Positions 1 to 64,000 of a stretch of DNA of 64,000 nucleotides are shown in pieces. Where the stretch lies: the NCBI GenBank assembly GCA_036387335.1, contig DASVTZ010000217.1:1-64000 (forward strand), written 5' to 3'. Within the stretch, counting starts at the first letter, position 1, and every line of letters begins with the position of its first letter. The DNA comes from Longimicrobium sp. GTDB lineage: Bacteria > Gemmatimonadota > Gemmatimonadetes > Longimicrobiales > Longimicrobiaceae. The notes under the pieces were generated by a model. It was given only the letters and a program-made list of their open reading frames with translations. It was not told where the DNA came from and did no database searches. The translations under genes were made by a program, and so were the position numbers.

Positions 1-50
1 GGCGCAGGCGGGGCGCGCCTCACCCGCATCCGGTGGACGCGCGGGCGCGC

Positions 51-1349
51 TCAATACGGCGCGGCCACCACGAGCATCACGAAGCCCATGGCGCCCGCGG
101 CGCACACGCTGATCATCCCGAACTGCTCGCCGCGCCGGCGCAGCTCGTTGAGCAGCGTAACCGTGATTCGCCCGCCCGTGGCGCCGAACGGGTGGCCGAT
201 TGCGATGGAGCCGCCCATCACGTTGATGCGGTCCTCGGGCGGAATCCCGATCGCCTTGTCGCGCCCCAGCCGCTCGCGCGCGATCTTGTCAGAGTCGAAC
301 CACTGCAGGTTGGAGAGCACCTGCGCCGCGAATGCCTCGTGGATCTCCAGCAGGGCGATGTCCTTGATGGTGAGCCCCGCGCGGTCCAGCGCCACGGGCG
401 CGGCGTACACCGGCCCCTGCAGAAGCTGGTCGTTGGGGGCCAGCGCGGCGTACGCGTAGCTGCGGATGAAGCCCAGCGGCCTGTAGCCCAGCGCGGCCGC
501 CTTCTCCTCGCTCATCAGCAGCACCGCCGACGCCCCATCCGTCAGCGGCGACGCGTTGCCGGCCGTCACGGTGCCGTAGCGCTTGTCGAACACCGGCCGC
601 AGCGACGACAGCTTCTCCAGCGAGGTGTCCGCGCGGATGCCGTTGTCCTCCTGCAGCACCTTGTCGTACTTCGGGGGGATGTACGCCGGGGCGATCTCGG
701 CTGTCAGCCGCCCGTCCGCCGTCGCCGCGGCGGCCAGCTGGTGCGAGCGCAGGGCCCAGCGGTCCTGCTCCTCGCGGGTGATCCCGTTCTGCTGCGCCAT
801 CTGCTCGGCGGACTCGCCCATCGTCATCCCCGTCGTCGGCTCGGCGATGGCGGGGGTCACGGGGCCCAGGTGCTTGAGGCGCAGCGTGGCGAACGCCTTC
901 AGCCGCTCCGGCAGGGTGCGCGCCTTGGACGCCCTCACCAGCGCGTTGCGGAACTCGGGGGAGAAGAGGATCGGCACGTCGGTTAGCGACTCGGCGCCGC
1001 CGGCGATCACCACGTCCGCCATCCCCAGCGCGATCTGCTCCGCCGCCGAGGTGATCGCCTGGTTGGACGACGCGCAGGCGCGCCCCACCGTGAACGACGG
1101 CACCCGCGGCGGAATGCCCGAGCCGAGCGTGACCTCGCGCGCGATGTTCGGCTCCTTTACCGACTGGATGACGGTGCCGTACACCACGTGGTCGATCAGC
1201 TCCACGTCCAGCTCGGTGCGCGACAGGAGCTCGCGCACGGCGATCTTGCCGAGCTGCGTGGAGGTCATGTCCCTGAAGTCGCTCCCCGACTTCGCGAAGG
1301 GCGTCCGGCACCCGTCGATGATGGCGACCCTGCGCCCGATTCCGTTCAT
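51..1349 (-). CDS. fadI: acetyl-CoA acyltransferase FadI (beta-oxidation thiolase)
   Basis: Catalyses thiolytic cleavage of 3-ketoacyl-CoA in fatty-acid beta-oxidation, in the cytoplasm; in enterobacteria FadI forms a complex with FadJ. The 432-residue protein matches the FadI branch of thiolases along its whole length by my recall (for example NIAREVTLGSG, TTGMTMGESAEQMA, GGSIAIGHPFGATGGR). The nucleophilic cysteine is C92 in RACASSNQA, followed later by HEAFAAQ and the C-terminal CAAGAMGF motif. I chose ATG at 1349 because GAGGGG precedes it at good spacing; an upstream in-frame ATG at 1391 would add 14 unconserved residues. No fadJ partner lies in the window. It is divergent from the secreted subtilase. 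Confidence 0.93.
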   Translation of the reverse strand: MNGIGRRVAIIDGCRTPFAKSGSDFRDMTSTQLGKIAVRELLSRTELDVELIDHVVYGTVIQSVKEPNIAREVTLGSGIPPRVPSFTVGRACASSNQAITSAAEQIALGMADVVIAGGAESLTDVPILFSPEFRNALVRASKARTLPERLKAFATLRLKHLGPVTPAIAEPTTGMTMGESAEQMAQQNGITREEQDRWALRSHQLAAAATADGRLTAEIAPAYIPPKYDKVLQEDNGIRADTSLEKLSSLRPVFDKRYGTVTAGNASPLTDGASAVLLMSEEKAAALGYRPLGFIRSYAYAALAPNDQLLQGPVYAAPVALDRAGLTIKDIALLEIHEAFAAQVLSNLQWFDSDKIARERLGRDKAIGIPPEDRINVMGGSIAIGHPFGATGGRITVTLLNELRRRGEQFGMISVCAAGAMGFVMLVVAAPY

Positions 1350-1430
1350 CCGAATCCCCTCATTCAGGTGGAGCCCCGCGGAACCCCGCAATCTTTCCCT
1401 GAACTCCGCTCATAACAAGGGGAACCCCGG

Positions 1431-1466
1431 TCTCACGCGGAGGCGCGGAGGCCGCGGGGAGAGAAC
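1431..1466. repeat. family A short-repeat element, single arm
   Basis: The arm begins TCTCACGCGGAGGCGCGGAG and ends GAGAGAAC, made of roughly 8-bp units. It is the same left arm as in the paired elements at 9634, 27913 and 42328, but no mirrored right arm follows, so this is a solo or decayed copy. Confidence 0.8.
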
Positions 1467-1520
1467 GACGCGGGTGCCATGCGGTTGCGCTTGCCCCGCC
1501 ATCAACGCGGACAGATGTTC

Positions 1521-1549
1521 TTGTCTCGCAGTTCCGTTGAGGCTAATTT
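1521..1549 (+). promoter_or_regulatory. candidate sigma70 promoter for the subtilase
   Basis: TTGTCT (1521-1526) and TAATTT (1544-1549) are separated by 17 bp in a locally AT-richer stretch about 150 bp before the start codon at 1698. The -10 match is weak, so this is only a candidate. Confidence 0.35.
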
Positions 1550-1697
1550 ACCCCCTGCTGCTCTCCGTTCGCGTCGCACGGATCGCGGCAGCACACCGCT
1601 TCCTCCGTTCCAGCCCCACTCGCGTTCCCGCAGTCCCCCGCCGCTCCGCATCCCAGCCCGGCGGACGCGCACTTCATCTTTCCCTGGATGGCCCTCA

Positions 1698-4538
<2,841 letters not shown>

Positions 4539-4559
4539 CCGTCGGCAGCGCCAAACGGA

Positions 4560-4598
4560 AAGCCGCCCCCATACCCGAACCGGGTGTGGGGGCGGCTT
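4560..4598. terminator. bidirectional hairpin between convergent genes
   Basis: An 18-bp stem (4560-4577 with 4581-4598, one G-T wobble) and a 3-nt loop lie between the convergent ends at 4538 and 4630. No strong T tract follows on either strand, so termination would depend on the stem. Confidence 0.75.
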
Positions 4599-4629
4599 GC
4601 GTGTGCTGCACCCGCGTGCGCGCACCAGA

Positions 4630-5586
4630 TCACCCGCCGACGACTGTCACCTCTTCGAAGACGGCCGTCCGCCCGGGAATGATGGGTAGGCGCACGAGCT
4701 CCTGGCCGAGATCCTCGCCCGCCGGCCCGATACGCCGCGCGGGAACGTCCTGGTACGACGGCTGGACCGCCGCGGCGATGAGGGTTTGGCGGCCCTGTAC
4801 CCGGCTCAAGTAGAGCGTGGAAATGGTGCGCATCTCTGCGCCGGCGGCCGTACGCACCCGCACGTCGCGATCGAGCGAGAGCTTCCAGGCTCCGTTCAGC
4901 GGCCCCTCCGGGATGTTCAACATCACTAGATCGGGAACCTCGATCACGCGGGCTCCCGTCGCCCGGCCCACACGAACCACCGCCTCTTCTGGGCCGAGAA
5001 GCGAGCCATTGCCGTCGAGAGCCGCGCCGATTGGTACGCCCGACGCCACGAACTCCATCCCGCTCTGGCGCGGCATGTCGAGCTTTCCGTCTGGATGAAT
5101 CCCGACATCGTTGGAATACGCGGACACCGCCACGAGCACCTCGGGCTCACGCCCAGTCGCCAGCGTAAAGAGGTAGAAGGGCCCGAATGCGCGCCGGAAC
5201 GCCGGGTGGTAGCCCTCGGGGAAGAGCTCGTACGGCGTGTGCACGAAGAAAACGCGGCTGTCGGCTCTCAGGCGAGTGACGTCGATGGCACGGCCTCGTT
5301 CCCTGTCCCAGAACGGTTTCGAGGCAGGGCCAAAGCTGAGCACGAAGGAAGCGGCAAGTTCCCGGGCCCGCTGTTCCGTAATGATCGCGGCCGAGGAGGG
5401 CGCGGTTGCCTGTGGGTACGTGAACAGCCCATCGCTGCCCAGCCGCTGTTCCGCCGAACCGGCGACGTACTGCCGCACCTCCTCCGCGTCGCCCGGCGAG
5501 CCCGTGGGACCTTCAGAGCACCCGAGGAGCAGTACGGCGCACGACACCGGGATTGCGGCCGCCAATCGGCGGGATGTGCCAAACAT
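4630..5586 (-). CDS. lipoprotein of unknown function, paralogue of the gene at 6612
   Basis: A 318-residue protein with a clear lipoprotein signal (LLLGC, C23), so it is probably membrane-anchored outside the cytoplasm. I do not recognise the family. It is clearly paralogous to the protein at 6612-7589: shared blocks include YVAGSAEQ/YVAGAAAV, RERGRAID/KERGEAID, GPFYL/GPYYL, GMEFV and EEAV..VGRATGARV. The last third contains LDRDV followed by a short beta-rich tail. It is the third gene of a co-directional operon (22-nt gap from the Ig-like gene). No catalytic motif is visible; a surface or periplasmic structural or binding role is possible but unproven. Confidence 0.8.
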   Translation of the reverse strand: MFGTSRRLAAAIPVSCAVLLLGCSEGPTGSPGDAEEVRQYVAGSAEQRLGSDGLFTYPQATAPSSAAIITEQRARELAASFVLSFGPASKPFWDRERGRAIDVTRLRADSRVFFVHTPYELFPEGYHPAFRRAFGPFYLFTLATGREPEVLVAVSAYSNDVGIHPDGKLDMPRQSGMEFVASGVPIGAALDGNGSLLGPEEAVVRVGRATGARVIEVPDLVMLNIPEGPLNGAWKLSLDRDVRVRTAAGAEMRTISTLYLSRVQGRQTLIAAAVQPSYQDVPARRIGPAGEDLGQELVRLPIIPGRTAVFEEVTVVGG

Positions 5587-5608
5587 CAGCCCTCCCCCAG
5601 CTCGGATT

Positions 5609-6610
5609 TCAGGACGGCCCGCATGTCAGCTGCGGCGGAACGGGCTGGCAACCGGGATCGTTGTCACCGAATCCGTGGACGTTGAGTGCATGCGCGTCGA
5701 ACTCGCCTGCGCTGTCCTGTGCCCTGACCTCCAGGCGGTGCCAGTTTTCTCCCGGGTACGAGCTCCACGTGATGCCGCTGCCTGCATAGATGTCGTCCAG
5801 ATACCAGTCGAACGTGTAGGTCCCCGTGCCTCCCCTCGCCGTCGCGCTCCAGGTCTGAGCTCCCTGAGAAGCGTACACCACTGTGGGGCCGTCGATCGTC
5901 GCCTCGATCCCGCCCACGTTCAGCGACAGTACCGCGGCGACCGTGCTCCACGTCTGGTCGGTGACTTCGACACGGAGATTCGAATCGCCAGTGCCGACCG
6001 TGCCCGTGTAGGTCGGGCTGCTCCCAACGAGCATTCCATCACGATACCACGCGTACGTGAAGCCGGGGTAGCCGCCCGTCACGGGTGCGCTCCAGGTCTG
6101 AGTAGTGTTGGGCGGTGGGATCTTCTCACCGACCAGCCGAGTCGACAATGTGGTCTGTCGATACCTGAGCGTGGTTCTCCCTTGCGCGAGCTTGTTCCCC
6201 GTCTGGCTAGACGCGTGGAACGTCACCAGGTCCGTGTCAGTGAACGTTCCCGCACCCGACGCCGCCACGAATTCGGCGCGCGGAACGGCATACCGGTTCC
6301 CTACGAAGTCGCGGAGGAAAATCGTCAACTCGCTCTCGACCTCCTTGCCGGCGGAGTTCCTCACCTTCACGGATGCATAATACATGTCCTCGGTGCCACG
6401 GTCCCAGATCTTCGCCGCCGCGTATTTCTTCTCGATGCCGGGGTTCGCCAGCGGGACCGGGCACTCTGCTGGGATCACCAGCTCAAATTCCAACTCGTAG
6501 AGTCCGGCGTTCTCTTGTGAAACCGCGCAGTTCGCGATCTCATCATCGCCGCCACAATCCGCCGCCGCCAGGGCCGTGCAGGCCAGCAGTACCGCTACGG
6601 ATCGAAGCAT
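5609..6610 (-). CDS. secreted protein with two Ig/PKD-like domains
   Basis: A 333-residue exported protein. The N-terminus is a signal peptide (about 1-18, cleavage near ALAAA-DC). The first half (about 20-165) is an unrecognised beta-rich region. The second half holds two similar repeats, each with a QTWSAPVTGG or QTWSATARGG start and a FTYAWYRDG or YTFDWYLDD core, typical of PKD or Ig-like folds. The start codon lies one base past the stop of the upstream lipoprotein gene (TGA-C-ATG), so translation is probably coupled. The position between two paralogous lipoproteins suggests that the three products act together at the cell surface. No enzymatic motif is seen. Confidence 0.75.
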   Translation of the reverse strand: MLRSVAVLLACTALAAADCGGDDEIANCAVSQENAGLYELEFELVIPAECPVPLANPGIEKKYAAAKIWDRGTEDMYYASVKVRNSAGKEVESELTIFLRDFVGNRYAVPRAEFVAASGAGTFTDTDLVTFHASSQTGNKLAQGRTTLRYRQTTLSTRLVGEKIPPPNTTQTWSAPVTGGYPGFTYAWYRDGMLVGSSPTYTGTVGTGDSNLRVEVTDQTWSTVAAVLSLNVGGIEATIDGPTVVYASQGAQTWSATARGGTGTYTFDWYLDDIYAGSGITWSSYPGENWHRLEVRAQDSAGEFDAHALNVHGFGDNDPGCQPVPPQLTCGPS

Positions 6611-6611
6611 G

Positions 6612-7589
6612 TCACTCTCCTCCCCGCACGAGGTCCACTCGCTCGTAGGAGGCGGACTCGCCGTCCACGATTGGCAAGTCGATGGGCACGGGACGCTGGC
6701 TCTGCCCGGACACGTCCACCCCGAAGCTGCGCAGCGTGCGCCCGTTTCCCGGCACCGCTGCCATCATCCTCCGATCTCGCTCGGGGCCAACGAAGATCTG
6801 GCGCGTGCGCCTGACGCCGCCCGCTCCCTTCACCGACACATCGCGGTCCAGCGTCAGCTTCCACATCGAGGAAGCGGGAGAATATGGCAACGGGGGCCGA
6901 ACCAGCTCCGGCGTGGTGACGACGCGGGCCCCAGTGGCACGCCCCACGGACTCCACCGCTTCTTCGGGAGAGATCATTCGTACTTGGGTGGTGTCGATCG
7001 GGAGTGCATGGGAGACGAACTCCATCCCCCGGTGCTGCGCCCTGTCGATCAGTCCACGGTTGTTGACCTTCGTTCCCTCGTTGTAGGCGGCTACCGAAAT
7101 CAGCAGCACGGGCGTCGAGGCGGAGTAGAGGGTCACCAGGTAATACGGGCCATGGACGCGCACTATGGCCGGATGTTGGCCGCTCGGAAGCTCCCCATAG
7201 GGGGTACGCGCGAACACCGTGCGCGGCCCGAGGGTGAGGTTCGAGATGTCGATTGCCTCGCCGCGCTCCTTCGACCAGGAGGCCTGTAGCGACGGACCCC
7301 AGCTCTTCACGGATGCGAGCGCGAGCCGGCCGGCCTCTTCAGAAGTGATGATGGGACGGCTTCCCGGTGCCTCCGGTTTTGGGAGGTCGAAGAGCCCTTT
7401 CGAGTTCAGGCTCACCGCCGCGGCACCGGCGACGTAGGGTCTGAGAGTCTGCGGCGCCATTGAGGCGCCGGAAATAGCGTCGTCGGGGTCGTCGCACGCT
7501 CCCAGGAGCGTGGTAGCCGCGAGCGCCGTGAGGAGGTGGCGCAGAAGGTGAGTACAGCTACGGAATGGATGGTGGAAAGGCAGGAACAT
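6612..7589 (-). CDS. lipoprotein of unknown function, paralogue of the gene at 4630
   Basis: First gene of the three-gene secreted operon. The 325-residue product has a lipoprotein signal (TLLGAC, C32). It shares conserved blocks with the product of 4630-5586 (for example RTPYGELP/HTPYELFP, LISVAAYNEG/LVAVSAYSND, SPEEAV..VGRATGARV). AGAGG precedes the ATG at 7589, and a near-consensus promoter lies 65-95 bp upstream. The stop is one base from the next start. Function is unknown. The duplication flanking an Ig-like protein could reflect gene duplication after operon formation. Confidence 0.8.
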   Translation of the reverse strand: MFLPFHHPFRSCTHLLRHLLTALAATTLLGACDDPDDAISGASMAPQTLRPYVAGAAAVSLNSKGLFDLPKPEAPGSRPIITSEEAGRLALASVKSWGPSLQASWSKERGEAIDISNLTLGPRTVFARTPYGELPSGQHPAIVRVHGPYYLVTLYSASTPVLLISVAAYNEGTKVNNRGLIDRAQHRGMEFVSHALPIDTTQVRMISPEEAVESVGRATGARVVTTPELVRPPLPYSPASSMWKLTLDRDVSVKGAGGVRRTRQIFVGPERDRRMMAAVPGNGRTLRSFGVDVSGQSQRPVPIDLPIVDGESASYERVDLVRGGE

Positions 7590-7654
7590 GCGTACCTCTG
7601 GGGAGCGCCGCTGAAGCCGAAGGGCGTGCGGATACAGGGTGTGGCAGTCCTAAA

Positions 7655-7683
7655 ATGATAAGTAGGCGTGAGATTCGGGTCAA
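7655..7683 (-). promoter_or_regulatory. sigma70-type promoter of the lipoprotein/Ig operon
   Basis: On the minus strand TTGACC and TATCAT are separated by exactly 17 bp, with AT-rich sequence just upstream (7684-7695), in a genome where such AT-rich sequence is rare. The predicted 5' untranslated region to the ATG at 7589 is about 60 nt. I see no operator palindrome overlapping it. Confidence 0.75.
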
Positions 7684-7803
7684 TGTAAATTGTTTCACCA
7701 AGTGATCCCACAGAGGACAAGCACTCCCATCCTGGAAAAGCCGCACCGCCCCACATCTTCTGAGCGTGGGATGGTTCCCGGGGCGGCTTCCTGCTGGGGC
7801 AGA

Positions 7804-8241
7804 CTACTCGGACGCGCGCTTCTCCGCCTCCGCCAGCGCGTCCCAGCCGAGCATTGCGCACTTCACGCGGCGCGGGAGCTTGGCGACGCCGGCCAGCGCC
7901 CGCATGTCGCCGAGCGCGCGGTCGCGGGCGGCCTCCTCGTTGCCGTGCATCAGGTCGCGGAAGCGGTCCGCCACGGCGTGGATCTCGTCCCACGACTTCC
8001 CCACCGCGTGCTCGCACATCATCGAGGCGGCGGCCTGCGAGATCGCGCACCCTTGCCCCGAGAAGCGCACGTCCTCCACGATCCCCTCACGCACGCGCAC
8101 GGTCAGAAAGATGTCGTCACCGCAGAGCGGGTTCCTCTCCGCCACCGCCGCGCTCGGCTCCTCCACCTCTCCCCGGTGCTTGGAGGAGCGGTAGTGCTTC
8201 AGGATCAGCTCCTGGTAGACGGATTCGAGCGGCAGGGACAT
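7804..8241 (-). CDS. sufU: SufU, zinc-dependent sulfurtransferase
   Basis: Accepts persulfide sulphur from the cysteine desulfurase SufS and passes it to the SufBCD scaffold, in the cytoplasm. The 145-residue protein has the family length and its ligand set: C40 and D42 in NPLCGDD, C65 in GQGCAIS, C128 in RVKCAMLGW. SufU differs from IscU by the insertion between the second and third cysteines, which is present here (about 95-120). It is the last gene of the suf operon, separated from sufS by a 110-bp gap filled with a family C hairpin element. Confidence 0.93.
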   Translation of the reverse strand: MSLPLESVYQELILKHYRSSKHRGEVEEPSAAVAERNPLCGDDIFLTVRVREGIVEDVRFSGQGCAISQAAASMMCEHAVGKSWDEIHAVADRFRDLMHGNEEAARDRALGDMRALAGVAKLPRRVKCAMLGWDALAEAEKRASE

Positions 8242-8249
8242 GGGACTGC

Positions 8250-8347
8250 GGGGAATGGGGAATGGGTTTTGGGGAATGGGAACGGCATGGAGCGCGGAAA
8301 ATGGGGTGGTTTTTTACCATTCCCCCATTCCCCAATCCCCATTCCCC
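8250..8347. repeat. family C short-repeat inverted element in the sufS-sufU gap
   Basis: The left arm is tandem 7-bp units of the type GGGGAAT (8250-8281). The right arm is the mirrored ATTCCCC series (8316-8347), with about 35 nt between. Transcribed, it would form a long imperfect hairpin between two operon genes. A related copy lies at 46110-46204. Confidence 0.85.
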
Positions 8348-8351
8348 TCTT

Positions 8352-9605
8352 TCACAGTCCGAACAGCTTCCGCGCCCGCCCCAGCCCGTCCATCAGCCGG
8401 TCCACGTCGTCCACCGTGTTGTACAGGTAGAACGAGGCGCGCGCGGTGGAGCCCACGCCCATGCGGCGCATCAGCGGCTGGGCGCAGTGGTGGCCGGCGC
8501 GGATGGCGATCCCCTCCGCGTCCAGGATGGTGCCCAGGTCGTGCGGGTGCACGTCGCCCAGGGTGAAGGAGATCACCCCCGAGCGCTCCGCCGGGTCGCG
8601 CGGGCCGAAGACGGTGAGGTCCGGGACGTCCGCCATCCGCTCCAGCGCGTAGGCGAGCAGCGTGCGCTCGTGGGCCAGGATGGCGTCGCGCCCGATGCCG
8701 GCCAGGTACTCCGCGGCCGCGCCGAGGGCCACCGCGCCCGCGATGTGCGGCGTCCCCGCCTCGAAGCGGTTGGGGAGGGGCGCGTAGGTGGAGTGCTCCA
8801 GCTCCACCCACTCGATCATGTCGCCGCCGCCGTGGAAGGGGGGCATCGCCTCCAGCAGCGCGCGCCGCCCCCACAGGCCGCCCATCCCCGTGGGACCGCA
8901 CATCTTGTGGCCGCTGAACGCGTAGAAGTCGCATCCCAGCGAGGGGACGTCCACCGGCAGGTGCGGCGCGGACTGGGCGCCGTCCACCAGCACGACCGCC
9001 CCCACCGAGTGGGCCCTCGCCGCGATCTCGCGCACCGGGTTGATCGTCCCCAGCGCGTTCGACACGTGGACGATGGAGACGAGCTTCGTGCGCTCCGTCA
9101 GCAGCTCGTCCAGGTTGGAGAGGTCCAGGCGCTGCTGGTCGTCGATGTCCAGGAAGCGCAGCTTCGCCCCGGTGCGCTGCGCGATGATCTGCCAGGGCAC
9201 CAGGTTGCTGTGGTGCTCCATCACGGAGAGGAGTACCTCGTCGCCGGCGCGGAGGTTGGCGAGGCCCCAGCTGTAGGCCACCAGGTTGATGGCCTCGGTG
9301 GTGCCGCGCGTCCAGATCAGCTCCGCGGGGTCCGCGATCCCAAAGAGCGCCGCCACCTTGCCGCGCGCCAGCTCGAACGCCTCCGTGGCGCGCACCGAAA
9401 GGGTGTGCACCCCGCGGTGCACGTTGGCGTTGTCGTGCTCGTAGTACGCGGCCAGCGTGTCCAGCACCGCCCGCGGCTTCTGCGTGGACGCGGCGTTGTC
9501 CAGGTACACCAGCGGATGCCCGTTCACCTCCTGCTGGAGGATCGGGAAGTCCGCGCGGATCAGCTCCGCGTTGAGCACGGCCGGCATCTCGGCGATCAGC
9601 GACAT
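8352..9605 (-). CDS. sufS: SufS, group II cysteine desulfurase
   Basis: A PLP enzyme that removes sulphur from cysteine, giving alanine and an enzyme persulfide for Fe-S assembly. The 417-residue protein contains the PLP lysine K234 in FSGHKMCGPTG, H131 in EHHSN, and the catalytic cysteine C374 in RAGHHCAQP; the short active-site loop is that of group II enzymes. I prefer the ATG at 9605, which has AGGA about 8 nt upstream, over the in-frame ATG at 9620. It belongs to the sufCBD-Rieske-sufS-sufU operon and presumably hands sulphur to SufU. Confidence 0.95.
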   Translation of the reverse strand: MSLIAEMPAVLNAELIRADFPILQQEVNGHPLVYLDNAASTQKPRAVLDTLAAYYEHDNANVHRGVHTLSVRATEAFELARGKVAALFGIADPAELIWTRGTTEAINLVAYSWGLANLRAGDEVLLSVMEHHSNLVPWQIIAQRTGAKLRFLDIDDQQRLDLSNLDELLTERTKLVSIVHVSNALGTINPVREIAARAHSVGAVVLVDGAQSAPHLPVDVPSLGCDFYAFSGHKMCGPTGMGGLWGRRALLEAMPPFHGGGDMIEWVELEHSTYAPLPNRFEAGTPHIAGAVALGAAAEYLAGIGRDAILAHERTLLAYALERMADVPDLTVFGPRDPAERSGVISFTLGDVHPHDLGTILDAEGIAIRAGHHCAQPLMRRMGVGSTARASFYLYNTVDDVDRLMDGLGRARKLFGL

Positions 9606-9633
9606 GGGTGTTCCTGCCATCCAAAGGAAAACG

Positions 9634-9706
9634 ATCTCACGCAGAGGCGCAGAGACGCAGAAGAGATCGCGGAGTTCTCTCCTGCGTCTCCGCGCCTCTG
9701 CGTGAG
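9634..9706. repeat. family A short-repeat inverted element in the Rieske-sufS gap
   Basis: The left arm TCTCACGCAGAGGCGCAGAG (from 9635) and right arm ending CGCGCCTCTGCGTGAG are mirrored around a short spacer, giving a hairpin of about 28 bp with few mismatches. It occupies most of the 117-bp gap between the Rieske gene and sufS. Confidence 0.88.
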
Positions 9707-9722
9707 GCCCATCTGTTTTCAG

Positions 9723-10040
9723 CTATTCCGGCATGTCCACGAAGACGGAGTCGTTCTCCACGCGCGTGGTGAACACGGGCACCGGGCGCACGGCGGGCGG
9801 GCACTGGGGGATGCCGGTGCGCAGGTCGAACATGGCGCCGTGCCACTCGCAGGTGATGGTGCACTCGTCCGGGTCCACCTCGCCCGGGGAGAGCGGGAAG
9901 TCGCGGTGCGAGCAGTTGTCCTGCAGCGCGTAGAACTCGTCGCCCACGCGCGCCAGGCAGACCCGCACTCCGTTCAGCTCAACGTCGATGGCCGATGCCT
10001 CCGCCACGTCATCGACGGAGGCCGCGCGCACCCACACCAC
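9723..10040 (-). CDS. Rieske-type [2Fe-2S] ferredoxin of the suf operon
   Basis: A 105-residue soluble Rieske protein with both cluster motifs: C43-x-H45 (CSH) and C64-xx-H67 (CEWH). Similar NirD-like Rieske proteins occur in suf operons of several phyla, where they may supply electrons during cluster assembly; that role is inference. It starts with GTG only 3 nt after the sufD stop, so its translation is probably coupled to sufD. No membrane segment is present, unlike respiratory Rieske subunits. Confidence 0.9.
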   Translation of the reverse strand: MVWVRAASVDDVAEASAIDVELNGVRVCLARVGDEFYALQDNCSHRDFPLSPGEVDPDECTITCEWHGAMFDLRTGIPQCPPAVRPVPVFTTRVENDSVFVDMPE

Positions 10041-10043
10041 CGG

Positions 10044-11387
10044 CTACAGCCCCCGCCGCGCGAGCTTCAGCTCCACGGCGCGCACCAGCTCGGCGCGGAC
10101 GCCTTCCAGCGGAAGCTGCTCCAGCACCTCGCCAAAGAAGCCGAACACCACCAGCCGCACCGCCTCGCTGCGCGGAATGCCGCGCGAGAGGAGGTAGAAG
10201 AGCTCCTCCTCGTCCAGCTGCCCCACCGTGGCGGCGTGCGAGCAGCGCACGTCGTCCGCCTGGATCTCCAGGTTGGGGAGCGAGTCGGCGCGGGCGCCGG
10301 TGCTCAGCAGGAGGTTGCGGTTGGTCTGGTACGCGTCGGTGCGCTGCGCCTTGGGGTGCACGCGGATCAGGCCGCGGAACACCGAGCGACCCGTGTCCTG
10401 CAGCGCCCCCTTGAAGAGCAGGTTGCTCGATGCGTGCGGCGCGATGTGGTCCTGCAGCGTCTCGTTGTCGAAGTGCTGCGTCCCCTGCGCGATGTACACG
10501 CCCAGCATGTCCACGTGCGCGCCCGGCGCCTGCAGCCTGCACTGCGCGTCCGCGCGGCTCAGGTCGCCGCCGAGGGTGGTGTAGAGCGTGGTGATCTTGG
10601 CGTCGCGCCCGGCCACCAGCCGGTCCGTGCTCAGGTGCGAGACCCCCGCCCCGAAGCGCTGCACGGACACGTACGTCACCTTGGCCCCGTCCTCCGCCAC
10701 GATCTCCGCCGCGCCCACCGAGAGCGTGGGCGACGACATGGCGTCGGAGGCGAGCTCGTCCACGATGGCGATCTCGGCGCCGGCCTCGGCCACGATCAGC
10801 AGGCGCCCGAACGCCGCGGTCCCCGCGCCGCTCAGCCAGCGGTAGAGGCGCACGGGCGTCTCCACCCGCACGTTCTTCGGCACGTACAGGAAGAAGCCGC
10901 CGCTCCAGAAGGCGTTGCTCATGGCGGCGAACTTCCCCTCCTCGGGCGTCACGGCGCTCCCCAGGTAACGCTGCACCAGCTCGGCGTGCTCGGCGGCCGC
11001 GCTCTCCAGCGACATCAGGATCACGCCCTGCGACGCGAGCTCTGGCGGCAGGTCGCGCAGCACAACGGAGGCATCCACCTGCACCGCGCGCGCGCCCTCG
11101 CCCGCCTCGGCGATCAGAGCACGCAGCGCGGCAGGCAGCGCGTCGACCGTGGCGGGGGCGGCCTCGTCGGCGAAGGAGAAGGCATCCAGGCGCAGCATCC
11201 GCCCGATGTCGGTGTAGCGCCACTCCTCGGCTTCGGTGGTGGGCATGGGCGTTTCGGCGAAGACGCCGTGCGCCCGCTGCCGTGCCAGGCGCAGCCACTC
11301 CGCCTCCACCTTGCGCGCGGAAAGGATCTCCACCTGGTCGCGCGTGAAGACGCCGAGCGATTCGGCGGCGACAGATGTATTGGTCAC
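10044..11387 (-). CDS. sufD: SufD, Fe-S cluster scaffold subunit
   Basis: Partner of SufB in the SufBC2D scaffold; SufD is needed for iron entry and complex assembly. The 447-residue protein shows the SufD core (HFDNETLQDHIAPHASSNLLFKGALQDTGRSVFRGLI in several shorter blocks), the C-terminal HAATVGQLDEEELFYLLSRG and the RLVVFGFF segment. The start is taken as GTG at 11387; upstream in-frame sequence is the family B repeat and cannot be genuine coding. It lies in the suf operon between sufB and the Rieske gene. The ribosome-binding site is weak, and the repeat hairpin lies directly upstream of it. Confidence 0.93.
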   Translation of the reverse strand: MTNTSVAAESLGVFTRDQVEILSARKVEAEWLRLARQRAHGVFAETPMPTTEAEEWRYTDIGRMLRLDAFSFADEAAPATVDALPAALRALIAEAGEGARAVQVDASVVLRDLPPELASQGVILMSLESAAAEHAELVQRYLGSAVTPEEGKFAAMSNAFWSGGFFLYVPKNVRVETPVRLYRWLSGAGTAAFGRLLIVAEAGAEIAIVDELASDAMSSPTLSVGAAEIVAEDGAKVTYVSVQRFGAGVSHLSTDRLVAGRDAKITTLYTTLGGDLSRADAQCRLQAPGAHVDMLGVYIAQGTQHFDNETLQDHIAPHASSNLLFKGALQDTGRSVFRGLIRVHPKAQRTDAYQTNRNLLLSTGARADSLPNLEIQADDVRCSHAATVGQLDEEELFYLLSRGIPRSEAVRLVVFGFFGEVLEQLPLEGVRAELVRAVELKLARRGL

Positions 11388-11406
11388 GATGTCCAGGTCG
11401 GTAGAA

Positions 11407-11514
11407 AAGTGCGTTAGTGCGTAAGTGCGTGAGTGCGTTCGATGCCGGTGGGTGAGGCGGGAAGTGCGTGAGCGCGGGGTTTTTCCGCACTCACGCACTA
11501 ACGCACTCACGCAC
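11407..11514. repeat. family B short-repeat inverted element in the sufB-sufD gap
   Basis: The left arm has four 8-bp units of the type AGTGCGTT (11407-11439). The right arm has the mirrored CGCACTCA/CGCACTAA series (11486-11514), with about 46 nt between. It fills nearly the whole 133-bp gap upstream of sufD. Confidence 0.88.
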
Positions 11515-11520
11515 CGCGGT

Positions 11521-12930
11521 TCACCCTACGCTCCCTTCCATCTCCAGCTCGATCAGCCGGTTCAGCTCCACCGCGTACTCCAGCGGAAGCTCCTTGGCGA
11601 TCGGCTCGATGAACCCGCGCACCACCATGGTGGCCGCCTCGTCTTCGCTGAGGCCGCGGCTCATGAGGTAGAAGAGCTGCTCGTCGCCGATCTTGCTGAC
11701 CGTGGCCTCGTGGCCGATCTGCGAGGTCGGGTCGTTGATCTCGATGTACGGATAGGTGTCCGTACGTGCCTCCTCGTCCAGCAGGAGGGCGTCGCACTCC
11801 ACGTTGCTGCGCGCGTGGTGGGCGCCCTCTTCCACCTTGAGCAGCCCGCGGTACGACGACCGCCCCGAGCCGCGCGAGATGCTCTTGCTGACGATGCGGC
11901 TGCTGGTGTGCGGCGCGTTGTGCACCACCTTGCCGCCCGCATCCTGGTGCTGGCCCGGCCCCGCGTACGCGATGGAGAGGATCTCGCCGCGCGCGCCCTC
12001 GCCGTTCAGGTAGCACGACGGGTACTTCATGGTCAGCTTGCTGCCCAGGTTGCCGTCCACCCACTCCATGGTGGCGTCACGCCCCACGATGGCGCGCTGC
12101 GTCACCAGGTTGTAGACGTTGTGCGACCAGTTCTGGATGGTGGTGTAGCGGCAGCGCGCGCCATCCTTGACGATGATCTCGATGACGCCCGAGTGGAACG
12201 AGTCCTGGGCGTACGTGGGGGCGGTGCAGCCCTCGATGTACTGGATCTGGGCGCCCTCTTCCACGATGATCATCGTGCGCTCGAACTGCCCCATGGCCTC
12301 CGCGTTGATGCGGAAGTAGGCCTGGAGCGGCATGTCGAGCTTCACCCCCTTGGGGATGTACACGAACGACCCGCCGGACCACACCGCCGTGTTGACCGCG
12401 GCGAACAGGTTGTCGCGGAAGGGCACCACGGTGCCGAAGTACTGGCGCACGATGTCTTCGTGGTCGCGCAGCCCGTCGTCCATCCCCTTGAAGATGACGC
12501 CGGCGTCCTCCCACTCCTTCTTGAGCGAGTGGTACACCACCTCGCTCTCGTACTGGGCGCCGACGCCGGCCAGGATGCGGCGCTCCTGGTCCGGAATCCC
12601 CAGGCGCTCAAATGTGTTCTTGATCCCCTCCGGCACCTCGTCCCACGTGCGCCCCGTCTTTTCGCTGGGGCGGATGTAGAAGTAGATGTCTTCGAAGTTC
12701 AGCCCGCTCAGGTCGCCGCCCCAGGTGGGCCAGGGCCGCTTGAGCGCGTGCTTCAGCGCCTTGAGCCGCACGTCCAGCATCCACTGCGGCTCGTTCTTCT
12801 GCCCGCTGATCTCCCGGACGATGTCCTCGTCCAGGCCCTTGCGGCTCTTGAAGATGTAGTTCTCTTCGTCGCGGAACCCGTACTTGTACTCGTCCAGGTT
12901 CAGTGCGGCGACGCTTTCGTTAACGGGCAT
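11521..12930 (-). CDS. sufB: SufB, Fe-S cluster scaffold subunit
   Basis: Core scaffold protein on which the nascent Fe-S cluster is built, in a complex with SufC and SufD. The 469-residue protein is highly conserved over its full length. Recognisable blocks are [18 protein letters not shown] near the N-terminus, [43 protein letters not shown] with the conserved cysteine, and [20 protein letters not shown] near the C-terminus. It is the second gene of the suf operon. Repeat-hairpin gaps lie on both sides, so it is translated independently of its neighbours. Confidence 0.96.
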
Positions 12931-12956
12931 CGGTGTGCCTCCTCAGGATGGAACCA

Positions 12957-13034
12957 AAGTGCGTTAGTGCGTCAGTGCGTCAGTGCGTTTGAAGCGCCCT
13001 TCCAAGCGCACTCACGCACTAACGCACTAACGCA
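12957..13034. repeat. family B short-repeat inverted element in the sufC-sufB gap
   Basis: The left arm AAGTGCGTTAGTGCGTCAG (from 12957) and a right arm of CGCACTCACGCACTAACG units (13006-13034) are mirrored around a 17-nt spacer. It lies 26 bp before the sufB start codon on the transcribed strand. Confidence 0.88.
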
Positions 13035-13042
13035 CCTTCCCC

Positions 13043-13807
<765 letters not shown>

Positions 13808-13930
13808 CTCGTTCGGTCTCCTGGGACGGCGGCCCGCGCGGGGCCGGCCGGTAGTCGTTGTGCGTCGCGTTCGGCGGGAAACCTCGTGATACCCCGCCCG
13901 CCGGGTTCCGCTCCCGTATGGGCGCGTCTC

Positions 13931-13959
13931 CCAATAATGATTCTCCTTATCAGGGGCAA
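13931..13959 (-). promoter_or_regulatory. suf operon promoter overlapped by a Fur-box-like operator
   Basis: On the minus strand TTGCCC (13954-13959) and TATTGG (13931-13936) are 17 bp apart. The spacer and -10 region contain GATAAGGAGAATCATTATT (13933-13951), which matches 16 of 19 positions of the classical enterobacterial Fur box. Fur repression of suf operons under iron sufficiency is known in E. coli. Its use here is inference, since no fur gene lies in the window. Confidence 0.65.
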
Positions 13960-14072
13960 GCTACCCCCGCACTCCGCCCGCGTCAAGCTTCCTGCCGTGC
14001 CGCGGAAAGGGGGTGCGGGCGGGTCGCAAGAATGATGCGGAGGCATGCGCCTGAACCGCTGATCTTCAAATG

Positions 14073-14110
14073 AAGAGAGGGGGGAGCCGCGGTGGGCTCC
14101 CCCCTCTTTT
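14073..14110. terminator. rho-independent-type hairpin
   Basis: A perfect 12-bp GC stem (14077-14088 with 14095-14106) is extended by A-T pairs and followed on the plus strand by TTTTTT. It stands 25 bp past the stop of the minus-strand gene at 14135, and its minus-strand reading has a partial U-rich tail, so it probably ends that gene. Confidence 0.75.
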
Positions 14111-14134
14111 TTCCCCGAGTACCGCGCGATGCGG

Positions 14135-14587
14135 TCAGTTGGAGCAGGCCGTGGTGGCCGGCACAACGTCCGCCTGGTCCGCGGTGTACCCTGCGATCAT
14201 CCACTCCCACGCAGGCGCCGCCGACGCCGCGAACGCCTTGGAGCGCATGGTGCGGCGGCGCGCGGTGCCGCGGGGGGTGCCGGCGGGCTCGTCCGATCCG
14301 GCCGGGCGCGCGGCCATCGTGACTCCCAGGTCGCTTCCCACGATCTCGGCGTTGAGCACGACGTCGCCAGGGTTGGCGCTCAGCGTCACGCACCCCGTGC
14401 GCCCCGCCGTGATCCGCACCGGGCTCACGCCGCGGCCGCTCACTCGCAGCTCCTCGGTCGTGCGGTTCACCACCAGCACGGTGACGGCGGCCCGCGGGCT
14501 GCTCTGCTTGGTGCTGTCGGCCTGCTGCGCCGATGCGGCGGAGGCGGCACCGCAGGAAAGGACGAGTGCGGCAAGTAGGATGCGCAT
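14135..14587 (-). CDS. small secreted protein of unknown function
   Basis: A 150-residue protein with a good Sec signal peptide (MRILLAALVL...ASAQQ, cleavage near residue 20). The mature part has a short beta-rich stretch (AVTVLVVNRTTEELRVSGRG) resembling a small beta-sandwich, then an Arg/Ala-rich tail with AWEWMIAGYTADQAD and a C-terminal CSN. I do not recognise the family. The start is the ATG directly before the signal peptide; an upstream in-frame ATG at 14653 lacks support. It is followed by a strong terminator and is probably monocistronic. Confidence 0.7.
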   Translation of the reverse strand: MRILLAALVLSCGAASAASAQQADSTKQSSPRAAVTVLVVNRTTEELRVSGRGVSPVRITAGRTGCVTLSANPGDVVLNAEIVGSDLGVTMAARPAGSDEPAGTPRGTARRRTMRSKAFAASAAPAWEWMIAGYTADQADVVPATTACSN

Positions 14588-14791
14588 TGGCGGCTCGGTT
14601 TCTGGGAGGTGGATCGTGCGGGAAGACCGATAAGATAATGGAGCCCGCGGCAAACCGGAACCCTTTTCATCCCTTCACCTTGCGTCCGCCCGACAGAGAC
14701 GGGTGTCCGCTCCGTGAACTGGCGGAGCCGCGGGCACGCTTCCCGCGCACCCTCATCCCACGCGACCCATCCCCCCGCACACACCGCCGCC

Positions 14792-15649
14792 ATGCCTGAA
14801 CCGCAGACTCCGCTTCCACATCCCGCGCCGGTGGGCGGCACCGTGCTGGTGCTGGGCGGCGGGGGGATGAAGGGCGTGGCCCACATCGGCGTGTGGAAGG
14901 CGCTGCAGGAGGCCGGGATCGAGGTGAGCGCCTTCATCGGCACCAGCATCGGATCGATGATGGCCACGGGGCTCGCCTCCGGCTGGGGGTGGCGCGAGCT
15001 GGCCGAGCTGGCGCGCAAGCTCACCAAGGACGACATCGTCGCCATCAACCGGCGCGCCATGCTCTTCGGCGGCGTGCGCGAGGAAGCGGTGTTCCGCGGC
15101 GACCACTTCCGCGCCTACCTGGAGCGCACGCTCCCCGTCCAGGCCTTCTCCGAGCTCCAGAAGCCCCTCCGCCTCAACGCGGTCTCGCTCGTCACCGGCA
15201 ACGAGGTGTGGTTCGGCAGCGGCGCCAACGACGAGGTGCCGGTGGTGGACGCCGTGTACGCGTCGTGCGCCATCCCCATCTACTTCCCCCCCGCGCGCAT
15301 CGGCGGCGACGTGCTGGTGGACGGCGGGGTGCTGGACGTGCTCCCCGTGCGCCAGGCCGCCGCGTGGGGCGCCGCCCGCATCATCGCCGTCGACGTCGGC
15401 TCCGAGATGACGCCGCCGGCCGAGAAGTACTTCGAGCGCGGCATGGTCGCCATCCACGAGCGAGTCCTGACACTCAACCTGCAGGAGCAGCGGAAGCGCT
15501 GCCTGGACGGCTGGCAGGGACCGCCGGTGGTCTACATCCGCCCGCGCATCGGCCACCTGGGCGGCTGGGACTTCGGTCGCACGCAGTACTTCCTGGAGGA
15601 AGGCTACCGCGCCGCCCGCGAAGCTCTCAACGCGGCCGACGCGGCATAG
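14792..15649 (+). CDS. patatin-like phospholipase / esterase
   Basis: A bacterial patatin-family serine lipase of 285 residues. The oxyanion-hole motif GGGGMKGVAHIG (about 22-33), the nucleophile elbow GTSIGS (Ser about 53) and the dyad aspartate in VDGGVLDVLP are all present in the usual order. There is no signal peptide, so it is probably cytoplasmic or membrane-associated, like the RssA/YchK group of patatins. The start at 14792 is chosen because it lies just before the conserved core. It stands alone, divergent from the small secreted protein. Confidence 0.88.
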   Translation: MPEPQTPLPHPAPVGGTVLVLGGGGMKGVAHIGVWKALQEAGIEVSAFIGTSIGSMMATGLASGWGWRELAELARKLTKDDIVAINRRAMLFGGVREEAVFRGDHFRAYLERTLPVQAFSELQKPLRLNAVSLVTGNEVWFGSGANDEVPVVDAVYASCAIPIYFPPARIGGDVLVDGGVLDVLPVRQAAAWGAARIIAVDVGSEMTPPAEKYFERGMVAIHERVLTLNLQEQRKRCLDGWQGPPVVYIRPRIGHLGGWDFGRTQYFLEEGYRAAREALNAADAA

Positions 15650-15758
15650 TTTGGTCTCCCGCTGGCAGCTTTCAAGCGCGTAAAAGCGGTAGGAACTGCA
15701 CCTTAGGCTGCGCGGTATTCTATAGCGTACGGAACACCCGCCACCAAGGAGCTTTCCG

Positions 15759-15965
15759 ATGCTGAAGAACGAGACAACTCCAGCTCTCCCGGACCTGAGC
15801 AACCTGCCCCCAGACGTCCAGGCATTCATCACAAGTCTCGCTGAGGACGGGATTACGGTCTGGCCGATGAGGCCGGCTCCGAATCGTCCTCTCCCCGAGC
15901 CGCTGCATTCCAACACCTCACTCACCGCCGCCGTGCTTGAAGAGCGCGAAGAGTACGAATGGTGA
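15759..15965 (+). CDS. putative antitoxin of a PIN-domain pair
   Basis: A 68-residue acidic protein with no recognised DNA-binding fold (no AbrB, RHH or Phd motif that I can see). It has a good ribosome-binding site (AAGGAGC) and overlaps the following PIN-domain gene by 7 nt, the arrangement of type II toxin-antitoxin operons. The C-terminal part (LTAAVLEEREEYEW) could form the helix that plugs the PIN active site. The assignment rests on context and size alone. Confidence 0.6.
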   Translation: MLKNETTPALPDLSNLPPDVQAFITSLAEDGITVWPMRPAPNRPLPEPLHSNTSLTAAVLEEREEYEW

Positions 15966-16465
15966 AGTACTACTACTTCGACGCCAGCGTGCTGGTGAAG
16001 GCGTACTTCTGGGAGGAGGGAACCGAAGACGTGCGTCAGGTACTCAGGGAGCTTGGGGCGGCGCCTGCTGATACGCGGGTGATCACTTCCAGCCTCGCGT
16101 TCGTCGAGGCTGTCTCGGCCCTTTCCCGGCGGACCTTTGCCGGCGAGCTCACCCCGATTGAGGCGGAGGAGGTCTGGGAGCGCCTCGTACACGACTTCGG
16201 TGACTACGTTGTCCTGGAACCGAAGCAGGATCTCGTGTCTCGCGCCGCGGAATTGACTCGCCGGCATCGGCTACGTGCCATCGACGCGATCCACCTCGCC
16301 ACAGGGATGGCCGCGAGGGGTCACGCGGCCCCCTGGGCGGACTTCCGGTTCGCGTCCGCGGACCGGCGGTTGAACGTCGCGGCGACGGCGGAGCTGTTCG
16401 AGGTGTTCAATCCGGACAGCCCGGTTCCGCCCGGCACGTCCACGCCCGTCACACCGTCCGAATAG
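15959..16465 (+). CDS. PIN-domain ribonuclease, VapC-like toxin
   Basis: A 168-residue PIN domain with the acidic metal-binding residues in the expected places: D8 (YYFDASVLVK), E50 (AFVEAVSAL), D109 (RAIDAIHLA) and D135 (SADRRL). Proteins of this type are Mg-dependent endoribonucleases, often acting on tRNA or rRNA. The start overlaps the antitoxin gene by 7 nt. It is slightly longer than a typical VapC (about 130-145), with a Pro/Thr-rich tail. All four acidic residues are intact, so it is likely active. Confidence 0.85.
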   Translation: MVKYYYFDASVLVKAYFWEEGTEDVRQVLRELGAAPADTRVITSSLAFVEAVSALSRRTFAGELTPIEAEEVWERLVHDFGDYVVLEPKQDLVSRAAELTRRHRLRAIDAIHLATGMAARGHAAPWADFRFASADRRLNVAATAELFEVFNPDSPVPPGTSTPVTPSE

Positions 16466-16583
16466 CCGCTCGGCGGGCCGCCAGAAGGCGTGCATCCATC
16501 AGAGAATCTCGTGTAATCTCTCCCTCGCGCCCGGCGTCCGGCCCGGAGCGTGCGGCTAGGGGCGGGTTCGCGACGATTCCCGG

Positions 16584-17846
16584 ATGCCCGCTTCCAGCTC
16601 GATGGACGACAGAGACCCCGCAGCGTACCACGATTGGGAAGCGCGCCTGGCCCCGGTGCCGCCGCGCGAGCGCCCGGTGCCCCTTCGCGTTCCCATGCCG
16701 CTCGACTCCACGCGCGCCGGGCAGGCGCGGCGGATCGCGTTCCTGCGCGGGCGCGGGGTGGAGGTGCCGTACCTGGAGGGGCGCGGCGGGCCGCCGGACC
16801 CGGAGGCGCTGCGCGGCAACGTGGAGCACTTCGTGGGGATGGCGCAGCTGCCGGTGGGGCTGATCGGGCCGTTGCGCGTGAACGGGCTGCACCTGCGCGA
16901 GGACGTGTTCGTTCCGCTCGCCACCTCCGAGGGGGCGCTGGTGGCGAGCTACGACCGCGGTGCCCGCATCCTGTCGCGCGCCGGGGGCGCGGTGTGCATG
17001 CTGGTGGAAGAGGAGGTGCAGCGCGCGCCCGCCTTCGCCTTCGCCAGGCTGGCGCAGGCGGCGCGCTTCGCGGAGTGGGCCACGGCCCGGGTGGAGCTCT
17101 TTCGCGAGATCGCCGCGCGCGAGTCGCGCTACGGGCGCCTGGTGTGGATGCGCGCGCACCTGGAGGCGAACCACGTCTACCTGATGTTCTCCTACCGCAC
17201 CGGTGACGCGGCGGGGCAGAACATGGTGACGTTCGCGACGGCCGCCATCTGCCGCGAGATCCTGGAGCGGACCCCCGTGCGGCCAGAGTACTGGTTCGTG
17301 GAGTCCAACCTCTCGGGCGACAAGAAGGCATCCGCCGCGCGCTTCCTCAACACGCGCGGGCGCCGGGTGACGGCCGAGGCGCTTCTCCCGCGCACGCTGG
17401 TGACGCGCGGCCTTCGCGCCACCCCCGAGCGCATGTGCGACTGCTGGCGCATGGGGCTGCTGGGCGGGGTGCAGACCGGGGCGATGGGGGCCAGCAGCCA
17501 CGTTGCCAACGCGCTCGCCGCGCTCTTTGTTGCGTGCGGGCAGGACGTGGCGTGCGTGGCGGAGGCGGGCCTGGCCGTGCTGCGCATGGAGGTGCGCGAC
17601 GGCGACCTGTACGTCGCGCTCACCCTTCCCAACCTGATCGTGGGAACCGTCGGCGGCGGAACGCGGCTCCCCACGGCGCGCGAGTGCCTGGCGATCCTGG
17701 ACTGCGTGGGAGCTGGGAAGGCGGGGCGCTTTGCGGAAATCTGCGCCGCGGTGGCGCTGGCGGGGGAGGTGTCGATCGTGGGGGCGCTCGCCGCGGGAGA
17801 GTTCGCCGCGGCGCACCAGCGGCTGGGGCGCGGGCCGGTTGGGTAA
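16584..17846 (+). CDS. class I hydroxymethylglutaryl-CoA reductase
   Basis: Reduces HMG-CoA to mevalonate with NADPH, the committed step of the mevalonate isoprenoid pathway. The 420-residue protein lacks membrane segments but follows the class I (eukaryote/archaeal-type) catalytic core. Candidate catalytic residues are E116 (PLATSEGALVAS), K247 (NLSGDKKAS), D321 (CGQDVA) and H411 near the C-terminus (AAHQRLG); GNVEHFVGMAQLPVGLIGPL matches the class I signature. Bacterial enzymes are more often class II. No other mevalonate-pathway genes lie in the window. A second ATG at 16602 could be the real start. The organism may carry the pathway elsewhere, or the enzyme may serve a secondary-metabolite route. 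Confidence 0.85.
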   Translation: MPASSSMDDRDPAAYHDWEARLAPVPPRERPVPLRVPMPLDSTRAGQARRIAFLRGRGVEVPYLEGRGGPPDPEALRGNVEHFVGMAQLPVGLIGPLRVNGLHLREDVFVPLATSEGALVASYDRGARILSRAGGAVCMLVEEEVQRAPAFAFARLAQAARFAEWATARVELFREIAARESRYGRLVWMRAHLEANHVYLMFSYRTGDAAGQNMVTFATAAICREILERTPVRPEYWFVESNLSGDKKASAARFLNTRGRRVTAEALLPRTLVTRGLRATPERMCDCWRMGLLGGVQTGAMGASSHVANALAALFVACGQDVACVAEAGLAVLRMEVRDGDLYVALTLPNLIVGTVGGGTRLPTARECLAILDCVGAGKAGRFAEICAAVALAGEVSIVGALAAGEFAAAHQRLGRGPVG

Positions 17847-17852
17847 CGGCAG

Positions 17853-17886
17853 GTCTCACGCGGAGGCGCGGAGGCGCGGAGAGAAC
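17853..17886. repeat. family A short-repeat element, single arm
   Basis: GTCTCACGCGGAGGCGCGGA followed by another unit and GAGAGAAC, directly after the HMG-CoA reductase stop. No mirrored right arm is found downstream. Confidence 0.8.
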
Positions 17887-18032
17887 GGCGGAGGCGGGGG
17901 TTCTCGTTGCGGGCGCACAACTTGTGAGTTTTTGTCGTGATGGGTCAGGCTACCCATTCGGGAGGCGGGTGGCGGAGGTAGAATCGACGTAAACATCAAA
18001 CCGATTCTTCTTTTGCCGCTCGGAGGGACTCC

Positions 18033-18785
18033 ATGTCCAGCACGCCGCTCGCTTCCCCGCAGATGGTCCTCGACAGCCGGATGAGCTACACGAGCTGGAT
18101 CCCGGCCGATCCCGACGCCTGCGCGCGGCTCCTTCCGCGGGCGCTGCGTCCGGCCAGGAACCGCGCCGTGTACATGAACCAGTACGTCGTGGACTCGGCG
18201 GAGCAGACGACCGGGTTCGGCGCGTACTCGCTCACCTACCTCGGGCTGGACCTGGACGGCCTCTTCGCTCCCGACAACGTGACCCCCGCGCGCTTCTTCA
18301 CCCACTACCTCAACTCGTCGGAGCGGGTCCGTGCATACGTGCGGGAGCGCGGCGTTCCCGCCACGCCGGGCACCACCACGGTCGACGTGGCGGACGGGGT
18401 GATGACGGCGACCACGTACGACGAGGGCACCGCCATCATCCGCACCCGCGCCCGCGTAGGGAGCGACACGACGGTCGCGGCAGGCCACCTGCGCTACATC
18501 ACGCGCGTGGAGAACCGCCTGGTGAGCGGCCTCTACCCGTACGTCGGCGACCTGGCAACGTCGTACGGCGTCCTCTCCATCGAATTCCTGGAGCCGGGGC
18601 ACCCGGTGTACGCGCTCCGCCCCGCCGCCCCCCTGCAGGTGGTGGCCGGATCGTGCTTCTACGCGCCGCGCGACTCCTTTGTCTACCCCGGCGGCGTGGA
18701 GGAGATGGGCCCCGCCGACGGCCACGGCCGCACCATCGCGGCGGACGCCGTGCCGTCCATCGTGGCCGAGCCGGCGGCCGTGTGA
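18033..18785 (+). CDS. acetoacetate-decarboxylase-like protein
   Basis: A 250-residue soluble protein with good ribosome-binding sequence (GGAGGG). The N-terminal block SYTSWIPADPDACARLLPRAL followed by NRAVYMNQYVVD resembles the start of the acetoacetate decarboxylase (ADC) fold, as does the length. I cannot locate the Schiff-base lysine of true ADC; the conserved region has few lysines. It may therefore be one of the ADC-like enzymes that do not decarboxylate acetoacetate. It stands alone after the HMG-CoA reductase, and no shared pathway is evident. Confidence 0.55.
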   Translation: MSSTPLASPQMVLDSRMSYTSWIPADPDACARLLPRALRPARNRAVYMNQYVVDSAEQTTGFGAYSLTYLGLDLDGLFAPDNVTPARFFTHYLNSSERVRAYVRERGVPATPGTTTVDVADGVMTATTYDEGTAIIRTRARVGSDTTVAAGHLRYITRVENRLVSGLYPYVGDLATSYGVLSIEFLEPGHPVYALRPAAPLQVVAGSCFYAPRDSFVYPGGVEEMGPADGHGRTIAADAVPSIVAEPAAV

Positions 18786-18826
18786 CGCGCGACTGACCCA
18801 TCCTGGGGTGCGCAAGGAAGGAAAGG

Positions 18827-18903
18827 GTCTCACGCGAAGGCGCAAAGGCGCAAAGAAAGTACTTCTTAGTCTTCCTTGGCGTCTTCGCGCCTTTGCGTGA
18901 CAC
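18827..18903. repeat. family A short-repeat inverted element, GCAAAG subtype
   Basis: The left arm GTCTCACGCGAAGGCGCAAA (from 18827) and right arm GTCTTCGCGCCTTTGCGTGA (18881-18900) are mirrored around a short spacer. This copy uses GGCGCAAAG units rather than GGCGCGGAG. It lies between convergent genes. Confidence 0.88.
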
Positions 18904-18948
18904 CTTGCGCCCTGAGCTCGCCCCAGGGTTCTGTCGAGATGGTACTAT

Positions 18949-19560
18949 TTAGACGGGCTTGCCGTCGCGGTACACGCGCACGCCCTCGCCACCGTGGAGG
19001 AGAAGGCGCGCGCCGCGGCCGCCGTACGCGCGCATGAGGTCGATCATCATCGCCTCCTCGCCGCCCCAGGGGTAGGCGTACACCACGTCGAAGTCCTCCA
19101 GCGGATGGCCGACCTCGGGGTAGGCGGAGGCGCCGTGGCCGATCGTCCCCAGGCGCCCGTCGCCATCGGCGGGGCGGTAGCGGTAGCCGGACGGGATGAA
19201 GCTCCCCGCCGCGAACCGCGCCCCCGAGCCGTAGCGCGACGCCAGGCCGCGCGCCACCTCCACCAGCGCGGGGTCCAGCTCGATCCCCCACGCCTCGTAG
19301 CCCAGCAGGTCGGCGATGATGGTGATGACCCCCGTCGCCGAGCCCCACTCCAGGAAGCGCAGCCCCGCCCCACGCTGCGCCACGAGCGCCTCCAGCACGC
19401 GCTCGTAGTCGGCCGGGACGAAGGGGTGCCAGTCGTTCCGCCGCACGTCCACGTCGAAGCGCTCCCAGATCTCCCATCCCTCGTCGCTCAGCGCGGCGAT
19501 GCGCCGGCGCAGCTCGGGGTCCAGCCCGTCCACCGCCGGCGCGCCGGGATCGGCGGCCAC
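18949..19560 (-). CDS. class I SAM-dependent methyltransferase-like protein
   Basis: A 203-residue protein with a Rossmann methyltransferase core: motif I FLEWGSATGVITIIADLLG (about 69-87) and motif II WGIELDPALVEVA ending in the acidic residue that binds the ribose of SAM. Motif IV-like DFDVVYAYPWGGEE follows. Substrate is unknown; HFPAD-type context or a partner domain is absent. It starts with GTG 2 nt after the stop of the small basic protein, so the two are co-translated. It might instead be a catalytically silent relative. Confidence 0.7.
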   Translation of the reverse strand: MAADPGAPAVDGLDPELRRRIAALSDEGWEIWERFDVDVRRNDWHPFVPADYERVLEALVAQRGAGLRFLEWGSATGVITIIADLLGYEAWGIELDPALVEVARGLASRYGSGARFAAGSFIPSGYRYRPADGDGRLGTIGHGASAYPEVGHPLEDFDVVYAYPWGGEEAMMIDLMRAYGGRGARLLLHGGEGVRVYRDGKPV

Positions 19561-19562
19561 TC

Positions 19563-19739
19563 TCAGGCGTCCTCGTCGTCGTCCGCCGCGGTGTCGTCGT
19601 CCTCCGCCCCCTCCTCCACACCGCCCTCCGCCTCGCGCTCCTTGCGAGCGCGCTTCTTCTCCTCCTTCTCGTCCTTCTTCTGCTGCTTCAGCATCTCCTT
19701 CTGACGCTTCTCGAAGCCGTAGTTGGGGCGTCGTGCCAT
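19563..19739 (-). CDS. small highly charged Lys/Glu-rich protein
   Basis: A 58-residue protein: a basic N-terminus MARRPNYGFEKRQKE, a KK/EE helix-forming middle and an acidic C-terminus (DDDTAADDDEDA). A strong ribosome-binding site (GAGGAGG) precedes the ATG. I remember short proteins beginning RRPNYGFEKR as conserved in several phyla, but their function is unknown to me. The charge segregation suggests a disordered RNA- or protein-binding factor. It is translationally coupled to the methyltransferase-like gene. Confidence 0.75.
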   Translation of the reverse strand: MARRPNYGFEKRQKEMLKQQKKDEKEEKKRARKEREAEGGVEEGAEDDDTAADDDEDA

Positions 19740-19815
19740 GCGTGCCTCCTCTCGTGCGGACGACCCCGTGCGGCCCATGCGGCCGTGGTTGATCGAGCCG
19801 GTAATTGACGACTTA

Positions 19816-20331
19816 TCAGTTCTTGCGCTTGAACGACCAGGTGAAGACGAAGGTTGCCACCTCCGTGCCATCCTCCATCCGCCCCACGCTGGTCGCCTCC
19901 GCGGTGGTGCCCTCGCCGGTGCGCAGCGTCTCGGCCACGGCGGCGGCGATCCGCTCCCCGTCCGCGCAGGCGAAGGTGGCGTCGGAGACGGCCTTCTTGC
20001 CGAACGACGCCCTCATCTCGGTCACCAGCATGGAGACGGGGGCGCCGGCCCCCTGCACGGCCGCCATCGCCAGTGCGCCGGTCGACAGCTCGGCGGCCAT
20101 GGCCTGGGCGGCGAAGTAGGTGCTGCGAAAGGGGTTCTGCGTGCGCCAGCCGCGCGGCACCACCACTTCGCAGCGCGCCGCGTCCAGATGGCGCACCCGC
20201 AGCCCGGCGAACCAGGCCAGCGGCAGCTTGGACATGAAGTACGCCCGCATCCTGGCGCGGCTGCGCATGTTGGCGCGGAACGCCTCCGCGCGGGCGGCGT
20301 CCGGCAGGGCCGGGGCGGTTACGGTGCTCAC
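19816..20331 (-). CDS. DUF4442-type hotdog/thioesterase-fold protein
   Basis: A 171-residue protein resembling DUF4442/YiiD C-terminal hotdog domains, related to acyl-CoA thioesterases. Recognisable features are WRTQNPFRSTYFAAQAMAAELSTGALAM and a C-terminal FVFTWSFKRKN strand. I chose GTG at 20331 because AAGGAG lies exactly 6 nt upstream; the ATG two codons earlier (20337) sits directly against the AAGGAG. The active-site residue is not clear. It is followed on the same strand by the small charged protein and the methyltransferase. Confidence 0.75.
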   Translation of the reverse strand: MSTVTAPALPDAARAEAFRANMRSRARMRAYFMSKLPLAWFAGLRVRHLDAARCEVVVPRGWRTQNPFRSTYFAAQAMAAELSTGALAMAAVQGAGAPVSMLVTEMRASFGKKAVSDATFACADGERIAAAVAETLRTGEGTTAEATSVGRMEDGTEVATFVFTWSFKRKN

Positions 20332-20602
20332 GCGCATCTCCTTCGCTGGGGTTACTCGGGTGGACTCGCCACCCTCTGCAAGATGCGCCGCGCCCCACCC
20401 GCGCGACAGCCCCGCCGCTCCTTTCGCCGCGGCCGAGGACACTGCTGGCGAGCGGTGGCGCGGAGTGGTCAGTCTCGGCGCGCCATCTCTGACACCTCGT
20501 GCGAAACCGGGTCGAAATTGGCGCCCGGATCGCTTGCCAGCACGCAGCGGGACGGGTAGAGTTGTGCATGCGTAACGGGTCCACGGCGGCCAGGACTAAG
20601 CG

Positions 20603-20884
20603 ATGAGCGGAGTGGAGCTCGCCAAACTGGATGATGCGCTGGCTCGGCTGCTGGCGACGGACTACCTGGACGTCTCTCAGAAGATCCCGGTCGCCGTCCA
20701 GGCCGCGGCCGGGTCCCTGGAGGTGCTCGTCCAGGCGGTGAACGACAACGGTGGAACCGTCCGCCATGTGCTGGGCCCGCTGAACGCCATCGCGGCCTGG
20801 ATGCCGATGTCGGGTGTCGCAGCGCTCGCGGCGCTGGAGTTCGTGGAGGAGATCGAGATGGACAGGGTCATGCACGTGGCGTGA
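20603..20884 (+). CDS. stand-alone I9-like propeptide / subtilase inhibitor
   Basis: A 93-residue protein whose C-terminal half (LNAIAAWMPMSGVAALAALEFVEEIEMDR in two parts) aligns with the end of I9 propeptides, for example GFAANLSPAAVEQLRRNPQV in the subtilase at 1698. There is no signal peptide. The stop overlaps the start of the following S8 protease by 4 nt (GTGA). I infer that it is the propeptide, acting in trans as intramolecular-chaperone substitute and inhibitor of that protease. Free-standing I9 inhibitors of subtilases are known in fungi, but a dedicated overlapping bacterial pair is unusual. Confidence 0.72.
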   Translation: MSGVELAKLDDALARLLATDYLDVSQKIPVAVQAAAGSLEVLVQAVNDNGGTVRHVLGPLNAIAAWMPMSGVAALAALEFVEEIEMDRVMHVA

Positions 20885-22074
20885 CTCACGCGCCAACGGC
20901 GGATTACTCGGGCGGAATGCGACGGCGTTCCGCCCTTTCTTCATGGCTGCCTATGGAACGGGTGCGCGAGGCCATCCAGTGCGGCGGCGCGGGCGTGGAT
21001 GGGGGCGGTGTACGGATCGCGGTGCTGGACACGGGGATCGACCTGGATCACCCCGACCTCCACGGCAAGGTAGATCTGGAGAACAGCGCGTCGTGCTGCC
21101 TTTCGGCGTCGATCGCGGACGTGCACGGGCACGGAACTCACGTGGCCGGCATCATCGCGGGGAGCGGCGAGGCGTCTGGGGGGCGGTTCGCCGGGATCGC
21201 GCCGGGCGCCGAGCTGATCGTGCTCAAGGTGGGGAGCGGCATGACGGCCTACAGCAACGATCTCGCGCAGGCGGTGTTACGCGCGGTAGAGCTGGGGGCC
21301 GACATCATCAACTATTCGGGCGGCGAGCACGGGTTCGCCGCGGGTCCGCCGCCGTGGAAGTGGCCGATCCGGCTGAACAAGCGCGACGCGGCGTTCAGGT
21401 ACGCGGCGGAGCATGGGGTGCTGTGCGTGGCCGCCGCCGGAAACGACGGGCCTTCGCCGGGCACGGTTGTGCGGCCCGGCAACCTCTCCGAGGTGCTGTG
21501 CGTCGGTGCCCTGGCGCCGCCCGACTTCCGGGTGGCGCCGGCCTCCGGGCGTGGGCCGCTATACCTGGACGGTTCGATGAGGGGCGGGGTGGCGCGCGCG
21601 GATCCGGGGCTGGACACGAGGTCGCGCCTCGTCAAACCGGACGTCGTGGTGCCTGGCGGCGAGCCCTCGGACTTCCTCCACCAGGCGCTTCACCTTGCCG
21701 GGATCGGGCGCGGCGGCGTGGTCGCGCCCCGCTCACGCCGCGGAATCCTGGTGGGGATCGATCCGGGCGACCCCGAGTGCGCCTACGCCCGCGTGGTGGG
21801 CACCAGTCAGGCGACGGCCGTGGTCACGGGTCTCGCCGCCCTCCTCCTCCAGCTTGGACGGCGCATCGGGTTCGATTGGGGCTCCAACACAGGGCGTGCG
21901 CTCGCCGGTATACTCCGCGCCGCGGCGCTGAGGCTTGCCGAAGGCGGACCCGACGACTACGGCTACGGAGCTCTCCTGTGGCCGAACATCGCCGCGACGC
22001 TGAACGACTGCGCGACCAACCCCGTGCGGCGAGAGAGGGTGCTGTTCGGGCCGCAGCTCCACCTCGAGACGTGA
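20881..22074 (+). CDS. S8 subtilisin-like protease lacking signal and propeptide
   Basis: A 397-residue S8 protease with full triad: D50 in VLDTGID, H84 in HGHGTHVAG, S309 in GTSQATAVV, and oxyanion N188 in AAAGNDG. There is neither a signal peptide nor an I9 domain at the N-terminus, so it is probably intracellular and depends on the separately encoded I9-like protein upstream. It starts at GTG overlapping that gene by 4 nt. The segment 210-305 contains acidic and Gly-rich loops not typical of secreted subtilisins. A regulatory or quality-control protease is the likely role; the target is unknown. Confidence 0.88.
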   Translation: MTHAPTADYSGGMRRRSALSSWLPMERVREAIQCGGAGVDGGGVRIAVLDTGIDLDHPDLHGKVDLENSASCCLSASIADVHGHGTHVAGIIAGSGEASGGRFAGIAPGAELIVLKVGSGMTAYSNDLAQAVLRAVELGADIINYSGGEHGFAAGPPPWKWPIRLNKRDAAFRYAAEHGVLCVAAAGNDGPSPGTVVRPGNLSEVLCVGALAPPDFRVAPASGRGPLYLDGSMRGGVARADPGLDTRSRLVKPDVVVPGGEPSDFLHQALHLAGIGRGGVVAPRSRRGILVGIDPGDPECAYARVVGTSQATAVVTGLAALLLQLGRRIGFDWGSNTGRALAGILRAAALRLAEGGPDDYGYGALLWPNIAATLNDCATNPVRRERVLFGPQLHLET

Positions 22075-22098
22075 CCTGCTCCTACGGGCTCTGATTGT

Positions 22099-23679
22099 TC
22101 ACCGCACGTTGCGCCAGCGCCCTATCGCGGGGGGCTGCACGGGTTGCGGAAGGGAGAGCATGTAGTCGATCAGGACGTTCAGGTCCACCAGGCCGGTGGC
22201 GGTGCGGCGGCCGGCGGCGAGGGAGGTGTAGCGCTCGCCGCCCTGCGCCATGAACTCGGTGAGGCCCAGCGTCACCCGGTCCGCGTCGGCCAGCTCGCGG
22301 CCGCCGTCCAGGCGCACGGAGCGGATGCGGCTTCCCTGCGGCGCCGCAGAGTCGTAGGCGACGGTCATCCCCGAGAGGTGCGCCGTGGGGCGTCCGCTGG
22401 CGACGGCGTTCTCCAGCGCGCCGCGGAGCTGCGCGCCGGTGACTTCCACGCGGTACACGGCGTTCTGAAAGGGCTGCATCTCGTAGAGCACCCCGTAGTT
22501 CACCGGCCCCTCCGGGAGCCCGCGGCGGATGGAGCCGTTGTTGATGATGGACGCCTGTGCCCCCGCCGCCCGGCGGACCGCGTCCGCCACCAGGTTGCCC
22601 AGCGGACGCTCCCGCCCCTGGTTGATGAGCGCCTGCGCCGTCGTCAGCACCACGCGCTCGGTGAGGGGGCGCACGTTCGCCTCCCACTGGTGCACCACGC
22701 GCTCGACGGCGGTGTCCGGCGTGACCTCGTCGGCGTAGGGGGTGCGGACGGCGCGGTACGACACGCGCGTGCGCCCGCCGCTGCGCTCCAGGTCGGTGAC
22801 GCTGTACGCGGCGCCGTACGACATCGCCTCGACGACGGGGACGCCGCCGGCCGTGGACAGCACGCGCAGGTGCGTGTGGCCGCCGACCACCAGGTCCACC
22901 GGCTCGGTGAGGGCGCTCGCCACGTCCAACATCTCCCCCGCGCACTCGCGCGACTCCTCCTCGGGCGCGGCGCCGGGGGAGCGGCACTCCGCGCCGATGT
23001 GCATCGTGACCACCACGAAGTCCACGCCGGCTGCGCGCAGCTCGCGCACCGCCTGGTCGATGGCGGGAACCGCGGGGCGGAACTCCAGCCCCGTCACCCG
23101 CCCGGGCACCACCATCTCCGGCGTGTTGGGAAGGGCGATCCCCACCACCCCGATACGGACCCCCCGCCGCTCGATGATCGTGTACGGCTTCACCCACTCC
23201 GCGCGGCGCCCGGTGGAGGCCTGGTACAGGTTGGCCGCCACCCAGGGGAAGCGGCTCTCGCGCATGCGGTTGCGTAGCGTGTCCTGCCCCCAGTCGAACT
23301 CGTGGTTCCCCGTCGCGGCCACGTCGTACCCCATCGCGTTGAAGGTCGCGATGGTGGCGCGCCCCCAGCTCAGGTTGGAGATGGCCGTCCCCTGCATGTC
23401 GTCGCCAGCCGAGAGGAAGATGGTGGCTCCCGGAAAGTGCGCGGCCGCGCTGTCGAAGTGTGCGGCGATCACGGCGGCCCCGCCCGCGGCGCGCGTCTCG
23501 CCCGAGCGCGGCGGCTGGGGCAGGATGCGCCCGTGGATGTCGTTGGTGTGCACCACCCGCAGCCGCTTCACCCCCGAGGGCGCGGCGGCGGAGGGGGTCT
23601 GCATCGCGGGAGCACAGGCGCCCCCCAGGAGGAGCGCGAGCGCGACTCCCAGAGGCGCGGTGGAGCGGAACCGGTTCAT
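22099..23679 (-). CDS. lipoprotein 5'-nucleotidase / UshA-type metallophosphoesterase
   Basis: An exported phosphoesterase of 526 residues that probably hydrolyses nucleotides outside the cytoplasm. It has a lipoprotein signal (LLLGGAC), then the calcineurin-like metal domain with VHTNDIHGR, SAGDDMQG, TGNHEFDWG, VTMHIG and VVGGHTH. The C-terminal 5'-nucleotidase domain (about 330-515) begins near ERPLGNLVADAVR and includes INNGSIR and YEMQPFQN. The start at 23679 is just before the signal peptide. It ends 24 bp from the convergent subtilase gene. Confidence 0.92.
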   Translation of the reverse strand: MNRFRSTAPLGVALALLLGGACAPAMQTPSAAAPSGVKRLRVVHTNDIHGRILPQPPRSGETRAAGGAAVIAAHFDSAAAHFPGATIFLSAGDDMQGTAISNLSWGRATIATFNAMGYDVAATGNHEFDWGQDTLRNRMRESRFPWVAANLYQASTGRRAEWVKPYTIIERRGVRIGVVGIALPNTPEMVVPGRVTGLEFRPAVPAIDQAVRELRAAGVDFVVVTMHIGAECRSPGAAPEEESRECAGEMLDVASALTEPVDLVVGGHTHLRVLSTAGGVPVVEAMSYGAAYSVTDLERSGGRTRVSYRAVRTPYADEVTPDTAVERVVHQWEANVRPLTERVVLTTAQALINQGRERPLGNLVADAVRRAAGAQASIINNGSIRRGLPEGPVNYGVLYEMQPFQNAVYRVEVTGAQLRGALENAVASGRPTAHLSGMTVAYDSAAPQGSRIRSVRLDGGRELADADRVTLGLTEFMAQGGERYTSLAAGRRTATGLVDLNVLIDYMLSLPQPVQPPAIGRWRNVR

Positions 23680-23965
23680 GCTGCTTCCGTAGCGGGTAAA
23701 ACGTCGTCGTCGCGAACAAGATACGCCGCCCACACCCCCCTCCGCATCCCGCGGGCCGGGGCGGAGATGGGGCAGTGTGGGGCGTGCGCGTCCCAATTGC
23801 GCCCTTCCGTGAACCGGGTCGCGGGGCGAGCAAGAAACGCCAATCCGCGCAACTCCATGTGCCCGGCCCTTTTATCGGATCATTGCGGCCCGGCTTGTTT
23901 TTTTTGTACACGCAGAACACTTTCGTTGTGCCCGCTGTACCCACCCCTCCCGCTGCCGAGGTACC

Positions 23966-24484
23966 ATGATCGACTCCGCTGCCGCGCCCGCTCGTCCGAA
24001 CGACGATACGTACGAAACCTGCACGATCCAGCACGCCGGGTCCACCTACACCTTTCGCTTCTACAAGGGTTTTGCGAGCCGGGTGGTGTTCAACGCTCCG
24101 GACGGAACCCAGATCCCGGTTTACCAGCAGTCCGGCGTCTTCAAGTGCGAGCCCGCCGGCCCGGACCCGGACAGCACCATCAGCATCAAGGGCGGCCCCC
24201 TGGATCTGGACATCGAGGTGCAGATCAGCGACGGCCCCATCGGTCCGCCGGACTACGTGGGCCCCATCGCCGGCATCCAGATCGGGATGAAGAAGCGCGG
24301 CACCCCCGTATCGCCGCCGCAGCGCGTGACGCCCATCCGCGGCGCCGACCAGATCTCGCGCATCAACGTCAAGAACCGCGGCAACGGGGGCGGTGGCGGG
24401 GGCGGCGTGTACGCGCAGCAGCTCGACGACGGCGGTTGGCTGGACGTGACGAACACCGCGCAGTGCTGCCCGCCGCACTGCTGA
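23966..24484 (+). CDS. unrecognised protein with Gly run and C-terminal Cys cluster
   Basis: A 172-residue soluble protein with no signal peptide and a good ribosome-binding site (GAGGT). The N-terminal half is beta-rich (STYTFRFYKGFASRVVFNAPDG). A run of seven glycines lies near residue 146, and the chain ends with CCPPHC, which could bind metal or form disulphides. I do not recognise the family. The next gene, a seven-helix membrane protein, starts 40 bp downstream on the same strand and could be co-transcribed. Confidence 0.65.
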   Translation: MIDSAAAPARPNDDTYETCTIQHAGSTYTFRFYKGFASRVVFNAPDGTQIPVYQQSGVFKCEPAGPDPDSTISIKGGPLDLDIEVQISDGPIGPPDYVGPIAGIQIGMKKRGTPVSPPQRVTPIRGADQISRINVKNRGNGGGGGGGVYAQQLDDGGWLDVTNTAQCCPPHC

Positions 24485-24524
24485 CATCCGGCGGACGCGC
24501 TCTCTTTCAAGGACTCGGGACGCC

Positions 24525-25292
24525 ATGGTCAGCATGGGCCTGCAGCTGCTGGTGACGGCGCTGCTCCTCTCGTTCGGCGTGCTCTCGCTGGTGATCGCCG
24601 GGCGGGCGGCCTTCCAGAAGCCGTTCCACCAGGTGTTCTGGAAGCTGGCAGGCGGCGCGTTCGTCACGCACGGCACGCTGCAGGCGACGCAGAACCTGTG
24701 GGGATCGCTGGCCATGGCCGCGGGCATGTCATCCGCGACCATGGCCACCTACCTGCGCTACGTGCCCGCGTTCAACCACAGCCGCACCTTTCTGTGGCTG
24801 GCGTTCAGCGGAGTCGCGGTGTGGATGGCGCGGCGGGGTACGCTTCCGGGGCCGCGCGCGTGGGGTGGCATCGTGGTGGCGCTGGCCTGCGGGCTGCTGG
24901 TGGGAGCGCTGCTCGGCTACCACGAGGGCTCCATCCTGGCCAGCACGCACTACACGCGGGTGGCGCTGCTGGACGCGCTCGAGCTGGTGATCCTCCTGGT
25001 GGTGCTGTTCGTCGCCCTCGTGAGCGGGCGCGTGGACCGGCACCTGTGGGGCGCGCTCGCGGTGTTCGCCACCATGGTCGCGCTCAACATCGTGTGGTAC
25101 GCGGCGATGAGCATGATAGACGACAAGCGCGTCTGGACGCCGGCTCCGTGGATGATGAGCGCGTACCGTGTCGTCCCCACCTCCGTGATGGTCGCCATCG
25201 CCGTGCGGCGGCTGCAGCTGGCCAGGCGCGGGGTCAAGGTGCCCAGCCTGCTGGATCGCGGCTCGTCGGGAGCGCCCCTCCTGGCGGGGTGA
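24525..25292 (+). CDS. seven-helix integral membrane protein, unknown function
   Basis: A 255-residue protein with about seven hydrophobic segments (roughly 5-25, 38-62, 86-100, 108-126, 138-160, 168-188, 203-222) and a positively charged C-terminal tail. Conserved-looking polar residues inside helices include HGTLQATQN, HYTR and NIVWYAAM. No transporter or enzyme family is recognisable to me. It follows the Gly-run gene by 40 bp and precedes a family A repeat hairpin that probably ends the transcript. Confidence 0.65.
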   Translation: MVSMGLQLLVTALLLSFGVLSLVIAGRAAFQKPFHQVFWKLAGGAFVTHGTLQATQNLWGSLAMAAGMSSATMATYLRYVPAFNHSRTFLWLAFSGVAVWMARRGTLPGPRAWGGIVVALACGLLVGALLGYHEGSILASTHYTRVALLDALELVILLVVLFVALVSGRVDRHLWGALAVFATMVALNIVWYAAMSMIDDKRVWTPAPWMMSAYRVVPTSVMVAIAVRRLQLARRGVKVPSLLDRGSSGAPLLAG

Positions 25293-25310
25293 GAGAGACG
25301 CAACTGCATG

Positions 25311-25397
25311 GCTCACACAGAGACACAGAGGCCACAGAGAGAACCGCAAAAAGGTTTTCTCTGTGGCTTTTCCGTTCCCTCTGTGCCCTCTGTGTGA
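25311..25397. repeat. family A short-repeat inverted element, CACAGAG subtype
   Basis: The left arm GCTCACACAGAGACACAGAG (from 25311) and a right arm ending CCCTCTGTGTGATG are mirrored, with inner complement AGAGAACC/GGTTTTCTCT. TTTTC follows on the plus strand, so it may also work as a terminator. It lies between convergent genes. Confidence 0.87.
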
Positions 25398-25410
25398 TGC
25401 TTTTCGCCGG

Positions 25411-26133
25411 TCAGGGCCACTCGCGGTACTTCACCAGGAGGCCAGCCAGGACCAGCCAAAAGAGGCCGTAGCCGAGCGCGTACGCCGCCGCGCCCCAGGC
25501 GATGCCGCCGGAAAGGAGCGCGTTGTAGACGTCGCTCACGGCGGAGTGCGGAGGGAGGACGAAGGAGATCGCCGCGCGCACGCCGGGGGTGAAGGGAAGG
25601 ATCGGCGACGCCTGCACCAGCGACAGCCAGAAGTCGGTGAGGAAGAAGAGGATCACCGCCAGGATGCCGTCGCCGCGCGGCACCAGGGCGGAGAAGAAGG
25701 CCATGAGGCCGCCGTACACCACCGCCAGCAGGAGCGCCTGGAGGAGGAACCCGGGGTGCACCTGGACCTTTCCCCACGCGGCGAGCTGCGCGAAGAGCCA
25801 GAAGAAGGCGGCGGCCAGCATCGCCAGCGCCAGCGAGAGGAGCCAGCGCAGGCCGTAGAAGGCGAGCGGCCGTGTGGGGTGCGAAAACGCGAGGCGGTAG
25901 TAGCCGCGCCGCCGGTCGGTGGCGATGAAGCCGGCCAGCATCGCCACCATCCCCACCGTCGCCAGGTTGGCGATGGTGAAGGAGATGCCGAACGGCTCCA
26001 GCAGCTCGGCCACGTCGCCGGGCGTCTCGGTGACGTGCTCGTGGAGCGCGGGATCACCCAGGTAGAAGAGGAAGCCGGCCAGCGCGAGCGCCGCGATCCG
26101 CCAGCGAAGCTGCCGCAGGAGGATGGGGATCAT
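25411..26133 (-). CDS. ABC transporter permease
   Basis: A 240-residue integral membrane protein with about six hydrophobic segments, of the ABC-2 export-permease type. The ATG overlaps the stop of the ATPase gene (ATGA, 4 nt), so the two subunits are co-translated. The N-terminus MIPILLRQLRWRIAALALAGF gives the first helix; the last helix ends LLVKYREWP. No substrate-specific motif is visible. With its partner it probably exports a lipid, peptide or drug-like molecule. Confidence 0.82.
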   Translation of the reverse strand: MIPILLRQLRWRIAALALAGFLFYLGDPALHEHVTETPGDVAELLEPFGISFTIANLATVGMVAMLAGFIATDRRRGYYRLAFSHPTRPLAFYGLRWLLSLALAMLAAAFFWLFAQLAAWGKVQVHPGFLLQALLLAVVYGGLMAFFSALVPRGDGILAVILFFLTDFWLSLVQASPILPFTPGVRAAISFVLPPHSAVSDVYNALLSGGIAWGAAAYALGYGLFWLVLAGLLVKYREWP

Positions 26134-27053
26134 CGCGCCACTCCGCGCACGCGCTCTTCCAGGCGCAGCCGCTGCGGCGCCACCGCGCGCACCACCACCC
26201 CGCGCGCCAGCAGTGCCGCCAGCCGCTCGCTGATCTCGCGAGGCGAGGCGGGGTCCACGCGAAAGGCCCATGGCGCGCCCTCCTCCTCCAGCGCGCCGGG
26301 AAAGACCTCGTGCACCGCCTTCACCGCGCCCGGGGTGTCTTCCACCTCCAGCCGGTAGGGCGGGTTGATGCCCTCGGCGGCGCGCAGGTCCAGCAGCTCG
26401 CGCACGCGCCCGCTCTCCAGCACGGCCACGAGGTCGGCGGTGCGCTCCAGCTCGTCCAGGTTGTGCGACGCGATCAGCAGGGTGCGCGCGGGGTCTTCGG
26501 CGCGCCACTCGGCCAGCACGCTGCGCAGCCGCGAGATCCACTCCGGGTCCAGCCCGCTGGTGGGCTCGTCCAGCACCATCACGCCGCGCGGGGCGAGGAG
26601 TGCCTGTGCCATCGCCAGGCGCTGCAGGTTGCCCTTGGACAGGTAGCCCACCCTTCGATTCGCCACCGCCGCGATCTCCATCCGCTCCATCACCTCGTCC
26701 ACGCGGGCGCGGGCGTGGTCCACCTCGGCGAGGGCGGCGTAGGCGTCCAGCGCGCCGCGCGTGGTCCACGACGGGGGGATCGCCACCAGCTCGGAGACGT
26801 AGGCCACGCCGTGCTTCTCCACGTAGCCGCGCGGCGCCATCCCGTGCACCTCCACCCGGCCGCGGGTGGGGCGGATGTAGCCGAGGAGGAGGCGGATCAG
26901 CGTGCTCTTGCCGGCGCCGTTGGGACCCACGATTCCCAGCGCGGTGCCGGGGGGCACGTCCAGCGTCACGCCGTCCAGGGCGCGCACGGCGCCGCCGCGC
27001 GCGCGCGCCAGCGGCCCGGCGAATTCCTTTACCACGTCGGTGAAGCGGATCAT
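26130..27053 (-). CDS. ABC transporter ATP-binding protein
   Basis: A 307-residue ATPase with Walker A VGPNGAGKST (about 44-53), signature YLSKGNLQR (a KGNLQR variant of LSGGQ), Walker B MVLDEPTSGLDP and H-loop ASHNLDE. The C-terminal ~90 residues form the extra domain seen in CcmA/ABC-2 exporters. The start at 27053 is chosen before the conserved MIRFTDVVKEF; sequence further upstream overlaps the divergent PAP2 gene region. It forms a two-gene operon with the permease downstream. Confidence 0.9.
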   Translation of the reverse strand: MIRFTDVVKEFAGPLARARGGAVRALDGVTLDVPPGTALGIVGPNGAGKSTLIRLLLGYIRPTRGRVEVHGMAPRGYVEKHGVAYVSELVAIPPSWTTRGALDAYAALAEVDHARARVDEVMERMEIAAVANRRVGYLSKGNLQRLAMAQALLAPRGVMVLDEPTSGLDPEWISRLRSVLAEWRAEDPARTLLIASHNLDELERTADLVAVLESGRVRELLDLRAAEGINPPYRLEVEDTPGAVKAVHEVFPGALEEEGAPWAFRVDPASPREISERLAALLARGVVVRAVAPQRLRLEERVRGVAR

Positions 27054-27124
27054 GGGCGGGAGCGTACCGTGGGCCTCCGTGCGGCGCAAGGGCGCGGAAC
27101 GGTTTCTGCGCCGCGGCTGCGGCC

Positions 27125-27901
27125 ATGAACACGCCCAGGCACGCACACGAGCATCCCGAGCGGGGCCCCCTCCGCCCTCTCCTGAGCGGCATCGGCCGGT
27201 GGGTGGGCGGATTCTACACCGCGATCGGCGCCTTTTTCCTGCTGGCCATGGCGGTGATGCTGGCCGGCGTGGCCGCCTTCGCCGCCATCGCCGACGCCGT
27301 GAGCGACGGCGAGACGGAAGCGTTGGACCGCGCCATCCTCCTCTCGCTCAACAAGCAGGCGAGCCCGCGGCTGGACGACTTCGCTATGAACGTGACGGCG
27401 CTGGGTTCGGGGCTTGTGGTGGGGATCGTGGTGGCGGTGGCGAGCGTGTACCTGTGGGGGAGCCGCCACCGCTACTCCGCCGTGCTGCTCTGGGTGGCGC
27501 TGAGCGGGTCCTGGATCCTGAGCAGCATCCTGAAGGCGTTCTTCAACCGGGCGCGCCCCAACCTCTTTCCGTGGCGCACGCCGCACGCCTTCCAGGCCTC
27601 CTTTCCCTCCGGCCACTCCATCACGGCGATGGTGGGCTACGCGACGCTGGCGTACCTCGTGGCGCGCCTTCTTCCGCAGCGGGGCCTGCGCTGGTTCACC
27701 GTCGGCGTGGCGGCGACGATCGTGGCGCTGGTCGGCTGGTCGCGGATGTACCTGGGCGTGCACTGGCCCTCCGACGTGCTGGGCGGCTACGCCACCGGCC
27801 TGGCCTGGGCATCGTTCTGCGGCCTCGGCCTGAGCGCCGTCCGCTACTTCCGCTACCGCCGCCCCGAGCTCGTCGCGGAAGAAAAAGACCTGGAGAAGTG
27901 A
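27125..27901 (+). CDS. PAP2-family membrane phosphatase
   Basis: An integral membrane lipid phosphatase (258 residues) that probably removes phosphate from undecaprenyl pyrophosphate or phosphatidic acid. All three PAP2 motifs are present: KAFFNRARP, PSGHS and SRMYLGVHWPSD. About six membrane helices surround them. The C-terminal tail is charged (EEKDLEK). It is divergent from the ABC transporter operon (71-bp gap) and ends before a family A repeat hairpin. Confidence 0.93.
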   Translation: MNTPRHAHEHPERGPLRPLLSGIGRWVGGFYTAIGAFFLLAMAVMLAGVAAFAAIADAVSDGETEALDRAILLSLNKQASPRLDDFAMNVTALGSGLVVGIVVAVASVYLWGSRHRYSAVLLWVALSGSWILSSILKAFFNRARPNLFPWRTPHAFQASFPSGHSITAMVGYATLAYLVARLLPQRGLRWFTVGVAATIVALVGWSRMYLGVHWPSDVLGGYATGLAWASFCGLGLSAVRYFRYRRPELVAEEKDLEK

Positions 27902-27912
27902 AAAAAAGATGG

Positions 27913-27986
27913 CCTCACGCGGAGGCGCGGAGACGCGGGAGAGAACTCAGCGCCTCTCTCTGCGTCTCCGCGCCTCCGCGTGAGAC
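27913..27986. repeat. family A short-repeat inverted element
   Basis: The left arm CCTCACGCGGAGGCGCGGAG (from 27913) and a right arm TCTCCGCGCCTCCGCGTGAG (27965-27984) are nearly exact complements, with only about 20 nt between the cores. It is one of the best preserved copies and lies between the convergent PAP2 and L,D-transpeptidase genes. Confidence 0.9.
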
Positions 27987-27992
27987 CTGCTG

Positions 27993-28808
27993 TTAGCGGG
28001 GCTGCGAAGCGCCGTCCGTCGAAGCGAGGGCGACCGTGGCGGTGCGGTCCGGCAGGACGGCCTCATCGGTGCGCGCCATGCGGAGCGCCGTCGCCGGGCG
28101 CGAGGCGCCGAGGCGTGCCAGCACCGGCGCGGGGTCGGCGCCGGCCAGGCGCAGCTCGTCGCCCACGCGCGTGGCGTAGGCACCGCCGGCCCGCGCGTAC
28201 ACGTCCGGGAGGATGGTCACCGAGTCGGCGGCCACCTCGGTCAGGCGGTACTCGATCCGGGCGCGCACCCGGCCCGAGAGCGCGACTTCACGGGTCGCGC
28301 GCGGCGTGCGGGCCAGGTGCTCCACCGTGCTGTCGGAGATGGCCGAGCCGTCCTCGCGCAGGATCATCCGGGCCAGCTCCATCACGTCCGCGTTGCGCAT
28401 GCGGATGCAGCCGTGCGACGCGGGGCTCCCCAGGTACCGCTCGTTGCCGGCGGGCGTGCCGTGCACGTAATAGTCGCCGAAGAGGTGGATCTTGACCCGC
28501 CCCATCGGATTCGACCAGCCCGGACCGGCCTTCTTCTCGTTGCGCGCCCAGGCGGCGCCCGGCGGGGGCGTCCAGCTCGGGTTCCACACCATCCGCCGCA
28601 GCCCCGTGGCGCCCGTGGGGGTGGCGTAGCGCGCGCGGCCCACCGACACCGGGTACGAGCGGACGCGCTCGCCGCCCTGCATCACGTCCAGCCGGCCGGC
28701 GGGGATGTTGACGACCAGCTCCATGGGCCCCTGCGCGCGGGCGGGAGCGGCGATGGCGGAAGCGCCCAGGATCAGCGCGGTCGAGGTCAGGCGAAGAAGA
28801 GAGGTCAT
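27993..28808 (-). CDS. L,D-transpeptidase (YkuD domain)
   Basis: An exported peptidoglycan enzyme of 271 residues that forms 3-3 cross-links or anchors proteins to the wall. A signal peptide (1-25, ending APARAQ) precedes the YkuD domain with H116 (YYVHGTPAG) and the catalytic motif SHGCIRMRN (C134). The C-terminal ~110 residues are an additional beta-rich domain without recognised motifs. The start at 28808 is just before the signal. It is divergent from the large M48 protease gene. Confidence 0.9.
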   Translation of the reverse strand: MTSLLRLTSTALILGASAIAAPARAQGPMELVVNIPAGRLDVMQGGERVRSYPVSVGRARYATPTGATGLRRMVWNPSWTPPPGAAWARNEKKAGPGWSNPMGRVKIHLFGDYYVHGTPAGNERYLGSPASHGCIRMRNADVMELARMILREDGSAISDSTVEHLARTPRATREVALSGRVRARIEYRLTEVAADSVTILPDVYARAGGAYATRVGDELRLAGADPAPVLARLGASRPATALRMARTDEAVLPDRTATVALASTDGASQPR

Positions 28809-29068
28809 GGTCGGGTCCGGGTCTGTCGTTGCGGGCCGCGGGGGGCGCTTCCTCCATCCCTCCCGTCGCGACCGCGGGCGCTGCACCGCCTGCGGCCATC
28901 TACGTCGCGCCCCGTGCGGTGTTTCAGGCGGCGAGATCGTGGGTGCAACGTACCCGTATCACCTCGGCGCCACATTGGTCATCTGACCCCCCGCCGTGCG
29001 GACGCTGGACGGAGCGGCCTCAGAGCGGCACATTCCGAGGGGGCACCCTCCACCGTCCATCCGATCCG

Positions 29069-31774
29069 ATGCTTCCAGACCGACACGCGGCAGCCTCCAG
29101 GCTTCGCCTGCGCAGGGCGCTGCTCTTCGCGGCGCTCGGCTACGTTTACGTGGCGGCCGTGCTCGCCGTGCTCTGCGGCGCGGTCGTCATTCTGGCGAGG
29201 CTCGGGCTGGGCGCGATCGGGTGGTACGCGCTGGGCGGGCTGGTCTTCTACCTCGTCATCGCGCTCGTGGTGGGGTTCGCGCCTCCCGCCGGAAGGCTGG
29301 TGACCCGCGAGGAGTGCCCCGAGCTCTTCCGCGCGATCGACCGCGCACGCGGGGAGATGCGCGCGCCCGGGCTGGACGGCGTGTTCCTGACGCACGAGCT
29401 GAACGCGGGTGTGATGGAGCGCCCGCGCTTCGGGACGGTGGGATGGACCCAGCGCTACCTCCTGCTGGGCCTTCCCCTGCTGTACGCGCTTCCTGAAGAC
29501 GAGCTGCGGGCGATCCTGGCGCACGAGCTCGCCCACCTTTCGCGCCAGCACAGCCGCTCGCGCCGCCTCCTTGCGCGCGCGGAGGTGACGTGGCAGGTGC
29601 TGGTGACGGGCTTCACGCACTCGTTCCGCTGGGCCTCCTTTCTCTTCGCCCCCTTCTTCCGCTGGTACACGCCCCGGCTGGAGGCACGGACCCAGGAGGC
29701 GAGCCGGGGCCACGAGTTCGAGAGCGACCACCTCGGCGCGCGCGTGTCCGGCGTGGAGGTGGCGGCGCGCGCCCTTCTGCGGCTCACGCTGTGGACGGTG
29801 CGGCTGGAGCGGGTGGTGTGGCCGTCCGTCTTCCGCGGTTCGCTGGAGCGGCCCGCGCCCGCCGCGGACGACTTCCTCGGCGTGCTGGACGTGGTGCGCG
29901 AGCCGCTCGCCCCGGCGGAGGTGGAGCGCGGAGTGCGCGCGGCGCTGCGCGACCGCACGCTGGACAGCCACAGCCATCCCAGCCTGGCGGACCGCCTGGA
30001 GGCGCTCGGCGCGGACCCGGCGGAGGCGGAGCGCGCCCTTGCGGCGGCAACGGGCGAGTCCGCCGCGGCGGCGTTCCTGGGCCCGGCCGCCCCGACGCTG
30101 GCTTCCGAGGTGGGCGCGGCGTGGGCGGAGACCGCCGGACACCTCTGGCGGCAGTGCCACGCGGATGCCCGCGTCTGGACCGATGCCGCGCATCCCGCCG
30201 CGGATGCGACGTGGGCGCACGCGCGCTGGGCCGCGCACTGTGAGCCGCCGGAGACCGCCATCCCCCTCCTTCGCCGCGTGCAGGACCGCACCGAGGCGCG
30301 CGTGCTCCTGGGCGCCCTCCTCCTGCAGCAGGAGGACCACGCCGCGCACGACGAGGCCGTGCGGCTGCTGGAAGCGGAGAGCCGCCGCGACACGGCGCTG
30401 GCCATCCACGCCAACGAGGCGCTGGAGCAGTACTACGCCCGCGTGGGGTGGCCCCGAGACCTTCAGCGCTGCCGCGAGCGCCGCCCCCGTCTGCGCGAGG
30501 CGGCGCTGCGTGCGCTGCAGGAGCGCACCACGCTCTCGCGGCGCGACGCGCTGCGCCCGTACCGGCTTCCGCCCTCCGCGCGCGACGAGCTCGTGGCCGC
30601 GCTGCGCGAGTTCCCAGAGATCCGCCGCGCGTACCTGGTGCAGAAGAAGGTGCGCGAGGAGGGCGAGGCGCCGGCGGTGGTGCTCGCGCTGGAGATGGGC
30701 ACCCCGTGGTACCGGCACAGCTCCGGGAACCGGGCGCTGGAGGTGTGCCAGCGACTTCTTCCCCGCGTCCAGCTCCCCGAGCCGCTGGACCTGATCGTCC
30801 CCGTGGACGGTGCCCACTCGCTGCGCGGGCGGCTGCGCAGCCTCGCCGGGGCCGAGGTCTACCGCCGGGAGGGCGCACCACCCGCCGCCGCCGCGCCCCT
30901 CTCCGTGGGGTGGTCCGCGCCCGCGTGGTACTCGCCGCGCAACCTGCTGATGGCGGGCGGCGCGGGGGTGGTGCTCGTCGCAGGCATCGCGGTCGTCGCG
31001 GATCCGGACGACGCGCCCTCTACCGCCGCGGAGCAGTCGGCCGAGGTGGGGAAGCTGCGCGCGGCCGCCACCCTGAACCCCCAGGATTCGGTCGCAGCGC
31101 GCGATTACGCGAGGGCGCTGGTGGACGAGGAGAGGTGGGACGAAGCGCGTCCGGCGCTCGAGGCGGCGGTGCGCCTCAACCCGCGCGACGCCAATCTGCG
31201 CAACTCGCTGGGGTGGGCGCTCATGCAGAAGGAGGAGTTCGAGGAGGCGGTTCCGCACCTGCGCATGGCGATCGCCCTGGACTCGGCGCACGTGGACGCG
31301 CGCCACAACCTCGCCTGGGTGCACGCCCGCCAGGGGCGATACGCCGCGGCCGAGCCCGAGTACCGCAGAGTGATCCGGCTGGCCCCGCGCCGCGCCAACG
31401 CGCACGCCGAACTCGGCGCGGTGCTCCTCTACCTCAACCGGCTGGACGAAGCCGAGATGGAGCTGGACGAAGCGGTGCGCCTGGACCCCAGCGACCCCGC
31501 GAACCACCTGGCGCGCGCGCGGGCGTACAAGGCGCGGAGCGACCTGGGCGGGGCGGTGGAGTCGTATCGCAAGGCCGCCGCGCTCGATCCACAGGCGTAC
31601 GTCTGGGCCGAGGTTGGGCACATCGAGCACCTGCGCGGCAACTTCCGCGAGTCCGCCGCCGCGTTCGAGATGGCGGCGAAGGCGGATCCCAAGTACTTCG
31701 AAAAGGATGAGTACCGGCGCGAGATCTGGGAGGCCTCGCAAGCCGGGCGGATGTACGTGCCGCCCGAGTCGTAG
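29069..31774 (+). CDS. M48-type membrane metalloprotease with C-terminal TPR repeats
   Basis: A 901-residue protein with two N-terminal membrane helices (about 17-46 and 50-71) and an M48-like metalloprotease domain: HELAH (152-156) and a third ligand near E218 in HEFESDHLGA. A long central region (about 300-640) without recognised motifs is followed by another membrane helix (about 627-650, LLMAGGAGVVLVAGIAVVA) and five or so TPR-like repeats (about 670-890, with NPRDANLRNSLGWALMQKEEFEEAV). It could sense or degrade damaged membrane proteins with TPRs recruiting partners. The start is the ATG at 29069; upstream in-frame sequence is non-coding in character. Confidence 0.85.
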   Translation: MLPDRHAAASRLRLRRALLFAALGYVYVAAVLAVLCGAVVILARLGLGAIGWYALGGLVFYLVIALVVGFAPPAGRLVTREECPELFRAIDRARGEMRAPGLDGVFLTHELNAGVMERPRFGTVGWTQRYLLLGLPLLYALPEDELRAILAHELAHLSRQHSRSRRLLARAEVTWQVLVTGFTHSFRWASFLFAPFFRWYTPRLEARTQEASRGHEFESDHLGARVSGVEVAARALLRLTLWTVRLERVVWPSVFRGSLERPAPAADDFLGVLDVVREPLAPAEVERGVRAALRDRTLDSHSHPSLADRLEALGADPAEAERALAAATGESAAAAFLGPAAPTLASEVGAAWAETAGHLWRQCHADARVWTDAAHPAADATWAHARWAAHCEPPETAIPLLRRVQDRTEARVLLGALLLQQEDHAAHDEAVRLLEAESRRDTALAIHANEALEQYYARVGWPRDLQRCRERRPRLREAALRALQERTTLSRRDALRPYRLPPSARDELVAALREFPEIRRAYLVQKKVREEGEAPAVVLALEMGTPWYRHSSGNRALEVCQRLLPRVQLPEPLDLIVPVDGAHSLRGRLRSLAGAEVYRREGAPPAAAAPLSVGWSAPAWYSPRNLLMAGGAGVVLVAGIAVVADPDDAPSTAAEQSAEVGKLRAAATLNPQDSVAARDYARALVDEERWDEARPALEAAVRLNPRDANLRNSLGWALMQKEEFEEAVPHLRMAIALDSAHVDARHNLAWVHARQGRYAAAEPEYRRVIRLAPRRANAHAELGAVLLYLNRLDEAEMELDEAVRLDPSDPANHLARARAYKARSDLGGAVESYRKAAALDPQAYVWAEVGHIEHLRGNFRESAAAFEMAAKADPKYFEKDEYRREIWEASQAGRMYVPPES

Positions 31775-31800
31775 CGGCGGCCAGGTTGTTGAACAGCGGG

Positions 31801-31833
31801 GCTCACGCGGAGGCGCGGAGACGCAGAGAGAAC
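31801..31833. repeat. family A short-repeat element, single arm
   Basis: GCTCACGCGGAGGCGCGGAG then ACGCAGAGAGAAC, 27 bp after the M48-TPR stop. No mirrored right arm follows. Confidence 0.8.
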
Positions 31834-32029
31834 AGCAACTTCGCGGGACTTACCAGATCCGCGAAGTGAGGTGGCTTGGTTGTTCTTTCGTGTCCGGTGT
31901 GACATCGCTGATCCGAACGGGCGGGACGGGGTAATCGCGCAGCGGGAGGCGTGAAACGAATGACGGGACGACTCGTATGCTCAGAGTGTCGATGCTGTCA
32001 TACTGGCAGCGCGCTCACCGGAGCCTACT

Positions 32030-33280
32030 ATGCGCAAAACCCTCATCATCTCTCTGGACCTGATCCGGCCGGGGGAACCGGCGACTCCTTTGTCCACGGC
32101 ATCGCTCCTGGCATATCTGCGAAGCGCGCCGGAGTACGGTGATACGTTTACGGTGGAGCACCTGGGGATCAACTTGCTCGAGGAGGAGCGAGACTCGGAG
32201 ATTGGCGCGGTAGAGGCTGCGGTGCAGGATCGTGAACCGGGCGCCTTCGATGCGATCGCGGTGGCTTGCTACGTGTGGTCCGAGCGAGTCACAGGCGGGC
32301 TGCTCCGGATGCTGCGCCGCTCAGGATTCGGGGGGACGCTGATCCTCGGCGGTCCTCAGATCACCTATGCGGCGCAGGATGATCTGCCCGTGCTGTATCC
32401 CGATGCCGATATCTTCGTCACCGGGTACGCTGAGGCGGCGCTGCATCGGGCCATCGTTGATGCTCCGCCGGAGCGGCCCGCGTTTGTTGCGGATGCCGTT
32501 GACTTCGATGCGCTCATATCCCCGTACCTGTCCGGAGCGCTGGACGTTGCTCCGGGGCAGGAGCGAGTGCGTATGGAAACCCGCCGCGGCTGCCCGTTTC
32601 GATGCTCGTTCTGCGCTCACCGAGACCTGAAGGGGAACCGGGTTCACAAGCGCCCGCAGGAGCGAGTCCGTGAAGAGCTGGATTGGCTCTCCGCGCGCGG
32701 AGTTCGGAAGGTGAACTTCCTCGACCCGGTGTTCAACCAGGGGAGCGAGTACTTGGACTTGCTCGATCACATGGTCGCCCGCGACTTCCGCGCGGATGTC
32801 ACCTTCCAGAGCCGGTTCGAGCTGATCCGCAATGGGGAGGGGGAACGCTTCGTGGAATTGGCTGGGAAGCTGAATGCGCGTCTCGAATTCGGATTGCAGA
32901 CGGCGAACGGTTCCGAGGGGAAGGCGGTCAACCGGGTAAACGCTCCTGACAAGATTCAGGACGCGATGCGCGCTTTGGACCGTGGAAAGGTGCCGTACGA
33001 GGTGAGTCTGATTTATGGCCTTCCAGGTCAGACCGTGCAGTCATTCGCGGAGAGCGTCCTTTTTCTCCAGGACAACGGCTGCTCCAACATTGTTGCCTTT
33101 CCGCTCATGCTGCTACGTGGAACGGAGTTGTTCGCGCAGAAGGAAAAATGGGGATTCAAGGAGCGGCCGGAGGGGAGGTTCGGGATCCCGGTCGTCTACG
33201 AGAGTGCCTCGTTTACGGAATCCGAGTGGTTCCTCATGAAGGAGATCGCGGACGGCCTTGGGGCACACGAGCGGGTCTAA
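32030..33280 (+). CDS. B12-binding-domain radical SAM enzyme
   Basis: A 416-residue protein. The N-terminal ~150 residues form a Rossmann-like domain as in cobalamin-binding radical SAM enzymes, but the DxHxxG motif of base-off B12 binding is absent. The radical SAM domain has C188-x3-C192-x2-C195 (RGCPFRCSFC), then EFGLQTAN and SLIYGLPGQT. GGAG lies 8 nt before the ATG. Base composition and codon use are visibly less GC-rich than in neighbouring genes, suggesting recent transfer. No precursor peptide or partner gene is evident, so the substrate is unknown. The family includes methyltransferases and enzymes of hopanoid, tetrapyrrole and RiPP pathways. Confidence 0.87.
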   Translation: MRKTLIISLDLIRPGEPATPLSTASLLAYLRSAPEYGDTFTVEHLGINLLEEERDSEIGAVEAAVQDREPGAFDAIAVACYVWSERVTGGLLRMLRRSGFGGTLILGGPQITYAAQDDLPVLYPDADIFVTGYAEAALHRAIVDAPPERPAFVADAVDFDALISPYLSGALDVAPGQERVRMETRRGCPFRCSFCAHRDLKGNRVHKRPQERVREELDWLSARGVRKVNFLDPVFNQGSEYLDLLDHMVARDFRADVTFQSRFELIRNGEGERFVELAGKLNARLEFGLQTANGSEGKAVNRVNAPDKIQDAMRALDRGKVPYEVSLIYGLPGQTVQSFAESVLFLQDNGCSNIVAFPLMLLRGTELFAQKEKWGFKERPEGRFGIPVVYESASFTESEWFLMKEIADGLGAHERV

Positions 33281-33383
33281 GGGTGAGAGAGCGCCACGGC
33301 GCGCGTAAGCTCGCGCGGCCATTGTCCCGCCGCGGGGGGAAGGGTAGCTTCGGGGCATCCCGAAACCAGCCCCGCGACGAACG

Positions 33384-34202
33384 ATGCCGAGCGACCCCAT
33401 CCTCAGCCACACCCACGTCCACGCCCCCGGCCGCACGCCCGAGCGGTGGCTCCTGGTGCTGCACGGCATCTACGGCTCGGGGCGCAACTGGGGGACGATC
33501 GCGCGGCGGCTGGTGGAGCGGCGGCCGGAGTGGGGCGCGGTGCTCACCGACCTGCGCATGCACGGCGCCTCACGCGGCTTCGCGGGGCCCCACACCGTGG
33601 CCGCCAGCGCCGGCGACGTGGCCGCGCTCGCCGGGCACCTGCAGGGCGAGGTGGCGGCGGTTATGGGGCACTCGTTCGGCGGCAAGGTGGCGCTCACCTA
33701 CGCGGGCACCGCGCCGGCCGGGCTGCGGCAGGTGTGGATCATGGACTCCACGCCCGCCGTGCGCGCGCCGGAGGGGAGCGCGTGGCGGATGATCGAGGCG
33801 ATCCGCTCCTTGCCGCCCGAGTTCGCGTCGCGCGCGGAGGCGGTGCAGGGGCTGATGGCGAAGGGGTACGACGAGGGGCTGGGCGCGTGGATGGCCATCA
33901 ACCTGGAGCCGCACGAGGGACGCTACCGCTGGCGCCTGGACTTCGACGTGATGGAGGAGATGCTGCGCGACTTCTTCCGCACCGACCTGTGGGAGACGGT
34001 GGCGCGCCCGCCGCAGGGGGTGGAGCTGCACTTCGTGAAGGCCAGCGAGTCCAACACGCTGGAAGAGTCCGCCGCGGCGCGCGTGGAGGCGGCGGGGGCG
34101 GCCACCGGGCGCGTCTTCCTCCACCGGCTGGAGGGCGGGCACTGGATCAACACCGACAACCCCGAGGGGGTGCTCGACCTCCTCGTAAGGAACCTGCCGT
34201 AG
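33384..34202 (+). CDS. alpha/beta hydrolase
   Basis: A 272-residue cytoplasmic hydrolase. Hydrolase-fold features are LHGIYGSGRNW (oxyanion region), the nucleophile elbow GHSFGG (Ser about 96) and the C-terminal histidine in LEGGHWINTDNP. It resembles the YbfF/ABHD11 esterase group by LLVLHGIYGSGRNWGTIARRL. The GNAT gene starts 2 nt after its stop and is probably co-translated. Natural substrate is unknown. Confidence 0.9.
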   Translation: MPSDPILSHTHVHAPGRTPERWLLVLHGIYGSGRNWGTIARRLVERRPEWGAVLTDLRMHGASRGFAGPHTVAASAGDVAALAGHLQGEVAAVMGHSFGGKVALTYAGTAPAGLRQVWIMDSTPAVRAPEGSAWRMIEAIRSLPPEFASRAEAVQGLMAKGYDEGLGAWMAINLEPHEGRYRWRLDFDVMEEMLRDFFRTDLWETVARPPQGVELHFVKASESNTLEESAAARVEAAGAATGRVFLHRLEGGHWINTDNPEGVLDLLVRNLP

Positions 34203-34204
34203 CC

Positions 34205-34636
34205 GTGTCGCTCATCATCCGCCGCGCCCACCCGGACGATGCGCCGCGCCTGGCCGTTCTGGCGCGCGCCCATGCCGCCGCGGTGACCTCGGAGTACGTG
34301 GCTTCGCATCCCGTATTCACCGCATCGGAGGGGACGCGGCTCGTAGGATTTTACGCGCTGGAGGACGAAGGGGAGCGGTGGACGCTGCGCCACCTCTGGG
34401 TCGCTGCGGAGTGGACGGGGCGGGGGCGCGGCCGGTGGATGTTCACGGACGCGGTGCGCCGCGTGCGCCGGGCCCGCGCCGCCGCGCTGCGCCTGGTGCC
34501 GGAGCGGGGGGCGGAGGCGTTCTTTCTGAAGATGGGCGTCGCCGCGGTGGAGGGCGGGCCGACGCTGGAGCTGGACCCCGCCACCTGGGAGGAGCCGCTC
34601 GCGGACAGCGTATCAGGCGCCGCCTTCGCCGAGTAG
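34205..34636 (+). CDS. GNAT-family N-acetyltransferase
   Basis: A 143-residue acetyltransferase-like protein beginning at GTG 2 nt after the hydrolase stop. IIRRAHPDDAPRLAVLARAHAAAV is a typical GNAT N-terminus and HLWVAAEWTGRGRGRWMFTDAV is the acetyl-CoA binding strand and loop (R/Q-x-x-G-x-G/A region). The C-terminal end overlaps the convergent glycerate kinase gene by 24 bp. Substrate is unknown. Confidence 0.78.
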   Translation: MSLIIRRAHPDDAPRLAVLARAHAAAVTSEYVASHPVFTASEGTRLVGFYALEDEGERWTLRHLWVAAEWTGRGRGRWMFTDAVRRVRRARAAALRLVPERGAEAFFLKMGVAAVEGGPTLELDPATWEEPLADSVSGAAFAE

Positions 34637-35929
34637 CACCAGCACCACGTCGCCCACGTTGGTGCCGGTGGGGCCGGTGACCACCAGCTCGCCGGTGGCG
34701 CGGAAGAAGGTGTGGCTGTCGTTGCGGTCGAGCGCGGCGCGCGCATCCTCGCCGCGCTCCCTTGCGCGCGCCACCGTCCCGGAGTCCACCATGGCGCCGG
34801 CGGCGGAGGTGGGCCCGTCCACTCCATCCGTGCCCAGCGTGGCGGCCACGGTCCCGTGTTCATCGGCGATCTCCAGCGCCAGCGCGAGGGCGAGCTCCTG
34901 GTTGCGCCCGCCTCGCCCCTTCCCGCGCACCGTCACCGTCGTCTCGCCGCCGAAAAGGAGCGCGAGCGGGCCGTCGTGCTCCCCGCGCCGCCGTCGTGCG
35001 AGCGCGGCGATGTCGCGGGCGGCGTCGCGGGCCTCTCCCGCCAGGTTGTCCGCCACGATCTCCGCGCGGTAGCCCATCGCCTCCGCCGCGCGCGCCGCTC
35101 CGGCGAGCGCATCGCCCACCGACGCCACCACATGCGCGGACGAGCGGCGGAACGCGGGGTCGCCGGGCTTCGGCGTCTCCGGCACCACACCGGCGGCGCC
35201 GGCCTGGAGGTGGGCCATGACGGCAGCGGGCGTCCTCACGCCGTACTTCCGCAGCACCGCCACCGCCTGCGCGAACGTGGTGGTGTCGGGCACGCCGGGC
35301 CCGGAGCCGATCACGTCCAGCGGCGAACCCACCACGTCCGAGATCGCGAGCGTCACCAGCCGCGCCGGTGCGGCCGCGCGCGCCAGCCCGCCCCCCGCGA
35401 TGCGCGACAGGTGCTTGCGTACGGCGTTCATCTCGCCGATCTCGGCCCCGGCGCGCAGGAGGGCCGCCGTCACCTCGCGAACGTCCGTGAGCCCCACCGC
35501 GGCAGGCGGGCACGGCCAGAGCGCCGACGCCCCGCCGGAGAGCAAGCAGAGCACCAGGTCGCGCTCCCCCGCCGAGCGCGCCACCTCGAGCGCCGCCACC
35601 GCGCCGGCGAGGCCGTGCGTGTCCGGCACCGGGTGCGCGGCTTCCCACACCTCGATCCCCGGCAGCTCCACGCCCCCGCCGTGCGGCACCGTGACGCATC
35701 CCCCCGCCACGCGATCCCCGAGCACTTCCAGCGCCCCGCGCGCCATCCCCGCCGCCGCCTTCCCCGCGCCGACGATCAGCACCCGCTCCACATCCCCCAG
35801 CTCCACCCGCTGTCCGCCCACCGCCAGCGCACCGCCCTCACGCCGCACCGCACGGAGCACGGCCGCGCGCGGATCCACCGCGTCTATCGCGGCGTCGAGG
35901 ATGCGGCGGGCGTCATCGCGCAGGGGCAT
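34613..35929 (-). CDS. glycerate 2-kinase (MOFRL family)
   Basis: Phosphorylates D-glycerate, linking glyoxylate or serine breakdown to glycolysis. The 438-residue protein has the DUF4147/MOFRL two-domain layout: VLIVGAGKAAAGMA and LLSGGASALWPCP in the N-terminal domain, IGSGPGVPDTTTF in the middle, and LFGGETTVTVRGKGRGGRNQELAL with TDGVDGPTSAAGA in the C-terminal domain. It lies 0.6 kb from a glyoxylate/hydroxypyruvate reductase on the same strand, with a VOC gene on the opposite strand between, so the pair may support glyoxylate use. The 3' end overlaps the GNAT gene. Confidence 0.92.
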   Translation of the reverse strand: MPLRDDARRILDAAIDAVDPRAAVLRAVRREGGALAVGGQRVELGDVERVLIVGAGKAAAGMARGALEVLGDRVAGGCVTVPHGGGVELPGIEVWEAAHPVPDTHGLAGAVAALEVARSAGERDLVLCLLSGGASALWPCPPAAVGLTDVREVTAALLRAGAEIGEMNAVRKHLSRIAGGGLARAAAPARLVTLAISDVVGSPLDVIGSGPGVPDTTTFAQAVAVLRKYGVRTPAAVMAHLQAGAAGVVPETPKPGDPAFRRSSAHVVASVGDALAGAARAAEAMGYRAEIVADNLAGEARDAARDIAALARRRRGEHDGPLALLFGGETTVTVRGKGRGGRNQELALALALEIADEHGTVAATLGTDGVDGPTSAAGAMVDSGTVARARERGEDARAALDRNDSHTFFRATGELVVTGPTGTNVGDVVLVLLGEGGA

Positions 35930-36059
35930 GGCCGGATCTGGTCGTTAGTCGGCGGGAAGGGGCGCCGGAGCCCTGGACAATCGGCGGCGCAGGTGCCTAC
36001 GTTGGCGCGCCATGCCCGCCAGCCGTCGTGCGGCTCCGCCCCCATCTTTCCACGATGAT

Positions 36060-36500
36060 ATGACGATCAAGCGGATGGACAACGTTCTCATCGTCGTCGA
36101 GGACATCGAGGCCGCCAAAGCCTTCTTCGCCGAGCTCGGCATGGAGCTGGAAGGCGAGACGACGGTCGAGGGGCCCTGGGTAGACCAGACCGTGGGGCTC
36201 GAGGGCGTCTGTGCCGACATCGCCATGCTGAAGACCCCGGACGGCCACGGCCGCGTGGAGCTGACGAAGTTCCACACCCCGCCGGCGGTCAAAACCGAGC
36301 CGGCAAACGCGCCGTCGAACGCGTTGGGCATACGCCGCATCATGTTCGCCGTGGACGACGTGGACGGCACCGTCGCCCGCCTGCGCCCCCACGGCGCCGA
36401 GCTCGTCGGCGAGATCGCGCAGTACAAGGACGTCTACCGGCTCTGCTTCGTGCGCGGCCCTGAGGGCATCATCATCGGACTGGCCCAGCAGCTCAGGTGA
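36060..36500 (+). CDS. VOC-superfamily (glyoxalase-like) protein
   Basis: A 146-residue vicinal-oxygen-chelate fold protein with two beta-alpha-beta-beta-beta halves: IKRMDNVLIVVEDIEAAKAFFAELGM and LGIRRIMFAVDDVDGTVARLRPHGAEL. Likely metal ligands include the E in GRVELTKFH and the C-terminal RGPEGIIIGLAQ. The start could also be the in-frame ATG at 36012; neither has a strong ribosome-binding site. Glyoxalase, dioxygenase and antibiotic-resistance activities all occur in this fold, so the reaction is unknown. Confidence 0.82.
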   Translation: MTIKRMDNVLIVVEDIEAAKAFFAELGMELEGETTVEGPWVDQTVGLEGVCADIAMLKTPDGHGRVELTKFHTPPAVKTEPANAPSNALGIRRIMFAVDDVDGTVARLRPHGAELVGEIAQYKDVYRLCFVRGPEGIIIGLAQQLR

Positions 36501-36513
36501 GCCTTGATCTCTC

Positions 36514-36545
36514 GCGCACTAACGCACTAACGCACTAACGCACTT
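36514..36545. repeat. family B short-repeat element, single arm
   Basis: Four 8-bp units of the type CGCACTAA fill the 45-bp gap between the convergent VOC and dehydrogenase genes. It matches one arm of the elements at 11407 and 12957. Confidence 0.85.
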
Positions 36546-37487
36546 TCACCCCCTCACCGGCGTCAGCGCCTGCCGCCCGCCCAGCACCGCGTGCACGTTG
36601 CGCGCGGCGAGCATCGCCATCTCCGTGCGGGTGCCGCGCGTGGCGGAGCCGATGTGGGGGAGGAGGATGACGTTCGGGAGCTCCAGCAGGCCCGGGTGCA
36701 CGGCGGGCTCGTGCTCGTACACGTCGAGTCCCGCCGCGGAGATCGGACCATCGCGGAGAGCGTCGACCAGGGCGGCTTCGTCCACCAGCGCGCCGCGGGC
36801 AGTGTTAATGAGGACGCTCCCCGGGCGCATCCGGCGGAGTGCATCGCGGCTGAAGGCGTGGCGCGTCTCGGGGGTGAGCGGCGCGTGGAGCGACAGGACG
36901 TCGCTGCGGGCCAGGAGGTCGTCGAACTCCACGCGCTCCGCCCGCAGCGTCTCTTCGTCATCGGGGGAAAGCGGGGTGCGGGAGTGGTAGACCACGTGCA
37001 TTCCGAAGCCCCCCGCCCGCCGCGCGACCGCCTTCCCGATGCGCCCCATCCCAAAGATCCCCAGCGTCCTTCCTTCGAGATCGCCGCCGAGGTAGTCCCA
37101 GAACCCCCACCCGGCGAACTCCCCCGCGCGCAGCGAGCGCTCCGCCTGCGGAAGCCGCCGCACGGCCGCCAGGATCAGCGCCCAGGCCAGGTCCGCCGTC
37201 GCGCCGGTGAGGACGTCGGGAGTGTTGGTGACGACGATCCCGCGCGCGCGGCACGCCGCCACGTCCACGTGCTCGTACCCGACCACCGCGTTCGCCACCA
37301 CGCGCAGCCGTGGCGCCCGCTCCAGCAGAGCCGCATCCACGCGGTCCGTCAGCAGGCAGAGGAGCGCCTGCGCCTCGCCAAGCGCATCACGCCATCCATC
37401 CGGCCCGGCGACGGTCCCCACCTCGCGCAGCAACGCCAGCGCCTCGTCCGGAAGCGGAAAGGTGGTCGCGATGATCGGCTCAGGCAT
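36546..37487 (-). CDS. D-2-hydroxyacid dehydrogenase, glyoxylate/hydroxypyruvate reductase-like
   Basis: NAD(P)H-dependent reduction of glyoxylate or hydroxypyruvate. The 313-residue protein has the GRHPR-like layout: ANAVVGYEHVD and VVTNTPDVLTGATADLAWALIL at the substrate side, coenzyme motif GIFGMGRIGKAVA, catalytic R in INTARGALVDE, E in DVYEHEPAVHP and H in LLPHIGSAT. The following residues around the dinucleotide loop (SRTPLS) suggest NADPH preference. Its proximity to glycerate kinase supports a glyoxylate-to-glycerate route. Confidence 0.9.
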   Translation of the reverse strand: MPEPIIATTFPLPDEALALLREVGTVAGPDGWRDALGEAQALLCLLTDRVDAALLERAPRLRVVANAVVGYEHVDVAACRARGIVVTNTPDVLTGATADLAWALILAAVRRLPQAERSLRAGEFAGWGFWDYLGGDLEGRTLGIFGMGRIGKAVARRAGGFGMHVVYHSRTPLSPDDEETLRAERVEFDDLLARSDVLSLHAPLTPETRHAFSRDALRRMRPGSVLINTARGALVDEAALVDALRDGPISAAGLDVYEHEPAVHPGLLELPNVILLPHIGSATRGTRTEMAMLAARNVHAVLGGRQALTPVRG

Positions 37488-37514
37488 CGTCCCGTATCCG
37501 GCTGAAAAGCAATT

Positions 37515-37602
37515 TCACACAGAGGCGCAGAGGGTTACGGAAAGGGCACGGAGAAAACCTTTTTGTTGTTCCTTGCGGGTTATCTCTCTGTCTCTGTGTG
37601 AG
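37515..37602. repeat. family A short-repeat inverted element, mixed subtype
   Basis: The left arm TCACACAGAGGCGCAGAGGG and right arm ending CTCTCTGTCTCTGTGTGAG are mirrored, with AACCTTTTTGTTGTT near the centre. The right arm overlaps the 3' end and stop codon of the GNAT gene at 37580. Confidence 0.83.
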
Positions 37603-38143
37603 GAAAATCCCCGATGCCCTTCTCCCAGAGCGAGATGCTCGCGCCCGCCAGCCCCAGCTTGGTGTGCTCGCGGATGCTCATCTCGCTGAACCCCAGCGCC
37701 TTCACCACGGGATGGATGGCGCGGCGCCGGCGCTGGAACGCGGTGCGCAGGTGGCGGATGCCACTCGCGGCGAGCCGGGCTTCCAGCGCGGCCAGCGCCT
37801 CGCGTGCCACGCCCGTGCCCCGGTGCGCGGGGACGACCAGGATCATCCCCAGCAGCGCCACGTCCGGCTCGGGATGCGCGGCCCACCAGCCGAGCGCGCC
37901 GGCATCGGTGCCGTCGGCCAGCGAGATCAGCGCGACCTCGCGGCCGGGGCGCGCGGCGGCCTCGCGGATCTCGTGCGCGGCGCTCTCCGGGGTCGCACGC
38001 TCTAGCTCGGCAACGATGGCGAAGTAGTCCGGGGTAGCGTCGAAGACGGCCTGCAGGCGCGGCGCGTCGTCCAGCCCCAGCGGGCGGATGACGAGACGCG
38101 CGGACTCGATGACGGGATCTTCCTGGGACGGCACGCGCTGCAC
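37580..38143 (-). CDS. GNAT-family N-acetyltransferase with repeat-derived C-terminus
   Basis: A 187-residue RimJ/RimL-like acetyltransferase. ARLVIRPLGLDDAPRLQAVFDATPDYF is the N-terminal strand and helix, and LGMILVVPAHRGTGVAREALAALEARLAASG holds the acetyl-CoA loop. The last residues, PHTETER and the stop, are read from the arm of the family A repeat, so the original C-terminus has been replaced. An alternative ATG lies 11 codons downstream. Substrate unknown. Confidence 0.85.
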   Translation of the reverse strand: MQRVPSQEDPVIESARLVIRPLGLDDAPRLQAVFDATPDYFAIVAELERATPESAAHEIREAAARPGREVALISLADGTDAGALGWWAAHPEPDVALLGMILVVPAHRGTGVAREALAALEARLAASGIRHLRTAFQRRRRAIHPVVKALGFSEMSIREHTKLGLAGASISLWEKGIGDFPHTETER

Positions 38144-38276
38144 GGTTCGGGACTCGGCGAAAGCGGGCGGGGAAGTTGCCCCGGACCCGCCCGCGGCGTC
38201 AAGTTACCCGCCGCGCGCGCGTCCGCCCGTGGATGCGCCCGGGGGAGATCCACAGCGGAAGGCGGGGAGCGGTTCG

Positions 38277-38468
38277 GTGAGCGCACAACTGGAGTCGCGG
38301 CACTTCTACAACACGGGCGACGCGGTGCAGCACGTGGCCGGCGTCATGGGCTGGATCGTGGAGGGGTTCGCCCTGTGGGCCGTGGTCCGCTGGGACGATG
38401 GCAGGCAGGAAGAGGTGGACCAGCTCGACCCCACCATCTGGGTAGTGGAGCGGGCGGCGAGGGAGTAG
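38277..38468 (+). CDS. small protein of unknown function
   Basis: A 63-residue protein starting at GTG with GGGGAGC about 6 nt upstream. It has a beta-rich pattern (HFYNTGDAVQHVAGVMGWIVEGFALWAVVRWDDG) like a small SH3-type barrel, with conserved-looking WVVERAARE at the end. I do not recognise the family, although VRWDDGRQEEV resembles Tudor/SH3-like modules. It is followed after 25 bp by the HicB-like gene on the same strand. Confidence 0.65.
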   Translation: MSAQLESRHFYNTGDAVQHVAGVMGWIVEGFALWAVVRWDDGRQEEVDQLDPTIWVVERAARE

Positions 38469-38493
38469 CGTTCACGCCAACGGGAGCGGCACG

Positions 38494-38715
38494 ATGAGGT
38501 ACGCCGTGGTCATCGAACCGAGCCCGACCGGTTTCGGCGCGTACGCCCCCGACCTTCCCGGGTGCGCCGCCGTCGCGGAGAGCGAGGCAGAGGTGCGCGA
38601 GCTGATCCGGGAGGCCATCGAATTCCACCTGGACGCGCTTCGCGAGGACGGCGCGGCGATCCCGGCGCCCGTGACGCGCATTGGGTACGTCGAAGTGCCG
38701 AACGCGGGGTGCTGA
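38494..38715 (+). CDS. HicB-like small protein
   Basis: A 73-residue protein with the HicB partial RNase-H fold: RYAVVIEPSPTGFGAYAPDLPGCAAVAESEAEVRELIREAIEFHLDAL is the family signature. No HicA toxin (small basic dsRBD-like) gene is found on either side and no C-terminal DNA-binding domain is present. It may be a solitary antitoxin or a repurposed regulator. The stop overlaps the start of the zinc-ribbon gene (TGATG). Confidence 0.85.
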   Translation: MRYAVVIEPSPTGFGAYAPDLPGCAAVAESEAEVRELIREAIEFHLDALREDGAAIPAPVTRIGYVEVPNAGC

Positions 38716-38924
38716 TGGCGCACTTCGACCCGAGCTGGTGCGCGCGCATCAACGCGCACAAAGCCGCCGAGCCCGCCGCTCCCCCGCCGGAACCTGCGCC
38801 CCTTCGCAAGATCGAGGTGCCCACGCAGCACTTCTGCGACATCTGCGGGGTGGAGATGTACGACCACAACTGCAAGATTGTCTGCCCCAACTGCGGCTAC
38901 AAACGGGACTGCACAGACCCCTGA
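38715..38924 (+). CDS. small zinc-ribbon protein
   Basis: A 69-residue protein with two CxxC knuckles, CDIC and CPNCGYKRDC, forming a zinc ribbon (about residues 40-67). The N-terminal half is a low-complexity Pro/Ala linker after MAHFDPSWCARINAHK. It is translationally coupled to the HicB-like gene by TGATG. Function unknown; such ribbons bind nucleic acids or act as protein adaptors. A hairpin terminator follows. Confidence 0.75.
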   Translation: MAHFDPSWCARINAHKAAEPAAPPPEPAPLRKIEVPTQHFCDICGVEMYDHNCKIVCPNCGYKRDCTDP

Positions 38925-38959
38925 GCGCGGTGTCAGGGTTCGATGCTGCTGACCAACAA

Positions 38960-38991
38960 GGCCCGGTTCCGCCGTCGCGGAGCCGGGTCTT
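38960..38991 (+). terminator. hairpin after the zinc-ribbon gene
   Basis: A 13-bp stem with one G-T and one mismatch position (38960-38972 with 38977-38989) and a 4-nt loop, followed by TTTG. It ends the small three-gene transcript 36 bp after its last stop. Confidence 0.7.
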
Positions 38992-39145
38992 TGCGCAAAG
39001 GAGCGCTGCCGATCTCCGCGCGCCTGCTGCCGCGCAGCGCGTGCGGCGGCTGGCGGAACGTTGCGATTGTGCGCCGGGTGCGTCGCAACGATGTTGGGTT
39101 GCGCAAAAGACACCTCCCGTCACACGACACGAGAGCACACACGCG

Positions 39146-41089
39146 ATGGCGACGATCGATACACCGAGTGCGATGGAGGCCGCCGAGGCGCTCCTCCGCG
39201 AGCGATTCGGGCTCCCGGAGTTCAGGGCGGGGCAGCGCCAGGTCATCGAGGCGCTCTTCGAGCACGGCGGGGCGCTGGCCGTCTTTCCCACGGGCGGGGG
39301 AAAGTCGCTCTGCTATCAGCTCCCGGCGCTTCTTCTGGATGGGGTGACGGTGGTGATCTCGCCGCTGATAGCGCTGATGAAGGACCAGATCGACTACCTG
39401 CGCTCGCGCGGGATCGAGGCGGCGCGGCTGGACAGCTCGCTGGAGCGCCAGGAGGTCGCGTCGGTGGAGCGCGGGCTGCGCGGGGGGACGCTGAAGCTGC
39501 TTTACGTGGCGCCGGAGCGGTTCAACAACGAGCGCTTCCTGGAGCAGCTCGGGCGCCTGCGGATCTCGCTCTTCGCCGTCGACGAGGCGCACTGCATCTC
39601 GCAGTGGGGGCACAACTTCCGGCCGGACTACCTGAAGCTCGCGGAGACCGCGCGCACCCTGGGCGTGGAGCGGATCCTGGCGCTCACAGCCACCGCGACA
39701 CCCGCCGTCGTGCAGGACATCTGCGACAGCTTCGGGATCGCCCCCGCCGGTGCGGTGGTCACCGGCTTCCACCGGCCCAACCTCTTCCTCTCCACGCACC
39801 CGGTGGCGTCGTCTGGGCGGGACCGCGTGCTGGTGGAGCGCATCCGCTCGCGCGCGCCGGGCCCCGGGATCGTGTACGTGACGCTCCAGAAGACCGCCGA
39901 GAGCGTCGCCGAGGTGCTTGCCGAGGCCGGCATCCCCGCGCGTGCCTACCATGCCGGCATGGATACCGAGCTCCGCTCCGAGGTGCAGGAGTGGTGGAAG
40001 GGCTCCGACCGCGCCACCGTGGTGGCGACCATCGCCTTCGGGATGGGGATCGACAAGGCGGACGTGCGCTACGTCTACCACTACAACCTGCCGAAGGGGC
40101 TGGAGAGCTACAGCCAGGAGATCGGCCGGGCGGGGCGCGACGGGCTGGACTCCACCGTCGAGGTGCTGGGGAGCATGGAGGACGTAGCGACGCTGGAGAA
40201 CTTCGCGTACGGCGACACGCCGGACCGCGAGTCGATCCGCGGCCTCCTCCGCTGGATCGACGCGGAGCCCGCCACCTTTGAGATCGCCCAGCTCAAGCTG
40301 GCCAACCAGCACGACCTGCGGCAGCTCGTCCTGCGCACGGCGCTCACCTACCTGGAGCTCCTGGGGATGATCCGCCAGGGCACGCCCTTTTACGCCGGCT
40401 ACAAGGCCAAGCTCCTTGCGCCGCTTCCGGAGGTCGTCGGGCGCTTTTCGGGGGAGCGCGCGCGGTTCATCGGCGCTCTTTTCGGGCAGGCGAAGTTCGG
40501 GCGCACCCTCTACACCATCGAGCCCGACGAGCCGGTGCTGGGCTCCATCGACCGCGGCCGCGTGGTGCGCGCGCTGGAGTACCTGTCGGAGCAGGGCTTG
40601 GCGGAGCTGCAAGTGACCGACCTGCGCCAGCGCTACTCCAAGCTCGTCCCGCGGCTGGACGTGGAGGCGCTGACGGGCGAGCTGGAGGCGCGCTTCGTCC
40701 AGCGCGAGGTGGGAGAAGTTGAGCGGATCGGACAGGTGGTGGAGCTGGTGGAGCGCGACGGGTGCCAGACCAACGTGCTCCTGGAGTACTTCGGCGAGGT
40801 GCGCGCGGCGCCGTGCGGCCACTGCACATGGTGCTCGACGAGGACACCCACCCGCTTCCCCGCGCTTCCGCCGCACCCGCCGGTGGAGCGCGCCATCGAC
40901 GCCGGCGCCTTTCGCGCGCTGTGCGCCAAGCACCCGGTCGCGCTCGGCACCCCGCGGCGGCGGGCGCGCTTCCTGTGCGGCCTCTCCACCCCGGCGCTCA
41001 CGCAGGCAAAGCTGACCCGCAACCCCCTCTTCGCCGCCCTGGAGGACCGCCGCTTCGCCGAGGTGCTCGCGTGGTGCGAGGCGATGTAG
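39146..41089 (+). CDS. recQ: RecQ-family ATP-dependent DNA helicase
   Basis: 3'-5' DNA helicase for recombination and replication repair. The 647-residue protein has Walker A TGGGKS (K53), DEAH at 146-149, motif III TATATP, motif V ATIAFGMGIDK and motif VI QEIGRAGRDG. The RQC zinc-binding site is visible: C near residue 538 (GCQTN) and CGHCTWC at about 558-564. A winged-helix region lies before it. No HRDC domain is clear at the C-terminus. The ATG at 39146 starts directly before the conserved core; it is probably monocistronic. Confidence 0.94.
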   Translation: MATIDTPSAMEAAEALLRERFGLPEFRAGQRQVIEALFEHGGALAVFPTGGGKSLCYQLPALLLDGVTVVISPLIALMKDQIDYLRSRGIEAARLDSSLERQEVASVERGLRGGTLKLLYVAPERFNNERFLEQLGRLRISLFAVDEAHCISQWGHNFRPDYLKLAETARTLGVERILALTATATPAVVQDICDSFGIAPAGAVVTGFHRPNLFLSTHPVASSGRDRVLVERIRSRAPGPGIVYVTLQKTAESVAEVLAEAGIPARAYHAGMDTELRSEVQEWWKGSDRATVVATIAFGMGIDKADVRYVYHYNLPKGLESYSQEIGRAGRDGLDSTVEVLGSMEDVATLENFAYGDTPDRESIRGLLRWIDAEPATFEIAQLKLANQHDLRQLVLRTALTYLELLGMIRQGTPFYAGYKAKLLAPLPEVVGRFSGERARFIGALFGQAKFGRTLYTIEPDEPVLGSIDRGRVVRALEYLSEQGLAELQVTDLRQRYSKLVPRLDVEALTGELEARFVQREVGEVERIGQVVELVERDGCQTNVLLEYFGEVRAAPCGHCTWCSTRTPTRFPALPPHPPVERAIDAGAFRALCAKHPVALGTPRRRARFLCGLSTPALTQAKLTRNPLFAALEDRRFAEVLAWCEAM

Positions 41090-41142
41090 GAAGCTTCGAG
41101 TAGGTAACGTGGCGCGCGGAGCGGCAGGCCGGGAACGCGCCG

Positions 41143-42219
41143 CTACTGCGCGGCCGAGCGTGCGAGGGTGGTGTTCGGCTTCGGCGAGTTCTCCACCTCT
41201 TCCTCGCCGCGGAGGGCTGCATCGAGGCCCCAGCGGGCGCCGTGGGCGCGCTGCAGGGCGCCCATCGTGAGGTGGACCTGGATGTACGCCACATCCTCTG
41301 GCGTGGCGGATGGAGCGCGCCGCTCGGGACAGCGGCTGACGTCCGCCACCACCGAGTTCCACGAGCAGGTGTGGCCGATCCCGAGGGTGTGCACCATCTC
41401 GTGAGCGATCAGCCCCGGCGCGCCGGGCCGGGTGAAGGCGAGGGCATCGTCCAGCCGCACGGAGCCGTACCCGATGTCGCCGCCGCTGTACGCCACCGAT
41501 CCGAGCCCCGCGGACCGTAGACCCCGCTCGACCCATACGAGCACCAGGTCCTCCGGCGCGTCGTCCACGGGATCCGTCTCGCTGAAGCGCGCCGGCCGAA
41601 AGAGATGTTCGCCCAGGTCGCGCTCCAGCTCGGCCACCTCGCGCCAGAAGGCGGCCGAGTCGCGCGCGCTGATGGGCTCCGAGCTGTACCCGTGGTCGAA
41701 GGCCACGCGTAGCGGAAAGCTCCCCGGCCGCCACGCCGGGACCGTGCTCACGCGCGCATCCACGCGCGAGGGGACACCGCGGCGGAAGAAGCCGCTGCTG
41801 CAATCCCGGCAGGTGGGGGCGAAGCCGCGCCGGGCGCTCACCTCCACGATCTCCCCGGCGTGCGTCCCCGCGCGGATCGTCCAGCGGCGCGGCAGCAGGA
41901 TCATGCGCACCTCCTCGTCCCACTCTCCGCGGGCAAGCGACGCCACGGACGGGTGGAAGACGCGCACCGCCGTCTCAGCCGCGTCCACCACCACCCGCAC
42001 CGAGTCGCTGCCGAGCGAGTCCGGCATCGGTACCGCGAACCGCCCCTCCGCATCCGTGGACGCGGTGTCCGCCCACGCGCCCGCGTGCGCCGTCACGCGC
42101 AGCCCGGCCGTCGCGGCTCCATCCGCCGCCCACACTTGCCCGCGGATCGCCTGCGCATCCGCGGCCGGGGCCAGCGCGAGCATCGCCGCCGCACCCACGA
42201 TTATCGATCGTATCAACAT
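41143..42219 (-). CDS. secreted metzincin-type zinc protease
   Basis: A 358-residue exported protein. After a signal peptide (1-23, ending ADAQA) comes a carboxypeptidase-regulatory/Cna-B-like beta domain (about 25-110, IRGQVWAADGAATAGLRVTAHAG). The C-terminal half contains HEMVHTLGIGH (273-283), a complete HExxHxxGxxH metzincin motif, within a possible matrixin- or reprolysin-like domain. A downstream Met-turn is not obvious. The last 40 residues are low complexity. It could be a toxin-like or peptidoglycan-targeting secreted protease. The start at 42219 is at the signal peptide. Confidence 0.8.
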   Translation of the reverse strand: MLIRSIIVGAAAMLALAPAADAQAIRGQVWAADGAATAGLRVTAHAGAWADTASTDAEGRFAVPMPDSLGSDSVRVVVDAAETAVRVFHPSVASLARGEWDEEVRMILLPRRWTIRAGTHAGEIVEVSARRGFAPTCRDCSSGFFRRGVPSRVDARVSTVPAWRPGSFPLRVAFDHGYSSEPISARDSAAFWREVAELERDLGEHLFRPARFSETDPVDDAPEDLVLVWVERGLRSAGLGSVAYSGGDIGYGSVRLDDALAFTRPGAPGLIAHEMVHTLGIGHTCSWNSVVADVSRCPERRAPSATPEDVAYIQVHLTMGALQRAHGARWGLDAALRGEEEVENSPKPNTTLARSAAQ

Positions 42220-42327
42220 CCAAGTACCACTCGCTGAAGCACTTGCGCGTCCACCTCGCCGCGCGGCCCGCTCTGTACACCGCACGATACCATTTGGACG
42301 ACCTCAGTGTGCATTCTGACCGGCTTT

Positions 42328-42500
42328 TCTCACGCGGAGACGCGGAGGCGCGGAGTAAACAGCAAAAGCCTCACACAGAGAACACAGAGGGAACTACAAG
42401 CCAGAGAGGAGGCCTTTATCTGTTCTCTCTGTGTCTCTGTGTCTCTGTGTGAGCCATGTAGTTGCAGTTCTCTCTGCGTCTCCGCGCCTCCGCGTGAGAC
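42328..42500. repeat. nested family A elements (CACAGAG inside GCGGAG)
   Basis: The outer arms are TCTCACGCGGAGACGCGGAG (42328 on) and CTCCGCGCCTCCGCGTGAGA (42480-42499). Inside lies a second complete inverted element of the CACAGAG subtype, with arms CCTCACACAGAGAACACAGA (42369 on) and a right arm ending CTGTGTCTCTGTGTGAGCC (42455). One element therefore appears to have landed inside another. Confidence 0.9.
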
Positions 42501-42675
42501 TAGGTTTCAGGGGTCAGGGAACACCCCGATGAGCCCGCGCGCTGGACCGCTCGTGCCGCTCCAATCTGGCCTACCCACAACCCCCGCCGAACCACTGCTG
42601 GCGTGGATTGATCGCAAGCGTGCAAATCGTTGCCGTTGCTGGGCTTGGCGCGATTGGTGTGCACGAATGAGAGTG

Positions 42676-42705
42676 TTGACAACAGCTTCGGAGCGCAGGT
42701 ATCCT
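42676..42705 (+). promoter_or_regulatory. sigma70-type promoter of the DUF2335 pair
   Basis: TTGACA (42676-42681) and TATCCT (42700-42705) with an 18-bp spacer, about 39 bp before the ATG at 42744. The -35 is a perfect consensus hexamer. Confidence 0.65.
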
Positions 42706-42743
42706 GGGTGCCGGTGCGCGCCCCACATCGACCAGGAATCACT

Positions 42744-42959
42744 ATGAGCACGAGACAGTCGGACGCGAAAGGGAGACTATCCGCATTCTTCTACGGGATG
42801 GCGCACGCCCTCGATCTCGGCGGCACTCTGGCGCGCGACCGCGGGCGGTTCGCGGGCGGATTCGAGAGCGATGCCCGCGCGCTCCGCGGCGACTGGGAGC
42901 GTGCATTCCAGAGCTTGGACGGAGTCGTGGATGCCGGGGCGGCGAGCGAAGCAAAATAG
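42744..42959 (+). CDS. small protein preceding DUF2335
   Basis: A 71-residue hydrophilic protein (GRLSAFFYGMAHALDLGGTLARDRGRFAGGFESDARALRGDWERAF) with AGGA about 7 nt before the ATG. Short proteins of this style sit directly upstream of DUF2335 genes in other bacteria, by my memory; the function is unknown. It overlaps the DUF2335 gene by 29 nt in another frame, so the two are a co-translated pair under one promoter. Confidence 0.7.
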   Translation: MSTRQSDAKGRLSAFFYGMAHALDLGGTLARDRGRFAGGFESDARALRGDWERAFQSLDGVVDAGAASEAK

Positions 42960-43374
42960 GAAAGCCGCCGCCGAGCGCGGGAACACCCCTGCCGTTCCAG
43001 AGCGGGAGCGGCAGGGCGAATTTTTCCCGGGTGAGATCCGCGTCTCGCGCGTCAGCACGACGTTCAGCGGTCCGATCCCTCTGCCAACGCACCTCCGCGA
43101 GTACGAACAGGTGCTTCCCGGGTCCGCGGACCGCATCGTGGCGATGGCTGAGGCCGAGGCACACCATCGCCGTACATCAGAGGGCCGCTTGATCCGCCTC
43201 TCGGAGTGGGGGCTGTTGGCGGCGCTCCTGATCGCGCTCGTCGGCATGATCGGTGGATTGTACGTCACCCTGCGCGGAAAGTCTCTCGAAGGAATGGGGA
43301 CCATCGGGGTCACGATCGTTGCTCTGGTGACGGTATTTGCCCTTCGGAAGGAGCCACCGGGCGAGAGTGGTTGA
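42931..43374 (+). CDS. DUF2335 membrane protein
   Basis: A 147-residue protein. The conserved DUF2335 block is FSGPIPLPTHLREYEQVLPGSADRIVAMAEAEAHHRRTSE (about 46-85), followed by two membrane helices (about 93-113 and 120-137). The basic N-terminus (MPGRRAKQNRKAAAERGN) is cytoplasmic. DUF2335 proteins have been found in phages and plasmids as well as chromosomes; no function is established to my knowledge. The start codon could also be upstream in-frame at 42871. Confidence 0.8.
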   Translation: MPGRRAKQNRKAAAERGNTPAVPERERQGEFFPGEIRVSRVSTTFSGPIPLPTHLREYEQVLPGSADRIVAMAEAEAHHRRTSEGRLIRLSEWGLLAALLIALVGMIGGLYVTLRGKSLEGMGTIGVTIVALVTVFALRKEPPGESG

Positions 43375-43385
43375 CCCGAATCCTT

Positions 43386-43438
43386 GATGCCGAAAAGCAG
43401 AGCGGGAGCGCCTCGGCATCGAAGCGGCTCCCGCTCTG
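43386..43438. terminator. interleaved hairpins between convergent genes
   Basis: Two inverted repeats interlock: GATGCCGA (43386-43393) with TCGGCATC (43413-43420), and CAGAGCGGGAGC (43398-43409) with GCTCCCGCTCTG (43427-43438). Only one can form fully unless they fold as a pseudoknot. The second stem is followed by ACTCTTTCC on the plus strand and probably ends the DUF2335 transcript; the minus-strand GYR-rich gene ends 24 bp further on. Confidence 0.65.
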
Positions 43439-43461
43439 ACTCTTTCCCTGCCCCTCGTCCC

Positions 43462-44076
43462 CTACCGGTTCGGCTTGCTCGCGCGCGAGCCGGGCTGCGG
43501 CTGGTTGCCGGGGGTGAAGCCGCCGCGGTTGTAGCCGGAGTACGAGTGCTCCTGCGTGGGGCGATGGCGGAGGTGGTCGGCGTAGTTGCCGTCGTAGCCG
43601 CGGGCGATCTCGCGGGCACCGGGGGCCCAGCCGTAGCTCCGGTCGTAGCCGCGCCCCGTGCGGAAGGCCAGGCTGTCGCGGTTGTACTGCTGGAGGTGCT
43701 GGTTGTCGTAGCGCACACCGCCGTCGTGGGCGTCGCCGCGCATCTGCCGGTCGTAGCCGCGAATGCCGTTCAGCGGGCGCCCCTGCGCGCCGTGGGGGCC
43801 GCGGTCGAAGGGGTCCTGGAACCAGCCCTCACGGTTGAAGCCGCCCGGCGGCTGGCGGTAGCGACCCTCGTAGCCGCCCCACCCGCCCAGCTCCTGCGAG
43901 TGCTCGCGGCGGTAGTGGCCGTACGCGCCCTGCCAGTTCCCCTGATCCTCCCGCATCCCGTGGTAGTGCCCGTCGGCCCAGTTGGGGTCCAGCGGGTGCG
44001 GGCGGCCCCAGTCCGGGCGCACCGAGTTCTGCTGGATCCCCTTGTACTCGCGGTTGTCGTAGCCGTGGCGCGCCAT
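43462..44076 (-). CDS. low-complexity Gly/Tyr/Arg/Asp-rich protein
   Basis: A 204-residue hydrophilic protein almost without aliphatic residues, full of RGYDR, GGYEGRY, YSGYNRGG and similar short motifs. No signal peptide or fold is visible; it is almost certainly disordered. Composition resembles RNA-binding RGG/YGG proteins and cold- or stress-related low-complexity proteins that I recall from Gemmatimonadota, so condensate formation or stress protection is possible but unproven. It is divergent from the DUF4383 membrane gene. Confidence 0.7.
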   Translation of the reverse strand: MARHGYDNREYKGIQQNSVRPDWGRPHPLDPNWADGHYHGMREDQGNWQGAYGHYRREHSQELGGWGGYEGRYRQPPGGFNREGWFQDPFDRGPHGAQGRPLNGIRGYDRQMRGDAHDGGVRYDNQHLQQYNRDSLAFRTGRGYDRSYGWAPGAREIARGYDGNYADHLRHRPTQEHSYSGYNRGGFTPGNQPQPGSRASKPNR

Positions 44077-44206
44077 CGTCTGCCTCCCTCTGCATTCGGA
44101 TCATGTTCCCGGATCTGCCCGAGTCTTGCATCGCCATCTCGCAAGATCCCTTCCGCTTCCGGAATACCGCGGAAGGGGAGGCATTCACCCCGGACGGAGG
44201 TGAAGG

Positions 44207-44614
44207 ATGAGGAGAAGCATGGCGCAGACCGGCGCGCTGGTCTTTGGGGCCGCGTTCCTGCTGGTCGGTGTGCTGGGGCTGTTCGTACACAACGGGATGG
44301 CGATGGAGGCCGACAACGAGACCGCCGGGAAGCTGCTGGGCCTCTTCCCGGTGAACCTCCTCCACAACATCGTGCACCTGGCGTTCGGCGTGTGGGGGAT
44401 CGTGGCGTCGCGCAGCCATGCCGCATCGCGCGGCTACGGCCGCATCGGCGCGGTGATCTACGCCGTGCTGGTGGTGATGGCCTTCGTCGATCCCACCACT
44501 TTTGGCCTGGTCCCCATCGGCGGCAACGACATCTGGCTCCACGCCGTGCTCGCCGCCGGCCTCGCCTACATCGGCTTCGCGGCCCGCGATACGACGGCCC
44601 ACGCCCGCGTGTAG
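44207..44614 (+). CDS. DUF4383 membrane protein
   Basis: A 135-residue integral membrane protein of the DUF4383 family with four hydrophobic helices (about 8-27, 45-65, 78-95, 105-125). Conserved features are FPVNLLHNIVHLAFGVWGI and GGNDIWLHAVLAAGLAYIG. GGAGGTGAAGG precedes the ATG at good spacing. Function is unknown. A hairpin terminator follows 25 bp after the stop. Confidence 0.85.
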   Translation: MRRSMAQTGALVFGAAFLLVGVLGLFVHNGMAMEADNETAGKLLGLFPVNLLHNIVHLAFGVWGIVASRSHAASRGYGRIGAVIYAVLVVMAFVDPTTFGLVPIGGNDIWLHAVLAAGLAYIGFAARDTTAHARV

Positions 44615-44935
44615 CGAGCGGCGGCCCGCTGAAGAACACGATGCCCCTCGCCAGCCGGCGGGGGGCATCGCGTTTTCACCAGCAGGCAAACAAAAACCCC
44701 CGGCCCGCAGACCGAGGGGGGCCGGAGTAGCGCTTGCGCGATAGCCCCGGGGATGACGTGCGATGAAATTAGGTGAAGCTGGCGCCAGCGCGCAAGCTGT
44801 TTTGCGGCATACTCGAAATCTCGTTCGGCGGGTGGCGCTTATGGTACGTGATGCGCTCCGTTTGACGCTCGTGCCGAATAGCGCCGGGGCGGCTATCTTC
44901 CTTTTCACTCACCTCCCGCTCCCCGATCGCTTCTC
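44615..44935. other. 321-bp intergenic region between DUF4383 and phzF-like genes
   Basis: Holds the DUF4383 terminator (44639-44676), a second GC-rich hairpin (CCGGCCC at 44700 with GGGCCGG at 44719) and the untranslated leader and promoter of the PhzF-like gene. I cannot pick a clear -35/-10 pair, and I see no gene here. Confidence 0.55.
44639..44676 (+). terminator. terminator of the DUF4383 gene
   Basis: A 9-bp perfect stem (CGATGCCCC at 44639-44647 with GGGGCATCG at 44662-44670), a 14-nt loop and TTTT just after (44673-44676). It stands 25 bp past the stop at 44614. Confidence 0.75.
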
Positions 44936-45727
44936 ATGCCGCAGCCGATCATCCAGGTAGACGCATTCGCGGACCGCGCATTTACCGGCAACCCCGCAGC
45001 GGTGTGCATCCTGCCCGCGCCGCGCGAGGAGGGATGGATGCGCAGCGTGGCCGCCGAGATGAACCTGTCGGAGACCGCCTTTCTCCACGCGGAGGAGGAT
45101 GGGTGGCGGCTGCGGTGGTTCACGCCCGAGGTGGAGGTGGCTCTCTGCGGACACGCCACGCTGGCCACCGCGCACGTGCTGTGGGAGGACGGGCATCTGG
45201 CTGAGGACGAGGTGGCGCGCTTCCACACGCGCAGTGGGCTGCTGACGGCGCACAGGGCGGGGGAGTGGATCGAGCTGGACTTTCCCGCGAAGCCGATCCT
45301 CGACGCGCCCGCTCCCGATGGGCTGGCGGCGGCGCTTGGCGTGGAGGCGGTGTACGTGGGGCGCAGCCACTTCGACGTGCTGGTGGAGGTCGCATCCGAG
45401 GCGGAAGTGCGCGCCCTGAAACCGGATTTCGGGCGGTTGACCGCGGTGGAGGCGCGCGGGGTGATCGTGACCGCGCGGGCGGATGGCGGGGCGGGGTACG
45501 ACTTCGTGTCGCGGTTCTTCGCGCCGCGCGTGGGCGTCGCGGAAGACCCGGTCACCGGTTCGGCGCACTGCGTGCTGGCGCCGTACTGGGCGGCGAAGCT
45601 GGGTCGGGACGAGCTGGTCGGCTTCCAGGCGTCGCGCCGCGGCGGCACGGTGCGGGTGCGCGCCGCCGGCGACCGCGTGCACCTGGGAGGCCGCGCCATC
45701 ACCATCCTGCGCGGGGAGCTCGTCTGA
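44936..45727 (+). CDS. PhzF-family isomerase
   Basis: A 263-residue PhzF/DapF-fold protein. [17 protein letters not shown] starts the first domain, E46 in MNLSETAF matches the catalytic glutamate of PhzF, and [12 protein letters not shown] and [15 protein letters not shown] mark the two half-domains. No phenazine genes are nearby, so it is more likely a general isomerase of unknown substrate, as for most PhzF relatives. The RidA gene overlaps its stop (TGATG), which suggests that it works on a reactive enamine- or imine-related metabolite. Confidence 0.88.
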
Positions 45728-46125
45728 TGGTGCGGCGCCTGATCTCCAGCGGCACGCCGTGGGAGCCGGTCGTCGGGTACTCGCGGGCGGTGCGGGTGGG
45801 CCCCCACGTCCACGTCTCCGGCACCACCGCCACGGATGCGGACGGCGGCATCGTGGGCCCCGGCGACGCCTACGCGCAGGCGGTGCAGACCCTCCGCAAC
45901 ATCCGCCACGCGCTGGAGCAGGCCGGCGCGCGGATGGAGGACGTCGTCCGCACGCGCATGTACGTCACCGACATCGCGCGCTGGGAAGAGGTCGCCCGCG
46001 CGCACGGCGAGGTCTTCGCCGAGATCCGCCCCGCGACGTCGATGGTGCAGGTCAGCGCCCTGATCGACCCCGCGATGCTCGTGGAGATCGAGGCGGAAGC
46101 GTATGTGGCAGGGAGTAGGGAATAG
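45727..46125 (+). CDS. RidA-family protein (enamine/imine deaminase-like)
   Basis: A 132-residue YjgF/RidA-fold protein with [22 protein letters not shown] and [11 protein letters not shown]; the arginine in TRMYVTD is the substrate carboxylate-binding position of RidA (R105 in E. coli). It overlaps the PhzF-like gene by 1 nt. The last codons (GSRE and the stop) are read from the family C repeat at 46110. Likely removes reactive imines released by PLP enzymes; the true substrate is unknown. Confidence 0.88.
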
Positions 46126-46204
46126 GGAATAGGGGATCAGGAACAGCAGGCAAACGAGACCCGTCGTTGCTGGCGATTCCCCCTTCCCCATTTCCCCATT
46201 CCCC
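46110..46204. repeat. family C short-repeat inverted element
   Basis: The left arm is AGGGAGTAGGGAATAGGGAA with further 7-bp units (46110-46135). The right arm has CCCCCTTCCCCATTTCCCC units (46174-46204), with about 38 nt between. The left arm forms the 3' end of the RidA gene. Confidence 0.82.
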
Positions 46205-46240
46205 AGCAGTTCCATCCACCCGTCAACCGAGCCAAGTCCC

Positions 46241-47035
46241 ATGTCCGCCGATCCTTCCCGCCCGCTCGTCCTCGTCACCGGTTCCAGCGGACTGCTGGGG
46301 CGCTCCCTGGTGGGGCGCGCGGCCGCGGGCGGGTACGTCGTGCGCGGCACCGGTCGCGGCGCCACGGGCCCGGGCGACGAGTGGACGCGCTGCAACCTGG
46401 CCAGCGGCGAGGGGGTGGACGCGGCGGTCAAGGACGTCCACACCATCATCCACGCGGCCAGCAGCCCCAGGGGCGACACCGAGCGCACCGACGTGCAGGG
46501 GACGATGCGCCTGCTGGAAGCCGCGCGGCGGGCCGGGGTGCGGCACGTGGTGTACGTCTCCATCGTGGGGATCGACCGCGTCCCGTTCGCCTACTACCGC
46601 CACAAGCTCGCGGCCGAGCGCGAGATGCAGGCGGGCCGCGTGCCGTGGACGATCCTGCGCGGCACCCAGTTCCACGACTTCATCGACACCATGTTCGCGG
46701 GGATGATGAAGCTCCCGGTCGGCTTCGTCCCCGGCGACTTCCAGAGCCAGCCGGTGCACGTGGACGAGTTCGCCGACGCGCTGTGGGAGTGCGTGGCCGC
46801 CGGGCCCATGAAGCGCGCGCCCGACGTGGCGGGGCCGCAGGTCCTCCGCTTTGGCGCGATGATGCGCGCGTGGAAGGCTGCCCGAGGCATCCGCAAGCCG
46901 GTGATCCACCTTCCGCTTCCCGGCGGAATGGCCGCCGCCCTGCGCCGCGGCGACGGCACCGCGCCGGAGCACGCCGTGGGGCGGATGACGTGGGAAGAAT
47001 GGCTTCGGGAAAGATACGGCACGGTCCTTCCGTAA
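46241..47035 (+). CDS. atypical SDR / NmrA-like NAD(P)-binding protein
   Basis: A 264-residue Rossmann protein with the nucleotide motif VLVTGSSGLLGRSLVGRA (GxxGxxG) near the N-terminus, VVYVSIVGIDRVPFAYYRHKLAAE with a Tyr-x3-Lys-like YRHK, and ILRGTQFHDFID. It matches the atypical short-chain dehydrogenase a5 group in layout. No partner gene identifies a substrate. It may be a redox sensor or epimerase-like protein. Confidence 0.82.
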   Translation: MSADPSRPLVLVTGSSGLLGRSLVGRAAAGGYVVRGTGRGATGPGDEWTRCNLASGEGVDAAVKDVHTIIHAASSPRGDTERTDVQGTMRLLEAARRAGVRHVVYVSIVGIDRVPFAYYRHKLAAEREMQAGRVPWTILRGTQFHDFIDTMFAGMMKLPVGFVPGDFQSQPVHVDEFADALWECVAAGPMKRAPDVAGPQVLRFGAMMRAWKAARGIRKPVIHLPLPGGMAAALRRGDGTAPEHAVGRMTWEEWLRERYGTVLP

Positions 47036-47118
47036 CAGAATGTTGCAGTTTCGTGAACCGACCGGCGGACCGGGTGTACGGGATCGTCCGCTCTACGAAG
47101 CTGGACCTCTGGAGGCCG

Positions 47119-47526
47119 ATGCGAGCTGTGACGAGCCGGTGGAAGCAGGCGGGGATCGCGACCCTGTGGATGGTGCTCTCGGGAGCGGCCGCGCACCCCG
47201 CGGGCCCGCGCGGTGAGCAGACCCCGGTGCGCGTGTCGATCGATCCGCGCGAGGGCACGGGCACGACCGTGTGCCTGGAAACCGGCCCCGCGGTGAAGGG
47301 GCGCAAGCGCGCGTCCGTGTCGCACGGCGGCGGGAACGCGGTGCTCTCCGCCGGCCCGGAGAGCCCCGGCCCGCACTGCGTGGAGCTCGCCGAGCCCCAG
47401 GGCACGGTGGCGGTGAGCCTCCAGTACTCGCGGCTCTGGGTGATCCCCTCCACGCTGACCGAGTACAGCTACCCGGCCGCCCAGGTGCGCGGAAAGCGGC
47501 TCACCTACCTCTGGGTGCGCGACTGA
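47119..47526 (+). CDS. small secreted protein of unknown function
   Basis: A 135-residue protein with a signal-peptide-like N-terminus (SRWKQAGIATLWMVLSGAAAHPAG) and GGAGG shortly before the ATG. The mature part is beta-rich and contains two cysteines that may form a disulphide (VCLETG and GPHCVEL). I do not recognise the family. Its stop overlaps the apparent CTG start of mutY by 3 nt. Confidence 0.65.
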   Translation: MRAVTSRWKQAGIATLWMVLSGAAAHPAGPRGEQTPVRVSIDPREGTGTTVCLETGPAVKGRKRASVSHGGGNAVLSAGPESPGPHCVELAEPQGTVAVSLQYSRLWVIPSTLTEYSYPAAQVRGKRLTYLWVRD

Positions 47527-48629
47527 GCGAGCCCCTCCCCGCCGGCGAGCTGCCCCGCCTGCGCGAGCGGCTCCTGGCCTGGTTCGACGCCCACCGCCGC
47601 GACCTCCCCTGGCGCACCCCGCCCGGCGAAACCCCCGATCCGTACCGCGTCTGGCTCTCGGAGGTGATGCTCCAGCAGACGCGCGTGGAGACGGTGAAGC
47701 CGTACTTCGCCCGCTGGCTCGACCGCTTTCCGACCCTCCGATCGCTCGCCGAAGCTCCCCTGGACGACGTCCTCACGGCGTGGGAGGGGCTCGGCTACTA
47801 CTCGCGCGCGCGCAACTTTCACCGCGCCGTCCGCGAGGTGGCGGAGCTCCACGCCGGCCGCGTCCCCGACGACCCGGCCGCCTTTCGCGCGCTCCCCGGT
47901 GTGGGGCGCTACACGGCGGGCGCGGTGATGTCGATCGCGTTCGGCCGCGGCGAGGCGCTGGTGGACGGCAACGTGCGCCGCGTCTTCGCCCGCTGGACGG
48001 ACGACCCGGCCCCCGCCGAGCCCACCCTCTGGTCGCTCGCCGAGGCACTCGCCCCCGGCGCGCGGCCCGGCGACGTGAACCAGGCGGTGATGGAGCTGGG
48101 CGCCACCATCTGCGTTCCGCGCGCGCCGCTCTGCGGCGACTGCCCGGTGCGCGAGCACTGCCGCGCCTTCCGCCACGGCACCCAGGCCGAGCGCCCCGCT
48201 CCCAAAAAAGCGAAGCCCACGCCGCACGAAGACACCGCCGTCGCCGTCGTCCAGCACGACGGCCGCACCCTCCTCGTCCGCCGCCCCGTCGATGCGCGGC
48301 TGGGCGGGATGTGGGCCTTCCCCGCCGCCGTGCGCCGCCGCGGCGAGAGCGTCGCCGCCGCCGCCGAGCGCGCGGTGCGGGACGGGCTGGCGCTGGAGGT
48401 GCGCGCCGGAGCCGCCATCGGCACGGTGAAGCACGCCTTCACCCACGTCCGCGCCAGCTACCACGCCGTCCGCTGCACCCTCCTCACCGGCGATCCGCGC
48501 CCTCTGCACTACGACGCCTGGGCCTGGGCCACCCCGGCCGATCTCTCCGGCTACGCCCTCCCCGTCGCCCAGCGCCGCATCGCCGCGCTGGCAGCGGAGC
48601 CGTCGCTGTTCAGCGGCGCCGAGGGCTGA
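47523..48629 (+). CDS. mutY: A/G-specific adenine glycosylase MutY
   Basis: Removes adenine mispaired with 8-oxoguanine. The 368-residue protein has the HhH glycosylase domain with E47 (SEVMLQQT), the hairpin LPGVGRYTAGAV and the catalytic D148 (VDGN), the [4Fe-4S] cluster cysteines C197, C204, C207 and C213 (C-x6-C-x2-C-x5-C), and a C-terminal NUDIX-like domain that reads 8-oxoG. No ATG, GTG or TTG occurs in frame between the upstream stop-free sequence and conserved residues; the best start is CTG at 47523, overlapping the TGA of the previous gene. Confidence 0.9.
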   Translation: MSEPLPAGELPRLRERLLAWFDAHRRDLPWRTPPGETPDPYRVWLSEVMLQQTRVETVKPYFARWLDRFPTLRSLAEAPLDDVLTAWEGLGYYSRARNFHRAVREVAELHAGRVPDDPAAFRALPGVGRYTAGAVMSIAFGRGEALVDGNVRRVFARWTDDPAPAEPTLWSLAEALAPGARPGDVNQAVMELGATICVPRAPLCGDCPVREHCRAFRHGTQAERPAPKKAKPTPHEDTAVAVVQHDGRTLLVRRPVDARLGGMWAFPAAVRRRGESVAAAAERAVRDGLALEVRAGAAIGTVKHAFTHVRASYHAVRCTLLTGDPRPLHYDAWAWATPADLSGYALPVAQRRIAALAAEPSLFSGAEG

Positions 48630-48672
48630 CACGCGTCCGCGCGATCAAACCTTGCGTGAGTTCATTGCGGTA

Positions 48673-48722
48673 TTAACGGTTCAGCCGCTAACCTTTAATA
48701 ACGTGCGTCCTTATCAAAGGTT
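48673..48722. promoter_or_regulatory. inverted repeats upstream of fic, candidate operator
   Basis: TTAACGGTT (48673-48681) pairs with AACCTTTAA (48690-48698) at 8 of 9 positions, and AACCTTT (48690-48696) also pairs perfectly with AAAGGTT (48716-48722). The three sites lie 50-100 bp before the fic start in unusually AT-rich sequence. The Fic protein ends in a winged-helix-like domain that may bind here. Confidence 0.55.
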
Positions 48723-48771
48723 CGCGGGTCCGCAGCGCATCGGTCCAGAACATCCAGCCCGGACGAGACCC

Positions 48772-49938
48772 ATGAGTAGAGCAGGCATCTGGGTGCGGCA
48801 GCAGCCCGGGCCAGAAGGGTTCTCGGCCTTCATCCCGGCGCCGCTTCCTCCATCTCCTCCGCTTGAGTTCACGCCGGAGCTCACGCGGATCTACGAGGAA
48901 GCCGTCCACGCGGTGGGGCAGCTGGAGGGCGTCACGCGCACGATGGATCCCGACCGCCTCCTGTACATGTACGTTCGCAAGGAGGCGGTGCTGTCCAGCC
49001 AGATCGAGGGCACCCAGTCCACCCTCTCGAATCTTCTGGAGTATGAGAACGCCGCCGCGCCGGGAACGCCGCTGAGCGACGTGCAGGAGGTCTCGCGCTA
49101 CGTCGCGGCGCTTTACCATGGCCTTCACCGCATCAGATCAGGCGAGCTGCCGTTGAGCCTGCGGCTGATCCGCGAGATGCACGGCGTCCTGATGCAGGAG
49201 GGGCGGGGCAGCGCGCGAAATCCCGGGGAGTTCCGGCGCACGCAGAACTGGATCGGCGGGACGCGCCCCGGCAACGCCCGCTTCGTGCCGCCGCCGCCTC
49301 ACGAAATGCAGGCTGCGCTCGCAAACCTGGAGAACTTCCTCCACGACGAGCACGGGCATACCGCACCCCTGTTGAAGGCGGGGCTGGCGCACGTGCAGTT
49401 CGAAACCATCCACCCCTTTCTGGATGGGAACGGACGGATCGGGCGGCTGCTCATCAGCCTCGTATTCATGACCGAGCGCCTGCTCACGCAGCCCTTCTTC
49501 TACTTCAGCCTTTACCTGAAGGAGAACCGCGCCGACTACTACGATGCGCTCCAACGCGTCCGCACGCATGGCGATTGGGAGGGGTGGATGCACTTCTACC
49601 TCGTGGGCGTCGAGGCAGTCGCGCGGCAGTCGGCCGATACCTCGCTGGCGCTGCGCACGCTGTTCGAGGAGGATCAGCGGCGCGTGATGAGGCTGGGGCG
49701 TGCCTCGGCGTCTACCGCCCGGGTGTACGAGTACCTGCGGCAGCGGGTCATCATCTCCATTCCGCGTGCCGTCAAAGAGCTCGTGATCGCGTGGCCGACC
49801 GTCAGCGGCGCACTCCAGCGGCTAGAGCAGCTCGGGATCGCCCGCGAAATCACCGGGAGGTCACGCGACCGGCTGTACGCGTACCATCAACAGCTTCATC
49901 TGCTCGACCAGGGGACTCAGCCACCGGAACGCGGCTAG
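48772..49938 (+). CDS. class II Fic protein with C-terminal winged-helix domain
   Basis: A 388-residue Fic AMP-transferase. The inhibitory helix motif SSQIEGT (75-81, S/TxxxEG) lies before the Fic core, which marks class II, and the core is HPFLDGNGRIGR (214-225). The C-terminal ~80 residues (RVYEYLRQRVIISIPRAVKELVIAWPTVSGALQRLEQLGI) look like a winged helix. GGACGAG precedes the ATG. Class II Fic proteins with such a tail are often autoregulated; the target protein is unknown. The gene is isolated, without a separate antitoxin gene. Confidence 0.9.
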   Translation: MSRAGIWVRQQPGPEGFSAFIPAPLPPSPPLEFTPELTRIYEEAVHAVGQLEGVTRTMDPDRLLYMYVRKEAVLSSQIEGTQSTLSNLLEYENAAAPGTPLSDVQEVSRYVAALYHGLHRIRSGELPLSLRLIREMHGVLMQEGRGSARNPGEFRRTQNWIGGTRPGNARFVPPPPHEMQAALANLENFLHDEHGHTAPLLKAGLAHVQFETIHPFLDGNGRIGRLLISLVFMTERLLTQPFFYFSLYLKENRADYYDALQRVRTHGDWEGWMHFYLVGVEAVARQSADTSLALRTLFEEDQRRVMRLGRASASTARVYEYLRQRVIISIPRAVKELVIAWPTVSGALQRLEQLGIAREITGRSRDRLYAYHQQLHLLDQGTQPPERG

Positions 49939-49947
49939 CAGGTCCCG

Positions 49948-50358
49948 CTAGTCCGCGTACTCGAATTCGACCTCCTTTTTGATCTCCGGAAGCAGCGAGC
50001 GGCTGACGGGGCACTCGTGCGCGGCGCGCTCCAGGCGGGCGCGCTGTTCGGGGGTGAGGCTCGCGGGCATGCGGATGCGCACCGGGATCGCGTCCACGCG
50101 GCGTGGGTCGGCGCGCATGTGCTTGACGGCGATGAACTCGGCGGAGGCGAAGGGGATGCCTTCGCGCTGCGCGACGATGGCCATCGTGGTCACCATGCAC
50201 GATGCTAGCGACGCCGCCAGCAGGTCCGTTGGAGAGAACGATGAGCCGTCGCCCATGTTGTCGCGCGGGGCGGCGGTGTTGAGCTGCGCGCCGGAGGGGC
50301 CGTGGCGCAGCTCCGTCTTCAGGTTGCCGGCGTAGCTGCCGGTGATCTCGACCGCCAT
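49948..50358 (-). CDS. OsmC-family peroxiredoxin-like protein
   Basis: A 136-residue OsmC/Ohr-superfamily thiol peroxidase. The two catalytic cysteines are C54 (LASCMVTTM) and C116 (HECPVSRSL), in the typical positions. The N-terminal strand VEITGSYAGNLKTELRHG and the segment FSPTDLLAASLASC are typical. A good ribosome-binding site (GAGGA) precedes the ATG at 50358. It likely reduces organic hydroperoxides. It ends 9 bp from the convergent fic gene. Confidence 0.9.
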   Translation of the reverse strand: MAVEITGSYAGNLKTELRHGPSGAQLNTAAPRDNMGDGSSFSPTDLLAASLASCMVTTMAIVAQREGIPFASAEFIAVKHMRADPRRVDAIPVRIRMPASLTPEQRARLERAAHECPVSRSLLPEIKKEVEFEYAD

Positions 50359-50574
50359 CGCGTCCTCGTGGGGTGTGGGTTCGGGGTGCGTTTCGTCATC
50401 GCGCGGTGTGTCACACTGTCCACTCAGTGGGTCAGCGGTGCGGAGCCATTTCGGGGGCTTTGCGGGCAAGATGAAACGCCGCAATCGCTTGCGCAAATGG
50501 CGGATTTCGGCACCCGCGTTGCCCTATGGAGTGGCGGCACCGGATTCATCCACCGTACGACCCTCAGAGGCACC

Positions 50575-51342
50575 ATGCGCTCGCGTTCCTCCATCCTCGC
50601 ACTGCTGTTCGCCGCCGTACTCGTTCTTCCCGCTTCCGCGGACGCCCAGCACTGCCGCCACGACTGCGACGACCCTGACTACGATCGCGAAGAAGAGTGG
50701 GGCCCGCGCCGGCCGACCGGCGGCTACCTCGGCGGACGGCTGGAGCTCGCCAGGCCGCAGGGTGAGTTCGGTGAGTTCGTGGAGTCCGGTTTCGGCGGGA
50801 ACGTGCACTACATCCACCGGCTGGACCGCGACGGGCTGATCGGCATTCGCGTGGATGGCGAGGCGATCACCTACGGCTACGAGCGGCAGCGCGTGCTCCT
50901 CAGCCCCACGGTCGGCGGGCGCATCCTGGCCGACCTGGTGACGACGAACAACGTCGCTTTCCTGGGCGTGGGCCCGCAGATCGGCACGCCGAACGGGACG
51001 CTGCGGCCGTACGCGCACGGCTTCGTGGGGGTCTCGTACCTCTTCACCTCGTCGTCGCTGGAGGGGAGCGCGAGCGGTGAGCCGTTCGCCAGCACGACGA
51101 ATTTCGACGACGTGACCTTTGCGTACGGCGGCGGCGCGGGGCTCTACATCCCGCTGCGCCGCGGGCCGGCGCCGATCTCACTGGATCTGGGCGCCACCTA
51201 CCGCAACGCCGGCCGCGCCGAGTACCTGCGCGAGGGCGACATCGTCGACAACCCGGACGGCTCCGTCACGCTCTTTCCGACGCGCAGCGACACGGACATG
51301 CTGAGCTTCCACGTTGGCGTGACTGTGGGGCTCAGCCGGTAA
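50575..51342 (+). CDS. outer-membrane beta-barrel-like protein
   Basis: A 255-residue secreted protein. The signal peptide (1-24, ending ASADA) is followed by CRHDC and an acidic linker, then alternating beta-strand pattern (GGYLGGRLELARP, GGNVHYIHRL, RPYAHGFVGVSYLF, ISLDLGATYRNAG) ending with LSFHVGVTVGLSR, the type of C-terminal strand recognised by the Bam machine, although the last residue is not aromatic. Probably an eight-stranded outer-membrane barrel of the OmpW/OmpX size class. AGAGG precedes the ATG. Confidence 0.75.
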   Translation: MRSRSSILALLFAAVLVLPASADAQHCRHDCDDPDYDREEEWGPRRPTGGYLGGRLELARPQGEFGEFVESGFGGNVHYIHRLDRDGLIGIRVDGEAITYGYERQRVLLSPTVGGRILADLVTTNNVAFLGVGPQIGTPNGTLRPYAHGFVGVSYLFTSSSLEGSASGEPFASTTNFDDVTFAYGGGAGLYIPLRRGPAPISLDLGATYRNAGRAEYLREGDIVDNPDGSVTLFPTRSDTDMLSFHVGVTVGLSR

Positions 51343-51350
51343 ACCGCGGG

Positions 51351-51394
51351 GCCTCACGCAGAGGCGCAGAGACGCAGGAGGAGGCGCGGAGAGG
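51351..51394. repeat. family A short-repeat element, single arm
   Basis: GCCTCACGCAGAGGCGCAGA then GACGCAGGAGGAGGCGCGGA, starting 9 bp after the beta-barrel stop. No mirrored right arm is found. It opens the 347-bp repeat-rich gap 51343-51689, which contains no gene that I can support. Confidence 0.78.
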
Positions 51395-51462
51395 GTTCCG
51401 CGCCTTCTTCGTTTTTCGGGGGGTGCGGTGCCGTGGGCGGGGGGCGGGGCAGCGGCCGGCAC

Positions 51463-51488
51463 GGGCAGCCACGTGGGGCGGCCCCTAC
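51463..51488 (-). repeat. family D hairpin unit (GTAGGGGC)
   Basis: On the minus strand GTAGGGGC opens a stem of 8 positions (51463-51470 with 51477-51484; one mismatch) around a 6-nt loop. The same unit occurs at 55817. Confidence 0.75.
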
Positions 51489-51532
51489 GAGGATCCGGTT
51501 CGATGGGCGGGGATCGGGGCGGAGGCGAGGGT

Positions 51533-51558
51533 GGGCGGACACGCAGGTCCGCCCCTAC
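51533..51558 (-). repeat. family D hairpin unit (GTAGGGGC)
   Basis: On the minus strand GTAGGGGC opens a perfect 8-bp stem GGGCGGAC/GTCCGCCC (51533-51540 with 51547-51554) around CTGCGT, followed by CACCCTCGCC. Compare the copy at 55750, where the stem reads GGGCAGAC/GTCTGCCC. Confidence 0.8.
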
Positions 51559-51623
51559 CGGGTATCGGCGTGCGGAGGCGGGCGTGCGAGATCCGTGCGC
51601 CTCCGCGGAGATCCATGCAAACA

Positions 51624-51655
51624 CCCCCTCCCCCAGGCAGTTTTGGGGGAGGGGG
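51624..51655. terminator. G/C-rich 12-bp hairpin
   Basis: CCCCCTCCCCCA (51624-51635) pairs perfectly with TGGGGGAGGGGG (51644-51655) around an 8-nt loop. It follows the stop of the small minus-strand gene at 51690 by 35 bp, with TGTTTG after it on that strand, so it probably ends that transcript. It may also be part of a repeat family. Confidence 0.6.
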
Positions 51656-51689
51656 ATGCGTCGCGGAGCGACGCTGGGGGTGGGGGCCC

Positions 51690-51863
51690 TCAGGACGTCG
51701 TCGTGGTCGTGCTTTCGGTCGTCGTGGGGGTGGTGGTCTCGTCGTCGTCGTTGCCCATGAAGCGCATCGCGCCCCAGATCAGCGCGGCGAGGAGGACGAG
51801 GCCCAGGAGCCACGGGAGAAAGTTGGGTCCGCTGCGCTTCCGCTCGACGTTGATGTCCGCCAT
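51690..51863 (-). CDS. small single-helix membrane protein with Thr-rich tail
   Basis: A 57-residue protein: a short basic N-terminus (MADINVERKRSGP), one membrane helix (NFLPWLLGLVLLAALIWGAMRF, about 14-36) and an acidic then Thr/Ser-rich tail. GGAGGTCGAG precedes the ATG. I do not recognise the family. The tail (TTTPTTTESTTTTTS) is coded by tandem ACG/ACC-like triplets. It is followed by a strong hairpin. Confidence 0.7.
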   Translation of the reverse strand: MADINVERKRSGPNFLPWLLGLVLLAALIWGAMRFMGNDDDETTTPTTTESTTTTTS

Positions 51864-51953
51864 CTCGACCTCCAGGGGGGTACGGGGGCAGGCCGGCGTC
51901 CGGTGCGCGCCGTCAGGTTGGTGCGCGCCAATTCGCACGCGCCATGCCAGGGG

Positions 51954-53138
51954 CTATCCGACGCGCACGAAGAAAGCCTTGAGGTACGCCGTCTCAGGGA
52001 TGGCGGGGTGCACCGGGTGGTCCGGGCCCTGGTGCCCCTGCTCCACCACCTGCAGCGACCGCCCCTGCCGCCGCCCGGCGCGCAGCACGGCATCCTGCAG
52101 CGATGCACGCGGCAGGTGGTACGAGCACGACGCGGACACCAGGATGCCATCCTGCTTCAGGACGTCCAGCGCCAGCGTGTTGAGGCGGCGATACGCTTCC
52201 TCGCCCTGCTTCACATCCTTCTTTCGCTTGATGAAGGCGGGCGGGTCCAGCACCACCGTGTCGAAGCGCTCCCCGTCCGCCGCGAGCTGGCGCAGCACGT
52301 CGAAGGCGTCGCCGCGTATGGACGAGACGCGATCCCCCACGCCGTTGAGGGCGGCGTTGCGGGCGACCATCTCCAGGGCAGGGGCGGATGCGTCCACGCA
52401 TACCACCGCGTCCGCGCCGGCCGCCGCCGCCTGCACTCCCCATCCGCCCACGTACGAGAAGACGTCGAGCACGCGCCCGCCGCGGACGTACGAGGCGAGG
52501 CGCGCACGGTTCATCCGGTGGTCGTAGAACCAGCCCGTCTTCTGCCCCGCGACGGGCGCCTCGAACTTCACGCCGTTCTCCTCCAGCGGCAGCACGTCGG
52601 GAACCTCGCCCCACGCGGTCTCCACGTACGATGGCAGGCCCTCCAGCTCGCGCCCTCCCACGTCGTTGCGCAGCAGGATGCCGGCGGGGGCGAGCTCGTC
52701 GCGGAGCGCTTCCACGATCTCGTCGCGCACGCGTTCCATGCCGGCCGTGGTGATCTGCACGACGAGGCGGTCGCCGAAGCGGTCCACCACCAGCCCAGGC
52801 AGCCCGTCGCTCTCACCGAAGACGGCGCGGTAGAAGGGGGTGCCGAAGACGGTGTCGCGCAGCGCGACCGCGCGGCGGATGCGGCCGCGGAGGAACGCGC
52901 GGTCGAGCTGGGCGTTGCGGTCGCGGCTCACCATGCGCACGGCGATCAGCGAGCGCGGGTTGACGTAGCCCACGCCCAGCGGCGCGCCGCGCGCGTCCTG
53001 CACCTCGGCCAGGTCGCCGGGCTGGAACGCAACCAGCGGCGTGGCAACCACATCCACCTCGTTGCTGAACACCCACAGGTGCCCGGCACGTAGCCTGCGG
53101 TCTTCGTCCTTGCGGAGGCGGAGCGGGGGGAGCGTCAT
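51954..53138 (-). CDS. 23S rRNA (cytosine-C5) methyltransferase RlmI-like
   Basis: A 394-residue PUA-domain methyltransferase of the RlmI/RlmK type that probably makes m5C in 23S rRNA. The N-terminal PUA-like part has LRAGHLWVFSNEVD and GYVNPRSLIAVRM. The Rossmann domain has VLDVFSYVGGWGVQAAAAGA (motif I), VCVDASAPALEMVARNAALNGV and the catalytic motif IV VVLDPPAFIKRKKDV; motif VI LVSASCSYHL carries the second cysteine. The start at 53138 is just before the conserved PUA domain; the far longer upstream frame is antisense to the kinase gene. Confidence 0.9.
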   Translation of the reverse strand: MTLPPLRLRKDEDRRLRAGHLWVFSNEVDVVATPLVAFQPGDLAEVQDARGAPLGVGYVNPRSLIAVRMVSRDRNAQLDRAFLRGRIRRAVALRDTVFGTPFYRAVFGESDGLPGLVVDRFGDRLVVQITTAGMERVRDEIVEALRDELAPAGILLRNDVGGRELEGLPSYVETAWGEVPDVLPLEENGVKFEAPVAGQKTGWFYDHRMNRARLASYVRGGRVLDVFSYVGGWGVQAAAAGADAVVCVDASAPALEMVARNAALNGVGDRVSSIRGDAFDVLRQLAADGERFDTVVLDPPAFIKRKKDVKQGEEAYRRLNTLALDVLKQDGILVSASCSYHLPRASLQDAVLRAGRRQGRSLQVVEQGHQGPDHPVHPAIPETAYLKAFFVRVG

Positions 53139-53300
53139 CGGCGTTGAATCCCTGGTCTTCGGAACCGTATCGAGCCCCGCGGCGGGCACTGGCCGCGGGT
53201 GCGTGGGCGGTGCGCCCGCGCAAAACATACACCCGCGTCCCGCGCCGGGCACCTCCGCCCCATCGCGCCGCGCCCGTGCCGCACCCCGTTTCGCAGCAGA

Positions 53301-54458
53301 ATGGCCATCGACACACCCCTCGCCGCCGCACCCACCGACCGCCGCATCCGCGAGCTGGACCTGCTGCGCCGGCTGGCCGTGGAGACCGCCGCGTCGGTGG
53401 AGCCCGAGGAGATCTGGGCGGCCGTCTGCCGCCGCCTCCCCGAGCTGATGGGTGCGGACGCCGCGCTCCTCGCGCTTCCCGGCGAGGAGCCGCGCGAGTG
53501 GTGGGCGGCGGCCGAGTCCGAGCACGCCCCTGCCCTGCGCGCGCTCCTGGAGACGGCTCGACGCGGCGGGCGCACGGCATCGGCGGGGGGCGAGCTGGCG
53601 GCGGTGGCGGTGCCCATGCGCCCGCGCGGCGAGCCGGCGGCGCTGGTGGTGGGGTGGATCGATGGCGACGTCCCCCCCGGCGGCACCGCGCTGGTGGAGG
53701 CGCTCGCGGAGCAGACCGCGGTGGCCCTCGCCGGCGCCGCGCGCTACGCCGAGATGCGCGATGCGGCCGTGCGGCGCGACCGCTTCTTCAGCGCCATGAG
53801 CCACGACCTGCGCACCCCCATCACCGCCATCGTCGGCTACAGCGAGCTCCTGCAGGACGGCATCGTGGGCGAGCTCACCGAGCGGCAGCAGGAAATGATG
53901 GGGCGCATCTGCCAGGTCTCCGGCCACCTGTCGCAGCTCGTCAACGACATCCTGGACCTGGCCAAGCTGGATGCCGGCCGCATGGAGTTCCAGCTCCAGC
54001 CGATCCCCCTGGGCGAACTGCTGGAGGGCGCCATTTCGACGGTGGAGCCGCAGGCCACCGCGAAGGGGCTGCGGGTGAGCTTCGCGGACCCGTCTGGGGT
54101 CGTGGTCTCGGCCGACGAGCCGCGCGTGCGGCAAATCCTCGTGAACCTGCTCTCCAACGCCGTCAAGTTCACCGAGAGCGGCGAGGTCGCCGTTTCCGCC
54201 GGCGTCGATGGGGAGCGTGGGTGGATCGAGGTGCGCGACACCGGGCCAGGGCTGCCCGGTGGGAGCGAGGAGGCGGTCTTCGAGGAGTTCTTTCAGCTCC
54301 AGACGGGCGGCAAGGGGAAGCGCGAGCCCGGCACTGGCCTGGGCCTCGCCATCGCGCGGCGCCTGGCTCGTGCCATGGGCGGCGACCTTACCGCGCACAA
54401 CGTGGATGGCGGCGGCGCGGCCTTCACCCTGTACCTCGCGCATCACGCCGAGAGCTGA
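53301..54458 (+). CDS. cytoplasmic GAF-domain sensor histidine kinase
   Basis: A 385-residue kinase: a GAF-like sensor (about 20-150, LLRRLAVETAASVEPEEIWAAVCRRL), HisKA with the phospho-acceptor H in SHDLRTPITAI (about 166), and HATPase_c with the N-box LVNLLSNAVKFTESG, G1 DTGPGLPGG and G2 GTGLGLAIARRL. There is no membrane segment, so it senses a cytoplasmic signal. No response regulator gene lies beside it. It is followed by a family A hairpin that ends with TTTTTT. Confidence 0.9.
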   Translation: MAIDTPLAAAPTDRRIRELDLLRRLAVETAASVEPEEIWAAVCRRLPELMGADAALLALPGEEPREWWAAAESEHAPALRALLETARRGGRTASAGGELAAVAVPMRPRGEPAALVVGWIDGDVPPGGTALVEALAEQTAVALAGAARYAEMRDAAVRRDRFFSAMSHDLRTPITAIVGYSELLQDGIVGELTERQQEMMGRICQVSGHLSQLVNDILDLAKLDAGRMEFQLQPIPLGELLEGAISTVEPQATAKGLRVSFADPSGVVVSADEPRVRQILVNLLSNAVKFTESGEVAVSAGVDGERGWIEVRDTGPGLPGGSEEAVFEEFFQLQTGGKGKREPGTGLGLAIARRLARAMGGDLTAHNVDGGGAAFTLYLAHHAES

Positions 54459-54460
54459 AG

Positions 54461-54557
54461 GCCTCACACAGAGCCACAGAGGGGTACGAAAAGACGAACG
54501 GAAAGGCGTTCTCCGCGCCTTTCCGTTCGTCTCCGTGCTCTCTGTGTGATGCTTTTT
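54461..54557 (+). repeat. family A element acting as terminator of the kinase gene
   Basis: CCTCACACAGAGCCACAGAG (from 54462) and CTCTCTGTGTGATG (54538-54551) form the outer stem. A near-perfect inner stem (AGACGAACGGAAAGGCG with CGCCTTTCCGTTCGTCT) closes on TTCTC. TTTTTT follows at 54553-54558, so this copy has the form of a rho-independent terminator. Confidence 0.85.
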
Positions 54558-54558
54558 T

Positions 54559-55437
54559 CTACTGCGCCGGAGTCGGAGCCGCGGGCGGCTTCTTCTCCAT
54601 GCCGGGGGAGACGCGGTTGGCGAGGGCGTCGGTGTAGATCCGGCGCCAGTCGTTGAGCTGGCGCTGCGCGGTCGTGTCCTGCGGGTTCGCGAGGCCGCTC
54701 AGCCCGAGGAGCCCGGCGCTGCCGCCCGCGAAGCCCACCGTGGCCCACATCTCCTCGGTCACGGCGGGGCGGGCGCGGCGGAGCACTTCGAGGTTGCGGC
54801 CCACGGCGGACCGGGTTCCCATCTGCTCCTTGGCGCCGCGCTCCATCTCGGCGGCCTGGTCCTCGATCGCCTTGATGTTCTCCTCGGTGTAGCCCTGGAG
54901 CTGGCCCGAGGCCATCTGCGCGCGCAGCTCGTTCGCCTGCTGGCGCATCTGCTGCGCGGACTGCAGCTGTCCCTCGAGCATCGGCTTCAGCGTCAGGAAG
55001 CCGCCGATCTCGCCCATCCTCTCGCGAACGTACTCCATCTCGGCCGGGTTGTACTTGAGCGTGCGCGCCGAACGGACGTAGCTCCCGCCGATGCGGTCCA
55101 TCATCCCCGCCGCGTCGCTCATGTTGCGCAGTCCGGCCATCACCCCGCCGCCCTTGGCGCGCTCCTCCATCCGCTGTACGCCGCCCGCTTCCTTGCGCAC
55201 CAGGTCGAACTGCAGGAGGCTCGTCTTGAGGTACGCCTCCACCTGCTGCGGAGTGAGCGAGCTGTCGGCCGGCGCCTTGAACGACGCCTCCTCCTTCTCG
55301 GTCACCGCGACGGAGGTCTCCTGATCGACGTCCTCGGGCTTGGCGCCTGCCTCGGAGTCGCCACCGCCGCCGCACGCGGCCAGCGCGGCGCCCAGCACGA
55401 GAACGGAAAGACGGCGAAAGGTTGTGGGAAAGGTCAT
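54559..55437 (-). CDS. lipoprotein of unknown function, helical
   Basis: A 292-residue lipoprotein (signal with AALAAC, C22) followed by a Gly/Asp-rich linker and a long helical region rich in Met, Gln and Glu (about 60-270, for example MEERAKGGGVMAGLRNM and GQLQSAQQMRQQANELRAQMASGQ). No enzyme motif is visible. It may form coiled coils in the periplasm or at the outer membrane. I do not recognise the family. The start at 55437 is just before the signal peptide. Confidence 0.75.
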   Translation of the reverse strand: MTFPTTFRRLSVLVLGAALAACGGGGDSEAGAKPEDVDQETSVAVTEKEEASFKAPADSSLTPQQVEAYLKTSLLQFDLVRKEAGGVQRMEERAKGGGVMAGLRNMSDAAGMMDRIGGSYVRSARTLKYNPAEMEYVRERMGEIGGFLTLKPMLEGQLQSAQQMRQQANELRAQMASGQLQGYTEENIKAIEDQAAEMERGAKEQMGTRSAVGRNLEVLRRARPAVTEEMWATVGFAGGSAGLLGLSGLANPQDTTAQRQLNDWRRIYTDALANRVSPGMEKKPPAAPTPAQ

Positions 55438-55597
55438 CGCTGTAACCTCTGGAGTCTTCGGGGAAAACGGGGCGTACGGAGGGAGGTAAAGCACGCGCCC
55501 GTGGGGAACGGACGGTGCACACGGTGCACGCAAACCCGTGCGATGTCAAGGGTTTTGAGGGGATGGGGCCCTCACCCCCGGCTCGTTACACTCGCCT

Positions 55598-55654
55598 GCC
55601 CCCTCTCCCGATAACAGGAGAGGGCTGCGCCCTCACGTTATCGAGAGAGGGGGC
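55598..55654. repeat. 18-bp inverted repeat
   Basis: GCCCCCTCTCCCGATAAC (55598-55615) and GTTATCGAGAGAGGGGGC (55637-55654) are complementary at 17 of 18 positions, with a 21-nt loop. It forms the outer end of the repeat array next to the family D units. Confidence 0.8.
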
Positions 55655-55682
55655 GTATGTCGTTGCGCACTCCGCAGATCCG

Positions 55683-55721
55683 GTAGGGGCGCGAGTTATC
55701 GCGCCCACCCTCGCCCCCGCC
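55683..55721 (+). repeat. family D hairpin unit (GTAGGGGC)
   Basis: GTAGGGGC, then an 8-bp stem GGGCGCGA/TCGCGCCC (55687-55694 with 55699-55706) around GTTA, then ACCCTCGCCCC. The loop is 4 nt here, while the other units have 6. Confidence 0.8.
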
Positions 55722-55749
55722 TCGACCTCTGCCGATTTACATCGACCTC

Positions 55750-55786
55750 GTAGGGGCAGACCTGTGTGTCTGCCCGCCCTCGCCCC
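55750..55786 (+). repeat. family D hairpin unit (GTAGGGGC)
   Basis: GTAGGGGC, then an 8-bp stem GGGCAGAC/GTCTGCCC (55754-55761 with 55768-55775) around CTGTGT, then GCCCTCGCCCC. Relative to the copy at 51533, one G-C pair is replaced by an A-T pair on both sides. Confidence 0.8.
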
Positions 55787-55816
55787 ACCTCGATGTCTGC
55801 CCTCGCGACCGAACCC

Positions 55817-55855
55817 GTAGGGGCCGCCCCGCGTGGCTGCCCGTGCCCGCCGCCG
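55817..55855 (+). repeat. family D hairpin unit (GTAGGGGC)
   Basis: GTAGGGGC, then GGGCCGCC/GGCTGCCC (55821-55828 with 55835-55842; 7 of 8 paired) around CCGCGT, then GTGCCCGCC. The unit at 51463 has the same arms in opposite orientation. Confidence 0.75.
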
Positions 55856-55892
55856 CGCCACCCCCATGCACCGCGCATCGAACCCCGCCGCC

Positions 55893-57431
55893 CTACCCGT
55901 CGTGCACCGGCAACCGCACCGTGAACGTGGTCCCCGCCCCGGGCTCGCTCTGCACTTCGATGTCGCCGCCCATCAGCTCCACCAAGCGGCGGGCGACGCT
56001 CAGCCCCAGGCCGGTGCCGCCGGCGCGGCGGACGAGGGGGTGCTCCACCTGCCAGAACGGCTCCCAGATGCGCTCCATGTGCTCCTGCGCGATCCCGATC
56101 CCCGTGTCGGTGATGGCGATGGCCAGCATCGAGTGCTCGCGGCGCGCCTCCACCCGCACCTCGCCGGACTCGGTGAACTTCACGGCGTTGGAGAAGAGCG
56201 TCTGGAGGAGGCGCCGCAGACGGGCCGGGTCGGTGAGCGCCATGCACAGCTCCTCCCCCTCCTCCACCCTCAGCGACAGCCCCTTGGCGCGCGCGGCGGG
56301 CTGCGCCTCGGCGGCGGCGTAGCGCAGGGCGGCGGAAACGTCCACGGGCTGCAGGTGGGGAGCGTCGGGGCCGCTCTCCAGGCGGGTGTACGAGAGCAGC
56401 TCGTCGATCAGCTGCAGCAGCTGGCGCGATGCGGCCTGGATGCGCTCCACGTGGCGGCTCTGCACGTCGCTCATCGCCCCCGCGTCGCCGTCGTGCAGCA
56501 GGTCGGCGAAGCCGGTGATGGCGTTGAGCGGCGTCTTGAGCTCGTGCGATACGACGGCCAGGAAGTCGGTCTTCGCGCGCGACGCGGCCTCGGCCTCGGT
56601 GCGGGCGACGCGCTCGCGCAGCAGCAGGGCCTCGCGCTCGGCCTCGGCGCGCTTGCGCTCGGTGATGTCCTCGGCGATGCAGTAGACGCCGATCAGCTCG
56701 CCTTCCACGCGGATGGGGACGAAGGTGAGCCGCACCCGCACGCGCCGTCCCACGCGGTGGATCAGCGAAGTCTCGCCATACCCCGGCTCCCCCGCCGCGG
56801 CACGCGCGAAGAGGTCGTGCACCATGTCGCGGTCCTCACCCGACACCAGCGGCCAGAAGGAGAGCGCCACGAGGTCGTCCTCGGGGTACCCGGCCAGCTC
56901 CGCGGCGGCGGGGTTGGCGGTGCGCAGGGTGCCGTCCAGGTCGAACGAGCAGATGGCGTTGGGGTTGTTCTCGAAGAGGGATCGGTAGCGCTGGCGGCTC
57001 TCCTCGTAGCGGCGGGCCACCTCGCGGCGCTCGGTGAGGTCGCGGGTGATCTGCCCGTAGCCCACCACCTGGTCGTCGGCGTCGCGGATGGCGGTGATCA
57101 CCACGCTGGCCCACAGCCGCGTCCCATCCTTGCGGACGCGCCACGCCACCCCCTCGCAACGCCCCTCGGTGCGGGCGGTGTGCAGGTCGCGCCCCGGAGA
57201 TCCGCTTTCCTGGTCCTCGGGCGGGTAGAGCTCCGCCAGGTGGCGGCCGAGGATCTCGTCCTCGGCGTACCCCATCTGCCGCTCCGCCCCCTCCGTCCAC
57301 GTGGCGACGCGGCCGTCCACGTCCACCACGAAGATGGCGTAGTCGGTCACGTTCTCCACGAGCAGGCGGTACAGCTCGTCCGTACCCCGGAGGGCGGATG
57401 CGGAGTCGGAGGGGCGCTGTCGTCGGGGCAT
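55893..57431 (-). CDS. PAS-PAS sensor histidine kinase
   Basis: A cytoplasmic hybrid-less histidine kinase of about 512 residues: PAS1 (about 17-130, YAIFVVDVDGRVATWTEGAERQMGY), PAS2 (about 140-260, NAICSFDLDGTLRTANPAAAELAGY), a short coiled segment, HisKA with H in VSHELKTPLNAITG, and HATPase_c with LFSNAVKFTESG, DTGIGIAQEHM and GTGLGLSVARRL. It lacks membrane helices. A GTG at 57464 would add 11 residues. No response regulator gene is adjacent; as with the other kinase at 53301, its partner is elsewhere. Confidence 0.9.
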   Translation of the reverse strand: MPRRQRPSDSASALRGTDELYRLLVENVTDYAIFVVDVDGRVATWTEGAERQMGYAEDEILGRHLAELYPPEDQESGSPGRDLHTARTEGRCEGVAWRVRKDGTRLWASVVITAIRDADDQVVGYGQITRDLTERREVARRYEESRQRYRSLFENNPNAICSFDLDGTLRTANPAAAELAGYPEDDLVALSFWPLVSGEDRDMVHDLFARAAAGEPGYGETSLIHRVGRRVRVRLTFVPIRVEGELIGVYCIAEDITERKRAEAEREALLLRERVARTEAEAASRAKTDFLAVVSHELKTPLNAITGFADLLHDGDAGAMSDVQSRHVERIQAASRQLLQLIDELLSYTRLESGPDAPHLQPVDVSAALRYAAAEAQPAARAKGLSLRVEEGEELCMALTDPARLRRLLQTLFSNAVKFTESGEVRVEARREHSMLAIAITDTGIGIAQEHMERIWEPFWQVEHPLVRRAGGTGLGLSVARRLVELMGGDIEVQSEPGAGTTFTVRLPVHDG

Positions 57432-57592
57432 CTGCTTGCGGTACGAGGATGCGGGTGTGCTCACCGCGCCGGGAAAGTGTACCGGGCACGCGCACTGGGA
57501 GCAACGTCCGCGCCGCTAGGTTCCTGTTGCGCTGGGCCGGCATTTGCTGCACCCTTCCTCGGTACCGCACGCGCCCCACACCAGAGTGGCCG

Positions 57593-57850
57593 ATGCAGAT
57601 CACGCTAGACGTCCCCGAGCAGTACTTCCTCGACAGCACGCCTGCGGAGCTGGGCAGACGCATCAAGCTGTACGCGGCTCTGCTCATGTTTCATGCTGGC
57701 GAGATGTCGGCCGGCGCCGCCGCCGAGTTCGCTGACGTAGACCGCCTCACGTTCGCCGCCGCGTGCCAGAGGCATGGCATTCCCCTCATCGACTACCCGG
57801 CCGAAGATCTCCGGGACGAGCTGAGCTCCCTGCGACGACGCGTTTCCTGA
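57593..57850 (+). CDS. UPF0175-family small protein, putative antitoxin
   Basis: An 85-residue UPF0175 protein (MQITLDVPEQYFLDSTPAELGRRIKLYAALLMFHAGEMSAGAAAEFADVDRLTFAAACQRHGI). The C-terminal helix-turn-helix-like segment (MSAGAAAEFADVDRLTFAAAC) suggests DNA binding. Its stop overlaps the start of a PIN-domain gene (TGATG), the classical antitoxin-toxin layout for UPF0175/DUF3368 pairs. The gene looks intact. Confidence 0.85.
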   Translation: MQITLDVPEQYFLDSTPAELGRRIKLYAALLMFHAGEMSAGAAAEFADVDRLTFAAACQRHGIPLIDYPAEDLRDELSSLRRRVS

Positions 57851-58325
57851 TGCTCATCGTAGCCGATACCTCGGCTCTCCTGGCGCTCGCCGCCTGCGAG
57901 TGCCTGGATCTGCTCGATGTACTGTTTCGCGAGGTACGGGTGCCGCCCGCCGTGTTCCGGGAGTGCACCGAAGCAGGGAAGCCCGGCGCGGACGTTCTAG
58001 GTAACTTCCTTATCGGACGGGTCGCCGAAGTCGACTTGGAGGCGTTCGTGATCGCGGCCGCAGGGCTCGGGCGCGGTGAGCTGGAAGCGATGGCTCTCTA
58101 CAAGCGGCTCGAGGCAGACCGTCTTCTGCTCGACGACGGCCGGGCGCGCAAGGTGGCCGCCTCAACGGAGTGCACGTCGTCGGCAGCGCGGGTGTCCTCA
58201 TCCTGGCGAAGTCCGAAGGTCTGATTACGTCCGTTCAGCCACTGCTGTCGCAGATCCAAGCAGCGGGTATCTATCTCTCTCCGACGCTCGTGTCGGAGGT
58301 TTTGCACCTTGCGGATGAAGGCTAG
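57850..58325 (+). pseudogene. DUF3368 PIN-domain toxin gene with a frameshift
   Basis: The first 105 or so codons (57850 to about 58160) encode a DUF3368 PIN domain: VADTSALLALAACECLDLLDVLF, FRECTEAGKPG, GRGELEAMALYKRL and LLLDDGRARKVA. The frame then turns to unrelated residues and stops at 58224. From 58161 a second frame continues the family exactly (LNGVHVVGSAGVLILAKSEGLITSVQPLLSQIQAAGIYLSPTLVSEVLHLADEG in parts) to a stop at 58323. A single base lost near 58155-58160, in a GCC-rich tract, explains both. Either a real inactivating mutation or a sequencing error. Confidence 0.85.
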
Positions 58326-58414
58326 ACCCCCGAGCGCGGCTGGCGGTTTGCACGGATCACTCTTGCTGCAGAGCACGCATGGATACACAGCGGAAGCATG
58401 TTGAAGAGCCAGCG

Positions 58415-58717
58415 ATGAGCGACGCACGAATCGAAATTCCCACCGATCAGATCACGGCTTTCTGCCGGCGACATCGCATCCGGACGCTCCGGCTGTTCGG
58501 CTCCGTCCTGCGCGACGATTTTCGCGCCGACAGCGATGTGGATTTCCTGGTGGAGTTCGAGCCAGGCGCCGGGGTGGGCCTTCTCACGCTGGCCAAGATG
58601 GAGCTGGAACTGGGTGAGATCCTGGGTCACAAGGCGGATCTGCGCACCGCGGCCGAGCTGAGCCGCTACTTCCGGGACGATGTGGTCAACGGCGCCGCCT
58701 TGCTTTATGCGGCCTGA
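58415..58717 (+). CDS. mntA: MntA-like nucleotidyltransferase antitoxin
   Basis: A 100-residue minimal nucleotidyltransferase with LFGSVLRDDFRADSDVDFLVEF: the GSx10DxD motif (G29-S30 ... D41-x-D43) is intact. In characterised MntA/HepT systems MntA AMPylates HepT on a tyrosine and neutralises its ribonuclease activity. The gene overlaps the HEPN gene by 11 nt. I chose the ATG at 58415 (AAGAG upstream) over the in-frame ATG at 58379. Confidence 0.9.
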   Translation: MSDARIEIPTDQITAFCRRHRIRTLRLFGSVLRDDFRADSDVDFLVEFEPGAGVGLLTLAKMELELGEILGHKADLRTAAELSRYFRDDVVNGAALLYAA

Positions 58718-59051
58718 AGACCGCGTTCGTCTCCTCCACATGCGTGATGCCGCGCGGGAGGCCATCGGCTTCGCCGCCGGGCGCACTCGCCGTGATCTGG
58801 AGACGGACCGGCAGCTCCTCCTCGCCGCGGTCAAGGACATAGAGATCGTCGGGGAGTCGGCGAGCCGTGTAAGTGTGGAACTCCGGAGCCATCACCCTGA
58901 GCTGCCGTGGACCGCAATCGTGGCGATGCGGAACCGCCTGGTGCACGCCTACTTCGACATCGACCTCGACATCGTATGGAGTACCCTTGAGTCAGACCTC
59001 CCGGCGCTGATTTCGGCGGTCGAGGCAATCCTCGAAGCTCCGGAACCATAG
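58707..59051 (+). CDS. hepT: HepT-like HEPN ribonuclease toxin
   Basis: A 114-residue HEPN-domain (DUF86) toxin with the R-x4-H-x-Y motif intact: R75 ... H80-A-Y82 (RNRLVHAY). This motif is the metal-independent RNase site, and the tyrosine is the residue modified by MntA in the studied pair. Its start overlaps the mntA-like gene. It completes an apparently functional type VII-like toxin-antitoxin system next to the broken UPF0175/PIN pair. Confidence 0.9.
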   Translation: MRPEDRVRLLHMRDAAREAIGFAAGRTRRDLETDRQLLLAAVKDIEIVGESASRVSVELRSHHPELPWTAIVAMRNRLVHAYFDIDLDIVWSTLESDLPALISAVEAILEAPEP

Positions 59052-59103
59052 ACGGGCAACTCGCCCTATGCGTTCTTCCCCTGCTTATCCCTCCTGCGCA
59101 TTC

Positions 59104-60021
59104 ATGCAACTATGCAGAAGTGCTGGACTCCGCGTCCGGTCATACCTGCCGGTAGTCGCCGCGCTGCTCGGCATCCTGGGGTTTGTCTTCGCGTATTCGG
59201 GCGCTGTGATGTCGGGCTCGTTCGCGAGTGCCGCCGCGGAGCCTGCGGCGACCGCTTACTGGCGGCGCATCGCGATCTGGTACGAGGTCGCCGCGGCTGC
59301 ATTCCTGGTGGCGGCGGTGGCCGGGGCTGGCGTGCTCGTGCGACGGGCGCTCCGTAGGTCGGGAACGGTAGCGATGGCGGTGATGCTGGTCAGCGCGTGC
59401 GGGGCGCCGAGGCAGGAGAAGGCTGCGAAGGATGTGGCTGGCGAGAAGGCGGAAGTGGCGAGCCCCGCAACGACCAGTGCGCCATCGGCCGTTCCGGCGC
59501 CGGCGGTGAGCTCCGCGCCGCATGGAGCTCCGGCCAGCCGCGTGGATACGACGCTGTTCGGGACGGTGCGGGTGGTGCTGGAGGACACGACGCTGGCGCT
59601 TTCGGATGGGCGGGCGCGGACGACGACGTCGCTGCTCGAGTACATCAACAGCTCGGGCGATTACAGGCACACGCTGCTCGATGTACAGCGGAGCGGCGAG
59701 GGATGGATCTACCTGCTGATCCGCACCACGGGGCTGTCACGTGCGGATGGGGGGAGCGGATACTGTGCGGCGGGGGAGGAGACGGACCTGGTGTGGGCCG
59801 CGGTGGACCCGGCGCTCCGCGTGGCCAGGGCGCAGTCGGCGCTGATCTCGTCGTGCCTGCGGACGCGGGACCCGCTCGACGACTCGGTCGAGCTTCGCGG
59901 CGAGCCGTGGTCGATCACGTCCTACATCCCCGGTGACAGCCTCAGGACCGTGTCGTTCGACCGCCGGCACCCCGAGCGCGGAATGCGGGTGACGACGGCG
60001 CCGGACACGGCCCGGCCGTAG
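59104..60021 (+). CDS. membrane-anchored or lipoprotein of unknown function
   Basis: An open frame of 305 codons from 59104. It begins with two hydrophobic helices (about 15-36 and 60-80) and then contains an internal signal-like block LVRRALRRSGTVAMAVMLVSAC, a proper lipobox (VSAC) after a basic n-region. A second start at GTG 59332 would give a 230-residue lipoprotein beginning there. The mature domain (about 150-300) is beta-rich with two cysteines (GYCAAG and SSCLRT) and no recognised motif. Whether this is one fused gene or two overlapping ones is unclear. Confidence 0.6.
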   Translation: MQLCRSAGLRVRSYLPVVAALLGILGFVFAYSGAVMSGSFASAAAEPAATAYWRRIAIWYEVAAAAFLVAAVAGAGVLVRRALRRSGTVAMAVMLVSACGAPRQEKAAKDVAGEKAEVASPATTSAPSAVPAPAVSSAPHGAPASRVDTTLFGTVRVVLEDTTLALSDGRARTTTSLLEYINSSGDYRHTLLDVQRSGEGWIYLLIRTTGLSRADGGSGYCAAGEETDLVWAAVDPALRVARAQSALISSCLRTRDPLDDSVELRGEPWSITSYIPGDSLRTVSFDRRHPERGMRVTTAPDTARP

Positions 60022-60030
60022 CGCGCGGGC

Positions 60031-61527
60031 TCAGCGCAGCTCGTCCAGCACCAGCCCTGCGCCGGTGCGGGTGAGGGTGCCGGTAAAGGGGCCCAGGTTG
60101 CGCCGCCGCCACCACGTACCCGTCTGGCGCCTGGCAGCTGGGTCGGTGAACCAGTACTGCCACAGGACGGTGCGCACCATCACCGGCGGCTTTCCGTGGA
60201 AGGGGTCGTCGCGAAAGAGGCGCAGGACGCTCGGACTGCCCTCGATGAGCCGCTCCTGCGCGAGCACCACCCACGTGGACTGCCGCCACGGGCCCAGCGA
60301 TGCGAACCACAGGTTCCAGTCGAAGCGGGGCTGGTACGGCGCATAAATGCCCGGCGCCTCGCGCGGGTCCTGCGGCTTGTAGCGGAACCGGTACGCCACC
60401 CATGTCCGCCCGTCGCGGCTCCCCTGGAACTCCACCTCGTAGCGAGCCTCCGTCATGGTGGCGAAGAGGCCGTACGCGTTCGCGACGCGAAAAGGCTGCA
60501 GCCGTGCGGGCGCACCGAGGGGCCCCAGCGGAAGAAAGGCCGCCACGCCGGCGTACAGCGCGAATCCGAGCACCACGCCCTCGATCCTCCTCTTCCACAG
60601 GGCGCGCAGGTCCGCGGGGCGGGGGATGGGGACGCGCCGCGGAAAGTGGGCGCGGGCGAACACCCCGTCATCCAGCAGCAGGATCCCGAGCACCAGCACC
60701 AGGTAGTTGAGGAAGGCGTAGTTCGCCGTCGCGATGATCCCCGCCTGCAGCGCGGTGACGATGGCGAAGCAGGCAAGGCGAAACGGGCGTGGAAGGAAGG
60801 CCGCCCACACGATGACGAGCTCCACCAGCAGCGTGATGGCGACGGTGGCGGCGTGGAACCCGTGCGGAAGGTGCTGCACGTACCAGCCGATCCACGTGGG
60901 AAGCGGACCATTCTGGTAGTACTCGTCCATGGCGGTGAAGTCGCGCCAGTGAGGGTCGCCGCTGGCCAGCTTCACCACGCCCGACTCGAAGTAGATGCGA
61001 AACCACTCCCATAGCAGCATGAAGTGGCTGAGGCGCGACGGCGGGGTGGCGGCCCCCAGGCCGGGGCGGATTCCGCGCGGCGCGAAGAAGATGGAGACGA
61101 AGCCCGCCTCCAGCAGCATTCCGTCCGACTGGTACGCGGAGAAGTCCTGCAGGGCCGCCACGCAGGAGAGGAAGAGGAGGGTGCAGACCGCCACGCTCAT
61201 GCGCGGCCACACGTTGGCGGCCAGCAGGAGCGACGCCACCATTCCCGCGCCCGCCAGCGCCGTGAGCGCCGCGTCGCCGGCGCCGAGCCAGAGGAGCGTC
61301 GGCGCGAACCAGAAGCGCTGCACGCCTCCCAGCACGCGCGCCACATTCTCCAGGTACTCCCCCGCCGGCAGGATGCCGCGCGGGCCGATGAGGCCGTGGA
61401 TCTGGAAAGCGAGGGAGTAGAACGCGGAGAAGAAGATCAATCCCAGCGCGCGCAGAAAGAGCCAGCGGGGCCACAGATGCCCGTGCGGGGGCACGGAGTT
61501 TTCGGATGCGGGGCGGACGATCGGCAT
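60031..61527 (-). CDS. lipase maturation factor (LMF1) family membrane protein
   Basis: A 498-residue integral membrane protein matching the LMF1 family over its whole length: RALGLIFFSAFYSLAFQIHGLIGPRGILPA, LLEAGFVSIFFAP, LASGDPHWRDFTAMDEYYQNGPLPTW and RYKPQDPREAPGIYAPYQPRFDWNLWFASL all have close counterparts in vertebrate LMF1. In animals LMF1 matures secreted lipases in the ER. In bacteria its role is unknown. About eight helices precede a soluble C-terminal domain. The start at 61527 is before the first conserved helix. It is divergent from the DUF1990 gene (102-bp gap). Confidence 0.9.
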   Translation of the reverse strand: MPIVRPASENSVPPHGHLWPRWLFLRALGLIFFSAFYSLAFQIHGLIGPRGILPAGEYLENVARVLGGVQRFWFAPTLLWLGAGDAALTALAGAGMVASLLLAANVWPRMSVAVCTLLFLSCVAALQDFSAYQSDGMLLEAGFVSIFFAPRGIRPGLGAATPPSRLSHFMLLWEWFRIYFESGVVKLASGDPHWRDFTAMDEYYQNGPLPTWIGWYVQHLPHGFHAATVAITLLVELVIVWAAFLPRPFRLACFAIVTALQAGIIATANYAFLNYLVLVLGILLLDDGVFARAHFPRRVPIPRPADLRALWKRRIEGVVLGFALYAGVAAFLPLGPLGAPARLQPFRVANAYGLFATMTEARYEVEFQGSRDGRTWVAYRFRYKPQDPREAPGIYAPYQPRFDWNLWFASLGPWRQSTWVVLAQERLIEGSPSVLRLFRDDPFHGKPPVMVRTVLWQYWFTDPAARRQTGTWWRRRNLGPFTGTLTRTGAGLVLDELR

Positions 61528-61629
61528 GCGGTGCGCGGCGGCAAACGGCGTGCACACCCGCCGGTCCCTCCTCCACACGCCCCGCGAATGCGGCGGACGT
61601 GACCGCGTCCGCCCACGAGGTGCCCCCTC

Positions 61630-62217
61630 ATGTTCCTCATCCGCCGGCCTTCCACCGCTCTGATCGAACGTGCGCTGGATGAACAGCGCCCCCTTCCGCT
61701 GAGCTACCCTGATCCCGGAATGACGCGGTCCGCCACGGGGCCGGCCGGCTACCCGCGCAACCATCACCAGGCGCGGATCGGCTCCGGCGAGGAGACGTTC
61801 GTGCGCGGGGTCGCGGCGCTGCGGAGGTGGGCGATGTACGACCTGCCGTGGACGTACGTGCATCCCGCAGCGCCGCCCGTCGCGCCGGGGACCGTCTTCG
61901 CCACGATCGTGAGCCACCTGGGGTTCTGGTCGATCAACCCGTGCCGCATCGTCTACGTGGACGACACGGACACGCCCGCGATGCGCACCTTTGCCTTCGC
62001 CATCGGCACGCTGCCGCTGCACAGCGAGACCGGCGAGGAGCGCTTCCAGGTGCAGTGGGACCGCTCGACGGACGTGGTGCGCTTCGAGATCCTGGCGTAC
62101 GCACGCGCCTATCACTGGATGGCGCGGCTGGGCGGGCCCGTCGTCGGCATCCTCCAGCGCCGCTTCGGGCGGCAGGCGCTCGCGGCCGTGCAGGCGGCGC
62201 TGGACGATCCCACCTGA
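61630..62217 (+). CDS. DUF1990 protein
   Basis: A 195-residue protein of the DUF1990 family, including NHHQARIGSGEETFVRGVAALRRWAMYDLPW, FATIVSHLGFWSINPCRIVYV and EEIFRVQW-like GEERFQVQWDRSTDVVRFEI. The family is found in bacteria and plants and is often fused or adjacent to other unknown enzymes; no activity is established. GAGGTG precedes the ATG. It may form a pair with the LMF family protein, since they are divergently transcribed from one short region. Confidence 0.88.
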   Translation: MFLIRRPSTALIERALDEQRPLPLSYPDPGMTRSATGPAGYPRNHHQARIGSGEETFVRGVAALRRWAMYDLPWTYVHPAAPPVAPGTVFATIVSHLGFWSINPCRIVYVDDTDTPAMRTFAFAIGTLPLHSETGEERFQVQWDRSTDVVRFEILAYARAYHWMARLGGPVVGILQRRFGRQALAAVQAALDDPT

Positions 62218-62358
62218 TAGAAGTAGTCCTCTGTCTTAGCTCCCTTCTTCGACGCGCCCATCATCATTGACGCGGGCGCGGCGCGGACGTATATGTCCAC
62301 AAGCGTTATATCAGCATACGATGTATCGTGAGTGGATGTACCCGCAGAAGGAGGTATC

Positions 62359-63645
62359 GTGCCTGCACGAAACGGTTCTGGCCATCGAGCCATCCGCCTC
62401 ACGATGCTTGTGGCTGCTTGCCTGGCAGGCGTCGCCGGGTGCGCGGGCGGCGATGACGGCTGCGATCGGTCGGTGGCGACTCCGCCCGGGTTTTGCGCAC
62501 AGCTGTTCGCGGAGGACGTGGGGCCGGCGCGCCACCTGGCCGCGGCTCCGTGGGGCGACGTGTACGTGGCGCGCTGGCGGGAGGGGTCGCGCGCGGGTGG
62601 CGTGCTCGCATTGCGCGACACCAACGCGGACGGGCGCGCGGATCTGCGCGAGGCGTTCGGGCCCGAGGCGGGATCGGGGATCGCGATCGGGGGAGAGCAC
62701 CTCTTTCTGGGCGCGTGGGGTCGGGTGTATCGGTGGAGGTTGCGCCGGGGCGAGTTCCCGCCGCGCGGGGAGCCCGAGGTCTTCGTCGATGGCATCCCGG
62801 AGCTGGAGCACGGCGCGCGCAGCCTGGCGCTGGGGACGGACGGCGCGCTGTACGTGAACATCGGTGCGCCGTCGAACGCGTGCGAGCGCGACTTCCGCGG
62901 GCGCGACCTGCGCGGCGACCGGCCGTGCCGCGAGCTGGAGACGAGCGGCGGTATCTGGCGCTTTCCAGGCGCGCTCCTTCCCATCGCCAAGCCCGTCAGC
63001 CCTTCGCGCGCGAACCGCTTTGCGACGGGGCTCCGCCACTCGGTCGCGCTGGGGGTGGACGAGCGCGATGGGAGCATCTACGCCGCGCCGCACGGCATCG
63101 ACCACCTGGACCGGTGGTGGCCGGAGGCGGGGTTCACGGCGGAGGACGCGGCGGCGAAGCCGGGCGAGACGCTCTTTCGCATCCGCGAGGGCGGGGACTA
63201 CGGCTTCCCGTACTGCATGTACGATCCGGCGCTCGGACGCATGGTGCGCGCGCCCGCGTACGGCGGGACCGCGCGCGCGCCGATGCCCTGCGCATCAGGC
63301 GAGCGGCCCATCGCAGCCTTCGCGGCCCACGCGGCGCCGATGGCCATCGCGTTCTACCACGGCGCCCGCTTTCCCGCGCGGTATCGAGGCGGAATGTTCG
63401 TCGCGCTGCACGGCTCCATCTTCCGGCACCCGCTGGAGGCGACCGGCTACTCGGTCGAGTTCCTGCCCCGGAGCGCGGACGGGTTCGGCCGGCCCGAGAC
63501 CTTTTTCCGCGGAACCGGCGGCGGGCGGCCGTGGAGCGGGCGCAGGCCGCGGCCAAGCGGGCTGGCCGTGGGTCCCGATGGCGCTCTCTACGTGAGCGAC
63601 GACTCCCGCGGCGTCGTCTGGCGAATCCGCTGGCGTGGCGAGTGA
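62359..63645 (+). CDS. PQQ/sorbosone-dehydrogenase-like beta-propeller lipoprotein
   Basis: A 428-residue exported protein. The lipoprotein signal (LVAACLAGVAGC) follows a GTG start at 62359, chosen because AAGGAGG lies 4 nt upstream; an ATG at 62332 lacks this. The remainder is a six-bladed propeller of the soluble glucose/L-sorbosone dehydrogenase type with GDVYVARW, GTDGALYVNIG, TGLRHSVALGVD, FRIREGGDYGFPYCMYDP and GPDGALYVSDDSRG. Such proteins bind PQQ and Ca2+ and oxidise sugars or aldoses; some lack PQQ. Substrate is unknown. Confidence 0.85.
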   Translation: MPARNGSGHRAIRLTMLVAACLAGVAGCAGGDDGCDRSVATPPGFCAQLFAEDVGPARHLAAAPWGDVYVARWREGSRAGGVLALRDTNADGRADLREAFGPEAGSGIAIGGEHLFLGAWGRVYRWRLRRGEFPPRGEPEVFVDGIPELEHGARSLALGTDGALYVNIGAPSNACERDFRGRDLRGDRPCRELETSGGIWRFPGALLPIAKPVSPSRANRFATGLRHSVALGVDERDGSIYAAPHGIDHLDRWWPEAGFTAEDAAAKPGETLFRIREGGDYGFPYCMYDPALGRMVRAPAYGGTARAPMPCASGERPIAAFAAHAAPMAIAFYHGARFPARYRGGMFVALHGSIFRHPLEATGYSVEFLPRSADGFGRPETFFRGTGGGRPWSGRRPRPSGLAVGPDGALYVSDDSRGVVWRIRWRGE

Positions 63646-63667
63646 ATCGGGAGCGGAACTTGCCCAT

Positions 63668-63699
63668 CCTCCCCGTGGTCCAGGCAAACCACGGGGAGG
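63668..63699 (+). promoter_or_regulatory. hairpin covering the ribosome-binding site of the next gene
   Basis: CCTCCCCGTGGT (63668-63679) pairs perfectly with ACCACGGGGAGG (63688-63699) around an 8-nt loop. The right arm contains the GGGGAGG Shine-Dalgarno sequence of the M48 gene that starts at 63704, so the fold would hide it. It could also end the upstream transcript; no T tract follows. Confidence 0.6.
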
Positions 63700-63703
63700 G
63701 ACG

Positions 63704-64000
63704 ATGATGGCTTCGCTCAGGGGGCGGTGCGGGTGCGCCGCGGTGCTGGTGCTGGCGGCCGGGTGCGCGACGAACCCGGTGACCGGACGGAGGCAGCTCT
63801 CGCTGGTCTCCGAAGCGCAGGAGGTTCAGCTCGGGCAGCAGTCCGCCGTGCAGGTGTCGCAGGAGATCGGGCTGGTGCCGGACTCGGCCCTTCAGCGCTA
63901 CGTGCAGAGCGTCGGCGGCACGCTGGCGGCGGCATCGGAGCGCCCGGCGCTGCCGTGGACGTTCCGCGTGGTCGACGATCCGACGCCCAACGCCTTCGCG
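63704..64000 (+). CDS. M48-family metalloprotease lipoprotein, cut by the window end
   Basis: The first 99 codons of a lipoprotein protease. The lipobox is LAAGC after MMASLRGRCGCAAVLVLAAG. NPVTGRRQLSLVSEAQEVQLGQQSAVQVSQEIGLVPD is a characteristic N-terminus of the periplasmic M48 family (BepA/LoiP type), followed by VGGTLAAASERPALPWTFRVVDDPTPNAFA. The HExxH zinc site would lie just beyond the window. A hairpin covers its ribosome-binding site. Confidence 0.88.
   Translation, partial: MMASLRGRCGCAAVLVLAAGCATNPVTGRRQLSLVSEAQEVQLGQQSAVQVSQEIGLVPDSALQRYVQSVGGTLAAASERPALPWTFRVVDDPTPNAFA

Follow-up and report, generated by a model that had tools for sequence, protein, structure and literature searches.

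Inverted tandem-unit hairpins in the suf operon of a Longimicrobium genome as probable copies of dispersed repeat families

Each of the four large gaps in the suf operon of a soil bacterium of the genus Longimicrobium holds a long hairpin whose arms are inverted arrays of short tandem units. With moderate confidence, we take these hairpins to be copies of genome-wide inverted tandem-unit families that have spread by insertion, have been kept behind stop codons and have exchanged slots. The genus offers a natural experiment on the question whether intercistronic hairpins are parasites or operon parts; in close relatives, one and the same gap holds unrelated sequences of the same shape, or is empty.

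Hairpins of the suf operon

The window, i.e. the whole 64 000-nt stretch of DNA analyzed (contig DASVTZ010000217.1), carries the operon on its minus strand, with Pfam matches supporting the order sufC-sufB-sufD-Rieske-sufS-sufU. The genes are sufC (ABC ATPase, 13043..13807, PF00005); sufB (11521..12930) and sufD (10044..11387), both matching PF01458/PF19295 and told apart by position and by the usual gene order; the Rieske [2Fe-2S] protein gene (9723..10040, PF00355); sufS (cysteine desulfurase, aminotransferase class V, 8352..9605, with an alternative, longer start at 9620; PF00266, named from operon context) and sufU (NifU_N, 7804..8241, PF01592). Gene starts came from an in-house codon-score caller; stops were taken directly from the sequence. 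The gaps between these genes are, in order, 112, 133, 3, 117 and 110 bp, the Rieske-sufS gap (117 bp) shrinking to 102 bp if sufS has the longer start.

All four hairpins are given on the minus strand. Family B, inverted AGTGCGTN octamer arrays with period 8, occupies the sufC-sufB gap (about 12956..13038) and recurs in the sufB-sufD gap (about 11406..11517), where the loop contains a further, degenerate block of units. Family A, with CGCAGAG-type units (8 nt, as in family B), is found between the Rieske gene and sufS (9636..9706), and family C, GGGGAAY heptamers with period 7, between sufS and sufU (about 8250..8347). In operon order, the predicted RNA fold energies are −68.8, −63.4, −71.9 and −53.8 kcal/mol (z of −8.9, −8.4, −8.3 and −4.2); with 0 of 200 shuffles matching any of them, the suf hairpins are beyond chance. 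The first-pass annotation had placed inverted repeats of these families in all gaps of 110–133 bp, leaving only a tiny sufD-Rieske junction; sequence and folding bear this out for 4/4 gaps, with the same families in the same places and 3 bp at the junction. Its description of three unrelated families holds for A, B and C here as a snapshot, because congeners have other units in these gaps.

Dispersed families and their place behind stop codons

Families A and B are dispersed genome-wide and are not specific to suf; in the genome sample, family C is rarer than either. In a 454-kb sample of the source genome (G000), to which the mirror control also refers, 29 tandem-unit hairpins were located in gaps versus 1 in the control. 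At a score of at least 13, units of G and C alone excluded, the array detector returned 34 hairpins (22 in codirectional gaps, 7 in convergent gaps, 4 coding, 1 at an edge) versus 4 mirror-control hits (3 coding, 1 convergent). The loosest setting gave 45 versus 22, and was unclean in convergent gaps, since 8 hairpins stood there against 7 controls. An earlier periodicity test on gapped self-alignments merged the arms and missed most hairpins, recovering 23 (Fisher P = 0.06), and gave way to the array detector.

Three successive AGTGCGTN units had 643 exact matches in the source genome and were present in 10/10 genomes of the genus; outside the genus, 14 genomes had 0–4 matches each. The reversed-pattern control for this unit was set aside as contaminated, because the reversed pattern looks like real unit variants. 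The triple AGTSCYN had 403 matches in the source genome and occurred in 9/10 genomes of the genus, G003 being rich and G002 lacking it, and in 0/14 others (reversed control: 0 to 24 matches per genome). Both tested families are thus restricted, or almost restricted, to the genus. Hairpins of like kind adjoin genes unrelated to suf. An Rfam scan gave no match at the gathering score; of the 23 sub-gathering matches with E < 1, 22 were to microRNA models and the last to an sRNA (PrrB_RsmZ).

Hairpins were seen in 62/609 codirectional, 18/163 convergent and 4/185 divergent gaps; divergent gaps are shunned (4/185 versus 80/772 for other gaps, Fisher P = 1.3e-4). The median distance from the upstream stop codon to the hairpin start is 7–8 nt, and in gaps of up to 250 bp the hairpin lies closer to the upstream stop in 38 of 42 cases. 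Such a rule would arise by purifying selection: elements would survive where the damage is smallest, mostly no more than about 20 nt past a stop, with the next ribosome-binding region spared.

One could ask whether the hairpins are intrinsic or bidirectional transcription terminators, leaky within operons. The occupied convergent gaps would suit such a role, as would the T-rich tails of some hairpins (mean of 3.23 T in the 10 nt downstream versus 1.42), which count to that extent against our preferred reading, and the plain GC-rich hairpin that the congener G006 has in place of the A hairpin at window positions 25293-25410. Yet codirectional genes border 62 of the 84 filled gaps, the hairpin between sufS and sufU has no T tail, and of the three sites that a terminator scan found in the suf region (mean of 2.4 after shuffling), two are 5-bp stems inside A. 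We regard terminators as very unlikely.

Exchange and persistence of slots among congeners

Comparison with relatives showed both vacancy and replacement. The accA-ricT gap measures 197 bp in the source genome; in G006 and G004, where the flanks match, it is 46 bp long. Among 16 non-coding sites mapped from the source genome to G006 (the coding match at 26725 being excluded from the counts), 4 had a hairpin of a different unit and 3 were hairpin-free; at sufB-sufD and at C30:11965 the flanks were retained despite the change of unit. In the reverse direction, 14 of 46 G006 hairpins could be mapped, giving two more sites of unlike contents, C57:9917 and C57:28792, which stand outside the above counts. 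Nesting was seen as well: D elements lie within tandem-unit arms in 7/8 cases in the source genome and in 1/7 in G006 (control 16/602); that nesting is strong in the former but not in the latter counts against our preferred reading.

Insertion of repeats at tolerated sites, raised by the first-pass annotation as one of two options, is supported by this dispersal, the empty sites, the same-site swaps, the nesting and the position rule, the preferred place being just 3′ of stop codons. We infer that elements of about 60–110 bp, longer if others occupy the loop, move by insertion and would spread along the chromosome as DNA-level, strand-symmetric units. Within a slot, one family could give way to another, in part via a new hairpin inserted in the loop of the old one, nesting presumably being a step of the exchange.

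Alternatively, hairpins could be self-made: without any mobile element, replication slippage in short units and template switching across the hairpin would build and homogenize the arms in situ. The shared unit of both arms, the strand symmetry and a slippage-like change of unit number at C26:48943 relative to G006 all agree with this. On the other hand, identical, genus-specific units occur at many places in one genome, a change from octamers to heptamers affects both arms while the flanks are kept, and the whole A element at 25.3 kb of the window is present in dozens of copies in G006 (85–94% identity). A self-made origin would be contradicted by unlinked copies whose loops are identical at many loci; for A, such copies were seen in part. 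We hold this reading to be very unlikely.

Insertion also has evidence against it. A transposase search, made with PF01797 (the Y1 domain of RAYTs), gave two genome matches, neither flanked by B or C hairpins within 1.5 kb, and tied no such gene to the families. One match has an A-type hairpin on one side, at about 1.3 kb; around the other, no tandem-unit hairpin lies within 1.5 kb. Visual inspection of two empty sites, accA and pilT, revealed no target duplication. Both sites adjoin GGAA, a tetramer found at 30 of 160 hairpin ends versus 14.4 in shuffled sequence. Such a target would resemble an IS200/IS605-type rule, but GGAA also belongs to the family's own end (GGAAGTGCG).

The suf gaps are over-filled relative to the genome (4/4 versus 6/48 comparable gaps), and two of them are persistent. 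In a fold survey of assembled suf gaps of 30 to 400 nt, the sufC-sufB gap had z of −2.6 or lower in 9/10 genomes of the genus, and z below −3 in 0/10 genomes outside it; sufB-sufD had a strong hairpin (z of −3.5 or lower) in 8/9. A unit array is present at sufC-sufB in 10/10 genomes, and at both gaps the units differ between genomes. The class at sufC-sufB, octamer or heptamer, is that genome's commoner class in 10/10 (not corrected for kinship). By the detector, three other sites persist less than these two gaps; the sufS-sufU hairpin was found, within the genus, only in the source genome, G006 and G004, and G005 has none. The persistence and the complete filling exceed what a neutral slot model easily yields.

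These observations bring in selected RNA elements: hairpins behind sufC and sufB would shield upstream mRNA from 3′ exonucleases and set unequal amounts of SufC, SufB and SufD. If structure alone matters, units may drift or swap freely, in agreement with the retention of shape while the unit changes between congeners; in E. coli operons, too, differential decay involving protective 3′ structures is reported to be common (PMC5927463). Against selection on the mRNA stand the absence of strong folds at sufC-sufB in the ten genomes outside the genus, the sufS-sufU hairpin, found in only three genomes of the genus and missing in G005, the like hairpins beside unrelated genes, and pairing. Among 53 hairpins of up to 220 bp, 27 favor one strand and 26 the other (121 versus 122 GU pairs), and the 28 suf gaps of the genus likewise showed no transcribed-strand preference. 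Selection at the RNA level was thus tested through strand asymmetry with a negative result, and a regulatory RNA role is unsupported, because pairing lacks such a preference. Of the first-pass suggestion of selection on mRNA there remain the persistence of the two upstream hairpins and the over-filling; we consider selected RNA elements possible but rather unlikely.

A more doubtful variant is that a slot behind a stop codon inherits 'a hairpin' rather than a sequence: one family would replace another by entering the loop of the resident hairpin and outlasting its arms, a tip-targeted palindrome exchange through an undescribed mover, and selection would keep such a hairpin behind sufC and sufB among the SufBCD scaffold genes. 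Under our preferred reading of dispersed copies, very strong transcript hairpins are expected, and therefore shielding of the mRNA upstream, of the kind known from malE, is a likely side effect, one that suf may exploit.

Relation to known repeats

Dispersed REP/BIME/REPIN palindromes, of which the REPs have RAYT transposases as proposed movers, are reported between codirectional or convergent genes, 3′ of coding regions and in several families per genome (PMC3733652, PMC2817692, PMC3116915). The hairpins described here are likewise extragenic and in codirectional or convergent gaps, but their arms are tandem arrays of 7-8-mers rather than 20–40-bp REP palindromes, and REP tags were not enriched at the 160 hairpin ends (GTAG 9, shuffled 9.3; CGTC 3, shuffled 5.4). 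Inverted-repeat ends and empty sites in relatives are MITE-like. STRR sequences of cyanobacteria are tandem heptamers in intergenic DNA, like the suf hairpins by description. Beggiatoaceae TAACTGA arrays, also intergenic heptamers, are reported as direct (169 sets, one indirect repeat; PMC4679880), while ours are inverted pairs. In the open-licence literature, no paper was found on such elements in Gemmatimonadota or in suf operons.

The nearest known system consists of GGGAATC repeats, heptamers described from Xanthomonas and Nostoc by Rehm et al. 2015 (PMC4692102); two Xanthomonas genomes carry 70 and 75 intergenic inverted pairs of them, scarce between divergent ORFs and often within 50 bp of a stop codon. 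The hairpins described here share the inverted tandem arms, the intergenic location near stops and the rarity in divergent gaps; units of A and B have 8 nt. In family C, the unit GGGGAAY comes close to GGGAATC and to the pattern GGGANTN; the units of A and B and AGTSCYN do not. That account appears to deal with one unit type and with G-quadruplexes (PMC4692102); here we see several families per genome, slot-wise exchange of units and nesting. Xanthomonas-like short-unit inverted arrays here form a multi-family set in a Gemmatimonadota genus, with family shares varying by genome.

Unit-array hairpins of the suf operon

In the window the operon lies on the minus strand in the order sufC-sufB-sufD-Rieske-sufS-sufU, with gaps of 112, 133, 3, 117 and 110 bp. 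An inverted repeat, each arm an array of units 7-8 nt long, takes up most of each of the four large gaps. Folded as RNA, the gaps gave −68.8 kcal/mol for sufC-sufB (z = −8.9), −63.4 for sufB-sufD (z = −8.4), −71.9 for Rieske-sufS (z = −8.3) and −53.8 for sufS-sufU (z = −4.2); for each gap, 0 of 200 shuffles were equally stable. The first-pass annotation, which placed a long tandem-unit hairpin in every large suf gap, was correct. Upstream of sufC we saw a terminator-like stem (13 pairs; minus strand, 14076-14107) with a moderate T tail. The nearest named SufD records came from a Longimicrobium MAG (95%) and from other Gemmatimonadota MAGs.

The suf hairpins belong to a genome-wide class. We ran a tandem-unit array detector (score ≥13) on 454 kb (the window and further pieces) of the 5.82-Mb, 265-contig genome containing the window, G000. 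Of the 34 hairpins it found, codirectional gaps held 22, convergent gaps 7 and divergent gaps none; one lay at an edge, and the 4 placed in coding sequence are very probably artefacts. The mirrored sample yielded 4, one of them outside genes. At a looser setting there were 45 versus 22 in the mirror control. Units in the sample include the octamer AGTGCGTN (family B), AGTGCCN/AGTGCTN/AGTCCTN, CACAGAG/CGCGGAG/CGCAAAG types (family A) and GGGGAAY (family C). With overlapping matches within one array counted separately, the triple AGTGCGTN unit occurred in 10/10 genomes of the window's own genus (G000-G009; 2 to 643 exact matches each; 0-4 in 14 other genomes) and triple AGTSCYN in 9/10 (40 to 1323 matches; none in G002; 0/14 other genomes).

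Among codirectional gaps of 80-160 bp in the sample, 4/4 in suf and 6/48 elsewhere were filled; four out of four at the latter rate has a probability of 0.125^4 = 2.4e-4, uncorrected for the choice of suf by eye. Suf is not unique, since an operon with a presumably PaaA-like gene has two consecutive filled gaps (contig C26, 40639 and 41070).

Position was counted in 1.59 Mb from six genus genomes, window included, for gaps of at least 30 bp. Hairpins were present in 62/609 codirectional, 18/163 convergent and 4/185 divergent gaps (non-divergent versus divergent, p = 1.3e-4); 14 more lay in genes, at edges or spanning gaps. Where codirectional genes lie no more than 250 bp apart, the median distance was 7 nt from the upstream stop to the hairpin and 34 nt from the hairpin to the next start, and 38 of 42 hairpins (one entered twice) were closer to the stop. 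Given this stop-proximal rule, a suf gap of 110-133 bp consists of a hairpin with a short spacer before it and the ribosome-binding region after it.

Persistence and exchange

We read suf loci from 19 relatives by eye and folded them where assembled. The comparison of hairpin presence in relatives, proposed at first pass, gave an answer that differs by junction: within the genus (G000-G009) the two hairpins flanking sufB persist, and those at Rieske-sufS and sufS-sufU do not. Unit arrays were seen at sufC-sufB in 10/10 genus genomes by eye and in 8/10 by the detector (G004 and G001 missed), with z ≤ −2.6 in nine; in G004 the arms are mismatched (z = 0.6). By eye, the unit is AGTGCGTN in G000, G009, G007 and G002, AGTGCTA in G006 and (mixed) G004, AGTGCCN in G005, G003 and G008, and AGTCCTT-like in G001. 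Its class, octamer or heptamer, was the one with more matches in the same genome in 10/10 cases, kinship ignored and classes set by eye. None of 10 genomes from other genera or families had z < −3 here; G011 (locus L127), from another genus within the same family, has a hairpin with TATCAGT-like units (z = −2.8).

At sufB-sufD, z was −3.5 to −9.0 in 8/9 genus genomes (detector, 7/9; G004, unassembled, left out); in G002 the gap is 2 nt. Units were AGTGCGTN, AGTGCCN, AGTCCTN or GGGGAAY-like, with an AGTACC mix in G007. Three of seven folded non-genus gaps also had z < −3, among them that of G016 (L120; also another genus of that family), with ATTACGA units. Family A hairpins occupy Rieske-sufS in G000 and G006, with A-type arrays in G004, half of one in G005 and a different strong hairpin in G003 (z = −7.3). 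Family C was found at sufS-sufU in G000, G006 and G004; G005 has no hairpin there, the gap being 8 bp by tblastn edges. In G013 (contig C77; same family) a SufB-like match is interrupted by in-frame TGA codons; it may represent a pseudogene, sequencing error or recoding.

Three filled non-suf sites were tracked across the genus. Upstream of gyrB the detector found 2/10, and arrays or remnants were seen by eye in G006 and G009; at accA-ricT it found 1/9, the gap being empty (46 bp) in G006 and G004. At pilT-pilC it found 1/8; by eye, six more genomes have arrays, some with no clear partner, and G006 is empty, so that by eye persistence approaches that of the suf junctions.

Mapping the flanks of 34 G000 hairpins onto 891 kb of G006 placed 17, one a coding artefact. 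Among the remaining 16, the same family was kept at 8 (unit variants changed in two, one eroded), a different unit's hairpin was present at 4 (sufC-sufB, sufB-sufD, C30:11965 and C26:41074, the last an exchange within the heptamer group), another inverted repeat at 1 and no hairpin at 3. At sufB-sufD and C30:11965 both flanks are largely preserved around the changed hairpin; at sufC-sufB the stretch ahead of the sufB start differs as well. A family-A element between convergent genes (window 25291-25405) recurs at dozens of scattered places in G006, with 85-94% identity for many of the copies; the orthologous place there holds a plain GC-rich hairpin.

Nested palindromes

Large-loop B hairpins concentrically enclose other palindromes. 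The commonest guest seen, element D (∼200 bp; 30 G000 loci, L152-L181), has ends TTGTCATCCTGAG/CTCAGGATGACAA and an inner pair GAAGGATCTA..TAGATCCTTC, and often lies within B arms. Its end TTGTCATCCTGAG occurs 254 times in G000 (≤1 mismatch; reversed control, 0). D lay within tandem-unit arms in 7/8 cases in the G000 sample and 1/7 in G006 (control stretches, 16/602); at the 30 loci, which partly overlap the sample, B arms (alignment score ≥13) surround 9/17 distinct two-ended elements. At window 42328-42499 CGCGGAG-type A arms concentrically surround a CACAGAG-type A hairpin, as in a like composite at C26:42538; in G006 the place to which the window pair maps has no hairpin. We infer that one route by which a slot changes family is for a new element to enter the loop and the old arms then to be lost.

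Strand symmetry and mechanism

Pairing kept for the transcript should favour G-U pairs on the transcribed strand. Among 53 codirectional hairpins (≤220 bp) the sense strand folded better in 27 and the antisense in 26 (p = 0.36), with 121 versus 122 G-U pairs; in suf gaps of the genus, sense folded better in 12/28 (p = 0.85). This symmetry speaks for making and spread at the DNA level; any strong hairpin there may still be useful. The 10 nt past a hairpin contain 3.23 T (52 hairpins) versus 1.42 (398 gaps), which may be family B's own CTTCC end.

On the favoured reading, the hairpins are dispersed, strand-symmetric palindromes that spread by insertion and survive directly behind stop codons, one family being exchanged for another at a given slot. 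As a by-product they are likely to affect mRNA decay, and at the sufBCD junctions this effect is possibly under selection. The nearest published counterpart we found is in Xanthomonas, whose inverted GGGAATC arrays (PMC4692102) have units of like length, also lie close to stop codons and likewise avoid divergent gaps. REP/RAYT membership was rejected: the GTAG and CGTC tags were not enriched, and no Y1 transposase gene was flanked by the hairpin families. The G000 genome has only two PF01797 transposase matches; one (locus L031, 1501-1839) contains an in-frame TAG.

What the first reader, a model, noticed from the sequence alone, without database searches (positions are those of the whole stretch)
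20603..22074. Split subtilase: I9 propeptide encoded by its own overlapping gene
A 93-residue I9-like protein without a signal peptide overlaps, by GTGA, an S8 protease that has the full triad D50/H84/S309 but no propeptide and no signal. The layout implies a trans-acting inhibitor/folding partner for an intracellular subtilase, like a toxin-antitoxin or zymogen-in-two-parts. The other subtilase in the window (1698) has I9 in cis. I know of stand-alone I9 inhibitors in fungi but not a dedicated bacterial gene pair of this sort; novelty is uncertain.
Basis: partly seen in the sequence, partly recalled or inferred. Interest (0 to 1): 0.7.

Follow-up and report, generated by a model that had tools for sequence, protein, structure and literature searches.

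The report
Subtilase propeptide as a separate gene
A bacterium encodes the safety catch of a protein-cutting enzyme (its propeptide) as a separate gene just upstream of the enzyme; the split is real and shared by several related bacteria, it resembles a few known enzyme-plus-chaperone pairs, and in two relatives the catch is attached to a possible sensor protein.

Summary
The two genes exist as described, with one correction. The 93-aa protein (20603-20884) has the subtilisin-propeptide (I9) fold: a profile of its relatives finds subtilisin propeptides first in the PDB (best E 8e-5), and its AlphaFold model matches them (TM ~0.8). The next gene is a propeptide-less S8 protease with an intact Asp/His/Asn/Ser set. 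The 'GTGA overlap' is probably an annotation artefact. The likely start is ATG 20953, which is conserved; the nearest relative has no in-frame start codon further up, and a terminator-like hairpin lies between the genes.

The split is not an assembly error. Seven propeptide-less proteases form one clade (support 100/100), and six have an I9 domain just upstream: four as a small gene, two as the C-terminus of a TPR protein. All six I9 domains end exactly where propeptides are cut, so the gene break sits at the maturation site.

Best reading: a trans-acting propeptide (folding helper plus product-like inhibitor) for an intracellular subtilase. Docking is unproven; a single-chain co-fold of one relative did not reproduce it. 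Precedents exist (Aeromonas ASP/ORF2; eukaryotic I9 proteins), so this is a new variant of a known kind. The more novel lead is a four-gene GHKL-like/STAS-like/TPR-I9/S8 cassette beside CBASS-type genes.

The parts
20534..20562 (+). promoter-like site (TTGCCA-17-TAGAGT) 40 nt upstream of the small gene
   Evidence: the only site found, 0.1 expected in shuffles; consensus match only
20603..20884 (+). small gene: 93-aa stand-alone I9 (subtilisin propeptide-like) protein, no signal peptide apparent, ends at the propeptide P1 position
   Evidence: A4 profile vs PDB best 1spb_P E 8.4e-5; AF2 pLDDT 85; Foldseek to subtilisin propeptides, prob 1.00, TMt 0.77-0.81
20910..20942 (+). terminator-like hairpin (11-bp stem 20910-20935, then TTTCTTC) between the two genes
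   Evidence: fold z -3.5, gap z -2.6; comparable hairpin plus T-run in L022 (z -3.0) and L192 (z -3.6), absent in L191 and L024
20881..20952 (+). upstream extension of the S8 reading frame from GTG 20881, probably not translated
   Evidence: no in-frame start codon in the L022 counterpart; GC3 0.58 vs 0.87 in genes
20953..22074 (+). S8 protease, 373 aa, no propeptide, triad D26 (21028-21030), H60 (21130-21132), S285 (21805-21807), oxyanion N164 (21442-21444); family motif PWxW at 134-137
   Evidence: PF00082 E 6.7e-42; alignment A3; clade 100/100

Best explanation
The pair is a zymogen encoded in two genes. The small protein is a subtilisin propeptide (I9 domain) made as its own polypeptide; it binds the intracellular subtilase encoded next door, most likely helping it fold and then blocking its active site with its C-terminal tail, which ends at the position where ordinary propeptides are cut (P1), so no self-cleavage is needed. 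The protease would become active when the I9 protein is removed or titrated away. A terminator-like hairpin between the genes may keep the inhibitor in excess over the protease. Shown: both folds or families, conserved gene order, one clade of propeptide-less proteases, the C-terminus at P1, the hairpin. Inferred: binding, chaperone and inhibitor roles, cytoplasmic location, the trigger for release, the hairpin's effect.
For: I9 identity: the profile of six I9 domains matches only subtilisin propeptides in its top 21 PDB hits; the four small proteins alone give the same list; AF2/Foldseek agree. C-terminus at P1: residues left after the aligned stretch are equal on both sides, 5/5 for 1spb_P, 8/8 for 1scj_B, 4/4 for Tk-subtilisin. 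The split is conserved in G011, G176 and G152 as small gene + S8, and in G018 and G009 as a TPR protein with C-terminal I9 + S8. In 117 relatives the strong I9 hits (E <= 1e-26) are exactly four, each next to a family S8. Seven proteases form one clade, 100/100. Selection: codon position 3 differs more than positions 1 and 2 in both genes vs L022. Trans action of propeptides is established: the CspB prodomain restores folding and blocks the active site in trans (PMC3567191); ASP/ORF2 (PMC5638518).
Against: A single-chain AF2 model of the L023 I9 + linker + S8 folded both domains but not in the propeptide-like arrangement: alignments spanning both domains have rmsd ~15 A. One family member (L025) has no detectable I9 partner. 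L191 has lost all four catalytic residues yet keeps its small partner, so inhibition cannot be the only role there. L023 and L024 end in Asp, an unusual P1.
Confidence: 0.72

Rival explanations
1. Toxin-antitoxin or abortive-infection module: the subtilase is a toxin freed when the unstable I9 antitoxin disappears (phage attack or loss of the element). This can be true together with the best explanation.
For: Subtilase toxins with antitoxins exist (IetAS, SgiAT, mycoplasma pair). Four of seven loci lie near defence or mobile genes: L022 between hsdS and a DUF4145 gene; L023 by a SAVED-PDDEXK effector and an nSTAND protein; L024 by a SMODS nucleotidyltransferase and an MBL protein; L025 by an integrase. 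Sparse distribution: 7 of 394 genomes of the class.
Against: The window, L191 and L192 sit among ordinary chromosomal genes. The known subtilase antitoxins are AAA ATPases, not I9. No plasmid carries a full-length match. No toxicity data.
Confidence: 0.3
2. Two-part signalling protease: the I9 protein is the inhibitor of a specific intracellular processing protease (as in PopC/PopD or CspB), released by a stress signal rather than by phage or plasmid loss; TPR-I9 forms would bind the signal directly. Also compatible with the best explanation.
For: PopC lacks a signal peptide and is held by PopD until starvation (PMC6434023). TPR-I9 fusions with a GHKL-like and a STAS-like protein look like a signal-input unit.
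Against: No substrate, secretion partner or expression data; PopD was not compared here.
Confidence: 0.35
3. Frameshifted or decaying ordinary subtilase (assembly error or pseudogene) whose propeptide has been cut off by mutation.
For: The window genome is in 265 contigs; L191 is a pseudoprotease.
Against: The split is at the same place in four genomes at 35-58% protease identity, with different spacers; catalytic residues are intact in six of seven; third-codon-position bias shows constraint.
Confidence: 0.03
4. The small protein is an I9-fold protein unrelated to the neighbour (for example inhibiting other subtilases of the host).
For: No binding test; the same genome has a subtilase with I9 in cis.
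Against: Gene adjacency in six genomes, absence of any other strong family I9 gene in 117 relatives, and lack of any other propeptide for the neighbour.
Confidence: 0.06

Closest known systems
Aeromonas sobria ASP / ORF2 external chaperone (PMC5638518; structure paper cited there, JBC 2015)
   Same: Propeptide-less subtilase with a separate chaperone-inhibitor in the adjacent gene; the chaperone's C-terminus lies at the catalytic site
   Different: ASP is an extracellular (secreted), kexin-like protease and ORF2 lies downstream; here no signal peptide is apparent, the I9 gene is upstream, and I9 similarity is detectable by sequence profile. Homology to ORF2 was not tested
Stand-alone I9 inhibitors: Pleurotus peptidase A inhibitor 1, yeast peptidase B inhibitor, Arabidopsis SPI-1, Toxoplasma MIC5, Plasmodium SUB1-ProM (PMC6993865)
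   Same: Small I9-fold gene products that inhibit subtilases; SUB1-ProM lies next to subtilase genes
   Different: All eukaryotic, and SUB1 keeps its own propeptide; here the partner protease has none
Myxococcus PopC / PopD (PMC6434023)
   Same: Bacterial subtilase without signal peptide, held by a partner until a stress signal
   Different: PopD was not compared here; PopC is secreted
IetAS / SgiAT subtilase toxin-antitoxin pairs (PMC5006074, PMC8562856)
   Same: S8 enzyme with a dedicated control gene
   Different: Control partner is an AAA ATPase; the S8 is ~750 aa; only weak S8-domain similarity
CspB / CspBA (PMC3567191)
   Same: Prodomain stays bound and its C-terminus blocks the active site; works in trans experimentally
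   Different: Prodomain is encoded in cis and cut off by the enzyme
Intracellular subtilisins (ISP)
   Same: Cytoplasmic subtilisins without a classical I9 domain
   Different: ISPs carry only a short N-terminal extension and no I9 partner gene (established knowledge, not tested here); the family here has the PWxW insert

Membership tests
[quoted passage not shown]
   AF2 element order and Foldseek hits to subtilisin propeptides, TMt 0.77-0.81
MEROPS I9 / Pfam Inhibitor_I9 | sequence similarity to known propeptides | tested here: met
   profile A4 vs PDB, best E 8.4e-5, top 21 all propeptides; but no hit to Pfam PF05922 by the single sequence
MEROPS I9 / Pfam Inhibitor_I9 | C-terminal tail in the active site of the cognate subtilase | tested here: inconclusive
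   tail ends at P1 by alignment, but the co-fold of L023 did not dock it
Peptidase S8 (subtilase) | Asp, His, Ser triad plus oxyanion Asn in S8 motifs | tested here: met
   PF00082 E 6.7e-42; D26, H60, N164, S285
ASP/ORF2-type external chaperone pair | propeptide-less subtilase with chaperone-like protein in the adjacent gene | tested here: met
   gene order and lack of cis I9
ASP/ORF2-type external chaperone pair | extracellular (secreted) protease | tested here: not met
   no signal peptide apparent in either protein (sequence inspection only); not filed as a member
ASP/ORF2-type external chaperone pair | partner required for folding and inhibits activity | not testable with these tools
   needs expression and assay
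IetAS toxin-antitoxin | AAA ATPase partner | tested here: not met
   partner is I9; no AAA gene adjacent in the window by reading of the ORFs
IetAS toxin-antitoxin | toxic without partner | not testable with these tools
   needs expression
PopC/PopD | partner homologous to PopD | not tested
   PopD sequence was not compared

The most novel reading that the evidence does not exclude
The pair is the minimal form of an undescribed family of intracellular 'safety-catch' subtilases in which the propeptide became a separate regulator. Elsewhere the regulator is fused to a TPR sensor and joined to a GHKL-like ATPase and a STAS-like protein in a four-gene stress or antiviral module, and a pseudoprotease form (L191) keeps only the binding role.
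Probability: 0.3. Interest if true: 0.78.

Novelty: new variant of a known kind. Interest (0 to 1): 0.5.

Why it matters
If right, a folding propeptide normally used once and destroyed has been turned into a separate regulatory subunit by breaking the gene exactly at the maturation site. That gives a natural split zymogen for studying how propeptides fold and inhibit subtilases, a bacterial counterpart of eukaryotic stand-alone I9 proteins, and a path from propeptide to sensor-coupled inhibitor (TPR-I9) that may mark an undescribed stress or immune protease module.

Tried and rejected
(1) Pfam, NCBIfam and PADLOC scans of the small protein: no hit; profile methods were needed. (2) Scans of genome contigs and viral contigs with alignment A1 matched generic S8 motifs; none of the fetched loci outside the family carries the PWxW insert, so they were used only as outgroups. 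(3) Samples of three other phyla gave nothing at E <= 1e-50, but only the best 5-10 candidates per genome were scored, so this absence is weak. (4) Plasmids: only partial generic S8 hits. (5) Co-folding: alignments A7 and A9 misplaced the I9 rows and were dropped; A8 placed them (except their last nine residues) and was used, with I9-in-cis rows as bridges; the model did not dock the I9 domain. (6) An I9 partner for L025 was sought in all frames and not found. (7) Rfam: no real match in the region. (8) Frameshift or assembly error: rejected by conservation.

Full report
OBSERVATION. The window holds a 93-aa ORF (20603-20884) followed on the same strand by an S8 ORF ending at 22074. The S8 ORF matches PF00082 at E 7e-42 and has no I9 domain; the small ORF has no Pfam, NCBIfam or PADLOC match. 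The triad D50/H84/S309 is right in GTG numbering (D26/H60/S285 from ATG 20953), and the oxyanion Asn is present. Neither N-terminus looks like a signal peptide, by inspection only.

START SITE. The claimed GTGA overlap depends on starting at the first GTG. The homologous proteases begin at the column of ATG 20953 (MERVREAIQ; others MDEIRR, MKHVRE, MYAIRD, MERVRQ, MESVRT). In the closest relative, L022, the stretch between the end of the small gene and that ATG has no ATG, GTG or TTG in frame. In the window this stretch has GC3 0.58 against 0.87 in both genes. It contains an 11-bp hairpin followed by TTTCTTC (20910-20942), the only terminator-like site found in 20400-22300 (0.5 expected in shuffles; fold z -3.5). 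L022 and L192 have comparable hairpins with T-runs just before the ATG (z -3.0 and -3.6), L023 a hairpin without T-run, L191 and L024 none. I read the genes as non-overlapping, separated by a terminator-like element that could set inhibitor above protease; that role is inference.

I9 IDENTITY. A profile of six related I9 domains finds subtilisin propeptides as its 21 best PDB hits (1spb_P E 8.4e-5, subtilisin E, Tk-subtilisin); a profile of the four small proteins alone gives the same list (best E 0.0015). The AF2 model of the small protein (pLDDT 85, pTM 0.75) has the propeptide element order, and Foldseek's seven best hits are subtilisin-type propeptides (E 2e-3 to 1.5e-2, prob 1.00; the stand-alone propeptide chains among the top hits have TMt 0.77-0.81), ahead of generic ferredoxin-like folds. 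The same profile also finds, more weakly, domains inside large open frames of relatives; the two inspected (L211, L212) are N-terminal domains of large subtilase-like proteins, so the domain also occurs in cis.

CLEAVAGE-SITE REGISTER. In the PDB alignments the number of residues left after the aligned stretch is the same on both sides: 5/5 for BPN' (1spb_P), 8/8 for subtilisin E (1scj_B), 4/4 for Tk-subtilisin. All six I9 domains end at this last profile column. The reading frame therefore stops where a normal propeptide is cut, so the small protein would have the free C-terminus of an already processed propeptide.

CONSERVATION. They form one clade against 19 outgroup subtilases (100/100, in all 200 bootstrap trees). 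Three relatives have a small I9 gene just upstream: L022 (G011), L191 (G176), L192 (G152). Two have a ~510-aa TPR-like protein whose C-terminal domain is the I9 domain: L023 (G018), L024 (G009); the profile of the small proteins finds these C-termini as its best non-self hits in all frames (E 3e-5 and 7e-4), and hhalign gives E 6e-7 over residues 426-512 of 516. L025 (G005) has no detectable I9. In 117 relatives the strong I9 hits are exactly the four beside a family S8. The family is sparse: 7 of 394 sampled genomes of the class. Samples of three other phyla gave none, weak evidence because few candidates per genome were scored.

A PSEUDOPROTEASE. L191 has Asp to Cys, His to Leu, oxyanion Asn to Asp and Ser to Ala, yet keeps the small I9 gene and matches PF00082 (E 2e-29). 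This suggests that binding itself can be kept under selection, or that this copy is decaying.

SURROUNDINGS. The window's neighbours are ordinary: a DUF4442 protein upstream on the other strand and, by my reading of the ORFs, HMG-CoA reductase and 5'-nucleotidase genes. L192 lies near ATP synthase genes; L191 is followed by a Ser/Thr kinase gene. Four loci lie near defence or mobile genes: L022 between an hsdS gene and a DUF4145 gene; L023 close to a SAVED-PDDEXK effector and an nSTAND protein; L024 close to a SMODS nucleotidyltransferase and an MBL protein; L025 near an integrase. L023 and L024 share a four-gene cassette: a ~441-aa protein with weak GHKL ATPase similarity (HATPase_c E 0.083; 42% identical between the two), a ~135-aa STAS-like protein (DUF4325 at E 0.2 only), TPR-I9 and the S8. 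In 41 relatives the GHKL-like gene occurs only in those two genomes. The GHKL and STAS labels are tentative.

DOCKING TEST. I folded one chain from L023 in which the two stop codons between the I9 domain and the protease were read as Gly (P0003), with alignment A8. Both domains folded well (pLDDT 85.8, pTM 0.77), but PDB matches that span both domains (3afg, 3whi) have rmsd ~15 A, and TM-scores about equal those of the catalytic domain alone. The model therefore does not support propeptide-like docking. It is weak evidence against, because the linker is artificial, the alignment thin and its I9 rows misaligned over their last nine residues.

MECHANISM. Best reading: a split zymogen in which the I9 protein chaperones and inhibits the adjacent intracellular subtilase in trans. 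This follows known behaviour: the CspB prodomain supplied in trans restores folding and blocks the active site through its last residues (PMC3567191). What releases the protease is unknown; TPR-I9 suggests that a sensor can be attached to the catch. Toxin-antitoxin or antiviral use is possible but unproven.

COMPARISON AND NOVELTY. Aeromonas ASP/ORF2 is the closest precedent and shows that a separate propeptide-like gene for a bacterial subtilase is known; related operons occur in four other genera (PMC5638518). Stand-alone I9 proteins are known from fungi, yeast, plants and apicomplexans (PMC6993865). PopC/PopD shows a signal-less bacterial subtilase held by a partner (PMC6434023), and IetAS-type pairs show subtilase toxins. 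New here: an apparently intracellular family with a sequence-recognisable I9 domain upstream, ending at P1, plus the TPR-I9 variants. Hence 'new variant of a known kind'. My literature searches covered open-access papers only.

Noticed in passing
L023:5744-10196 and L024:7087-11503: Conserved four-gene cassette: GHKL-like protein, STAS-like protein, TPR-I9 protein, S8 protease; both copies lie near CBASS-type genes (SAVED-PDDEXK; SMODS nucleotidyltransferase). The GHKL-like, STAS-like and I9 parts have no PADLOC model match.
   Followed up: partly
L191:7577-8635: Family member with all four catalytic residues replaced (pseudoprotease) that keeps its small I9 partner and is followed by a Ser/Thr kinase gene 15 nt downstream.
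   Followed up: partly
L022:448-4814: The I9/S8 pair sits between an hsdS gene plus a DUF429-like gene and a DUF4145 gene, as if inserted in a type I restriction locus.
   Followed up: partly
window 1479-4538: Large S8 protease with I9 in cis, BACON, PPC and fibronectin III domains; an ordinary extracellular-type subtilase.
   Followed up: yes
L025:7767-8804: Family S8 with intact triad but no detectable I9 domain upstream, near an integrase gene.
   Followed up: partly
L036 and L079 (Lachnospiraceae): Short S8 proteases (~300 aa) without propeptide starting MDRVKR/MNRVKQ, outside the family clade; probably intracellular-subtilisin-like. Upstream genes not examined.
   Followed up: no
window 23966-24484: 172-aa protein with no Pfam match and a glycine-rich stretch before a Cys-containing C-terminus.
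   Followed up: no
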